41,911 bases of DNA from positions 1 through 41,911 of the forward strand of contig CALMLW010000061.1 of assembly GCA_937868015.1 (NCBI GenBank), read 5' to 3'. The notes beneath the pieces were generated by a model that saw only the letters and a list, made by a program, of their open reading frames with translations, searched no databases and was not told the origin of the DNA. A program made the position numbers and the translations under genes. Position 1 is the stretch's first letter. Every line of letters starts with the position of its first letter. This DNA is from an uncultured Synergistaceae bacterium (GTDB taxonomy: Bacteria; Synergistota; Synergistia; Synergistales; Aminiphilaceae). Below, in pieces: positions 1 to 41,911 of this stretch.

Positions 1-2
1 TG

Positions 3-89
3 GCGGCCCATCTTTCCTGGCTGGCGAACCAGGGGGTGCTCCGCCCCCGGGGAGAAAGGGGGCGACTGCTCTGGGAACGGACCGCATAG
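3..89 (+). CDS. C-terminal end of a gene entering from the left, possibly an MBL-fold hydrolase
   Basis: An open frame enters at the left edge and ends at TAG 87-89. Its last 28 residues begin AAHLSWLANQGVLRP and end LLWERTA. The pattern His-Leu-x-x-Leu-x-x-x-Gly-x-Leu followed by a basic turn and a Leu/Trp strand resembles the small C-terminal winged-helix tail of many metallo-beta-lactamase-fold hydrolases. That family suggestion is an inference from a very short piece. What is visible is only a codon-plausible reading frame that stops about 160 bases before the protease start. The other two plus-strand frames give less protein-like text. No terminator was seen in the gap to the next gene. 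Confidence 0.35.
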   Translation, partial: AAHLSWLANQGVLRPRGERGRLLWERTA

Positions 90-246
90 AACTGCGTCAC
101 GGTTCCTCCGGCACGTTCTAGGACGTCCCGGCCCCCCCCCACGACGAAGAACCCACCTCCGGGGCTGAGGCGCTTCCGGAGGTTCTCTTCGCCGCCACCA
201 TCGGCGCAGGGATCTCGTGTTCCCCGCGAAAAGGAGGAGATTTTCC

Positions 247-2565
247 ATGAAAACCACGCTTCTGCGCTCCACGTTTTCCCTCTGCCTTCTCCTCGTCCTT
301 GCCTGTCCGGCGGCCTGGGGGGTGCCGGCCTGTCCCTATCCCATCCCCCTCGTACAGCCCGATGGCACCTCGGGGGTGGTGTTCCACCGGGGGGACGAGT
401 TCTTTCACTGGACCGAAGCGCCCTCGGGCCACACCCTGGTCCGGAACGCCGCCACCGGATATTGGGAGTACGCCGCGCTCCGCGACAACAGCCTCGTGCC
501 TTCGGGCACCGTCTACTCGCCCTTCGGACCTCCTCCGGCGGGCACCGCACCGCACATGATCCCCGCCCCCCGGCGCCTCGGGGCGCCGGACTTCGACAAA
601 AAGTTCGGCTATCCCCCCACGAGGCCGGTTTCGGGAAAGAGAAACGTCCTCGTGGTCCTCGTTTCCTTCCGGAACCAGGCGCTCACGACGAAGACGGGGG
701 ATTGGGAAGGGGCTTTTTTCGGCGCCACCGCGTCGCTGGCCAAGTACTATAAGGACCAGTCGAAGGGAAAACTCGAAATCATCTCGGCCCGGGGGGGCAC
801 CGCGGTGCTCTCCGTGACCCTCGCGGCGGGGGATGTGAACGATGGGAATCATCCCCAGGGATTCATCGACATCGGCGGCGACGACAACGTCGACGAACAG
901 CACAAGAACGAGGTGGCCTTCGTCACGGCCGTGGCCCAAAAGGCCACGGCGTTGGGGGTGGATTTCGCCTCCTTCGACACGAACAAGGACGGGGCCCTCA
1001 CCCCCGACGAACTGTGCCTCTACATGATCATCGCCGGATATGAGCAGTCCGGTTCCAAGCTCAAGCCGTCGGTGTGGGCCCACGCGTGGAAGTCGTGGAT
1101 GAACGAAAGCGACGAACACATCGTCTTCGCCGGCGGCAAGAAGCTCACCAGCTGGTCCATGAACGGAGAACTCTACGCCAAAGGCACCCGCATGCCCTTC
1201 GGCGTCGTGGCGCACGAGCTTGGACATCAGCTCTGTGCCCTTCCCGACCTCTACGACACGTCGAAGACCAATAGCGGCATCGGCGCCTTCTCCATCATGG
1301 CGGGGGGAAGCTGGGGCAAGAAGGCGAAGGAGACCAGCGGCTCCACGCCGACGAACCTCGACGCCTGGTCGCGCCTCTATCTGGGGTGGGCCACCGCCAC
1401 GACCCCCGCCAGCGGGGTGGCCACGTTCGGAGAGCCCGGCAACAGCAAATACGACGTGGTGAAGCTGGTGGGCACATCGCACCGGAAGACGGAGTACTTC
1501 CTGCTGGAAGTCCGACGCCCCTCGGGATGGGACCAGGGCTTGGAGGGCCTCGAAGACTCCTTTGCCGACTTCGACGGCGGGGTGCTCATCCTCCATCTCG
1601 ACGAGGAGGTGGGGACACCGTCGGCGAACGATTTCAACAAATACGTCAAGGGGAAACACCAGGGGAACATGGTGAAGGAGGCCGACGGGCCCCACCTCAC
1701 CAAGGACGCGGAATCCGACGGCACGAAGGACACCCTCTGGTACCAGGGAAACCCGAACTACGAGGGCGACGGCACCTTCTCCGCCACCAGCTCCCCGAAC
1801 TCCAAATTCCACGACGGCACGGCCAGCGGCTTTTCGCTGCGGGAGTTCTCCGCCCCGGGAGCCGTCATGACGGCGAAGATCTCCGCCCCGGGGCCAACTC
1901 CCACGCCGATCCCCGCCCCCACCGACATGCCGGAGCCGGACCCCGAGGTGACGGGGGGCGTGCCCCTGACTTCTCCCACGCCGGTGCCCCCGGAGGAGCT
2001 CCCCCCCGTGGGGGAACTGAATCCGTCGAACGTGCGCTTCGCCCCCGAGGAGATCGCGGAAATCTTCGGCGACGACGCCGAGGCCACCTTCGTTCTCGTG
2101 GACATCGGCAGTGCGGACATCGTCGAGTACGCCACCCCCGACGGCACGCTCACCCTCGCCCTGGCGTCCGAGACCCTCCAGGAGGACGACGTCATCTACC
2201 GGTGGATCTTCTTCGTGCGGGATCGCGTTTCCCAAGTCTGGGACATGCCGGAGAACGCCTGGGACCGCCAGGACACTCCCCCCGGATACGCCACGCTCAC
2301 CTGCGACATTGAGGACGGGGGCTCCTTCGACCTGGACGGCGTCGTCGACGGATCGGTGGTGGTGGGCACCCTCGAAGCCCTCGTCGGCGTTCCCGGGGCA
2401 GATTCCGAGCCCACCGGAGTTTCTGCGGGGCACCGGGGAGGCTGCGATGGCGGCATCGTGCCTCTGGGGGCGCTTCTTCTCCTCGCTCCCCTCGCCGCGA
2501 TGGGGAGACGACGGGGGCAAGCTCCGGAGCGCCCCTCGGACAGGACGTCCCGAAAAAACCATTGA
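247..2565 (+). CDS. Secreted M6-type metalloprotease with Synerg-CTERM-like sorting tail
   Basis: A predicted secreted zinc endopeptidase of the M6 (immune inhibitor A-like) group, 772 residues. The start is ATG 247, behind the ribosome site AAGGAGG, rather than an upstream in-frame ATG at 217; from 247 the protein opens with a clean signal peptide (MKTTLLRSTF then a Leu-rich core). The catalytic domain starts near residue 130. The zinc motif is HELGH at residues 323-327, followed by Asp-334 in LPDLYD, as expected for the family. A calcium-loop-like segment, DTNKDGALTPDE, lies near residues 245-256. A Pro/Thr-rich linker near 545-595 leads to a small C-terminal domain. The end has Gly-Gly-Cys (Cys about 733), a hydrophobic helix and Arg-Arg-Arg, the layout of the Synerg-CTERM signal; unusually, about 17 more residues follow the arginines. 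Substrate unknown. The next gene is a chemoreceptor on the same strand. Confidence 0.88.
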   Translation: MKTTLLRSTFSLCLLLVLACPAAWGVPACPYPIPLVQPDGTSGVVFHRGDEFFHWTEAPSGHTLVRNAATGYWEYAALRDNSLVPSGTVYSPFGPPPAGTAPHMIPAPRRLGAPDFDKKFGYPPTRPVSGKRNVLVVLVSFRNQALTTKTGDWEGAFFGATASLAKYYKDQSKGKLEIISARGGTAVLSVTLAAGDVNDGNHPQGFIDIGGDDNVDEQHKNEVAFVTAVAQKATALGVDFASFDTNKDGALTPDELCLYMIIAGYEQSGSKLKPSVWAHAWKSWMNESDEHIVFAGGKKLTSWSMNGELYAKGTRMPFGVVAHELGHQLCALPDLYDTSKTNSGIGAFSIMAGGSWGKKAKETSGSTPTNLDAWSRLYLGWATATTPASGVATFGEPGNSKYDVVKLVGTSHRKTEYFLLEVRRPSGWDQGLEGLEDSFADFDGGVLILHLDEEVGTPSANDFNKYVKGKHQGNMVKEADGPHLTKDAESDGTKDTLWYQGNPNYEGDGTFSATSSPNSKFHDGTASGFSLREFSAPGAVMTAKISAPGPTPTPIPAPTDMPEPDPEVTGGVPLTSPTPVPPEELPPVGELNPSNVRFAPEEIAEIFGDDAEATFVLVDIGSADIVEYATPDGTLTLALASETLQEDDVIYRWIFFVRDRVSQVWDMPENAWDRQDTPPGYATLTCDIEDGGSFDLDGVVDGSVVVGTLEALVGVPGADSEPTGVSAGHRGGCDGGIVPLGALLLLAPLAAMGRRRGQAPERPSDRTSRKNH

Positions 2566-2664
2566 CCATTGAGTCGAAAGCCCTCCGGGCCCCTCGTGTC
2601 CCCAGGGGATCCGGAAAGCCCGGAGGAAAAAATCCTACGCATCGCGAAAAAGGAGGAAACAAAA

Positions 2665-4824
2665 ATGTGGTGGTCCTCGTGGCGTATTCGTACCAAGATT
2701 CTGGTGGGCGTGCTGGGGGTGGTGGTGGGAGTTCTGGGCGTGATCGTCGGCTATGTGTCCTGGGGCTCGCGCCAGCTCGCCACGGAAGACGCCTTCGACA
2801 AGGCCCAGGCCCTGGCGGAGGGATACGCCCACAGGGTGGGGCGGGAGTTCAACGAAGCCATGGACACCGCCCGGGCGCTCTCCGCCACGCTGGCGGCCAT
2901 GAAGGGTTCGGAGCACCCCAGCCGGGAGCTGGCCCTCGAAGCCCTGCGACGGGTTCTGGAAACAAATCCCCGCTTTCTGGGGGTCTGGACCGTATGGGAG
3001 CCCAACGCCTTCGACGGCAAGGACGCGGAGTACGTGGGGAAACCCGGCCACGACGCCACAGGGCGCTTCGTGGGATACTGGAACAAGGGGTCGGGGAGCG
3101 TCATGCTGGAACCCTGCGTGGAGTACGCCAATACCGGGGCTTCCGGCGAGTACTACTTTAAGCCCCTCCGGAGCGGGGAAGAGGTGCTCATGGAGCCCTT
3201 CACCTACGAGGTGGGGGGACGCCAGATCCAGCTGGTGAGCCACTGCGTGCCCATCGTGGTGGAAGGCAAAACGCTGGGCGTGGTGGGGGTGGACATGAGC
3301 CTGGAGACCGTCCAGCAGATCATTGCCTCGGAAAAGCCCTTCGGAGGGAAGGGGAGCCTCACCTTGCTTTCCTTCAATGGGGTCATCGCCGGACACCCCA
3401 AGGCCGAGATTTTGGGAAAAACGGTGCGAGACGTGTCTAGGGGTCAGGCGGACACCATCATCGGCGCCATCCAGAAGGGGCAGGTCCTGGCGCTGAGGGA
3501 CTACTCCGCCGCCTTGAATGGCGACGTCTACAAGGTCCGTGTTCCCATGGCGGCGGGACATACCAAGACCCCCTGGAGCCTGGTGGTCATGGCCCCCTTT
3601 TCGGTGATCCTGGAGGGGGCAAACCGCATGACGCTCCTGGCGTCCCTCGTGGGCCTGGCGGGCATCGTGCTGGTGGCCGTCGTGGTCATGCTCGTCGCTG
3701 GGAGCATCGCCCGGCCGGTGCGGCGCTTCGCCGAGCACATCGCCCGGTTCGCCGACGGCGATCTCACGGTGCGCTTCGAGGCCCGGGGAGAGGACGAAGT
3801 GGCCCAAATGGCCCGGGCGCTGGATTCCATGGCCCAGGGATTGCGCCGGAGCATGGCGGCCATCCGGGAAAAGGCCGAAACGGCCGCAGTCCAGGCGGAC
3901 GCCCTGGCGTCCCTTTCCCAGGAAACCGTGGCGTCCATGGAAGAGGTCCGGAGCTCCGTGGCCGAGGTGGCCACCCAGTCCGAAGCCAACGCCGCCGCCC
4001 TGGAGCAGACCAACGCGGGGGTGGAAGAGGTCTCTTCGGGAGCCACCAGCTCCGCCCACTCCGCCTCCGAAGGAGCCGAAACGGCGCTCCGCACCACCAA
4101 ACGGAGCGAAACCGCCGGATCTCGGGTGATGCAGGTGGTGGACGATGTCAAAGGCGTGGGGGTGAAAGCCCGGGTGACCCGGGAAACTATCAATCAGGTG
4201 GCCACCTCCGTGGGCACCATCACCAAGTTCGTGGCCACCATCCGGAACATCGCGGACCAGACCAACCTCCTGGCCCTGAACGCCGCCATCGAAGCCGCCC
4301 GGGCCGGCGAGGCGGGGCGGGGGTTCTCCGTGGTGGCCGAAGAAGTGCGCAAGCTCGCCGAAGAATCCAACGTGGCGGCCAAGGAAGTGGAAGCCATCAT
4401 CACGGGGTTGCAGCAGCAGGCCCGGAACGCCCTGGACGCCACCGACGAAGGGGGTCGCATCGCCGAAGCCACGGTGAAGGGGGCGGAAGAAGCGGGGCGA
4501 GAGATCGCCGAGGTGCTGCGGGAGATCGCCCGCATCAACGACGCCATGCAGAACATCGCCGCAGCCTCCGAAGAGCAGGCGGCGGCGAGCGGAGAGATGG
4601 CCTCTGCGGTGGACAGCGCCACCCAGGGCACGAGCCACATTGTGGAAACGTTGGAAGTGATCCGCACCGCCACGGACGAAACCACCAAGGCGTCGGAAGA
4701 GGTGGCCCGGTCCGCCCGGGAGCTTTCCGCCGGATCGAAGGACATCTGCGACGAACTGGCTCATTTTCGCGTTCACACCCAGGACGCCAAGCCCGCTCCG
4801 AAGCCCCTGGCCCTGAAGCGGTGA
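2665..4824 (+). CDS. Methyl-accepting chemotaxis protein with periplasmic dCache-type sensor
   Basis: Membrane chemoreceptor of 719 residues that would signal to CheW/CheA. The start is ATG 2665 behind AGGAGG (2651-2656). An in-frame TTG at 2569 would add 32 polar residues and lacks a ribosome site. The first membrane helix covers about residues 11-33. A roughly 285-residue periplasmic region with the two-lobed double-Cache look follows ([11 protein letters not shown], later [13 protein letters not shown]). The second helix lies at about 325-345, then a HAMP domain, then a long methyl-accepting coiled coil. Its hairpin tip is easily recognised: [15 protein letters not shown] begins at residue 534. 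The C-terminus ends in a basic Lys-Arg tail with no CheR/CheB-tethering pentapeptide. The ligand cannot be told from sequence alone; small organic or amino acids are common for this sensor type. Confidence 0.93.
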
Positions 4825-4981
4825 CCGGCGCCAAGGTTGGGGGAATCCTCCGGAGCCCGGTCTGGGGAGAACATGCCGAACCTTTTTTGGAAAAAACACT
4901 TGGCGTCCTTGGCGTGAGGATATCCAGGCCTGAAAGATTTCCACCCCGCCGAGGAAACCCGAGGGCGCGCCCGGATCCGTC

Positions 4982-5007
4982 GGCTCCTGATGTCCCTCGC
5001 AGGAGCC
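4982..5007 (+). promoter_or_regulatory. Perfect 8-bp hairpin in the tyrS leader
   Basis: The arms GGCTCCTG (4982-4989) and CAGGAGCC (5000-5007) enclose a 10-base loop, 85 bases before the tyrS start. No T-run follows, so it is not a classical terminator. The 268-base gap between the chemoreceptor and tyrS also carries CGCCAAGG (4829-4836) and its complement CCTTGGCG (4910-4917). A leader-RNA role is possible but unproven. The expected T-box parts (specifier loop, terminator/antiterminator pair) were not found. Confidence 0.3.
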
Positions 5008-5092
5008 CCCTGGAAAGGACGGCGCCTTGTGTGGAAAAAAGGCCGGGCGCAGCGGGATTTCTTTTCAGAAAGAACGAGAGAGGAGTGGCACC

Positions 5093-6370
5093 ATGGGGCA
5101 AAATGTGGTGAAGTTTTTCGAGGAACGGGGTCTTCTGGAGTGGTGCAGCGCCCCCGAAGAGCTGGCTCAGGTCTTCGAGCGCGAGACCGTCACGGCGTAC
5201 ATCGGTTTTGATCCCACAGCGGACAGCCTCCACGTGGGACACCTGATCCCCATCATGGGGTTGGCGTGGCTTCAGCGCCTGGGGCACCGCCCCATCGCCA
5301 TCGCGGGGGCGGGCACGGGGCTCATCGGCGATCCCTCGGGGAAGAGCAAGGAGCGCAATCTCATCACCCTGGAACAGATGGAGAAGAACCTCCAGGGGGT
5401 CCATCCCCAGCTCGCCCATTTTCTGAACTTCGACTGCGGCGAAAACAGCGCCCGAATCATCAACAACTACGACTGGCTGGGCAAGCTCCCCCTGCTGGAC
5501 TTTCTCCGGGACATCGGGAAGTACTTCCCCATGAACTATCTGGTGAACAAGGAATACGTCCGGAGCCGCCTGGACGATCCGGAGAAGTCCATTTCGTTTA
5601 CGGAGTTCACCTACACCCTCCTCCAGGCCTACGATTTTCTCCATCTCTTCGAGGGCGAGGGGTGCAAGCTCCAGATGGGGGGCAACGACCAGCAGGGAAA
5701 TATTGTGTCGGGCATCGATCTCATCCGGAAAAAAACCGGCGGCGAAGCCTTCGGCATCACCTATCCCCTGCTGCTCACCTCGTCGGGGCAGAAGTTCGGC
5801 AAAACGGAGGGGGGAGCGGTGTGGCTCGATCCGAAACGCACCTCGCCCTACAAGTTTTATCAGTTCTGGGTGAACGTGGAGGACCGGGACGTGGAGCGCC
5901 TGCTCCGCCTCTTCACCTTCCTTCCGCTGGAAGAGATCCGGGAGATCGCCGCCCGGCACGCCGCCGCTCCGGAACGCCGGGAGGCCCAGAAAACCCTGGC
6001 GGAGGAGATCACCCGGACGGTGCACGGAGAAAAAGCCCTCGCGGGGGCGGTACGGGCCACGGAAATTCTCTTTGGCGGCAAGTTCGACCTGGAGGATCTC
6101 ACGCCGGAGATGCTTGCCACCCTGGAGGCCGAAGTTCCCGGAGGAGAGGCCCCCCGGGAAGAGCGCGCCGTGGTGGATCTCCTCGTGGCGTCGGGGGCCT
6201 GCGCCAGCAAGGGAGAGGCCAAGCGCCTGATCCAGGGGGGAGGGGTCTCCCTGAACGGCCGCAAGGTGGAAAGGGACGACCAAAGCGTCGTCCCCGAAGA
6301 CATCCTCTTCGGGGGTCACCTCTTCTTCCGTCTGGGCAAGCGCCGCTTCCACATGGTGCGACTCCGGTAA
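5093..6370 (+). CDS. tyrS: Tyrosyl-tRNA synthetase
   Basis: Cytoplasmic class I synthetase that charges tRNA-Tyr with tyrosine using ATP; 425 residues, normal for bacterial TyrRS. The start is ATG 5093 after GAGAGAGG; the in-frame ATG further upstream (5027) adds a basic stretch unlike TyrRS N-termini. The HIGH-type motif reads HVGHLIP (His-47). The KMSKS-type loop reads KFGKT (from residue 234), matching the KFGKS form of the bacterial TyrZ/long-spaced group with Thr in the last place. The tyrosine/tRNA-pocket region QMGGNDQQGNI is present. The final 70 residues form an S4 RNA-binding domain (GACASKGEAKRLIQGGGVSL). A Rho-independent terminator follows, so tyrS probably ends its transcription unit. 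A hairpin lies in the leader. Confidence 0.97.
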   Translation: MGQNVVKFFEERGLLEWCSAPEELAQVFERETVTAYIGFDPTADSLHVGHLIPIMGLAWLQRLGHRPIAIAGAGTGLIGDPSGKSKERNLITLEQMEKNLQGVHPQLAHFLNFDCGENSARIINNYDWLGKLPLLDFLRDIGKYFPMNYLVNKEYVRSRLDDPEKSISFTEFTYTLLQAYDFLHLFEGEGCKLQMGGNDQQGNIVSGIDLIRKKTGGEAFGITYPLLLTSSGQKFGKTEGGAVWLDPKRTSPYKFYQFWVNVEDRDVERLLRLFTFLPLEEIREIAARHAAAPERREAQKTLAEEITRTVHGEKALAGAVRATEILFGGKFDLEDLTPEMLATLEAEVPGGEAPREERAVVDLLVASGACASKGEAKRLIQGGGVSLNGRKVERDDQSVVPEDILFGGHLFFRLGKRRFHMVRLR

Positions 6371-6436
6371 CTTCTCGCGGGGGCCCGAAGGCATCCCCCG
6401 AAGGACGCCAAGGGAGCCCCCCCACGCGGGGCATCT

Positions 6437-6471
6437 CCCCCCCTCCTCCCCCGGGAGGGGGGGCGTTTTTT
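6437..6471 (+). terminator. Rho-independent terminator after tyrS
   Basis: A C-rich arm (6437-6446) pairs with a G-rich arm (6454-6463) around a short loop. It is followed by GCG and six T residues (6466-6471). It lies 67 bases after the tyrS stop and directly before the lemA promoter. Confidence 0.85.
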
Positions 6472-6487
6472 CCGCCATTCGGCGAGC

Positions 6488-6517
6488 TTGAGACCGGGGA
6501 CGAAAACGTGCTATGGT
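6488..6517 (+). promoter_or_regulatory. Candidate sigma-70-type promoter for lemA
   Basis: TTGAGA (6488-6493, five of six to TTGACA), an 18-base spacer and TATGGT (6512-6517, four of six to TATAAT). It sits between the tyrS terminator and lemA, about 45 bases upstream of the start codon. Confidence 0.5.
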
Positions 6518-6560
6518 GGGACGTGGCGCACCATACCAAAATGGATAGGAGGCTATACCC

Positions 6561-7118
6561 ATGCTGACGGCGGCGATTCTCGGCGGAGTCCTTTTGGTGG
6601 CAGCCCTTTGGGGCGTGGGAACCTACAACGGCCTGGTCCGAGGCAAAAACCTCGTGGCGGAGGCCTGGAGCGGCATCGACGTCCAGCTCAAGCGGCGACA
6701 CGACCTCATCCCCAACCTGGTGGAGACGGTGAAAGGCTATGCGGGCCACGAAAAACAGATCTTCGAGGACGTGGCCAAGTTCCGCAACGCCGCCATCGGC
6801 GCCGGGAACCCCCGGGACGCCGCCGTGGCGGAAATGGGGCTTTCCGGGGCGCTCAAGAACCTCTTTGCCGTGGCGGAGGCCTACCCCGACCTGAAGGCCA
6901 ACACAAACTTCCTCCAGCTCCAGCAGGAGCTGGGGAATACGGAAAACGAGATCCAGAGCGCCCGGCGCTACTACAACGGCGCCGCCCGGGAGATGAACAT
7001 CCGGGTGGAGTCCTTTCCCTCCAACATCGTGGCGGGGATGTGCCACTTCTCCAAGGCGGAGTACTTCGAGATGGAAAATCCTGCTGAACGGGAGACTCCA
7101 TCGGTGAAGTTCTCCTGA
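6561..7118 (+). CDS. lemA: LemA family protein
   Basis: A 185-residue LemA-family protein. It has one N-terminal membrane helix (about residues 3-20), then the family's hallmark segment YNGLVRGKNLVAEAWSGIDV and RRHDLIPNLVETVKGYAGHE, then a long helical bundle ending in RRYYNGAAREMNIRVESFPS. LemA proteins are membrane-anchored with a four-helix domain; their biochemical role is still poorly defined. The start is ATG 6561 after TAGGAGG. The family's most frequent partner, a TPM-domain membrane protein, is not the next gene here; instead an unrecognised reading frame with a broken signal peptide follows after 99 bases. The C-terminal ten residues (ERETPSVKFS) match the usual family ending, so the gene looks intact. 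Confidence 0.95.
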   Translation: MLTAAILGGVLLVAALWGVGTYNGLVRGKNLVAEAWSGIDVQLKRRHDLIPNLVETVKGYAGHEKQIFEDVAKFRNAAIGAGNPRDAAVAEMGLSGALKNLFAVAEAYPDLKANTNFLQLQQELGNTENEIQSARRYYNGAAREMNIRVESFPSNIVAGMCHFSKAEYFEMENPAERETPSVKFS

Positions 7119-7217
7119 CAAATAGGGGCATGGCGCGCCGGGAGGGCGAAGAGGATCCGGGGTTTCGAAAGGGGCCGATGGCCATCGAAAAGAAGGTCGA
7201 AGGGAGCAAGGCACAGC

Positions 7218-7298
7218 ATGAAACGACGCGGGTGGATGGGGGTATTTTTGGGGTTCGCCCTGGGGCTTGGCCTGGGAGGAGGGGCCGAGGCGGGGTGA
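7218..7298 (+). pseudogene. Signal-peptide segment cut off by in-frame TGA
   Basis: ATG 7218 opens a frame coding 26 residues: a basic start (MKRRGWMG), a hydrophobic core (VFLGFALGLGLGGG) and a textbook signal peptidase site Ala-Glu-Ala, followed by Gly and then TGA at 7296-7298. The same frame continues past the TGA into the open frame 7308-8042, so this is its natural N-terminus. A single-base change from TGG (Trp) would explain the stop. Purine-rich AGGGAG/AAGG lies 6-11 bases before the ATG. A selenocysteine reading is discussed in the findings. Confidence 0.55.
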
Positions 7299-7307
7299 GG
7301 GTCCTCC

Positions 7308-8042
7308 GTGGACCCACGCGTGTCGTGGGCTTCCTATGATCAGGGGGATTTCGCCGGAGCCCACGCGGGATTCCTGAAGGCCCAGTGCGGATCGCCGGAA
7401 AAACCCACCTACCTCCTGGTGGCGGGCATCGCCGCCAGCCGGACTTCGACGGTGGAGTACCCCCAGGGGCCCTTTTTGGGGATCTTGTCCTCCTATGGGG
7501 ACGCCACGAACTTCCAGACGGGGGCCCCCCTCAAGCCCTTGGCCTTCGCCTACGCGGCTCGTCTGGCGGCGGAGAAGGGGCTCTCCCTGGACGTGGGGGC
7601 GGCGGTGGCCTCCTACGGCGATGGCTACGAAAGCGACGAGGTGGAGTGGCTCGACGAAGCCTTTCCCCGAAGAAGCGACGCCTCGGGAGACGAAGAGCAG
7701 CGGGAATTCCGCTCCGTGGGGCGCCCCGCCCCGGTCCGGGGGGTGGGGAGCTACTACTGGGCGTGGGCCCTCGCCCAATCTCCTTCTTCCGCCGACCGGA
7801 TGGAGGCTCTGGGGATCCTGGAGCGGGAGATGCCCCACTTTACCGGGGACCTGGTGGAACGGGGCGTCCCCCGGGACTTGCGCCGGGAGGGAGAGCGGCT
7901 CCTGGAGGCCCTGAGCAACACCCCCGCCGGAGATTCCGGCCCCTGGGGGCTCTACCTCATCGCCGGGATCCTCTTCGTGGGGGAGCTCTTCCTGGTGCGC
8001 CACCTGCGCCGGAAGCGTCGAGGGAATCCTCCCCCGGCCTGA
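7308..8042 (+). CDS. Unrecognised exported protein, N-terminus interrupted
   Basis: A 244-codon open part of a gene I do not recognise. It begins near a GTG (7308) with only a weak upstream purine stretch; in the same frame, 90 bases earlier, a signal peptide is separated from it by one TGA. The first 30 residues (YDQGDFAGAHAGFLKA) look like the opening helix pair of a TPR-like unit. The middle is mixed acidic and glycine-rich. The C-terminus has one membrane helix (WGLYLIAGILFVGELFLV) followed by a basic stop-transfer tail (RHLRRKRRG). With the signal peptide it would be a type I membrane protein with most of its mass outside the cytoplasm. It follows lemA and may share its transcript. It may be a decaying gene, a gene read through at TGA, or a sequencing error. 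Confidence 0.6.
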   Translation: MDPRVSWASYDQGDFAGAHAGFLKAQCGSPEKPTYLLVAGIAASRTSTVEYPQGPFLGILSSYGDATNFQTGAPLKPLAFAYAARLAAEKGLSLDVGAAVASYGDGYESDEVEWLDEAFPRRSDASGDEEQREFRSVGRPAPVRGVGSYYWAWALAQSPSSADRMEALGILEREMPHFTGDLVERGVPRDLRREGERLLEALSNTPAGDSGPWGLYLIAGILFVGELFLVRHLRRKRRGNPPPA

Positions 8043-8096
8043 GCCCCCCCCTCAAAGCTCCGCCCAAAGGCGCGAGGGCGGCGACAATTTGTTATT

Positions 8097-8139
8097 AAAA
8101 AACGCGGGGTTTCGGAGGAGCCGGGTCCTTCGAAACCCC
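8097..8139 (-). terminator. Rho-independent terminator for the RocB-like gene
   Basis: A 14-bp stem with one G-T pair: arms 8106-8119 and 8126-8139, starting GGGGTTTCG and ending CGAAACCCC, around a 6-base loop. On the minus strand it is followed by GCG and six T residues (A-run 8097-8102 on the plus strand). It can also fold on the plus strand, where TTTGTCTTT follows, so it may stop the lemA-side transcript as well. Confidence 0.85.
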
Positions 8140-8146
8140 TTTGTCT

Positions 8147-9799
8147 TTACTCTCCCCCATACATGGCGGGGACCAGTTCCACGGCCCGGCGGAGCATCCG
8201 GGGGAAGACGTCGAAGGCATACCCCTCGTGGATGCGTTCGGTGTGTTTGTGGGCATCCTTGCCGATGGGCCCCAGGTTCAGCACCGGGATGTGCAACGTC
8301 TGCAACTCCTGCACCGGCAGACGGTAATCCACGCCGTAGGCGGGGACGTTGCGGATATAGGCCTCCATGCCCTCGGGATCCTCGGAGTATCCGCAGTAGC
8401 TCAGGTCCGAGATACCTTCGTAGAAGGGGCGAATTTCCAGGGCCACGCCGAAGCGATCCCGGGCCTCCGCCGCCACGCGGGAAGCCAAGCGGAGCATGGC
8501 CCGATCCCCCACCGTTTCCCCCCGGTTTCCCCGATGGGGGTACCAGGGCATGAGGAAGCCCACCACCACCAGGGGCCCCTTTTCCCCCGCCAGGGTCACG
8601 CAAGCATCCGCCGCCGCCAGGGCACGGTCCCGCTCATCCCCCGGAGCTTCCCGGGCGGCCCTTTCCACCAAGGTGTCGGCTTCGGGACCCACGCGATCCC
8701 GGGCCTTGGAGAGGAGCTCCTCGAAGGTCATCACCCGGGCCTCCCGGGGTCTGGGGTGCACCCGGGGCTTGCCCCGGGCGGCAAAACGGGCCGAGGCCTC
8801 TTCCTGGCGATCCAGGGCGTTTCGCTGGGCCTCCAGGGCCAGGGACCGGAGGAGATCCAGAACCTGGCAGGGATTTTTGCTCGCGGTGAAGTAGCTGAAG
8901 TACGCCACGGAGCGCTCCGGGATGGAGGCGGAGTACTCTCCCCTCAGGTCCCGGTGCTTCATGCAGGCCAGGGGGGTAAAGGCCTCGCCGCCCCCCTCGT
9001 CGGCCAGGTCCGGGTTTCCCTCCGCCAGGCGCAGGAGCTCCCCCAGCACGGCGGCGGAGTTGAGCCCCTCGTAGTACTCGCCGAGATGGGCCTCGCATCC
9101 CACCACGAGGAAAAAGGGATTGATCTTTCCCGCCGATCCGGTGTACACCCGGGCCAAGGCCTCGTCCCCCATGCCGATGGAGGGTTCCGTATCGATGCAA
9201 GCCAGATAGCGCAGCCCCCGCTCCCGCTGGAGCCGCTCCAGGTGGGGCAGGGCGGCGAGCATGCCCCCGGAGCTGTTCTCCTCGTCGGGGACGAAGAGCA
9301 CCGCCACGTGGGTGCGCAGGGTCTCCCGCCGGGTGGAGGCCTCGGCCAACACGCCGATGCAGCCGGTGACGCCGCACTTCATGTCCGCCACCCCTCGGCC
9401 GAAGAGCCATTCCCCCGAGGCCAGATCCCGGGCCGCGTCGTCGTCCATGGGCATTTCTCCGATGCGGGCGGTGTAGGCTTCGGCGTCGAAGGCCAGGGGA
9501 GCCAGGGGGCCACAGACCTTGACATCCACCACATCCATGTGCCCCGTGAGGATCACCGTGTCCCCCGAACCCTCGGGGGCTCGCACCAGGGCAAAGACCA
9601 GGTGGCGCCCCAAGGGGTCTCCTTCCCAGGGAAGGAGCATGAGGTCCTCGGCGTGTTCTTGGAAGTAGGGCAAATCGGCCAGGTGTTCCACGATGCGCCG
9701 CGCCACGGCATTTTCTCGGTCGCCGGAGGGGGAGACGCTGGGAGATGCCACTATATCGAGCAACAGGGGGCGGAGGTAGGATCGGGACAAAAACGGCAC
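8147..9799 (-). CDS. rocB: M20 family peptidase, RocB-like (arginine utilisation type)
   Basis: A 550-residue cytoplasmic metallopeptidase of the M20 family, matching the long RocB form rather than the shorter ArgE/DapE forms. Metal and catalytic motifs are in order: TGHMDVVDV (His-87, Asp-89), GRGVADMKCG (Asp-139) and PDEENSSGG (catalytic Glu-173, metal ligand Glu-174). RocB is named from arginine-utilisation operons, but its exact substrate is not well established, so the symbol marks homology only. The start is GTG 9799 with AAAGGAG nine bases upstream on the minus strand. It is followed by a strong terminator. The neighbour upstream on the same strand is an AsmA/TamB-like gene 178 bases away. 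A role in peptide or amino-acid breakdown fits a peptide-fermenting anaerobe. Confidence 0.9.
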   Translation of the reverse strand: MPFLSRSYLRPLLLDIVASPSVSPSGDRENAVARRIVEHLADLPYFQEHAEDLMLLPWEGDPLGRHLVFALVRAPEGSGDTVILTGHMDVVDVKVCGPLAPLAFDAEAYTARIGEMPMDDDAARDLASGEWLFGRGVADMKCGVTGCIGVLAEASTRRETLRTHVAVLFVPDEENSSGGMLAALPHLERLQRERGLRYLACIDTEPSIGMGDEALARVYTGSAGKINPFFLVVGCEAHLGEYYEGLNSAAVLGELLRLAEGNPDLADEGGGEAFTPLACMKHRDLRGEYSASIPERSVAYFSYFTASKNPCQVLDLLRSLALEAQRNALDRQEEASARFAARGKPRVHPRPREARVMTFEELLSKARDRVGPEADTLVERAAREAPGDERDRALAAADACVTLAGEKGPLVVVGFLMPWYPHRGNRGETVGDRAMLRLASRVAAEARDRFGVALEIRPFYEGISDLSYCGYSEDPEGMEAYIRNVPAYGVDYRLPVQELQTLHIPVLNLGPIGKDAHKHTERIHEGYAFDVFPRMLRRAVELVPAMYGGE

Positions 9800-9977
9800 A
9801 AGAGATCGCTCCTTTTCGTGGTCGCGAGATCACAGGATCCCCGCTGGACTAAAAATACCACTCCCAAGCCCCTGCGTCAAAAAAAATGGGAGGCCCCGCC
9901 ACTTCTTCCGTTAAACTCCCCGGAGGGCGCATCTCCTCCGCCTCGCCGGGTGATCCCCCAACAACGGGATCTCAGTT

Positions 9978-12900
9978 CTATTTAAAAAGGGTGTCCAGCA
10001 CGGCGTCCTTGATGGCATCCTCCAGATTCGGCGCCGCCGTGGGCTCCGCTTCCACGGGGGCTTGCCCTTCTTCAGGAGATGGCTTGGGGCCCTCGGGCAA
10101 AATGCCGTCGGGAAGGGGCACCTCGATGCCCCCCGGCAACGAGATGGTCTTCTCCGGCGCCGGAGCGGGCTTCTCGGGGGAGGGAGACGCGCCGTCCCCT
10201 TGCCCGGGAGCCTTCGACTCCACCTGCAGGTCAGATATCTTGGGGCTCGCCGCCCTTCCCCCCACCTTGAGGCTCACGGCGCGAAAATCCTGCTTCGCCC
10301 CTCCGTCGGCAAAGCCCTTCAGGGCTCCTTTCAGGATGTCTTTCACCGAGGCTCCCCCTCCGATGCCCTCCAAAAGCCCCCCCTGCACTCCTCCCGTGAG
10401 GGCGTTGAGCACCTGGGCATTCACGACGCCCTTCACCGCCAGGTTCAACTTACCCTCGGGCCCCACGGTGCCCTGGGCCTCGAGGCTTCGGTAAAGGGGA
10501 TCCCCCTCCCAGGGCACCGCCTTGGTGCCCTCCTGCAAGGTCAGCTGGGCCCCCTGTACCGAGAAGGGAGCCTTGAGGAGCTGGTAGCGTACCCCGGAAG
10601 CCCCGTGCAGGGTGGCGACGAGGTTCACCCAGGGATAACCCGTCACGGCTCCTTCCCGGGATTGGAACAACCCCTTCCCCGAGAACTCTCCCTTGAAGGC
10701 GTTGCCCTTGCCCTTGAAATCCACGGTGGCGGTACCCCCTACGGTCCCCGAAGCTTGGGAGAGGGCCCGCAGGGTGGCCCCCAGGTCCACCTCGGCCAAA
10801 GCGGCCTGGAGCTCCCATCCTCCGGTGCCCAGGTTCATGCGGAGCCCCAGAGCGGCGTCTCCCCCGTGGAAGAGGGCCTTGATCGCGGGGGCCGCCAGGA
10901 CGTTTTTCTGCACGGAAAAGGGCGCTTTCACCCCCGTGGCGCTGAGCCCCAGGAAGCCCACCCGCTCCGAAGTGAGCTCCCCTGACCCCTCCAGGGCCCC
11001 CGGGGTTCCCTTCAGGAAAAAACGGAGGTTCATCTTGCCCTGAATCCCCTTGTCCCGAAGGGCGGGGACCCGCCGGAGCAGGGAGGCCAGATCCAACCCC
11101 TCCCCCGAGCCCTTAAGGTCCAGGGCGTACCCCTGGGGTCCGGGGCGCATCATCCCCGAAAAGGAGAAGGGGGTCCCCTCCACCGCGCCTCGGGCGGAGG
11201 TAAGGCGGATTTCTCCCGGGGTTCCCTCCAGGGACACCGAGGCGTCCGCCAGGGCGGCCCCCTCCACCGTCACCGTGGGGAAGGTGGCGTCCAGGGCGAA
11301 GCGCGGAGCCGCCAAGCCTCCCCCCAGGGAAAAATTCACGGTGCCCTGTCCCCCCAAGGCGACGGGAAGGCCCAGATCCTTGCCCAGGGCCCCCAACCCC
11401 AGATCCCGGATCGATCCCTTGAAATCGAGCGCGCCCTCCTCTCCGGCCCTTTCCGGCAGCTTCGCCGTCCCCGAAAGCGCCAGGGAGCCCCCCGCGATCC
11501 TCCCTTCCCCCCGCTCCACCACGAGGCGGTTTCCCTCGGCGCGGAGGGCGAGGGTCGGGCGATCCACCCCCGCCCCGGCCCAGGCCAGGCGCGCCGCCCG
11601 GAGGGTCAGGGGGCCTTCGAGGGCGGGCTTTCCTCCCGTCACCCGCCCCGATCCCCGGATTTCCAGGTCGCTCACCCCCAGCTGATCCAGGGCCCGCAGG
11701 CTCTTCCAGGAGAGGGCGGCCTCCACCAAGATCTTTTCCGGCGAGCCACTGGCCTTCCAGCTCAGCGTCCCCGTCCCCTTGACCCCCGATCCCTTCAGCG
11801 CCGGGAAGGCCCCGGCAAGGTTTTCCAGCGCCAGGGCTTCTCCTTTGCCCTTTAGGTCTAGGGTCACCCCTTTGCCCCCGAGCCCCCCCACGCTCCCCGA
11901 GGCGGAAAAAACGCCCCCTTTCCAGGTGAGGGATGCGGCGTTCACCGCCAGGGTGTTCCCCCGGAGGGCAAATTTGACCACCGGCTTGCTCAGCGTCTCC
12001 CCCGCCAGAATGATCTGGGGGGCGGAGACGATTCCCGAAATCTGGGGCGCTCCGGGATCCCCCTTGAGGGTCACCGCCACGCTCGCCTCTCCCCGGGGTT
12101 TGAGCTCCCGGAGCTCGGGGAAAAGGGCCTCTAGACGGGCCAGATCCAGCCTGGTCGCCTTAAACTCCAAATTCATGTCTATTTTCTTCCCCCAGGACGC
12201 CGTGCCGGAGAGGGTCAGGGGGGAGCCGAACCCCTGGGCCCGGGCGGCGACGTGGAAGGTCTTTCCATCGCGGAGCTTCACGTCCGCCGCCACCTGCTCC
12301 AGCTTATGCCCCCGGCCGCTCAGGGAGGGGGCCACCAGGGTCATCCGACCCTCCAGGGCGGAGCCCGATCCCTTCAGATCCAGGGAGATCTTTTCCACCA
12401 TCCCCTGAAGGTCCCCCAGGGCGGGGAAGGCCTGGGCCACCTGGGCAAGATCCCCTTTGGCGCCCCTCATCTGAAGCGCCACGGTGGGGGGCAGGTTGCG
12501 CAGGCCCAACGCCAGGGTGCCCCGCAGTGAGGCGCCGAAGACCGAGGCCTCGATCCCGGCGACTTTGAGCAGGGCGGGGGTGAAGGAAAAACGCCCCGAG
12601 GCCCGGTCCACCGTCACGCCGGAGAACTTTCCCCCTTCCAGGGTGGCGTCCCCCGAGATCCGGGGGTTCTTCCAGGTGCCCCCGCTCTGGATCGCCAGGG
12701 AAAGCCTTCCCCGAAGGGCCCCCTCGGTCTCGGGCCAAAGGGCTCCCACCTCCGATCCCTCGAGGCCCTCCACGGTGCCCCACAGCCCCAGCTCGGGGAG
12801 CACGCTCCCCTGGAGGAGAACCTTCCCCTGACCCACGCGAAGATCCAGCTCTGCCACGGCCAGGGCGTCCCCTTGGAACGCGAGCGTCCCCTTCCCCGAA

Positions 12901-13436
12901 AGGGATAGGGGGGTCTTGCCGGGACCCTGCCATCGCCCGTCGAGCTCCAGGGCCACCGTCGATCCCCCCAGGGAGATCCTCGCCCGGGAGGCCAAAAGCG
13001 TCCCGGCGGGGGTGGTGAGGACGCTGTCCGAAAAGGTCACCCGACCCACCAGCGAGCTCCCCCCGCCCCCTTCGCCCTTGATCGTGGCAAAAAACCTCCC
13101 CAGGCGGTCGGCATCCCCCCGGGCCCCCGCGATCTCCACGTCGGAGATGATGGCCCCCCCGCGCAAGAAGGCCAAAAGAGACACCGCCAGAGAGATCCGG
13201 TCCGCCTCAAAGAGGGTCACGCCGTCTTTTTCCAGGGCCACCCGGGTCACCGTGTACCCCCGCAGGGGGTTTCCCGTCACGTCCCCCAGAAGAAGTTCGC
13301 CCCCCAACGAATCCCGCACGGCGGACTGGGCCTGGTCTTTCACCAGATCCGTGGCTCCGTCGACGAAAAACACCCCGCCCACCACGACCGCGAGCAGAGC
13401 ACCGATGACCAACCCCACCACTTTTTTCCGCGCCAT
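9978..13436 (-). CDS. AsmA/TamB-like large envelope protein
   Basis: A 1152-residue protein with one N-terminal membrane helix (about residues 7-27, VVGLVIGALLAVVVGGVFFV) and a very long, repetitive beta-rich body. The segment LFEADRISLAVSLLAFLRGG followed by ISDVEIAGARG is the recognisable N-terminal AsmA/TamB pattern. The body repeats short Gly-rich strands of the kind L-x-G-x-G-x-L throughout. The last 90 residues are Pro/Glu-rich, ending in a short helix (AIKDAVLDTLFK). In diderm bacteria such proteins span the periplasm and move phospholipid or help outer-membrane assembly; whether this one does either is inference. The start is ATG 13436 (complement) after AAGGAGG. It is transcribed away from the efflux operon, with a shared 323-base upstream region. 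Family membership is secure; subfamily is not. Confidence 0.8.
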   Translation of the reverse strand: MARKKVVGLVIGALLAVVVGGVFFVDGATDLVKDQAQSAVRDSLGGELLLGDVTGNPLRGYTVTRVALEKDGVTLFEADRISLAVSLLAFLRGGAIISDVEIAGARGDADRLGRFFATIKGEGGGGSSLVGRVTFSDSVLTTPAGTLLASRARISLGGSTVALELDGRWQGPGKTPLSLSGKGTLAFQGDALAVAELDLRVGQGKVLLQGSVLPELGLWGTVEGLEGSEVGALWPETEGALRGRLSLAIQSGGTWKNPRISGDATLEGGKFSGVTVDRASGRFSFTPALLKVAGIEASVFGASLRGTLALGLRNLPPTVALQMRGAKGDLAQVAQAFPALGDLQGMVEKISLDLKGSGSALEGRMTLVAPSLSGRGHKLEQVAADVKLRDGKTFHVAARAQGFGSPLTLSGTASWGKKIDMNLEFKATRLDLARLEALFPELRELKPRGEASVAVTLKGDPGAPQISGIVSAPQIILAGETLSKPVVKFALRGNTLAVNAASLTWKGGVFSASGSVGGLGGKGVTLDLKGKGEALALENLAGAFPALKGSGVKGTGTLSWKASGSPEKILVEAALSWKSLRALDQLGVSDLEIRGSGRVTGGKPALEGPLTLRAARLAWAGAGVDRPTLALRAEGNRLVVERGEGRIAGGSLALSGTAKLPERAGEEGALDFKGSIRDLGLGALGKDLGLPVALGGQGTVNFSLGGGLAAPRFALDATFPTVTVEGAALADASVSLEGTPGEIRLTSARGAVEGTPFSFSGMMRPGPQGYALDLKGSGEGLDLASLLRRVPALRDKGIQGKMNLRFFLKGTPGALEGSGELTSERVGFLGLSATGVKAPFSVQKNVLAAPAIKALFHGGDAALGLRMNLGTGGWELQAALAEVDLGATLRALSQASGTVGGTATVDFKGKGNAFKGEFSGKGLFQSREGAVTGYPWVNLVATLHGASGVRYQLLKAPFSVQGAQLTLQEGTKAVPWEGDPLYRSLEAQGTVGPEGKLNLAVKGVVNAQVLNALTGGVQGGLLEGIGGGASVKDILKGALKGFADGGAKQDFRAVSLKVGGRAASPKISDLQVESKAPGQGDGASPSPEKPAPAPEKTISLPGGIEVPLPDGILPEGPKPSPEEGQAPVEAEPTAAPNLEDAIKDAVLDTLFK

Positions 13437-13555
13437 GGAGCCTCCTTCCCGACCCGTCCCGGCGGGCGCCCCGGAATCCCGCGCCCTTTATCGGGATAGA
13501 TCGACAGCTATTCTTTGCTGCGCCCCTTCGTGATGCGCCCGGAGCGCCTAGGTCC

Positions 13556-13564
13556 ATTCTAACA
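13556..13564 (-). promoter_or_regulatory. Extended -10 promoter candidate for the AsmA/TamB-like gene
   Basis: On the minus strand this reads TG-T-TAGAAT: an extended -10 with five of six matches to TATAAT. No good -35 is present, which is acceptable for extended -10 promoters. It lies about 120 bases upstream of the start codon. Confidence 0.5.
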
Positions 13565-13631
13565 CATTCCTTCCCTCGCCTTGCCCCTTCCTGCCCCGGG
13601 GAGGAAAGCTCCCCTTTTTCGGGGCCTAACC

Positions 13632-13656
13632 GGTAAAATCATACCGTATTTTTACC
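13632..13656. promoter_or_regulatory. Nested palindrome, candidate operator of the efflux operon
   Basis: The outer arms GGTAAAA (13632-13638) and TTTTACC (13650-13656) enclose inner arms ATAC (13641-13644) and GTAT (13646-13649). The left part also reads GGTA-N6-TACC (13632-13645). The site is the AT-rich core of a GC-rich divergent intergenic region, 104 bases before the TolC-like start and upstream of the AsmA/TamB-like promoter candidate. A regulator-binding site is likely by position and symmetry; which regulator is unknown. Confidence 0.5.
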
Positions 13657-13759
13657 CTCCAGGGGGCCTCCGGGGCGTGGTACTCTAAAAAAGACGCCCG
13701 AAAGCATCGGGGCCCTGGGGTCCTCGGAGCCGCTGCGGGCGGGGAAGGAGCGTGTTTCC

Positions 13760-15055
13760 GTGACCCATTTCCCTAGAAAAATCTCCGGGGGGGCGTTCCG
13801 GCTCCGGAGCGGGCCAGGGGTCCTTCTGGCTCTCCTACTTTTCGCCTCGGGGGCGGAGGCCGATCGGAGCGATCCCCCGGTCCTCTCCCTGGAGGCCTGT
13901 TTGGCGATGGCGGAGGCCCATCACCCGGAGCTCCGGGGGGCAGAGGCCGAGGAGCGCATGGAACGGGCCCGGCTCCGGCAGATCGCCGCCCGGAAAGGGG
14001 TGTTGGTGGACGCCACCGCCACGGAGAGCCACCCCGCCCGAGGGGAGGCCAGCCACGGCCTGGGCATCGCCGCTGGGGTCAAGATCTACGACGCGGGAAG
14101 GGACCATCGGGAAGAGGAGGCCCAGGAGCTCGCCGTGGAGGGAGCCCGGTGGAAGAGGATAAATTTAAATCAGACCCTCCGCGCTGCGGTGAAGCGGGCC
14201 TACATCGACCTTCTCCTGGCCGAGGCCACGGAGCGCCAGGCCCAGGCCACAGAGAAGGCCTTCGAAGATCACCTCGCCACCGCCCGGGGCTTTTACGAGG
14301 CGGGGACGAAGTCCCGCATCGACGTCACCAAGGCCGAGGTGGACCGGGGCAACGCCCACACCGCCCTGGTGAAGGCCCGCTCCGCCCGGGATCTCGCGGA
14401 GGCCACTCTGGTCAACGCCATGGGGATCTCTTCCATGCCCCCCTTCAAAACCGTCGACCTCTCCCCCGATCTATCCCCCGTACCCCCGGAAGCCGAGCTA
14501 TGGGCCCAGGCCCTGGAGCGTCGGGGAGATCTCCGGGCCGCCCGGCTCCAGGAGAGGGCGGGGCGCCTCAAGACCGAGGCCGCCGCCCGGGGATACGCCC
14601 CCACTGCCCGGCTCCAGGGCTCCTGGGGGTACGAGGGGGCCCGCTTTCCCCTGGAGGAAAATGGCCGGGTCTCCCTCACCGTCTCCTGGCCCGTGGCGGA
14701 TGGGGGGGCCACCCGGGGCGCCACGGAGGAATCCCGGGCCCGGGAGGACTCCCTGGCGGCGGCTTCGGAGGTGCTGCGCCAGCGCATCGCCCTGGAGATC
14801 CGCCGGGCCCTGCGCTCCCTGGAAGAGGCCGAGGCCCAGCGGGAGAACCAGGAGCTCGTGGTGCGCCAGGCCGAGGAGAACCTGGCCCTGGCCACCGGGC
14901 GCTACGAGGCGGGGGTGGGCAGCGCCCTGGAAGTCACCGATGCCGTGCTGGCCCTGAACGACGCCCGCCTGGCGTCTTACAGGATACGCTACGGCGCCGC
15001 CGCCGCCCGGGCCGATCTGGAGCAGGCCACGGGAGGGAAGGAGCCCATTCCATGA
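13760..15055 (+). CDS. TolC-like outer-membrane efflux protein
   Basis: A 431-residue outer-membrane channel of the TolC/OEP family, first gene of a four-gene efflux operon. The start is GTG 13760, nine bases after AAGGAG. The signal peptide is visible (a basic start, then GVLLALLLFASGAEA). Two OEP repeats follow: LSLEACLAMAEAHHPELRGA opens the first, and long amphipathic helices include the hallmark ARGFYEAGTKSRIDVTKAEV and, in the second repeat, ATGRYEAGVGSALEVTDAV. These helices build the trans-periplasmic tunnel as a trimer. Its TGA overlaps the next ATG (ATGA at 15052-15055), so translation is coupled to the adaptor. Its presence shows that this organism has an outer membrane. Confidence 0.93.
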   Translation: MTHFPRKISGGAFRLRSGPGVLLALLLFASGAEADRSDPPVLSLEACLAMAEAHHPELRGAEAEERMERARLRQIAARKGVLVDATATESHPARGEASHGLGIAAGVKIYDAGRDHREEEAQELAVEGARWKRINLNQTLRAAVKRAYIDLLLAEATERQAQATEKAFEDHLATARGFYEAGTKSRIDVTKAEVDRGNAHTALVKARSARDLAEATLVNAMGISSMPPFKTVDLSPDLSPVPPEAELWAQALERRGDLRAARLQERAGRLKTEAAARGYAPTARLQGSWGYEGARFPLEENGRVSLTVSWPVADGGATRGATEESRAREDSLAAASEVLRQRIALEIRRALRSLEEAEAQRENQELVVRQAEENLALATGRYEAGVGSALEVTDAVLALNDARLASYRIRYGAAAARADLEQATGGKEPIP

Positions 15056-16284
15056 AAAAACTTCTGATATTTTCCCTCGTCGTCGCCCTGGGGGGAGGCG
15101 GGGGTTGGTATGCCCTGGCCCCGGGGGAGGAGGGGGTCCAATTTGCCACCGTGCCCCTGGAGCGGCAGGACATGGTTTCGACGGTGACGGCCACGGGGCG
15201 GATCGAAGCGGTCTCCGTGGTGGCGGTGGGCACCCAGGTGTCCGGCACCATCATGGCCATTTCCGTCGACTTCAACGACCGGGTCCACCGAGGGCAGGTC
15301 ATCGCTCTGCTGGATCCTTCCATCCTTCAATCCCAGGTGGAACAGCAGGAGGCCAATCTCTCCCTGGCCCAGGCGGGCGTGGCCCGGGCCAGCGCCACCG
15401 TGGCCGACGCGGAGCGCACCTTCCGCCGCCAGAAGGAGCTCTTTTCCCGTCGCCTCATCGCCCAGAGCGAGGTGGATGCGGCGGAAACGACGCTGCTCAC
15501 CGCCCGGGCCGGACGCCAGGAGGCCCAGGCTAAGGTGGCCCAGGCCCGGGCCTCCCTGAAGCAAGCCCGGGAGAACCTGGGATACGCCCGCATCATCTCC
15601 CCCACGGACGGCACGGTCATCGATCGCAAGGTGGACGTGGGGCAGACCGTGGCGGCGAGCTTCCAGACCCCCACCCTCTTTTCCATCGCCGAGGACCTCA
15701 CCCGGATGCAGATCGAAGCCCACGTGGACGAGGCGGACATCGGGCGCGTCACCGAGGGGCAGGACGTGGAGTTTCGGGTCGACGCCCACCCAGGAAAACT
15801 TTTTCGGGGCACGGTCACCCAGGTACGGCTGGCCCCCGCAGTGACGGAAAACGTGGTGACCTACACCACCGTGATCCGGGTGGATAACGAGGAGCTCCTG
15901 CTAAAGCCCGGCATGACCGCCACGGTCACCATCATCACGGAACGTCGCCCCCAGGTGCTTCGGGTGCCTGCGGCGGCCCTGCGCTTTGCCCCCCCCGAAG
16001 CCCCCTCCTCCTCCGCCTCGGGGGCCATGCCCGGGATGGGGCCCACCTTCCCGCGCCGCCCCAACGGCGGACGCCATGGCGCCGGGCGATCGGGGCCCCG
16101 GATCTGGGTCCTCTCGGAGGACGCCCCCTGGCCCGTGGCCGTGGTTCCGGGGATCTCCGACGGATCCTTCGTGGAGATCTTGTCGGGGGACCTGCGAGAG
16201 GGGCAACCCATCATCACCTCGGCGACGAAGGTGCCCGGCACCTCCCGGTGGCAGCGCCTCCTCGCCTCCGGCGGGGGCCCATGA
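15052..16284 (+). CDS. MacA-like periplasmic efflux adaptor
   Basis: A 410-residue membrane-fusion (HlyD/MacA family) adaptor linking the inner-membrane ABC transporter to the TolC-like channel. It opens with a membrane anchor (MKKLLIFSLVVALGGGGG). The barrel-sandwich half-motifs flank the hairpin: VGTQVSGTIMAISVDFNDRV at the front and YARIISPTDGTVIDRKVDVG at the back. Between them is a coiled-coil hairpin of about 100 residues. A beta-barrel domain follows (ADIGRVTEGQDVEFRVDAHP), then a Pro/Gly-rich insertion and a membrane-proximal domain. The longer open frame upstream overlaps the TolC-like gene out of phase and is not coding. The start ATG overlaps the previous stop, and the stop in turn overlaps the next ATG (16281-16284). 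Confidence 0.93.
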   Translation: MKKLLIFSLVVALGGGGGWYALAPGEEGVQFATVPLERQDMVSTVTATGRIEAVSVVAVGTQVSGTIMAISVDFNDRVHRGQVIALLDPSILQSQVEQQEANLSLAQAGVARASATVADAERTFRRQKELFSRRLIAQSEVDAAETTLLTARAGRQEAQAKVAQARASLKQARENLGYARIISPTDGTVIDRKVDVGQTVAASFQTPTLFSIAEDLTRMQIEAHVDEADIGRVTEGQDVEFRVDAHPGKLFRGTVTQVRLAPAVTENVVTYTTVIRVDNEELLLKPGMTATVTIITERRPQVLRVPAAALRFAPPEAPSSSASGAMPGMGPTFPRRPNGGRHGAGRSGPRIWVLSEDAPWPVAVVPGISDGSFVEILSGDLREGQPIITSATKVPGTSRWQRLLASGGGP

Positions 16285-17024
16285 CCTCCCCGGGGACCCA
16301 AGGAGGCGCCCCGGAAATTCCCCCGCTGTTGGAAGTTCGGGGCGTCACCAAAATCTACCGCACCGGCGACGGAGAGCTTCGCGCCCTGGACCACGTGAGC
16401 TTCACCGTGCTCCGGGGGGAATTTGTGGCCATCATGGGGCACTCGGGGTCGGGCAAATCCACCATGATGAACGTCTTGGGGTGCCTGGACTCCCCCACCG
16501 ACGGGACCTACCGCCTGGACGGCCGGGATGTGGGGCACCTCTCCCGGGACGAGCTGGCCCGGGTGCGCAACGAGAAGATCGGCTTTGTCTTCCAGGGCTT
16601 TCACCTCCTCCCTCGGGCCACGGCCCTGGAAAACGTGGAGCTTCCCCTGCTCTACGCCGGGGTATCCTCTCGCCTCCGAGGGACCCGGGCCTCCGCCATG
16701 CTGGATCGAGTGGGGCTGGAGCACCGCAAGGGACACCGTCCCAACCAGATGTCCGGGGGACAACAGCAACGGGTGGCCATCGCCCGGGCCCTGGTGGCGG
16801 ACGCTCCCCTGATCTTGGCGGACGAACCCACGGGAAACCTGGATTCCCATACCAGCGACGAGATCATGGAGCTCTTTGCGGCGCTCCACCGGGAGGGCAA
16901 GACTGTGGTGCTGGTGACCCACGAGGCGGATATCGCCGCTTGGGCCCGGCGAGTGTTGCGTTTCGCCGACGGGCGGCTGGTGGAGGACCTTTCCACCCCG
17001 GGGCGCCCCCCAAAGGAGGCCTGA
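16281..17024 (+). CDS. MacB-type ABC transporter ATP-binding protein
   Basis: A 247-residue ATPase of the LolD/MacB subfamily, a separate chain rather than fused to the permease as in E. coli MacB. All motifs are intact: Walker A GHSGSGKST (residues 53-61), Q-loop FVFQGFHLLP, signature MSGGQQQR (from 157), Walker B LILADEP (Asp-181, Glu-182), D-loop GNLD and H-loop VTHE. The start is ATG 16281, overlapping the adaptor stop; an upstream in-frame ATG (16248) would lie inside the adaptor gene. It energises the mechanotransmission cycle of the neighbouring permease. The substrate may be a peptide, lipid, antibiotic or signal; nothing in the sequence decides this. Confidence 0.95.
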   Translation: MTSPGTQGGAPEIPPLLEVRGVTKIYRTGDGELRALDHVSFTVLRGEFVAIMGHSGSGKSTMMNVLGCLDSPTDGTYRLDGRDVGHLSRDELARVRNEKIGFVFQGFHLLPRATALENVELPLLYAGVSSRLRGTRASAMLDRVGLEHRKGHRPNQMSGGQQQRVAIARALVADAPLILADEPTGNLDSHTSDEIMELFAALHREGKTVVLVTHEADIAAWARRVLRFADGRLVEDLSTPGRPPKEA

Positions 17025-17026
17025 AC

Positions 17027-18247
17027 ATGCTGGAGGTCCTGCGCACGGCGGTGCGGTCCCTCATGGGGAATAAGGCCCGATCTCTGCTCACCATGCTGGG
17101 GGTGGTCATCGGCGTGGGGGCGGTGATCACCATGGTGGCCCTGGGCCAGGGGGCGGGGGCCCGCATCGAGAGCTCCGTGGCCAGTGTGGGGCGAGACATC
17201 CTCATCGTCTTTCCCGGAGCCCCCAACACCTCGGGGGTACGGGGGTCCGCCGGCAGCGGCAGCGCCCTCACCCGGGACGACGGGGAGGCCATGGCTCTGG
17301 AGTGCCCCTCGGTGGCCGCCGTGGCCATCGAGACCTTCGGCCGGGGCCAGGTGGTCTTCGAGAACATGAACTGGTCCGCCCCGATCACCGGCACCACGCC
17401 CCCCATCTTCGATATCCGGGAGTGGCGTCTCGCCGAGGGGAGATTTTTCGGGGACGGAGACGTGAAAAACGGCGCCAAGGTCTGCCTCCTGGGGACCACC
17501 GTGGCCGAGAACCTCTTCGGCCACGGCGAGGTCGTGGGAAAGACCGTGCGGATCCAAAAGACCCCCTTCGAGGTGGTGGGAGTCCTGGCTCCCAAGGGGC
17601 AGACCCCCTGGGGACAGGATCAGGACGACGTGGTCCTCATGCCCCTCACCACGGCCCAACGGCACCTCTTCCGCAGCTCCATCCCCGGGGCGGTACGGCG
17701 GCTCACCGTCAAGGCCCGGAACGCGGAGTCCGTCCTCACCGCCCAGGAGGAGATCACCGTCCTGCTGCGCCAACGGCACCGCATCCCCCACGACGGGGAC
17801 GACGACTTCGTGGTGCGGAACATGACGGACATCCTGGAGGCCTCGGCGGAATCCACCCGCATCATGTCCCTCTTGCTGGGGGCCGTGGCCTCGGTGTCTT
17901 TGCTGGTGGGGGGGATCGGCATCATGAACATCATGCTCGTTTCCGTCACAGAACGCACCAAGGAAATCGGCATCCGCATGGCCGTGGGGGCCCGCCCCGG
18001 GGACATCCGGTGGCAGTTTCTCACCGAGGCCCTGGTCCTCTCCCTTCTGGGAGGAGGGGTGGGGATCCTGTTGGGGGCCGGGGCCTCCCGGGGCATCACC
18101 GCCTGGCTGGACTGGCCCACCCAGATCTCCCCCCCCGTGGCTCTGCTTTCCTTCGGATTTTCCGGCCTGGTGGGGGTGTTTTTCGGATTTTATCCCGCTT
18201 GGAAGGCCTCCCTGCTGGATCCCATCGAGGCCCTGCGGCACGAATAA
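17027..18247 (+). CDS. MacB-type ABC transporter permease (FtsX-like)
   Basis: A 406-residue inner-membrane permease of the MacB/FtsX type, last gene of the efflux operon. It has one N-terminal helix preceded by the usual RSLMGNKARSLLTMLGVVIG, a large periplasmic domain of about 230 residues and three C-terminal helices. The conserved turn GGIGIMNIMLVSVTERTKEI and EIGIRMAVGARPGDI are present, and it ends with PAWKASLLDPIEALRHE, the standard family ending. The start is ATG 17027, seven bases after AAAGGAGG, which is inside the ATPase's last codons. A small C/G hairpin follows the stop without a T-run, so read-through into the AraC-type gene 155 bases on is possible. Confidence 0.95.
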   Translation: MLEVLRTAVRSLMGNKARSLLTMLGVVIGVGAVITMVALGQGAGARIESSVASVGRDILIVFPGAPNTSGVRGSAGSGSALTRDDGEAMALECPSVAAVAIETFGRGQVVFENMNWSAPITGTTPPIFDIREWRLAEGRFFGDGDVKNGAKVCLLGTTVAENLFGHGEVVGKTVRIQKTPFEVVGVLAPKGQTPWGQDQDDVVLMPLTTAQRHLFRSSIPGAVRRLTVKARNAESVLTAQEEITVLLRQRHRIPHDGDDDFVVRNMTDILEASAESTRIMSLLLGAVASVSLLVGGIGIMNIMLVSVTERTKEIGIRMAVGARPGDIRWQFLTEALVLSLLGGGVGILLGAGASRGITAWLDWPTQISPPVALLSFGFSGLVGVFFGFYPAWKASLLDPIEALRHE

Positions 18248-18401
18248 AGCCCCGGCTCCCGGGGAAGGGCCGACCCAAGGCTTTCCGCCGGGGGGCTGGA
18301 GCATGTACAATGGCCTCCTCGGCCCTGGCGCCCCGGGCAATTCCGGCGCGGGACCGGAAAGCCCGATCGCCCCCGGCGGCGCGCCCCCAAAGGAGGTCCC
18401 C

Positions 18402-19388
18402 ATGACCCGGGAAGAGCTGCTCCAACGCGAGTACTACGGAAGAGTCGAACGCGCCGTGGACCACATCTACGCGCACTACGGCGAGGACATCGGCCTCGCC
18501 GATCTGGCCGACGTGGCGGGATTTTCCCGGTTCCACTTTCACCGCATCTTTTCCGGCATCGTGGGGGAGACGGTGGGGGAATTTCTCAAGAGAATACGCC
18601 TGCAACACGCCGCCGCGCGTCTTTTTGACCGCCCCGAGGAGTCGGTGACGGAAGTGGCTCTGGCGGTGGGGTTTTCCAGCTCCAGCGTCTTTGCCCGGGC
18701 CTTTCGGGAGCGTTTTGGCGTCACCGCGTCCCAGTGGCGGCGGCGGGGCCGGACGACGAACCCCCCTCGGGACCAGAGCAACAGGGATCAAACGGATCGC
18801 ACGGAGGATCAAGCGGAGGGCAACGGAGAGCAAGCACGCTCCGCCGAAGGGCGCTATTATTCCTTTACCCTCTCCGACGAGGGAAAAAGGAGGAAGATCA
18901 AGATGGCAAAGCTGGCATACACCGTGGAGGTCAAGGAACTTCCGGAACTCACCGTGGCCTACGTGCGCCACATCGGCCCCTACTCGGGGATCCCTGCGGC
19001 CTTCGAGCGCCTGTCCCGCTGGGCGGGCCCCCGGGGGCTCTTCGGAATCCCCGGAGCGGTGACCCTGGGGGTCTATCACGACTGCCCCGAGACCACCGAA
19101 GAATCCAAGCTTCGGTCCAGCGCATGCCTCACCGTGCCGCCGGACACGGCGGTGTCGGGGGACGTGAACCTCATGACCATTCCGGGGGGCACCTACGCTG
19201 TGGCCCGCTTTGAAATCCTTCCCCACCAGTTCGGCGAAGCCTGGGAGACCTTCATGGGAGATTGGTTCCCCTCTTCGGGGTACCAGCCCGACGACCGCAT
19301 GTGCTACGAGATCTACCGCCAGGATCCCCAGAACCACCCCGAAGGAAAGTTCGTGGTGGACATCTGCGAGCCCGTACGCCCTCTGTAA
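18402..19388 (+). CDS. AraC-family regulator with GyrI-like effector domain
   Basis: A 328-residue transcription regulator. The N-terminal ~110 residues hold two helix-turn-helix units of the AraC type (IGLADLADVAGFSRFHFHRI and VTEVALAVGFSSSSVFARAF, then the conserved FRERFGVTASQWRR). A polar, low-complexity linker (about residues 118-165, rich in Asn, Gln, Asp and Arg) joins this to a GyrI-like/AraC_E_bind domain (VKELPELTVAYVRHIGPYSG to the end), a fold that binds hydrophobic drugs in the BmrR/Rob group. The start is ATG 18402 after AAAGGAGG. It lies 155 bases downstream of the efflux operon on the same strand; control of that operon is a reasonable inference. Unusually, a perfect ribosome site and in-frame ATG occur at the domain boundary (18887-18905). 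Confidence 0.92.
   Translation: MTREELLQREYYGRVERAVDHIYAHYGEDIGLADLADVAGFSRFHFHRIFSGIVGETVGEFLKRIRLQHAAARLFDRPEESVTEVALAVGFSSSSVFARAFRERFGVTASQWRRRGRTTNPPRDQSNRDQTDRTEDQAEGNGEQARSAEGRYYSFTLSDEGKRRKIKMAKLAYTVEVKELPELTVAYVRHIGPYSGIPAAFERLSRWAGPRGLFGIPGAVTLGVYHDCPETTEESKLRSSACLTVPPDTAVSGDVNLMTIPGGTYAVARFEILPHQFGEAWETFMGDWFPSSGYQPDDRMCYEIYRQDPQNHPEGKFVVDICEPVRPL
18887..18905 (+). promoter_or_regulatory. Internal ribosome-binding site and in-frame ATG inside the regulator gene
   Basis: AAGGAGG (18887-18893), nine bases, then ATG 18903-18905 in the same frame as the AraC-type gene. Translation from here would give the 161-residue GyrI-like domain alone, beginning MAKLAYTVEVKELPEL. Confidence 0.5.
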
Positions 19389-19789
19389 CATCCCACCCCA
19401 CCGCAGCGTCGATCCGGCGGCCGGGCCCCTCCGGGGACCTTCGGCCGCCGGAAGAACGGCCGGGGGCGTGGGGAAAGGGGGCAGAAGACCGATTGCGCCC
19501 CTTTTCCTGTGGACGCTCCACGTCAAGCTGTTCCCGCTCCCTCTATCTCTCCGGGAAGTGCGTCACATAAATGGCCCTTCGGGGTAAGGTTTTGGGAAAA
19601 AGGAGAGTCCCCGAATCCAACCCCTCCGCTAAGAGATCGGGTTGAACCAGGGGACCCAGGTGAAGAATCCTAAACCCACAGGGCCGCCAAAGGATACCTG
19701 AAGAAGAAGCTCCGCCCCTCGCATGTTGTCCACGTTGCGGAGGGCGTATCACGGGCGCTGAAGCGTACTCTTTTCTATGGCGAGGGCGC
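19389..19789. other. Gene-free stretch with a strong GC hairpin
   Basis: About 400 bases with no convincing gene. A 10-bp stem (CCGGCGGCCG at 19414-19423 with its complement at 19442-19451) follows the regulator stop. An inner GCCCC/GGGG pair makes it stronger still, but no T-run follows, so it is at best a weak or Rho-assisted terminator. From about 19560 on, GC drops towards the level of the amidohydrolase pseudogene; short open frames here resemble no family I know. Confidence 0.4.
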
Positions 19790-21511
19790 TCAGCGGTCCG
19801 CAGTGATCTTTCGGCCCCCGACCCACGTTCCGAGGACGCGGGGGTAGTCTTTCGAGAGTTGTTGCGGAGGCACATGGTACAGATCTTTCTCGAACACCAC
19901 GATGTCGGCTTTATAGCCGATGTGCAGTTTCCCCGTGTTCGTCAGAGGCGTCGTCGCGAAGCCCCCGGAGGTGAACCCCTCGATCAGGTCGCGCATCGAG
20001 ATCGTGTTTTGACGACGTCCTTCTCCCCCGGTCAGCACAACACGCATGATTTCGGTCGGGTAGCTCATGAGCACCGTGTTCGGCGCAAAATCGGTCGAGA
20101 AGGCAAGCCTGATGCCGGCGTCGAGCATCTTCTGATACGGATACGCCGAGCGGGCATACGGTCCGTAGAAGCGCTCCGTGTTTTTCCATTCGTTCTTCCA
20201 ATGCAGCGACGGCTGTATTCCCGCGATCACGTGCCCGCCGAGGAGCTTCATCTCTTCTATCTGAGGGTCGGTGAGAAAACCAAGATGATAGAGGGTGTGG
20301 GAGCCCTTGAAGCGGCCGTTTTTCTTCTTTGCGGCGTTGATCGCGTCCAACACGGCCTGAATCGCCAGATCGCCTCCGACATGGTAGTGAACGTCCAACC
20401 CCAGCTCTTCGGAGCGGTCGACGATGCTGAAAATGTTGTACGCCGCAAGCCCCTCGACCTCTTCGGTGAGAACGGCGTGCAATCCGTGTCTTTGCGAGGG
20501 ATCCTCAAGCTGGTTCTCCCAGCTCGTCCACGCGCCGCCCTGTCCCGCAGCGCCGTCGACGAAGAGCTTGAGGCCGGAGAAATGCACCAGATCGGTATCC
20601 GGCCCGGCATCTTTATACCCTTCAAGATCGTTCAGACTGGTGAAGGTGTATGCGTAGCAGACCCGCAGAGGCAGTTTTCCTTCGCCCTCAAGATCCCGAA
20701 GAAGTCCGGGTTTCATGGTTCGCCCCATCGGACCTCCCATCAGCTCGACGATGGAGGTGTACCCCATGGACGCCCATAGGTGCAGAAGCTTGAGAAGCGG
20801 TTCCCGGACGATCTGGTCGGGAACCTGGGGAAAGATCGCGACGTTCCCCACGAGGGCGCCGGCGGTTTCCCGGAGCATGCCGGTCGGGGCTCCTGTCGCC
20901 GGATCCCTGACGATTTTTCCTCCCGGCGGTGCGACCGTGTCGGCATCCAGACCGCTGATGCGCATGGCCGCCGAATTCACGATGTAGGAGTGCCCCAACT
21001 GGTCCGCCATCATGACCGGGTGGTCCGGTCCCGACGCGGCATCAAGGGCGGCGAGGTCCGCCAACCCCCAGGCATCGTAGTCGTCGAGCACGAATCCGTG
21101 AGACATGACGGGAGTTCCCTTCGGAACCTGGCTGCACCGGATGCGGATGTCGTCGAAAAAATCTTCGGGCCGAGGGCGCTCCTTGCCTTCGCGAAGGGCG
21201 GAGCTTTCCGCAAGGATGCTTTACGCCACGGCCATGCTCACAAGATGCACGTGGCTGTCGTTGAATCCGGGATACGCGGCCGCTCCGTTCAGGTCGACGA
21301 CGGAGGCCTCGGGATGCTCGTTCGGATCGACGTTGTGCCCCGCGACGATGCCGTCACGAATCAAAAGGTTGTCCACTTTGCTGTCCGCATCGACATAGAT
21401 GGCGCCGTTGACGAACAACGTCTCGCGATGCGCCGCGTCGCCTCCGCCGCATCCGCCGAGCATCACCGTCGATCCGAGGAAAAGCAACAGCAGCAATCCG
21501 CCGCCCTTCAT
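19790..21511 (-). pseudogene. Amidohydrolase (YtcJ-like) lipoprotein, broken by an in-frame stop
   Basis: The remains of an exported amidohydrolase-3/YtcJ-type metal hydrolase of about 573 codons. The likely start is ATG 21511 (complement) after GAGAGGAG. The lipoprotein signal ends in LGGC. The N-terminal strands and the metal-binding NDSHVHL segment are present. Then TAA (21221-21223) stops the frame right after SMAVA. The same frame continues without any shift (SILAESSALREG...), through HYHVGGDLAIQA, HTLYHLGFL, IQPSLHW and FSTDFAPNT, to a natural TAG at 19790. One C-to-T change from CAA (Gln) would explain the stop. Base composition is visibly less GC-rich than the neighbours, suggesting transfer. 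Re-initiation at ATG 21106 would lack the HxH metal site, so a functional product is unlikely. Confidence 0.8.
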
Positions 21512-21654
21512 CAAAGAGACTCCTCTCCGTAGCAGCGTTCGGTGCAACTGAACCTTTTCTTTGAATCCGGTCATATTCCCACCTCTCTCTCGCGGGCCAG
21601 AGCATCTACATCGTCATGATATTTTTTGACCACGAAGGCGCCAGAAGGGTGAAA

Positions 21655-22079
21655 TTATTGCTGGCTGTTGACGCAATCCCTCGGCGCCGCCACCTCGTCC
21701 GGGGAAAGTCCCGTCACTTCGGCCACCAGCGCCATCGGCATGCCCTTTCGGAGCATGTTCCGCGCCGAGGCACGGAGGCCCTCTCTACGGCCTTTCTCGA
21801 TGCCCTCTTTGTGCCCTTCCTGGCGGGCGTGTTTCTGCAGGGTGGCGATGCCGTGCAATCCCTTTTCTCGGAGCTCGTAAAAGCCGCCGCTCGTGCTCCA
21901 TCTGCATGAAGAGTTCTTCCATCGTGCGGGCCTTTTGGATCATGGGAACCTCTTTGGCGATCTGGTCCATGGCTTCTCCCTCCGCATTGTTTCAGATAAA
22001 ACAGCCCCTTCTCCGAGGGAGTCCGGAGGAGGCGCTTCAGGGCGCTCATCTTCGGCGGCCCGAGGAACACTCTCTTCAT
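21655..22079 (-). pseudogene. Remnant of an Rpn-family (PD-(D/E)XK) nuclease/transposase-like gene
   Basis: Three overlapping frames together give the C-terminal half of an Rpn/PDDEXK_2-type protein: LLRTPSEKGLFYLKQ, then MDQIAKEVPMIQKARTMEEL, then YELREKGLHGIATLQKHARQ, a Gly/Glu/Lys-repeat tail (EGHKEGIEKGRREG) and NMLRKGMPMALVAEVTGLSP. The second frame passes into the third at a four-base A-run (21879-21882); removing one base restores Arg-Arg-Leu-Tyr-Glu-Leu. Another one-base shift is needed near 21980. The N-terminal catalytic half is absent. Rpn proteins are recombination-promoting nucleases that are often mobile and often decayed. It ends 144 bases from the broken amidohydrolase start. 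Confidence 0.7.
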
Positions 22080-22254
22080 CTCGCCCGACCCCGGGACGAT
22101 CTTCTATGGTGGTATTTTACCGCAAACGAAGGGACCGTGGGGTAAAAGGTTTGACCCTGTCGCCTCTCCGGGCAAAGGGTGGGATCGGGTCGGCGGGAAG
22201 ATGCGCGATCCCGGCCATGCGCCCCGAGGAGGTCTACGGCGGGACGCTCCGCCC

Positions 22255-22283
22255 TTGACAGGCTCATCGGGGCGTCGTAATGT
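22255..22283 (+). promoter_or_regulatory. Promoter candidate for the ECF transporter operon
   Basis: A perfect TTGACA (22255-22260), a 17-base spacer and TAATGT (22278-22283, weak -10). Between this and the GTG start, GTGGG and CCCAC arms (about 22294-22298 and 22313-22317) can form a leader hairpin. No known riboswitch consensus was recognised. Confidence 0.5.
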
Positions 22284-22341
22284 CAGGTTTCCGTGGGGAT
22301 TTCAGAGGCGCTCCCACAAGTCACCGAAGGGGGTTACCGCC

Positions 22342-24063
22342 GTGGACGATAGCGGTCCTCCCCGGGCCATCGCGGTCCAGGGGCTTTCTTTTTCCTATCG
22401 AGGGGCCGAGGGGCTCCCCGCGCTTCGGGATGTGGACTTCGAGGTCCTCCCCGGAGAGTTCGTGGCCCTCATGGGCCCCGGAGGGGCGGGGAAATCCACC
22501 ATGGCCCATGCCCTGAATGGCCTCATCCCCCACTTCGTCCGGGGATCGGTCTCCGGAGAGATCCGAGTGGGGGGGCAAGACCCCCGGCACACCCCCGTGA
22601 GCCACATGGCCCGGGAGATCGGCCTGGTGTTCCAGGACTTCGAGGCCCAGATCTTTTCCACCAACGTGGATCTCGAGGTGGCCTTCGGCCCCGAGAACTT
22701 CGCCGTCCCTCCGGAGGAGATCGCCCGCCGCGTCGAGGGAACGCTCCGGACGGTGGGGCTTTCGGGCTTCGCCGGGAGGCACCCCGCCACCCTATCGGGG
22801 GGACAGAAGCAGCGCCTGGCCATCGGGGCGGTCCTCGCCGCCCACCCTCGGGTGATCTGCATGGACGAGCCCACCACCGATCTGGATCCCCGGGGCAAGG
22901 AAGAGGTCTTTACCATCGCCCGACAGCTCCATGACAGTGACGGACTTACCCTGGTCATCATCGAGCACGAGACCGAAGAGGCCCTGCACGCCGACCGCCT
23001 GGTGCTCATGAAAGACGGCCGCATCGTAGCCCAGGGAAGGCCCGCCGATCTCCTCCGAGATGTGGAGCTCATCGAGGGCCTGGGGATCATGCCCCTGGCC
23101 ATTCCTTCCTACTTCGCGGGGCTCGCCCTGGGGAGCGAAGACCCCCTTCCCCTGCGACCCGGAGAGGGGGCCGCCTTCTTCCACCGTCAAGAGCTCCGGC
23201 TGGACGAGGGGCGCGTCCAGGAGCTCCGGGAGCGCGACCGAAAGCGGCAAGAATCCTACGGCGCCGTGGTGGTGCGGGTGGAAAACCTATCCCATACTTA
23301 TCCCCAGGGGACCCGCGCCCTGGACGGGGTCTCTCTGGAGATCCGCCAGGGGGAATTCGTGGCCCTTTTGGGGCATAACGGTGGCGGGAAGACCACGCTA
23401 GCCAAGCACTTTAACGCCCTTTTGACCCCCACGGAGGGGCGGGTGACGGTCTGCGGCAAAGACACCCGGACCCACTCGGTCTTCGAGATCGGCCAAGACA
23501 TCGGCTACGTGTTCCAAAACCCGGACCACCAGATCTTTTCCCCCACGGTCCACGATGAGGTGGCCTTCAGCCCCCGGATTCGGGGGGTGAGCCCGGAGGA
23601 GGTCAAGCTCCGGGTGCGAGAGGCCCTGGAGGCCGTGGGTATCCCGGATTACGGTCCCCAGGATCCCTTTTCCCTGAGCAAGGGAGAGCGCCAGCGGGTG
23701 GCGGTGGCCTCGGTGCTCTCCGCCCGGCCGAAGATCATCGTGCTGGACGAGCCCACCACGGGGCTCGACTACTCGGGGCAGCGAAAGATGATGGAGCTCA
23801 TAAAAAAACTCAACGAGGCGGGGCACACCGTCGTCATCATCACCCACACCATGTGGGTGGCGGCGGAGTACGCCCACCGGGTGGTAACCATGAAAGACGG
23901 CCGCGTCGGGCACGACGGCCCCGCCCGGGAGGTCTTTTCCCGGGAAAAGGAGCTCGCCGCCTGGGGACTCAAGACCCCCTCCATCGTGTCTTTGGGAAAT
24001 CTCCTCGGGGCCCCGGTGCTTTCCGCCGAGGAGCTGGCGTACTGCACGAAGGAGGGCCGGTAA
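22342..24063 (+). CDS. ECF transporter ATPase, two ATP-binding domains fused
   Basis: A 573-residue fusion of the two energy-coupling-factor ATPases (EcfA and EcfA') in one chain, as in YkoD-like proteins. Domain 1: Walker A GPGGAGKST (residues 45-53), signature LSGGQKQR, Walker B ICMDEPTTDLD. A linker of about 60 charged residues follows. Domain 2: Walker A GHNGGGKTT (344-352), signature LSKGERQR (Lys replaces the second Gly of LSGGQ), Walker B IVLDEPTTGLD, H-loop ITHT. The start is GTG 22342 after AAGGGGG; an in-frame ATG at 22201 lies upstream of the promoter candidate and adds an Arg-rich stretch unlike the family. The stop TAA shares its last base with the next ATG. It powers vitamin- or micronutrient-type uptake with the next two genes. 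Confidence 0.93.
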   Translation: MDDSGPPRAIAVQGLSFSYRGAEGLPALRDVDFEVLPGEFVALMGPGGAGKSTMAHALNGLIPHFVRGSVSGEIRVGGQDPRHTPVSHMAREIGLVFQDFEAQIFSTNVDLEVAFGPENFAVPPEEIARRVEGTLRTVGLSGFAGRHPATLSGGQKQRLAIGAVLAAHPRVICMDEPTTDLDPRGKEEVFTIARQLHDSDGLTLVIIEHETEEALHADRLVLMKDGRIVAQGRPADLLRDVELIEGLGIMPLAIPSYFAGLALGSEDPLPLRPGEGAAFFHRQELRLDEGRVQELRERDRKRQESYGAVVVRVENLSHTYPQGTRALDGVSLEIRQGEFVALLGHNGGGKTTLAKHFNALLTPTEGRVTVCGKDTRTHSVFEIGQDIGYVFQNPDHQIFSPTVHDEVAFSPRIRGVSPEEVKLRVREALEAVGIPDYGPQDPFSLSKGERQRVAVASVLSARPKIIVLDEPTTGLDYSGQRKMMELIKKLNEAGHTVVIITHTMWVAAEYAHRVVTMKDGRVGHDGPAREVFSREKELAAWGLKTPSIVSLGNLLGAPVLSAEELAYCTKEGR

Positions 24064-24845
24064 TGGATCTTTTCCTGTACATGGACCGGGACACGGCGGT
24101 TCACCGCCTCGATCCCCGGACGAAGATCCTGCTCCTATTGGTCAGCTTCGCCCTAGCCCTAGCCTTTTCGACCCTTCCTCCCCTGGGAGTCCTCCTCGCC
24201 CTGGTGCTCCTGCACGGGGCCTGGGGGGCCGTCCTTTCCAACCTGAGGCGCATCCGGCTGGTGCTCGCCATGATCGCCCTCTTTTCCCTCGTCATATGGT
24301 CCATCGTGGGGCCGGGGAAAAGTGCGGGGCTCGCGTTCTCCTGGGAGGGAGTGCTCTACGGCCTCATGGTGGCCGCGAAGACCGATCTCATGATCATCGC
24401 GGGCATGGTCTTTTTGAGCACCACCAAGATCGAGGAGATCTCCCAGGGGTTGGTGAAGCTGGGGCTGCCCTACCGAGGGGCCTTCGCCTTCTCCACGGCG
24501 ATCCGGCTGGTACCCCTCATCGTGGCCACCAGCGCCACCATCGCCCAGGCCCAAAAATCCCGGGGGCTCGACCTCGACGCCGGATCGTTTCTGGAAAAGA
24601 TCCGGAAACACGTGCCCCTGGTGATTCCCACCCTGATCTCCGTGATCCGGAGCACCAACGTCTTTTCCATGGCCCTCGAATCCCGGGGGTTCGGCTACAG
24701 TCCCCAGCGCACCAACTTTCTGGAACTTCGCATGAAGGGGGGCGATTACCTCACGGTGGCCTTCGCGTTGGCCCTCGCCGCGGTGGGCCTTGTCGCGAAG
24801 TTCTTTCCCCAGGCCCTGGAAAGCTGGGGGGCGATCTTGCCCTGA
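24063..24845 (+). CDS. ecfT: ECF transporter transmembrane component EcfT
   Basis: A 260-residue membrane protein that couples the ATPases to the substrate-binding S component. It has about five to six hydrophobic helices, with the N-terminal HRLDPRTKILLLL segment typical of EcfT. Two coupling-helix triplets are visible: Ser-Arg-Gly at 166-168 (SRGLD) and at 207-209 (SRGFGYSPQRT), in place of the usual Ala-Arg-Gly. The start is ATG 24063, overlapping the ATPase stop (TAATG), which implies translational coupling. The longer frame that opens at 23853 lies inside the ATPase gene. It is followed by a hairpin-rich 101-base gap before the S-component gene. Confidence 0.93.
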   Translation: MDLFLYMDRDTAVHRLDPRTKILLLLVSFALALAFSTLPPLGVLLALVLLHGAWGAVLSNLRRIRLVLAMIALFSLVIWSIVGPGKSAGLAFSWEGVLYGLMVAAKTDLMIIAGMVFLSTTKIEEISQGLVKLGLPYRGAFAFSTAIRLVPLIVATSATIAQAQKSRGLDLDAGSFLEKIRKHVPLVIPTLISVIRSTNVFSMALESRGFGYSPQRTNFLELRMKGGDYLTVAFALALAAVGLVAKFFPQALESWGAILP

Positions 24846-24860
24846 GTCGGCGTCTGGAGC

Positions 24861-24913
24861 GGGGTTCCTCCGGCATCGGAGAACCCCAGGCCGCGAAAAG
24901 CCCCGCGCGGGGC
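24861..24913 (+). promoter_or_regulatory. Two hairpins between ecfT and the S-component gene
   Basis: The first is GGGGTT-c-CTCCG (24861-24872), loop GCAT, CGGAG-AACCCC (24877-24887), with one bulged C. The second is the perfect palindrome GCCCCGCGCGGGGC (24900-24913), followed by CTTCT, a weak T-run. This could be a partial terminator, a processing or stability element, or a leader of the S-component gene. Confidence 0.45.
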
Positions 24914-24946
24914 CTTCTCGCGAAGTTCTCAAAGGGGTGACAAGAC

Positions 24947-25771
24947 ATGTATGAAGTTTTTTCCATGTGGGGAAAGACCAAGATGGTGGTGCTGGTGGCC
25001 CTCTGTGCCGGTCTTTACGCGGCGCTCCTGATTCCCTTCAAGGGGTTCGTGCTCATTCCCGGGGTCACGGAGTTTCGCCCCGCCAGCGCCCTGCCGGTGG
25101 TCATGGGGCTCCTCTTCGGCCCCGCCGGGGCCTGGGGGTCCGCCATCGGCAATCTCATCGGGGACTTCTTCGGCTCCCTGGGCATCGGCAGCCTCTTTGG
25201 CTTCGTGGGGAACTTCTTCTTCGCCTACGTGCCCTACAAACTCTGGATCAACCTGGGGCTCGTCCCTTCCCAGGACCGGGAGCCCCATCCCACCTCCAGG
25301 CGCAAGGTCGTGGCCTATGTGGTGGTGAGCTTTCTCGGGTCGGCGGGATGCGCCCTGCCCATCGCCTGGGGGCTGGAACTTCTGGGTATGGTGCCCTTCG
25401 GCGCCCTGGGAAGCATCATCGTGTTGAATAACACCATCCCCGCCGTGGTCCTGGGCCTGCCGATCCTCACGGTGCTCTACCCCCGCATCAAGAAATGGGA
25501 CCTGCTCTGGACCGACATCATGGACGAGCACGAAATTCCCGTGGGGGGCGCCATGTCCCTCATCGGAGGTTTTTTCATGACGCTCAGCATTCTCTTGGGC
25601 ATGGCAGGAGGCTTTCTGGCGGCCTCCCGAGCGGGTCAGGGTCTTCTGTACAGCGGCTTCGGCGCCGGGGGCATCGTGGGATCCCTCGGGGTGGTGCTGG
25701 TGGCGGGCATCGGTACGGCCGGACTGGTGCTATCGTCTTTCATCCAGTCCATGCCTCCCAAGAAGCGCTGA
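24947..25771 (+). CDS. ECF transporter S component, QueT-like
   Basis: A 274-residue membrane protein, likely the substrate-binding S component for the two genes before it. The segment FRPASALPVVMGLLFGPAGA followed by WGSAIGNLIGDFFGSLG is the recognisable S-component pattern seen in QueT and related transporters. About six helices fit the S-component core. An extra C-terminal part with two hydrophobic helices (GGAMSLIGGFFMTLSILLGM; GIVGSLGVVLVAGIG) makes it longer than typical S components of about 180-200 residues. The start is ATG 24947 after AAAGGGG. The substrate is unknown: queuosine precursors are suggested only by resemblance, and no preQ1 or TPP riboswitch was recognised in the operon leader. 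Confidence 0.78.
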   Translation: MYEVFSMWGKTKMVVLVALCAGLYAALLIPFKGFVLIPGVTEFRPASALPVVMGLLFGPAGAWGSAIGNLIGDFFGSLGIGSLFGFVGNFFFAYVPYKLWINLGLVPSQDREPHPTSRRKVVAYVVVSFLGSAGCALPIAWGLELLGMVPFGALGSIIVLNNTIPAVVLGLPILTVLYPRIKKWDLLWTDIMDEHEIPVGGAMSLIGGFFMTLSILLGMAGGFLAASRAGQGLLYSGFGAGGIVGSLGVVLVAGIGTAGLVLSSFIQSMPPKKR

Positions 25772-25828
25772 GCGCGGCCCTAACGCGGCCCCCCTTTGGA
25801 ACGATCGCCCCGGGGAAACTCCGGGGAA

Positions 25829-25834
25829 TATAAT
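25829..25834 (+). promoter_or_regulatory. Perfect -10 box before the coiled-coil gene pair
   Basis: A consensus TATAAT lies 85 bases before the first coiled-coil start. No convincing -35 stands 16-18 bases upstream; TTGGAA at 25796-25801 is too far (27 bases). Confidence 0.4.
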
Positions 25835-25918
25835 GAGGGCACTTCGGGGAGCCCCGGCGGATAACCCCCGGCGGCGTCCCCTTTCGAGAAACGACACTCC
25901 CCCCCGAGGAGGCATGCC

Positions 25919-28714
25919 ATGGAGCCCCAGGACGTGCTGAAAACGGTGAGATCTCTGGCCCACCTCGACCTCTCCCGGATGGACGAAGGAACCCGGGAGC
26001 AGGTGGCCAGTGTCCTCACCTTCGCCCTGGAGAGCCTCCGCAAGGACTGGCTCTCCCCGGAGGAAGGGGCCCAGGAGCTTCGGGTGAGCCCCCGCCGCTT
26101 CCGGGCCATTCTGAAGCGCTACCAGATCCTGGAGCAGCAGCGTCTGGCCCTGGAGAACATCGAACGAGAAGAGGAACGCTTTATCGACACCATCCGGGAG
26201 CTTACCCCCTCTCCATCGGAGGGAGTTTCCGGGACTCCGGCGATGGTCTCCGCCCCGGAGGAGCCGGACCCCCTCCCCCGGGCCTCCGGAGGGAACGACG
26301 CCCCCCCGGAGGAGGCTAGCCCCTCTCCCGAAGAAACCCCGGCGGAAGGGAAAAGGGCCCCGCAGCCCGCCGCGCCTGCGGAGGGAACGCCGCCAGCGGA
26401 GATCGTCGAGGAAGCCCCCGAAACTTCCCCTTCATCGGAGGACCCGGAGGAAGACCCCTTCACCGATGCCCCCTCGGAGGGCCCTTCGGAGGCGGAAAAG
26501 TACTTTTCCCTGGAGGAGGAGAGCGCCCAGATGGCCCAGGCGCTCTTTGCCGCCGTCCAACACTCCTACGACGATGAGCTCCGAAGGTTGCGCCTGGCGG
26601 TGGAACGCCTTTCCTCCGACGGCGCCAGCCACCGGCATCAGTTCACGGAGCGCCTCGAAATCATGAACGATGCCTACCACAAGGCTCTGGATTCCCTGGT
26701 GGCCCGGGCCACCGAAGAGCGCCACCGGGGAGAGGAGTTCTTTTCCTCCCGGTGCGAGGACTTCGCCCGCTCCGTCCACATCACCGCCGCGAATCTCCGG
26801 GAAGAAAACGCCGTGTTGCGAAACAAATTCGCCTCGGCCCTCCGGGAGTGGACCGAAGAGAACGACGCCCTGCGCCATAGGTTCGCCGCAGCCCTTCAGG
26901 AATGGATCGAGGACAAGGAACGCTATGCCCTCGCCCTTCGGGAAAGCGCCGATCGATGTCGCCTCCTGGAAGAGCGGATGGAGACCCTGCGACAGGAGGG
27001 CCTTGCCGCCCGGGGAGAGGACCGCGCCCGCCAGGAGGCCCGGGAGGCCCAGATCGACCAAACCCTGGGGACCCTGGAGGAGCGGTGGCAGGAAGCCCGG
27101 GGAGCAGCGGAAGAGCTGAACCGCCGCTTGGATCGGGAGACGGCGGAGCTCGGACGTCGTATGGACCAAGGGACGGCGGAAATGAGCCACCGCCTGGAGC
27201 AGAGCTCCGCAGAGCTAAATCGCCGCCTGGAGCAGGAGACGGCGGAGCTCCGCCAGCGCCTGGACCAAGGGCAAGGGGATATCGCCCAGCGGGTGGAGAC
27301 CCTGCGACAGGAGGACCGAGCCGCTGGCAAAGAGGAACGGCGGCGTTTCGAGGAAAAAAACGCCCTGGCCTTGGAACGGCTCCGGAAGGAGGCCGAGGAC
27401 GCCCTGCGGGGCCACCGGCAATCCCTCCGGGAAGAGATGGACGCGCTGCGATCCCACCAGCAAGAGGAGCTCCAGGCCGCCCTAACCCTGGTGGCCGGAG
27501 AAAACGGCCGTCTGATGGAAGAAATGGACCGGCGACAGCGCGAGGCGGGAGAGCTCTGGGACCGGGAGATCTCCCGGAACCACGCCGCCCTGTCCCAAAA
27601 GATCCAACACCTCGCCCAAGACCTGGGGGCCCTCCAGGAAAGGTCTCAGACCCGCGAAGCGGCGTGGCGCCTCCAGGACGATGCCCTGCAGGGCGCCGTG
27701 GAAGACCTACGAAAAGAGATGGCCCGCTTTCAGGCCCAACTCATCGCCCGAGAGAGCGATCGAGACGGAGCGATGGCCGAAGAGGGACGGCGCCGGGAAG
27801 AGGAGCTGCATCGCTCCCTGGAAGAGGCCCTCCAGGACGTGCGCCGTCGCATCGATGCCGGGGATCAGCTCCGGGAGGAACGTCACGGCCAGATGGAGAC
27901 GCGCTGGAAGGCATTTTTGGAGGAGACCTCCAGGGAAACGGCCCGGCAGGCGGAAGCCATCGCCCGCATCCGGGAGGAGAAGATGAGCTCCAACGTGGAA
28001 ATCGCCAAGTCCCAGCAGTTCCAGGGTCAGATGCTAAAGATGATCAAAACGGATCTCATGGCCCTTTCCTCGGAGGCGAAAAAGGACCTGGCCCAACTGA
28101 AAGAGCGCTGCGTCCACCTGGAAAGGCATCGGACAGGAGAAGAGGGGCGCTTTGCCGGGGAGATCGCCGCCGTGGAACGCCGCCTGGCGGCGGTGGACGC
28201 CCTGAAGTCCGCCCTGCAGGGCGAGGTCCAAAAGCGGGAAGTGCTGACGGAGGAGATGGACCGACTGGGGCGCTATCAACAGGGCCTCTCCCAGGACCTC
28301 CAGGACCGGGAACGGCGGGAGGCAGAGGAGCGAGACGCCCTGGCCAAGGCCACGGCTCAACTGGCCGAAACGGTGGAATCTTTCCGGGACAAGGGGGAAG
28401 CCCTGGAACGGGAGGTAGCTCTGCATCGCAAGGCCCTGGGGAAGGACTTCGACGCCCTTCGGGAGAGCTGGAAGAGGATGGGGCAAGAGCTGGCGCTCCA
28501 GCAGAAGACCTTCGAGAGGGGCCTCGACTCCCTCCGGCAGGAGGGGCTGGACCGACAAGCCGAGGAGCGACACCGCCGGGAGGAGCTGGCCTCGGAGCTC
28601 CGGTCCGCCCTGGGGGCCATGGCGGACCATGTGGAAAAACTTCGGGTCTCTCAGGCTCCGCCCCCCCCCAAGGGGGCCATCGATTGGCTCTTCGGAGAAA
28701 AACCCCGGGAATGA
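25919..28714 (+). CDS. Large coiled-coil protein with N-terminal HTH-like segment
   Basis: A 931-residue protein I cannot assign to a named family. The N-terminal ~90 residues are helical, shared at the very start with the next gene (MEPQDVL...). They include a helix-turn-helix-like stretch, LSPEEGAQELRVSPRRFRAI (about residues 43-62). Residues 100-195 are a Pro/Glu/Ser-rich disordered region. From about 195 to 910 it is almost unbroken coiled coil, rich in Glu, Arg, Gln, Leu and Ala. It holds six successive 11-residue repeats at 399-464 (ELNRRLDRETA, ELGRRMDQGTA and so on). The C-terminus is a short Pro-rich hinge and a hydrophobic tip, IDWLFGEKPRE. There is no signal peptide or membrane helix, so it is probably cytoplasmic. 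The start is ATG 25919 after GAGGAGG. A scaffold, cytoskeletal or chromosome-organising role is only a guess. Confidence 0.85.
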   Translation: MEPQDVLKTVRSLAHLDLSRMDEGTREQVASVLTFALESLRKDWLSPEEGAQELRVSPRRFRAILKRYQILEQQRLALENIEREEERFIDTIRELTPSPSEGVSGTPAMVSAPEEPDPLPRASGGNDAPPEEASPSPEETPAEGKRAPQPAAPAEGTPPAEIVEEAPETSPSSEDPEEDPFTDAPSEGPSEAEKYFSLEEESAQMAQALFAAVQHSYDDELRRLRLAVERLSSDGASHRHQFTERLEIMNDAYHKALDSLVARATEERHRGEEFFSSRCEDFARSVHITAANLREENAVLRNKFASALREWTEENDALRHRFAAALQEWIEDKERYALALRESADRCRLLEERMETLRQEGLAARGEDRARQEAREAQIDQTLGTLEERWQEARGAAEELNRRLDRETAELGRRMDQGTAEMSHRLEQSSAELNRRLEQETAELRQRLDQGQGDIAQRVETLRQEDRAAGKEERRRFEEKNALALERLRKEAEDALRGHRQSLREEMDALRSHQQEELQAALTLVAGENGRLMEEMDRRQREAGELWDREISRNHAALSQKIQHLAQDLGALQERSQTREAAWRLQDDALQGAVEDLRKEMARFQAQLIARESDRDGAMAEEGRRREEELHRSLEEALQDVRRRIDAGDQLREERHGQMETRWKAFLEETSRETARQAEAIARIREEKMSSNVEIAKSQQFQGQMLKMIKTDLMALSSEAKKDLAQLKERCVHLERHRTGEEGRFAGEIAAVERRLAAVDALKSALQGEVQKREVLTEEMDRLGRYQQGLSQDLQDRERREAEERDALAKATAQLAETVESFRDKGEALEREVALHRKALGKDFDALRESWKRMGQELALQQKTFERGLDSLRQEGLDRQAEERHRREELASELRSALGAMADHVEKLRVSQAPPPPKGAIDWLFGEKPRE

Positions 28715-28772
28715 GAGGGGAAAAACCCGCCTCGCCCCGGCCTCTTTTCCATTTCGCCCCAGGAGGCATGCC

Positions 28773-29735
28773 ATGGAACCCCAGGACGCCCTCAATCGCA
28801 TAAAAGAGCTGGCCCGCCAGGACCCCACCCTGTTAAACGACGCCACGGGGGAGCGGATGGCCCACCTCTTGGCCTTCGTGCTCCGGGAATCGCAGCCGGG
28901 ACGCCCCATCGCCTCCCTGGCGGAGGGCGCCTCCGGGGGAGGAGAACGCTCCCCCGACTCCCCCCCACCCACCGTGGAAGAGGTCCTATCCCTCCTCCGC
29001 CGGGAGCAGGCCCTGAGAAGGGCTCCCCTGGCCCCGGGGAAGGAGGGAGAACGGCCCCGCCCCGGAGCGGGGGCCCCCTTCGATGCCCCGTCCCGCATCG
29101 TCGCCCTGGAGGACGCCTTTCGCACCCTCCGGGAACAGACCGCCGTGGCCCTGGAAGACCTCCGCCAGGAGTCGCGCCAGGCCCTCCACTCCCACGCCAA
29201 GCAGATCTCCCACCGCCTGGGCGACCTCCAGCGGGAGGCCGCCGGGCAACACATGACGATCCTATCCCGTTTCGTCGCGCTGGAGGCCCGCCTGGAGGAC
29301 CGATCTCACCGGGAGCTCCACCTCCACGAGCTCGTGGCCGACCAACGGAACGACCTGGAGGCCCTGATGGCCCTGGTGGTGGAGGAGGGCAAGGCCCTCC
29401 GACGGGAGATGGGCCAGGCCATCCCCCCGAAGGACCAGATCCCTCCCCGGGAAGAGACCTCCCCGGCCCCGGGGGGCGTGCCCCCGGAGAAAGACCCCCT
29501 CCCCGTCGATCCCCGAAGCCTTTACCAAGACCTGCGGCGCGACCTGAGGGAGACCCAGATCCTCGTCGCCCGATACCACACCCGCCTCACCCGAGAGCTG
29601 GTGACCCTGCGACGATCCGTGGAGGACTTGGAAGGGCGCCTGGGGCGCCGGGACGACCCCGCCCCCCTTTCGGAAGATCCCCTCCCTCCGGCGCCGCCCC
29701 CTCGGAGGCTTCTGGAGCCCCGGCGGGAAGGGTGA
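28773..29735 (+). CDS. Coiled-coil protein, short paralogue of the preceding gene
   Basis: A 320-residue protein of unknown function. Its first ~45 residues align with those of the previous protein (MEPQDALNRIKELARQDP against MEPQDVLKTVRSLAHLDL; then AHLLAFVLRES against ASVLTFALES). The DNA around both starts is nearly identical: AGGAGGCATGCCATGGA then CCCCAGGACG. The centre (about residues 105-215) is coiled coil (RIVALEDAFRTLREQTAVAL). A Pro-rich spacer, a second short coiled coil (about 245-290) and a Pro/Arg-rich tail follow. Start ATG 28773 is chosen by the conserved ribosome site; the frame open from 28629 overlaps the previous gene. There is no membrane segment. The spacing of 58 bases suggests one transcript with the larger paralogue. 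Confidence 0.85.
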   Translation: MEPQDALNRIKELARQDPTLLNDATGERMAHLLAFVLRESQPGRPIASLAEGASGGGERSPDSPPPTVEEVLSLLRREQALRRAPLAPGKEGERPRPGAGAPFDAPSRIVALEDAFRTLREQTAVALEDLRQESRQALHSHAKQISHRLGDLQREAAGQHMTILSRFVALEARLEDRSHRELHLHELVADQRNDLEALMALVVEEGKALRREMGQAIPPKDQIPPREETSPAPGGVPPEKDPLPVDPRSLYQDLRRDLRETQILVARYHTRLTRELVTLRRSVEDLEGRLGRRDDPAPLSEDPLPPAPPPRRLLEPRREG

Positions 29736-29758
29736 GGCCCGCCCGAGGGGGACCCCCC

Positions 29759-30526
29759 TCAGGGAGGCCCCGGAGAAAAAGCCTCGGGTTCCAGGGCCTT
29801 TTCCGTGAGAAACTTCCAGTATCGTTCCGGAATGAAGTGCTTCTGCAGCCGGGAATTGCGGCGATGTTCCACCGTGATGATCTCGAAGTATCGCTGCCAG
29901 AGGCGCCGGTAATCCCTTTCCCCCTCCGAAACGACCTTCAGGGCCCTCCGGGGGGCTTCCACCCCCCGGAGCTCGCCCCCTTCGCCGCACACCGCCTTGC
30001 CTCGCCCCACGTCGTGCAGCATCCATCGCTCGCCAGAAAGACGCGGGATGAAAAGAGGGCCCAGGAGCTCCAGCACGTCGTATCGGGGCGCCAAGGGGGC
30101 GTAGAGCACCCCCTGGAGGGGCTCGAACCGCGCCAATCCCGAGAGGCGGTGGACTTCCCTCAGGACCGCCCGCCGCGCCAGGTGCACGGAGCTCACCCGG
30201 GGATCTCCCCTCTGGAGGAAGAAGGCGGGCCCCTCCCGTCGCCCCAGGTCTAGGTAGCGCCAGAGGTGCCACGCCATACGAGGCCTCTCGGAGAGAAAAG
30301 CCACCATGACGGTGTCGAAGGTCCGGTCCCCCAGGCGGCGCCGCACCGCCCGGGCGAAGGCCTCCGCCTTCTTTTCGTCCGAGGGAACGAAGGCCGGAGA
30401 AAAGAGCGTGCCCTGGGACCCTTCTCCCTGTACCACCACATCGTCGGGAGTCTCTTGCCGCTGAAAAATCTCGGCGTAGGTGGACAGCAACCCCTCAAAG
30501 GAGCCGTCGAAGGCCCAGAGGGCCAT
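29759..30526 (-). CDS. DUF4130 / TIGR03915-type partner of the radical SAM DNA-repair protein
   Basis: A 255-residue protein matching the family described as a SAM-associated putative DNA metabolism or repair protein. The N-terminus ALWAFDGSFEGLLSTYAEIF is the family opening. ERPRMAWHLWRYLDLGRREG and the block FEPLQGVLYAPLAPRYDVLE are recognisable. The C-terminus RYWKFLTEKALEPEAF is also typical. The start is ATG 30526 (complement), one base beyond the TGA of the radical SAM gene, so the two are co-translated; the longer frame to 30712 runs into that gene. Known: this family nearly always sits beside the radical SAM protein, and its C-terminal part resembles uracil-DNA-glycosylase-like domains. 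Not known: the lesion or substrate. Confidence 0.88.
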   Translation of the reverse strand: MALWAFDGSFEGLLSTYAEIFQRQETPDDVVVQGEGSQGTLFSPAFVPSDEKKAEAFARAVRRRLGDRTFDTVMVAFLSERPRMAWHLWRYLDLGRREGPAFFLQRGDPRVSSVHLARRAVLREVHRLSGLARFEPLQGVLYAPLAPRYDVLELLGPLFIPRLSGERWMLHDVGRGKAVCGEGGELRGVEAPRRALKVVSEGERDYRRLWQRYFEIITVEHRRNSRLQKHFIPERYWKFLTEKALEPEAFSPGPP

Positions 30527-30527
30527 G

Positions 30528-31856
30528 TCACGCCCCTCCGGCGGCCACCGGATCACGCCGATCAGGAAAAGCCATCGCAGGGAACAGGGCCTCCGGCCCC
30601 CTCTTGGCTTCCCCCGCGTCGGCAAAGAGGGAGAGCTGGCGCCCCCAGGGGCTTTCTTTCCCATCGCCGATGCGGGGGCGCAAAAACGCGGGGTCCATCG
30701 TTCCCCCGCCACAGTGCCGGCCGTTGGCCATCAAGAAGTACCGGGCCCTCTTCATCACCACCCCGAGGCGAGGGAGGGCCAGCGCGTCCAGGCGGCGCTC
30801 CCGCCGGGCCGCCACGATGCGCTTGGCGGATTTCACCCCCACCCCGGGCACCCGCAGGAGCATCGCCAGGGGGGCGGTGTTGACCTCCACGGGGAAGAGA
30901 TCCAGGTGGCGCAGCGCCCAGGCCGCCTTGGGGTCGAGGTCGCCCTCGTACCGGGGGTGCGCCTCGTCCAGAAGCTCTTCGGCGGAAAAACCGTAGAACC
31001 GCAGGAGCCAATCCGCCTGATAGGTCCGGTGTTCCCGGCGGAGGGGGGGCGCCACGATGGGGGGAAGACGGTCGTCCGCCCCCACGGGGACGTAGGCGGA
31101 GTAGTACACCCGCCGCAGGGCGTAGCGGCGATAGAGCCCCTGGGCGAGGCGCAGGATCTGGAGATCGCTGTCTTCCGTGGCCCCCACGATGAGTTGGGTG
31201 CTCTGCCCTGCGGGGACAAAAAGGGGGGCCCGGGGAGATCGGGCCCGGTCCTCCTCCGCCTCTTTGATGTGCTCGGCGAGAAATCCCATGGGGCCCAAAA
31301 TCCCCTCCCGGGTCTTGGCGGGGGCCAGGCGCCGTAGCCCCGCCTCGGTGGGGAGCTCGATGTTGACACTCATGCGGTCCGCCAGGCGCCCCAGGCGGGA
31401 CACCAGCTCCGAAGAGGCCCCGGGGATGGCCTTGGCGTGGATGTATCCCCCGAAGGCATGGGTCCCCCGGAGCAAAGAAACGGTGCGGAGCATGAGCTCC
31501 ATGGTGGCGTCGGGACTTCCCACCACCCCGGAGCTTAAAAAAAGCCCCTCGATGTAGTTTCTTCGGTAGAAATTTATCGTGAGCTCCGCCAGCTCCTCGG
31601 GGGTGAGGGTGGCCCGGGGGGCGTTCCCGCTGGCTCGGTTGGCGCAGTAGGCGCAGTCGTAGACGCAGGCGTTGGACTGGAGGATCTTGAGCAGGGAGAT
31701 ACACCGCCCGTCGTCGCTCCAACTGTGGCACACGCCGTAAAACGACGCCGCCCCCATCCCCCCCTCCGTCCCCCGGCGGGAAGATCCGCTCGAGGCGCAG
31801 GAGGCGTCGTACCGGGCCGCCGCCCCCAGGATCTCCACCTTCCGCGCCAGATCCAT
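30528..31856 (-). CDS. Radical SAM protein of the putative DNA modification/repair type (TIGR03916)
   Basis: A 442-residue radical SAM enzyme. The [4Fe-4S] motif is CVYDCAYC (Cys-64, Cys-68, Cys-71, spacing CxxxCxxC), preceded by the family signature around HSWSDDGRCISLLKILQSN. The middle contains NIELPTEAGLRRLAPAKTRE, typical of this group. A helix-hairpin-helix near residues 333-350 (LLRVPGVGVKSAKRIVAARR) implies nucleic-acid binding. The start is ATG 31856 (complement) after AAAGGGGGG. It is third in a four-gene minus-strand unit behind two EFR1-type electron-transfer proteins and directly upstream of its DUF4130 partner. Radical SAM enzymes need a low-potential electron donor; the neighbouring flavodoxin/ferredoxin fusions are plausible donors, which is inference. 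Confidence 0.92.
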   Translation of the reverse strand: MDLARKVEILGAAARYDASCASSGSSRRGTEGGMGAASFYGVCHSWSDDGRCISLLKILQSNACVYDCAYCANRASGNAPRATLTPEELAELTINFYRRNYIEGLFLSSGVVGSPDATMELMLRTVSLLRGTHAFGGYIHAKAIPGASSELVSRLGRLADRMSVNIELPTEAGLRRLAPAKTREGILGPMGFLAEHIKEAEEDRARSPRAPLFVPAGQSTQLIVGATEDSDLQILRLAQGLYRRYALRRVYYSAYVPVGADDRLPPIVAPPLRREHRTYQADWLLRFYGFSAEELLDEAHPRYEGDLDPKAAWALRHLDLFPVEVNTAPLAMLLRVPGVGVKSAKRIVAARRERRLDALALPRLGVVMKRARYFLMANGRHCGGGTMDPAFLRPRIGDGKESPWGRQLSLFADAGEAKRGPEALFPAMAFPDRRDPVAAGGA

Positions 31857-31877
31857 GGCCGATTCCCCCCTTTGATC

Positions 31878-32663
31878 CTACCGCCCACTCCAGGCGAGAA
31901 AGCGCTCCGGGGAGACGGCGGGATGATGATAGCGATGGCGCCGGAGGGATGTGGTGGAGTTAAACTGCACCGCATGGACCGGACACCAGTGAAAGCAAGC
32001 CATACACTGGGTGCACCGCCCCATCCACCGGGGAAGGCCCTCCTCCCCCTGCTCCACGTTCCCCACGGGACACAAGGCCACACAGCGGCCGCACCGTACA
32101 CAGGAAGAAGTGGCGTAAAAAGACCGGTCCTTCGCTCCCACGGAAGCCAAGGCCGACCCGTTGGCCCAGCGAGAAAGCCACTCCATCGAGCTCCCCCCAG
32201 GTCTCTTTTCCCGTCGATTTCGGAGGTCTTCGACGATCCCTTCCAGGACCCCGTCGGCGCGATCCACCATGCGCCGGAGCTTGCCCCCCGAAGGAGAATC
32301 GTGAAGCGGCGAGTAATTTCCGGGCATCTTCACGTGAAACCCCCCCCGCACCCTCACGCCCCTCTGGGCCAGAAGGCCGACCCCCTGGGCCGCCGCCCCC
32401 AGGGGCCCCCCGCCGCTGGTGACGATGAGGTAGACCCAGCTCTCGGGGTCTACGGAAAGGCCCTCGATAAAGCGGTGTACCACCGCTGGGGCGCCGAAGG
32501 CATGTACCGGATAGCATATCCCCACGCTATCCCCCGAGGCCTCCGTCTCCTTGTCCTGGGCCAGGGCCATGTTGATCAGACGGGCACCCCCCAGCCCCTC
32601 TCCCACCCTCTCGGCCGCGTGCAACGTGTTCCCCGTACTGGAAAAAACGTAGATCTGATGCAT
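31878..32663 (-). CDS. EFR1-type ferredoxin (flavodoxin-like domain plus two 4Fe-4S clusters)
   Basis: A 261-residue fusion. The N-terminus is a flavodoxin-like fold with an FMN phosphate loop, YVFSSTGNTLHAAE, and later SVGICYPVHAFGAPAVVHRF. The C-terminus carries two 4Fe-4S motifs: CVRCGRCVALCPVGNV and CTQCMACFHWCPVHAV. It is a soluble electron carrier. Two adjacent ATGs are possible (32666 and 32663, complement); 32663 is seven bases after GGGGAGG and is preferred. It lies 21 bases upstream of the radical SAM gene and 65 bases downstream of a paralogue with the same architecture. The frame that remains open to 32915 enters that paralogue and is not coding. Confidence 0.88.
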   Translation of the reverse strand: MHQIYVFSSTGNTLHAAERVGEGLGGARLINMALAQDKETEASGDSVGICYPVHAFGAPAVVHRFIEGLSVDPESWVYLIVTSGGGPLGAAAQGVGLLAQRGVRVRGGFHVKMPGNYSPLHDSPSGGKLRRMVDRADGVLEGIVEDLRNRREKRPGGSSMEWLSRWANGSALASVGAKDRSFYATSSCVRCGRCVALCPVGNVEQGEEGLPRWMGRCTQCMACFHWCPVHAVQFNSTTSLRRHRYHHPAVSPERFLAWSGR

Positions 32664-32728
32664 CATGACCCCTCCCCTTCCATGCCTGGAGAGTTCTCTT
32701 TCCGGAGCAACATCGCCCCCCGAGCCCC

Positions 32729-33565
32729 TTATATCCCCCCGACATCCCCCGGGAAAGGCCCCTCCTCCCGCCGGGACACCCGGAAGGGCTTTTTGCGAAA
32801 GCCCCCCCGCATCTCCCCCAGGGAAACCCCGGGGTGATGGTAGGGCTCCCCTCCCCAGGGAAAGCGCCCCACCCGGATCGCCCCGACGGGGCACCAAGCA
32901 TAGCAGGCCCCGCACCCCTCACAAGAACCAAGCCACCGGGGACGGTGCATACCGTCCATGACGATATTTTCCACCGGACAGACCTCTCGACAGGTCCCAC
33001 ACCCCGTGCAATGCCCCTCCGCCCGGAAGGGAAGGCGCCGACGCCGGGCCAAAAGCCCCTCGTGAAAAAGATCGGTGACCCAGGAAAAGGCCCCCTCGAT
33101 CCCTCCCCCCCGGCGCTCCCTCACCGCCTCGGCCACCGCCGCCGCCGACTCCTCCTCCCGGGCCAGCCGCCCCTCCGGACGCCGGGCGAAGATCCCCCCC
33201 AGACGGGGAGGAAAACCGGAAGGCATGGCCACGGAAAAGACCGCGTCCAGGGCCACCCCCTGTTCCCGGAGGATGCGGGCCCCCTGGCGCCCCGCGCCAA
33301 AGGGCCTACCCCCGTGGGTCAGGAGAAGATAGCTCCAGGCTCCCCGTCGCAACACCACTTTGGCGAGGAAGGACTTCACCAGAGATGGCAGCCCCCCCGC
33401 ATAGACCGGCGAGGCGATCCCCACCGTGTCCCCCTGGGCCAGGACTGCGGCGTCGTGCCGGAGCCCGGACAAAAAGACGAGCTCCGCGTCCCCCAGGAGC
33501 TGCCCCGTGCGCTTCGCCAGGTGCCACGTGTTGCCCGTGCCGGAAAAGACAAAGATTTGGTGCAC
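32729..33565 (-). CDS. EFR1-type ferredoxin, paralogue of the next gene
   Basis: A 278-residue protein with the same build as its neighbour: flavodoxin-like N-terminus (FVFSGTGNTWHLAKRTGQLL; TVGIASPVYAGGLPSLVKSF) and a C-terminal pair of 4Fe-4S motifs (CTGCGTCREVCPVENI; CEGCGACYAWCPVGAI). The start is GTG 33565 (complement), reading MHQIFVFSGTGNT, after GAGAGGGGGG; the frame open to 33925 has no family-like sequence upstream. Both paralogues end in a similar His-His-Pro plus aromatic/basic tail, so they arose by duplication. It is first in the minus-strand unit leading to the radical SAM and DUF4130 genes. Two carriers for one enzyme might reflect different redox partners. Confidence 0.87.
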   Translation of the reverse strand: MHQIFVFSGTGNTWHLAKRTGQLLGDAELVFLSGLRHDAAVLAQGDTVGIASPVYAGGLPSLVKSFLAKVVLRRGAWSYLLLTHGGRPFGAGRQGARILREQGVALDAVFSVAMPSGFPPRLGGIFARRPEGRLAREEESAAAVAEAVRERRGGGIEGAFSWVTDLFHEGLLARRRRLPFRAEGHCTGCGTCREVCPVENIVMDGMHRPRWLGSCEGCGACYAWCPVGAIRVGRFPWGGEPYHHPGVSLGEMRGGFRKKPFRVSRREEGPFPGDVGGI

Positions 33566-33668
33566 CCATTCCCCCCCTCTCCACCGCGCCCCCCCCAAAG
33601 TCCCGTCATCGCAAGGTCCCCTTTCGCCGCCCTCCGCCGAGGCTCCGGGGCGGCCTTTTCCCCTGCGC

Positions 33669-33694
33669 CCCCCGAAAGCTTCGGGGGATTTTTT
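33669..33694 (+). terminator. Plus-strand Rho-independent terminator with no gene behind it
   Basis: CCCCCGAA (33669-33676), loop AGC, TTCGGGGG (33680-33687), then A and six T residues (33689-33694). It faces plus-strand transcripts, but the four genes to its left are all on the minus strand and the nearest plus-strand gene upstream ends at 29735. Confidence 0.75.
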
Positions 33695-33787
33695 CGTTGT
33701 CCCCGGCCATTTTACTCCATCTCCTCCGGAGGGAGGCCCCCCTTTCCGAAAAAGGGATACGAAAGCCGAACGAGACCCATCTTCTTG

Positions 33788-33816
33788 TTGCCAAAGCAGG
33801 AAGGTTTTACTATAGT
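33788..33816 (+). promoter_or_regulatory. Near-consensus sigma-70-type promoter
   Basis: TTGCCA (33788-33793, five of six), a 17-base spacer and TATAGT (33811-33816, five of six). It precedes the secreted-protein gene at 33900, implying a leader of about 78 bases. Confidence 0.8.
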
Positions 33817-33899
33817 AGGCCCGTTCCCCCGGGGACAGGGCATAAGAGGGATACGACCCAAGGCCCCTCCGGAGGACAATCAGACGGGAGGTGTATAAT

Positions 33900-35534
33900 A
33901 TGAATTCAATCAAAAGGAGATCCATCGGCGCGGTCTTATTGCTTTTGGTCGCCGCCCTGTGGGCCGGAGGCGCCCTGGCCGAGGAACGCTACCAACCGGC
34001 GGACGCCATCGGCCCCTGGAGCGATGAGTCCTTCCACATGGCGGGAAATGTCTCCGACGTCCAAAAACTCGTAAAAAGCATCGTCGAATCCCCCTTGCTG
34101 GCCCTGGATCCTTCCTCCCAGGAGGGAATCCAGGCCTTGAGTGCCGTGAACGCCATGTACCCCGTGGAGGGCTTTGCCTTCGGGGTGGGGATGCAAAAGA
34201 GCGTCCTGCGCCTCCAACTGGCCGTCTCCGTAGGGCCCGCCCGGGCGGATCTCTTGAGCCGCATCGCCAAGGGAGCCATGATCAGCGAAGACCTGGAGCT
34301 TTTGACCCAGTTCGGGGTCCCCGTGGAAGGTCCCCTCTCCCTGGAGGACGGGACGACGGCCTATCGAGTCCCCCTGGAAGGGACCCCCTTCGCCCTGCAT
34401 TTCGCCGCCCAGGGCAACCTCTTCCTCCTGGGCTTCCGCCCCGAAGACCTTCAGGAGTCCGTGGCGGCCCTAAAGGACCCCGCCCAACGCTTCGCCCCCC
34501 AGCGCCACTTCCCCGACTCCCCGAACTACTTCCTGTTCCGGGACAACGGCCTGCTCCAGATCGCCCTTATGGCCGCCGAAGTCCCCTACCTGCTTCGGGA
34601 CAACGTGCTCATGGAGTTCTCCTGCGCCGTGAAGGAGAACCAGTGGTCCCTGGGAATCTTCACCAACCTGGCCCGGGCCCTCTTCTCCCCCAAGGCCCTG
34701 GAAGCCTTTAAGAGCCTCTCCTCTCCCCTGCCGCTCCTCGGAGGGGGCAAGGTCCTGGGGGCCTTCCATTTCTCCGAAGACTACGATCACCTCAAGAGCG
34801 TGCTGCAAAACAACCCCGACGAAGAGGTGCGGGATGGCTTCGAAGAGTTCCTGCAGGGCGTACAGGAGATGGGCCTCTCCGAGGAAACCCTGAAAAGCCT
34901 CCTCACGGGCTCCGTGGGGGCCGTGCTCGGTGGCACCGCCTCCTTTGCCTCCGCCCCTCTTCCCGGGGCCTATCTGGTCTTCGAGGGCCAGGGCGACGGC
35001 GCCAAGACCGTGGCGGATCTTCTGGTGAAGACCCTCCAGGCCCAGGAGATGCCCCTGGCCCCCGTGACCATCCCCGGATGGGACGCGGTGTACGGCATGC
35101 CCCTGCCCGTCACCCTCACCATAGCTCATCGGGGCTCCACCTTGCTGGTGGGCCTTTTGGACGCCAACCAGCTCGCCACTCCGGCGGAAGGATCCCCTCG
35201 GCTCCAGGAGCTCCAGGGAGACGCCTCGCTCTACAACTACCTCTACATCGATAACGAAGCTCTGCAGAAGGAGCTCCTCACCTTCCTCAAAGGGGCGGAC
35301 ATCTGGAGATCCATCCTGGAGGACGGGATGGACGAAGTCGGCGCCGCCATCGTCCAAGCCCACGCCTTCATCGCCACGGTTCAGGACCTGGTGGTGAAGT
35401 GCTCCGGCCTGGAAAAGGGCTCCATCGACCTGAACTTCTTCGCCCCCGACGGCGCCCAAGAGGCGGAGTGGGAGAAAATGAAGGGTTCCTGGGGAGCGCC
35501 CCAGGGGGAGGAGCCCAAACCGGCTTCCAACTGA
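33900..35534 (+). CDS. Secreted protein of unknown function
   Basis: A 544-residue protein with a clear signal peptide (MNSIKRRSIGAVLLLLVAAL... cleaved after GGALA). The start is ATG 33900, seven bases after GGGAGGTG; an in-frame GTG at 33891 overlaps the ribosome site. The mature part is alpha/beta-like with no cysteine-rich or repeat pattern. Features include MYPVEGFAFGVGMQKSVLRL, FLLGFRPEDLQESVAALKD, LPLLGGGKVLGAFHFSEDYD and AYLVFEGQGDGAKTVADLLV; the layout resembles DUF3352-like secreted proteins in which a beta-strand/helix unit is repeated, but this is weak. There is no LPXTG, no Synerg-CTERM and no membrane anchor, so it is probably periplasmic. It has its own strong promoter and a 14-bp terminator, so it is likely an abundant single-gene transcript. 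Confidence 0.85.
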   Translation: MNSIKRRSIGAVLLLLVAALWAGGALAEERYQPADAIGPWSDESFHMAGNVSDVQKLVKSIVESPLLALDPSSQEGIQALSAVNAMYPVEGFAFGVGMQKSVLRLQLAVSVGPARADLLSRIAKGAMISEDLELLTQFGVPVEGPLSLEDGTTAYRVPLEGTPFALHFAAQGNLFLLGFRPEDLQESVAALKDPAQRFAPQRHFPDSPNYFLFRDNGLLQIALMAAEVPYLLRDNVLMEFSCAVKENQWSLGIFTNLARALFSPKALEAFKSLSSPLPLLGGGKVLGAFHFSEDYDHLKSVLQNNPDEEVRDGFEEFLQGVQEMGLSEETLKSLLTGSVGAVLGGTASFASAPLPGAYLVFEGQGDGAKTVADLLVKTLQAQEMPLAPVTIPGWDAVYGMPLPVTLTIAHRGSTLLVGLLDANQLATPAEGSPRLQELQGDASLYNYLYIDNEALQKELLTFLKGADIWRSILEDGMDEVGAAIVQAHAFIATVQDLVVKCSGLEKGSIDLNFFAPDGAQEAEWEKMKGSWGAPQGEEPKPASN

Positions 35535-35565
35535 CCTCTATCAATTAACGGGATGGCCATCAAGA

Positions 35566-35604
35566 AAGCGGGACCCCCTTCTTCCGAGGGGGTCCCGCTT
35601 CTTT
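35566..35604 (+). terminator. Strong terminator after the secreted-protein gene, probably bidirectional
   Basis: A perfect 14-bp stem: arms 35566-35579 (AAGCGGGACCCCCT) and 35587-35600, with a 7-base loop, then CTTT. It lies between convergent genes; on the minus strand the stem is followed by CTTGAT, so it may also end the EamA/SMR-like transcript. Confidence 0.88.
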
Positions 35605-35633
35605 GCGGCGCTGGGACCACGACCGACCGGGCC

Positions 35634-36002
35634 CTATCCCCCGATGGAGATCACCACGATGCCCAGCAAAATGGCGCCGATGCCCCCCAGGCGCACCCCG
35701 TCCAGGCGCTCCCGGAACCAGAGCACCGACGCCAGAAGCACCATGAGAAAGGACAGGCTCGTGCAGAGGGGATAGGCCACCGAGAGATCCATGCGGGTCA
35801 GAAGGGCCGCGTAAAAGACGAAGGAGAGGACATAGGCCCCCATGCCCACCAACGAGCAGGGATTGAACAGGATGTTTTCCACCATGCCCCGGAGCCCCGG
35901 CGCCTGGGATCGGGGCTTTTGGGCCCCCTGTTTGAGCAGCACGTGGGCCCCCGCATTGGCGATGATGTCCCCCGCCAGGAGAAAGACCAGGACCGCATCC
36001 AT
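35634..36002 (-). CDS. Small EamA/SMR-like transporter
   Basis: A 122-residue membrane protein with four hydrophobic helices, the size of a single EamA or SMR unit. The last part, YPLCTSLSFLMVLLASVLWF then RERLDGVRLGGIGAILLGIV, matches the conserved end of drug/metabolite-transporter family units. The first helix contains GDIIANAGAHVLLKQGAQ, as in EamA-like small exporters. The start is ATG 36002 (complement) after AAGGGAGG. It lies 60 bases downstream of the AEC transporter gene on the same strand and is probably co-transcribed. Such short proteins act as dimers. The substrate is unknown. Confidence 0.88.
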   Translation of the reverse strand: MDAVLVFLLAGDIIANAGAHVLLKQGAQKPRSQAPGLRGMVENILFNPCSLVGMGAYVLSFVFYAALLTRMDLSVAYPLCTSLSFLMVLLASVLWFRERLDGVRLGGIGAILLGIVVISIGG

Positions 36003-36062
36003 GACGAACCTCCCTTTCGTTTTTCGCCTTGGGCGGGGGAAGCCCCCTTGCCCCTTCCGTCC

Positions 36063-36992
36063 CTATCCCATCCCCAGGACGCCCATCCACAGGGGAAGGG
36101 TCCCCACCGACAGGACGGTGGATACCGCGATGAGCTCCGCCGTATAGGGGGCATCCATCCCCATGCCCTCGGCCACCACAAAGGTGTTCACCGCCACGGG
36201 CATGGCCGCCACGATCACCACCACCTGCTCCATGAGGGGCGCCACGGGCCAGACGCGAAAGAGGGCCCACACCGCCAGGGGGTGGAGCACCAGCTTCACC
36301 GAGACATCCCTCCAGGAGTGGCGCAACCCCCGCCAGAACCTCTCCGGCCGCAGCGAGGCCCCCAGGGTGATCAGGGCCAGGCCGCTGGCCACGTCCCCCA
36401 CGATCTTCAGCGTCACGTCCAGCTCCTGGGGCAGGGCCTTCACCCCCAGGAGGGAGAGTCCCATGCCCGCCGCAGAGGCCTGCACCAGGGGATTGCGGAT
36501 CACCCCCCGACCCATCTCCTTCAGGGCTCGGAGGGTGAGCTCCCCCGAGAGGGCGAGCTGGGCCCATCCGATGGAGATCATGTGGTACCCCACGAAGCTC
36601 AACCCCAGGAAAAGCGACAGGGCCTCCAGCCCCGGCTCTCCCAGGGCCAGGCCGATGGCGGGCACCCCCATGAAGATATTATTCGACCGAACGGCGGAAA
36701 GCACCGACACCCCCAGGCGCTCCCGGGGCTCCCGAAAGGGGAGGGCCAGGAGCCAGGCCAGGGCAGGCACCAGGAAAAAACCCACATGACAGGCGGTGAA
36801 GAGGTGCAGATGATCCATGGGGGCCGCCCCCGCCCGGAGGATGGATCGAAAGAGCCATGCCGGAAGCGCCACGTAAAAGAGCAGGCGGTTCATCCGGAAC
36901 GTCACGTCCCCCTCCAGCATTCCCCGACGACGAAGAAAATACCCCAGCGCCATGACGATCACCAACGGAGAAACCATGCGCAGGCCGTTCAT
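36063..36992 (-). CDS. AEC (auxin efflux carrier) family transporter
   Basis: A 309-residue inner-membrane transporter of the AEC/BASS-like superfamily with about ten helices in two halves. Family marks include [18 protein letters not shown] and [19 protein letters not shown] at the start, [18 protein letters not shown] in helix 4, [15 protein letters not shown] and the second-half [15 protein letters not shown] and [18 protein letters not shown]. The family includes malate and other organic-anion carriers in bacteria; the substrate here cannot be read from sequence. The start is ATG 36992 (complement); only a G-rich tract (GGGGGGAC) stands before it as a ribosome site. An extended -10 promoter lies about 80 bases upstream. 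Confidence 0.92.
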
Positions 36993-37070
36993 TTTGTCCC
37001 CCCAGGATCATCTTTCCCCCGCCACCCGGAGCGCCATCAGGCCGCGCCCGGCGAGGGACCGCCGGGGGCC

Positions 37071-37079
37071 ACTATAGCA
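37071..37079 (-). promoter_or_regulatory. Extended -10 promoter candidate for the AEC/EamA pair
   Basis: On the minus strand this reads TGC-TATAGT, an extended -10 with five of six to TATAAT. The -35 region is G-rich and unlike consensus. It lies 79 bases before the AEC start codon. Confidence 0.55.
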
Positions 37080-37231
37080 TATCTTTCCCCGCCCCACCCA
37101 GAGGGCGTGAAAATCGGCGAAAAAACTCCCCCCACCGAGGAGCTGTAGTAGAATACGGGGGTAACCCCGGGAAGGCCCGGCCCTCTCGGGAAGGCGCCCC
37201 CTAAAGGGGCCAAAAAAGGAGGGCGATCACA

Positions 37232-38617
37232 TTGGCCGTGGTGCCGGCACACATCTTTCGGGAGTACGACATTCGGGGGCTAGCGGACGAAGAGCTCACC
37301 GACGCCACCGTGCGACTCATCGGGCGGGGATACGGCACCTTTCTCGCCGCATCGGGGATCCGCCGGGTGCCCGTGGCGGGGGACGTGCGGCTTTCCACCC
37401 CCCGCATCCGGGCCGCCGCCCTGGAAGGGCTCCGGGACGCGGGCATCGACGTCGTCGACCTGGGATATCTCACCACCCCCGCCTTCTACTGGAGCCTCTA
37501 CCATCTGGCCTGCGACGGAGGCATCATGGTGACGGGGAGCCACAACCCCAAGGAATTCAACGGCCTCAAGCTCGCCTTCGGCAAGCTCACCCTCTACGGC
37601 GATCAGATTCAGGAAATCCGGCGCATCATTGAGGCCGACGCCTTCGCCACCCCCGCGGCCCGGGGCACCCTGGAGCAGGCCCACATCGGCGACGCCTACG
37701 TGGAGATGCTCCTGGAAAAAATTTCCCTGGGCCCCCGCCCCCTCACGGTGGTCCTGGACGGGGGCAACGGCACCGCGGGGCTCTTTATGGAAAAGTTCTT
37801 CGGGCGCCTGGGGTGCCGGGTGATCCCCCTCTTCGCGGAGCCCGACGGCACCTTTCCCAACCACCATCCGGACCCCACAGTGCGGGAGAACCTTCCCCCC
37901 CTCATCGAGGCCGTGCGGCGCCACCACGCCGACGTGGGCCTGGGCTTCGACGGCGACGCGGATCGCCTCGGCGTGGTGGACGACCAGGGGGAAGTGCTCT
38001 GGGGAGATCAACTCATGGCCCTGTACTGGCGGGAAATTCTCCCCAAACACCCCGGCGCCGACGCCATCATCGAGGTGAAAAGCTCCCAGCTCCTGGTGGA
38101 CGAGGTGGTGCGCCTGGGGGGCAAGCCCCAGTTCTGGAAGTCCGGCCACTCCCTGGTGAAGGCCCGGATGAAGGAGATCGGGGCCCTCTTTTCAGGAGAG
38201 GTCTCGGGACACATGTTCTTCGCCGACGAGTTCTTCGGCTTCGACGACTCCTTCTACGCCGCGGGGCGCCTCTTGCGCCTCCTCTCTCACTCCCCGGAGC
38301 CCCTCTCCGCCCTGGTGGCCTCGCTGCCCCGCTACTTCAGCACCGCCGAAACCCGTTTCCCCTGTCCGGACGACCGGAAGTTCGCCGTGGTGGAGCGCGT
38401 CAAGGAGGAAGCCCTCCGGGATTTCGACGCCGTCACCGTGGACGGAGTGCGCATCATCTACCCCACGGGGTGGGGGCTCCTACGGGCCTCGAACACCCAG
38501 CCCATCCTCGTGGCCCGGGCCGAAGGGAAAACTCCCGAGGACCTGGAGCGCAACGCCAAAGACCTCCAGGCCCGCATCGAACGGGCCGGAGGGGGCTCCT
38601 TCGAGTGGACCTACTGA
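37232..38617 (+). CDS. Phosphomannomutase/phosphoglucomutase
   Basis: A 461-residue cytoplasmic alpha-D-phosphohexomutase of the AlgC/ManB type. It interconverts the 1- and 6-phosphates of glucose and/or mannose for surface polysaccharide and nucleotide-sugar supply. The order of motifs is complete: substrate opening FREYDIRG, phosphoserine loop TGSHNPKEFNG (Ser-103), metal loop DGDADR (Asp-240, 242, 244), sugar loop GEVSGH (322-327) and phosphate loop RASNTQP (from Arg-418). GEVSGH and the total length fit PMM/PGM rather than glucosamine mutase. The start is TTG 37232, eight bases after AAGGAGGG; in-frame GTGs follow at 37238 and 37241 but lie too far from that site. The 3' side faces a repeat-rich kilobase. 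Confidence 0.95.
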   Translation: MAVVPAHIFREYDIRGLADEELTDATVRLIGRGYGTFLAASGIRRVPVAGDVRLSTPRIRAAALEGLRDAGIDVVDLGYLTTPAFYWSLYHLACDGGIMVTGSHNPKEFNGLKLAFGKLTLYGDQIQEIRRIIEADAFATPAARGTLEQAHIGDAYVEMLLEKISLGPRPLTVVLDGGNGTAGLFMEKFFGRLGCRVIPLFAEPDGTFPNHHPDPTVRENLPPLIEAVRRHHADVGLGFDGDADRLGVVDDQGEVLWGDQLMALYWREILPKHPGADAIIEVKSSQLLVDEVVRLGGKPQFWKSGHSLVKARMKEIGALFSGEVSGHMFFADEFFGFDDSFYAAGRLLRLLSHSPEPLSALVASLPRYFSTAETRFPCPDDRKFAVVERVKEEALRDFDAVTVDGVRIIYPTGWGLLRASNTQPILVARAEGKTPEDLERNAKDLQARIERAGGGSFEWTY

Positions 38618-38644
38618 CCATCGGAACAACGATCCCCCCGCCAC

Positions 38645-38735
38645 CGGACGCGCGAGCCGGGAGCGCTCACCTTCCAGCCGGCTCTCTTCAGCCTTTTGAG
38701 GTGTACATCATATTCTGGGCGCCCCTACGGCTTTT
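38645..38735. repeat. Partial copy of the 3' part of the intergenic repeat
   Basis: From CGGACGCGCGAGCCGG through TTGAGGTGTACATC to CGCCCCTACGG this stretch matches 39406-39491 closely, with single differences such as TCTTCAGCC against TCTTTAGCC. It starts 28 bases after the mutase stop. A degenerate inverted relative lies at 38876-38912 (GCCGGCTGGAAGCCGG then GCTCCCGGCCACGCG). Confidence 0.8.
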
Positions 38736-38838
38736 GCCCCGCATCACCAACGTGGGCCGAGGAGGGCCGGAGGGGATCCCCCTACGGCCCTACTGGTGTG
38801 CTGGAGATCGGTGTTCCCTGATGAGGACAAGGATGCGA

Positions 38839-38857
38839 GCCCCCATGGGGGGTTTTT
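38839..38857 (+). terminator. Weak terminator-like element
   Basis: CCCCCATGGGGG (38840-38851) followed by G and five T residues. The stem is short once a loop is allowed. It is the only T-tailed hairpin seen on the plus strand after the mutase gene, about 220 bases downstream. Confidence 0.35.
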
Positions 38858-39003
38858 GTAAAAAAAAATAACCGATGCCGGCTGGAAGCCGGCGCTCCCG
38901 GCCACGCGAAACGAATTGATGCCGGCTGGAAGATGTGCGCTCCCCGCAGTGAGCTCCCGTCTGCGCGCTCATGGTCGGTACCAACCGGAGCCTGGCAGGA
39001 TGA

Positions 39004-39227
39004 ACGCTCTGCGAAGGGCGCGGAGTAAGGGCACGTCGGGGAGGCCGTGACTGGAGAGCATCCATGGCGGAGATATCCGCAGCGGGCAATGTAGGGGCGA
39101 GCAATATGCTCGCCCCTACGCTTTTTGCCCTGCGTCACCTTTTACCCCGCCGGGAACCCCCCGGACGCGCGAGCCGGGAGCGCTCACCTTCCAGCCGGCT
39201 CTCTTTAGCCTTTTGAGGTGTACATCA
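39004..39227. repeat. 224-bp direct repeat, copy 1
   Basis: Runs from ACGCTCTGCGAAGGG to GAGGTGTACATCA and is base-for-base identical, as read by eye, to 39248-39471. The two copies are separated by 20 bases. It contains one GTAGGGGCG palindrome (39091-39119) and the GAGCCGGGAGCGCTCACC segment. Confidence 0.92.
39091..39119. repeat. GTAGGGGCG palindrome, copy 1
   Basis: A 13-bp perfect stem, GTAGGGGCGAGCA (39091-39103) and its complement (39107-39119), with a 3-base loop ATA. REP-like by size, symmetry and extragenic position. Confidence 0.88.
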
Positions 39228-39247
39228 ACTTTTAGGCTTTCGCCCCT

Positions 39248-39471
39248 ACGCTCTGCGAAGGGCGCGGAGTAAGGGCACGTCGGGGAGGCCGTGACTGGAG
39301 AGCATCCATGGCGGAGATATCCGCAGCGGGCAATGTAGGGGCGAGCAATATGCTCGCCCCTACGCTTTTTGCCCTGCGTCACCTTTTACCCCGCCGGGAA
39401 CCCCCCGGACGCGCGAGCCGGGAGCGCTCACCTTCCAGCCGGCTCTCTTTAGCCTTTTGAGGTGTACATCA
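39248..39471. repeat. 224-bp direct repeat, copy 2
   Basis: The second copy of 39004-39227, offset by exactly 244 bases. After the shared end TACATCA, this copy continues TATTCTGGGCGCCCCTACG, as does the partial copy at 38645, whereas copy 1 continues with ACTTTTAGGC. Confidence 0.92.
39335..39363. repeat. GTAGGGGCG palindrome, copy 2
   Basis: Identical to copy 1: 13-bp arms with an ATA loop, inside the second 224-bp repeat. Confidence 0.88.
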
Positions 39472-39641
39472 TATTCTGGGCGCCCCTACGCTTTTTGCCA
39501 TGCGTCACCGGCGTGGGCCGAGGTGCCCCCCGCATCGCAGAACATCGACGCCTCCGAGAGCTACTTTCGCCCCCACGGCGCAGAGGCCCCCGGTCTTTTC
39601 CGGGAGACGTCGCGAGCCTCCCCCCTTGGGGTGACCTTTTC

Positions 39642-40418
39642 TTACTGCCGGAAGCGGTACCGGGTGACCTCCCCGGGGCCCACATCGCCCCGGAGTCCCA
39701 CCACCACCGTGGTGACGGGAAGATCCACCCGGGCCTCCTCCACCGCGTCCTCCAACAACCGGGACAACCCTCCGCAGCAGGGCACCTCCATGCGCACCAC
39801 CACGATCTCCCGGGGATGGGACACGGCGATCATGCGGGCGAGTTTGTCCCGGTACGCCCCGGCGTCGTCGAGCTTCGGACACCCCACGAGACAGACCGTC
39901 CCCTCCTCCGCCAGAAAGCGGGCGTGAAAGTCCCCCAGGGCAAAGGGAACACAATCCGCCGCCAGCACCCACCGGGCGCCCTGAAGATAGGGGGCCCCTT
40001 CGGGCACCAGGCGAAGCTGCACGGGCCAGTTCTCCAACAGAGAAGGAGCTCCGCCCTTCGGCACCTCCCCCTCGGTCTTCGGGGCCTTCGCCCCATCCCG
40101 CAGGCTCCGGGCCGCCGTGCCGGGGCAGCCGCAGGGAAGGGGAGGAGGCGTTACCTCCGGCGCCTGATGGGTTTCCCCCGCCAGATGACGCCGCACCGCT
40201 TCCTCGTCGTAGGCCTCCGCCTCCCGCTCTTCGAAGGTGATGGCGTCCTGGGGACAGGCACCGATACAGTTCCCCAGACCATCGCAGTAGATATCGCTCA
40301 CCAAGCGAGCCTTGCCATCCACGATGCGGAGGGCTCCCTCGTGACACGCCCGGGCGCAGAGCCCGCACCCGTTGCACTTCTCCTCGTCGATGGAAATCAT
40401 CTGCCGCCGAACCTTCAT
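39642..40418 (-). CDS. 4Fe-4S dicluster ferredoxin-type protein
   Basis: A 258-residue cytoplasmic iron-sulfur protein. The N-terminus holds two clusters: CNGCGLCARACHEGAL (about residues 15-30), where His-Glu replaces the usual Pro after the last Cys, and CDGLGNCIGACPQDAI, with a wider first spacing. A CGCPG segment follows a Pro-rich hinge near residue 96. The C-terminal ~130 residues form a separate domain with conserved-looking Cys sites in AADCVPFALGDFHARFL, VCLVGCPKLDDAGAYRDKLA and EVPCCGGLSRLLEDA. This build is common in strict anaerobes as an uncharacterised electron-transfer or Fe-S maturation-type protein. The start is ATG 40418 (complement) after GAGGAGG. A palindromic operator candidate and a -10 lie upstream. 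Function unknown. Confidence 0.88.
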   Translation of the reverse strand: MKVRRQMISIDEEKCNGCGLCARACHEGALRIVDGKARLVSDIYCDGLGNCIGACPQDAITFEEREAEAYDEEAVRRHLAGETHQAPEVTPPPLPCGCPGTAARSLRDGAKAPKTEGEVPKGGAPSLLENWPVQLRLVPEGAPYLQGARWVLAADCVPFALGDFHARFLAEEGTVCLVGCPKLDDAGAYRDKLARMIAVSHPREIVVVRMEVPCCGGLSRLLEDAVEEARVDLPVTTVVVGLRGDVGPGEVTRYRFRQ

Positions 40419-40481
40419 GTGTTTTCCTCCTCTACGGGCGAAATCCCTTGCGGAAAAGACTTTTTCCGGAGGACCGCCGGT

Positions 40482-40509
40482 TATTTTTTATATTGGTATC
40501 AAAATACCA
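40482..40509 (-). promoter_or_regulatory. Promoter with palindromic operator for the ferredoxin-type gene
   Basis: TGGTAT (40494-40499), CAAA, ATACCA (40504-40509) is a perfect 6-4-6 palindrome that also reads GGTA-N6-TACC. On the minus strand it ends two bases before TATAAA, a good -10, so it fills the spacer between the -10 and the (poor) -35 position. That placement suits a repressor or a MerR-like spacer-binding activator. Confidence 0.55.
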
Positions 40510-40584
40510 GTTTTGTTCTCCCTCGTCAAGCCCCTTCATCCGGCACGGGACGGAAAGATGAGTCCCGATTTCGGCAGCAGGGGG

Positions 40585-40664
40585 AGAAAATCTCGGAGTT
40601 CCGTAGGGGCGAAAAATATGCTCGCCCCTACAGCGAGAGAGTGATCCGGTTATTTCCGGGGGAT
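40585..40664. repeat. 80-bp direct repeat with GTAGGGGCG palindrome, copy 1
   Basis: AGAAAATCTCGGAGTT, then the palindrome GTAGGGGCGA (40603-40612) and TCGCCCCTAC (40622-40631) with a 9-base loop, then CAGCGAGAGAGTGATCC and TTTCCGGGGGAT. One mismatch (40601 against 40859) to the second copy, 258 bases away. Confidence 0.9.
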
Positions 40665-40842
40665 GGCGCAGATCTCCTTCGGCCCGGGCGAAAGGATGCG
40701 TGAATTTTCGCCGCTTCGGCTCGCTTTTGCCAAAAAACACACCGTTCCTCCCCCGCACTCCGCCGCAGGGGCCATGTTCAGCCCAGAGATCTTCCCGACT
40801 CCGGAGCCGAGGAGTGAAAGTTTTCGCGCTGGGTGGGGAGCT

Positions 40843-40922
40843 AGAAAATCTCGGAGTTACGTAGGGGCGAAAAATATGCTCGCCCCTACAGCGAGAGAGT
40901 GATCCGGTTATTTCCGGGGGAT
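40843..40922. repeat. 80-bp direct repeat with GTAGGGGCG palindrome, copy 2
   Basis: The second copy; palindrome arms at 40861-40870 and 40880-40889. Its last base is also the last base of the stop codon of the neighbouring minus-strand gene. The 178 bases between the two copies contain no gene I can support. Confidence 0.9.
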
Positions 40923-41911
40923 CAATCTCCGGGGCTCCGGAACGTCTCCAGGGGCTCCAGGCTCCACCGGCGGTGGGTTCCCAGCACCAGGGCAAAAAGC
41001 AACAGTCCTACCAGGGCGGGCCCTGGAGCCATCCTCCCGAAAGCGGCATCGGGGGGGGCGTCAAAGGGGACCCCCTCCCGGCGGGCCAGGGTCCGCACGT
41101 CCAGAAGGTGCACGGCGGGAATGCGGCGCTCCAGAGCCCAGGCCAGGAGCCCATCGCCCCGGGGGGCGTGCTCTTCGGGGAGGAGGAGCCCCGGAGGGAC
41201 CTCCAGCACCGCGGGATCATCTCCCAGGCTCGTCATCCCCCCGCCGATCTGCACCACCAACCGGGGGGAAAAGGCCTCCATGCGGGCGGCCTTGAGGTCC
41301 CGGAGGGCGCGCCAGCTTTCCGCTTCCAGCACGGGAACTCCATGGCGCCGGGCGGCTTCCCGGAGGAGCTCCACCCCCTCCTGGGGCATGTCCCGGGCGT
41401 TTTCCTCGCCGCCTCCCAAGGTGCACGCCTCGACCCGGGTGGTCACGAAGCCCCCCCGGCGCCAGAGCGCCAAAAGATCCAGCAGAGTGAGATCGCCCCG
41501 ATTGGCCCCCCAGGAGGAAGACCCCAGAGAGGGCAAAAGCTGGATCCGGAGCCCCGCCGCCTCCCCCGCCACCAGGGTGGCAAGAAGAAATCCGGGAAAC
41601 GACCCCGAGGGCAACACGGTGATCCGGTCCCCCGACGTCAACCCCGCCTTCCGGAACCACCGGAAGAGCACCGGCACCCACCGGGGGTCGCAGGCGGTGC
41701 GTTTGGCGGCCACATCGCCCAGGGTGGTGGTGAGGGCCGTCATTTCCTCCCCCACCAGACCGGTGTGCCACGGATCGCTCTCCGGAGAAGGGGGGATGCC
41801 CCGCTCCGTGCGCCACGCCACCACATAGTCCTGGGCCCGCCGCACGGTGCCTAGGGCCTTGCCCTCAATGCCCCCCGCACGGCCGGACCAGGGCCCCCAG
41901 ACCAACAGGGC
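40922..41911 (-). CDS. Poly-gamma-glutamate system protein, C-terminal part (runs off the window)
   Basis: At least 329 residues of a protein of the family annotated as a poly-gamma-glutamate system protein. Recognisable blocks are DPWHTGLVGEEMTALTTTLG, the gap-free AAKRTACDPRWVPVLFRWFR, SGSFPGFLLATLVAGEAAGL, SLGSSSWGANRGDLTLLDLL and VVQIGGGMTSLGDDP. A membrane helix near the C-terminus (PALVGLLLFALVLG) is followed by a short basic tail. At the window edge the frame is still open (LLVWGPWSGRAGG), and the family usually has an N-terminal membrane helix, so a true start lies outside; TTG 41905 is possible but unlikely. The family accompanies PgsB/PgsC-type ligases; none is visible here because the window ends. 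Confidence 0.85.
   Translation of the reverse strand, partial: ALLVWGPWSGRAGGIEGKALGTVRRAQDYVVAWRTERGIPPSPESDPWHTGLVGEEMTALTTTLGDVAAKRTACDPRWVPVLFRWFRKAGLTSGDRITVLPSGSFPGFLLATLVAGEAAGLRIQLLPSLGSSSWGANRGDLTLLDLLALWRRGGFVTTRVEACTLGGGEENARDMPQEGVELLREAARRHGVPVLEAESWRALRDLKAARMEAFSPRLVVQIGGGMTSLGDDPAVLEVPPGLLLPEEHAPRGDGLLAWALERRIPAVHLLDVRTLARREGVPFDAPPDAAFGRMAPGPALVGLLLFALVLGTHRRWSLEPLETFRSPGD

Follow-up and report, generated by a model that had tools for sequence, protein, structure and literature searches.

We found that an uncultured Synergistaceae bacterium carries a pair of adjacent genes, A and B, that is real, unusual and narrowly distributed. The two genes open with the same start block and with related N-terminal modules, and A then continues through an HTH-like segment and an acidic linker into a very long coiled coil. 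By analogy with KfrA/KfrC or with RacA/RocS, we tentatively favour a reading in which A would be a DNA-binding coiled-coil tether or scaffold and B would be its partner through the shared module. The stretch of DNA that we studied (the window) is one whole contig of 41,911 nucleotides, from an assembly of 2.44 Mb that is 83.8% complete.

A and B are real tandem genes

Gene A (25919-28714, plus strand) encodes a protein of 931 residues made up of an N-terminal module, an HTH-like segment, a linker and a coiled coil. Gene B (28773-29735, plus strand) starts 58 bases downstream of A and encodes a paralogue of 320 residues that has the N-terminal module and lacks the HTH segment; all coordinates given below for parts of A and B are on the plus strand. 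GC content at the three codon positions is 0.76/0.44/0.79 in A and 0.80/0.49/0.85 in B, which is the pattern of genuine genes here, and A and B are real genes in tandem. An overlapping open reading frame of 633 residues on the same strand has a shifted pattern (0.77/0.78/0.43) and is therefore spurious; for a minus-strand frame at 28034-29254, codon-position GC alone is insufficient for rejection. The spacing, which is the sole ground for this reading, suggests that A and B are probably co-transcribed as one two-gene unit. We recognised no sigma-70 promoter for the pair. KfrA-type proteins bind an operator in their own promoter region; upstream of A, we saw no conspicuous array of operator repeats.

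A and B share a start block and an N-terminal module

The ribosome site and start of A (25907..25934; AGGAGGCATGCCATGGAGCCCCAGGACG) are repeated at the start of B (28761..28788). As the earlier note had observed, the two genes have this block (AGGAGGCATGCCATGGARCCCCAGGACG) in common, with 27 of 28 bases identical, and the six-base spacer from the ribosome site to the ATG is the same in both. Further upstream, from –40 to –21, just 5 of 20 bases agree and the two sequences are unrelated. The first 15 bases of the block (AGGAGGCATGCCATG) have two exact copies in the assembly of 2.44 Mb, and one further copy is found when one mismatch is allowed. The block has no match in Rfam. A palindrome, GGCATGCC, lies between the SD and the ATG and is present in 4 copies in the window as compared to 1.3 expected (at least 4 copies in 4 of 100 shuffles); 2 of the 4 copies lie elsewhere, and we did not find the palindrome compelling as an operator between the SD and the ATG.

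The likeness continues into the proteins. Residues 1-45 of A (25919..26053) and residues 1-40 of B (28773..28892) form a shared module of two predicted helices, which span residues 3-14 and 23-43 in A and residues 3-16 and 27-39 in B. Over residues 1-37, 15 of 37 residues are identical (41%; BLASTP E=1e-5 in a single comparison). The similarity survives when the first six residues are dropped: residues 7-40 alone score Z=5.7, and none of 100,000 shuffles was as good. Past approximately residue 40, A and B share just generic coil and proline-rich similarity. By sequence comparison, then, the N-terminal modules of about 40 residues are homologous and the proteins diverge after them, which agrees with the paralogy and divergence that had been proposed. 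The simplest account of their origin is a tandem duplication of the start and head, joined to different tails.

A carries a candidate HTH after the module

Residues 46-70 of A (26054..26128) form an HTH-like segment with a net charge of +3, in which a predicted helix (residues 47-54) is followed by a turn and the start of a longer helix (residues 58-95). The Pfam profile HTH_23 matches the N-terminal piece of A with E=0.011-0.042, which is under the curated cut-off, and this weak match coincides with the segment to which the earlier note had pointed. In an AlphaFold single-sequence model of residues 1-99 (mean pLDDT 80), helices occupy residues 23-43, 47-54 and 58-95; the last of these continues towards the linker, and the model is all-helical with no wing. 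When the model was compared with known folds, the best E was not under 0.19: the RptR transcriptional repressor was on top of this non-significant list, which also held DnaA DNA-binding domains and, lower down, Spo0J/ParB. A second fold search, likewise non-significant, placed a phage HTH protein first, closely followed by a sigma-70 region 4 protein. Of the earlier claim, the segment and its predicted helices stand, and the profile and fold matches that would identify it stay below threshold. From the sequence and the model, an HTH in A is plausible.

A has a long proline-free coiled coil and no membrane span

Residues 96-190 of A (26204..26488) are an acidic Pro/Glu-rich linker with 24% Pro and a net charge of –19. 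The linker leads into a long, proline-free coiled coil of about 720 residues (residues 191-908; 26489..28642; the proline-free stretch measures 724 residues), in which the autocorrelation shows offsets of 7, 11, 14, 18 and 25, corresponding to heptads and hendecads, and periodicity is near 3.5-3.7 across most of the tail. Within the coil, an 11-residue (hendecad) unit of the type LNRRLxxxTAE is repeated five times in tandem at residues 400-454 (27116..27280). The protein ends in a PPPP linker and a hydrophobic tip, GAIDWLFGEKPRE (the Pro-WLFG tail; residues 909-931, 28643..28711). The tip reaches up to the 98th percentile of the 11-residue windows of A for hydrophobicity, and its hydrophobic moment is unremarkable, so that we saw no amphipathicity in it. 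In B, the head is followed by a proline-rich linker, a predicted continuous long helix (residues 105-214; 29085..29414), a proline-rich break, a predicted second helix (residues 247-292; 29511..29648) and a proline-rich tail. The maximum hydropathy over 19 residues is 0.57, and neither A nor B contains a stretch that could cross a membrane. The disordered Pro/Glu region, the more than 700 residues of coiled coil and the missing membrane anchor described in the earlier note are thus all borne out.

This anatomy also suits a reading without any DNA role, in which the head would serve protein interaction or oligomerisation only and A and B would form a cytoplasmic coiled-coil scaffold or spacer, resembling a filament or polar scaffold. 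We consider this reading possible and rank it close behind the DNA tether. The long hendecad and heptad coil without a membrane span would fit such a scaffold, the HTH evidence is sub-threshold, and B carries the module without the HTH, implying that the module is useful without DNA binding. However, the HTH-like segment has a local charge of +3, and the predicted helix-turn-helix is precisely where the weak profile match lies.

A and B match no described family

The earlier note knew of no described family with this build, and that statement held in four profile libraries and the PDB: neither A nor B has a convincing match in Pfam, NCBIfam, PHROGs or PADLOC, or any match by sequence in the PDB. 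Full-length A finds no Pfam family up to E=10, and A matches neither the Pfam families for KfrA, RacA and RocS nor those for the MerR-type winged HTH and RocS-like_C (DUF536). In NCBIfam, ZorA2 alone is returned for A (E=0.013). Such weak matches over the coil (also PADLOC E=0.0018), and the likeness of the coil of A to the long cytoplasmic coiled-coil tail of ZorA, would be expected if A and B belonged to an anti-phage or motor system. We regard this as very improbable: the NCBIfam score is 14 as compared to a cut-off of 700 and the match is confined to the coil, A is missing the MotA/TolQ/ExbB-like transmembrane domain as well as any membrane span, and no ZorB-like gene was recognised among the scanned neighbours. 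We therefore rejected the identification of A as ZorA.

The pair is narrowly distributed

To look for relatives, we used as homology queries the whole of A, its N-terminal 95 residues, a two-row profile of the module, residues 190-311, the C-terminal 261 residues of A, and B. These queries matched the pair itself or else short, low-scoring stretches. The best E outside the pair's own genome (6.7e-4, in one genome) belongs to a 55-codon frame containing stops, and at the loci that we inspected the stray matches are proteins of other build. In 187 further Synergistota genomes, among which the same genus is unrepresented, four different parts of A found no relative, and 100 further genomes of the order gave no convincing relative of B. 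No relative of A or B was found in plasmids and viral contigs, and none of the head of A in phages. Among GTDB representatives, A, the one protein scanned there, has no relative by exact back-translated patterns, which detect close relatives only. The earlier note, which had suggested an uncharacterised cytoskeletal, DNA-organising or scaffold system, had counted absence of the pair from all its relatives against that idea; the pair is present in 0 of the 187 other Synergistota genomes, none of them of the same genus, and this makes it an orphan, not a cytoskeletal system conserved throughout the phylum.

Relatives that lack A and B have conserved copies of the flanking genes, so the pair looks lineage-specific; beside the flanking blocks in these relatives, we found no A- or B-like gene and no hidden syntenic coiled-coil gene. 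These absences from Synergistota genomes, plasmids, viral contigs and (for A) GTDB representatives, together with flanks that persist without the pair, raise the alternative of a lineage-specific, fast-evolving orphan pair, possibly acquired horizontally, that has no general function and is kept or lost with its island. We consider this unlikely, given that in both A and B the frames and ribosome sites are intact and codon-position bias is normal.

Upstream of A lies a QueT-family ECF gene (24947-25771, plus strand) whose relatives, 69-81% identical, are in another family of the order; it was not found in three same-family genomes, and horizontal transfer of this gene is possible. Convergent with A and B are the adjacent genes for a TIGR03915 putative DNA-repair protein and a TIGR03916 radical-SAM protein (29759-31856, minus strand), which are also adjacent in the sister genus, with neither A nor B beside them. 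Next come two adjacent, partly overlapping frames that both match an EFR1 family ferredoxin model (31878-33925, minus strand) and two consecutive long frames of 547 and 531 residues without a Pfam or NCBIfam match (33891-37148, plus strand). A frame of 1152 residues (9978-13436, minus strand) has weak DUF748/YhdP similarity under curated cut-offs. The best-scoring match of the TyrRS on the same contig is in the same family (67%, genome G019), although another family reaches 66-69%, and for the rSAM gene, which has a relative on contig C45 of genome G018, identity to same-family genomes is 64-65%. On this evidence, a foreign contig in the bin is unlikely.

A proposed DNA tether, by analogy with KfrA/KfrC and RacA/RocS

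The DNA-tether reading draws on the start block and module that the two genes share, the weak HTH_23 match, the helices of the model, the fold matches, the proline-free coil, and the KfrA/KfrC and RocS precedents. Against it stand an HTH under the cut-off, a single-sequence model, fold matches with E not under 0.19, the failure to match the Pfam families of KfrA, RacA and RocS, the lack of recognised partition genes among the scanned neighbours, and the lack of relatives. At present, analogy is the basis for proposing a new cytoskeletal or DNA-organising system.

On the tether reading, the N-terminal module would be a head for self- and cross-association, and the small HTH that follows it in A would bind DNA. 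The acidic flexible linker and the coil would keep the head, bound to DNA, at a distance from a partner that may bind the WLFG tip; as a dimer, the coil would measure approximately 100 nm (about 0.15 nm for each of 718 residues). B, a head without an HTH, would join A as a regulatory or capping partner, and the pair, as a tether or filament, would organise or position DNA, with autoregulation possible. A more specific form, which we think improbable as a whole, is a chromosomal two-protein DNA tether or filament confined to a single lineage of Synergistota: the duplicated head would sit on an HTH and a coil of about 100 nm in one protein and on a short coil in the other, and the paralogue without an HTH would regulate or cap the assembly of its DNA-bound counterpart.

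The build of A and B is uncommon, though it has precedents in KfrA, RacA, pSK1 Par and RocS, which join an N-terminal HTH to a coiled coil. In RacA, pSK1 Par and RocS, an N-terminal DNA-binding HTH is followed by a central coiled coil and a distinct C-terminal part, which in RocS is an amphipathic helix (PMC11500499). The likeness of A to these proteins is looser than to KfrA and consists of the HTH-like segment, the coil and a distinct C-terminus. In contrast to A, in which the segment starts near residue 46 and no wing is predicted, their HTH is of the MerR-type winged kind and occupies the extreme N-terminus. RocS is also short, with domains that end at residue 163, and the tip of A is hydrophobic but not an amphipathic helix, so RocS-like membrane binding by A is not supported.

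KfrA, as described in excerpts of two articles, is a DNA-binding helical protein of broad-host-range plasmids that polymerises on DNA and forms complexes with helical KfrC; its types are poorly conserved in sequence, and KfrA of RA3 has about 345 residues (PMC7783346, PMC7821693). Set against these excerpts, A resembles KfrA in its long, uninterrupted helical coil with internal repeats, and B corresponds to the second helical protein. A differs in its length (931 as compared to about 345 residues) and in its added N-terminal module and acidic linker, and, apart from the missing Pfam KfrA match, A and B lie in a chromosome-like neighbourhood where we recognised no partition genes among the scanned neighbours and instead saw an ECF transporter together with a DNA-repair pair in convergent orientation. 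The two proteins also have a homologous head in common, a relation that the excerpts do not mention for KfrA and KfrC. If A does not bind DNA, A and B are one more orphan coiled-coil pair. If A does bind DNA, the duplicated start block would offer a simple example of the origin of two-component scaffolds, and the pair would represent a KfrA-like tether whose evolution took place outside plasmids, with a coil of unusual length and, as its partner, a paralogue bearing the same head.
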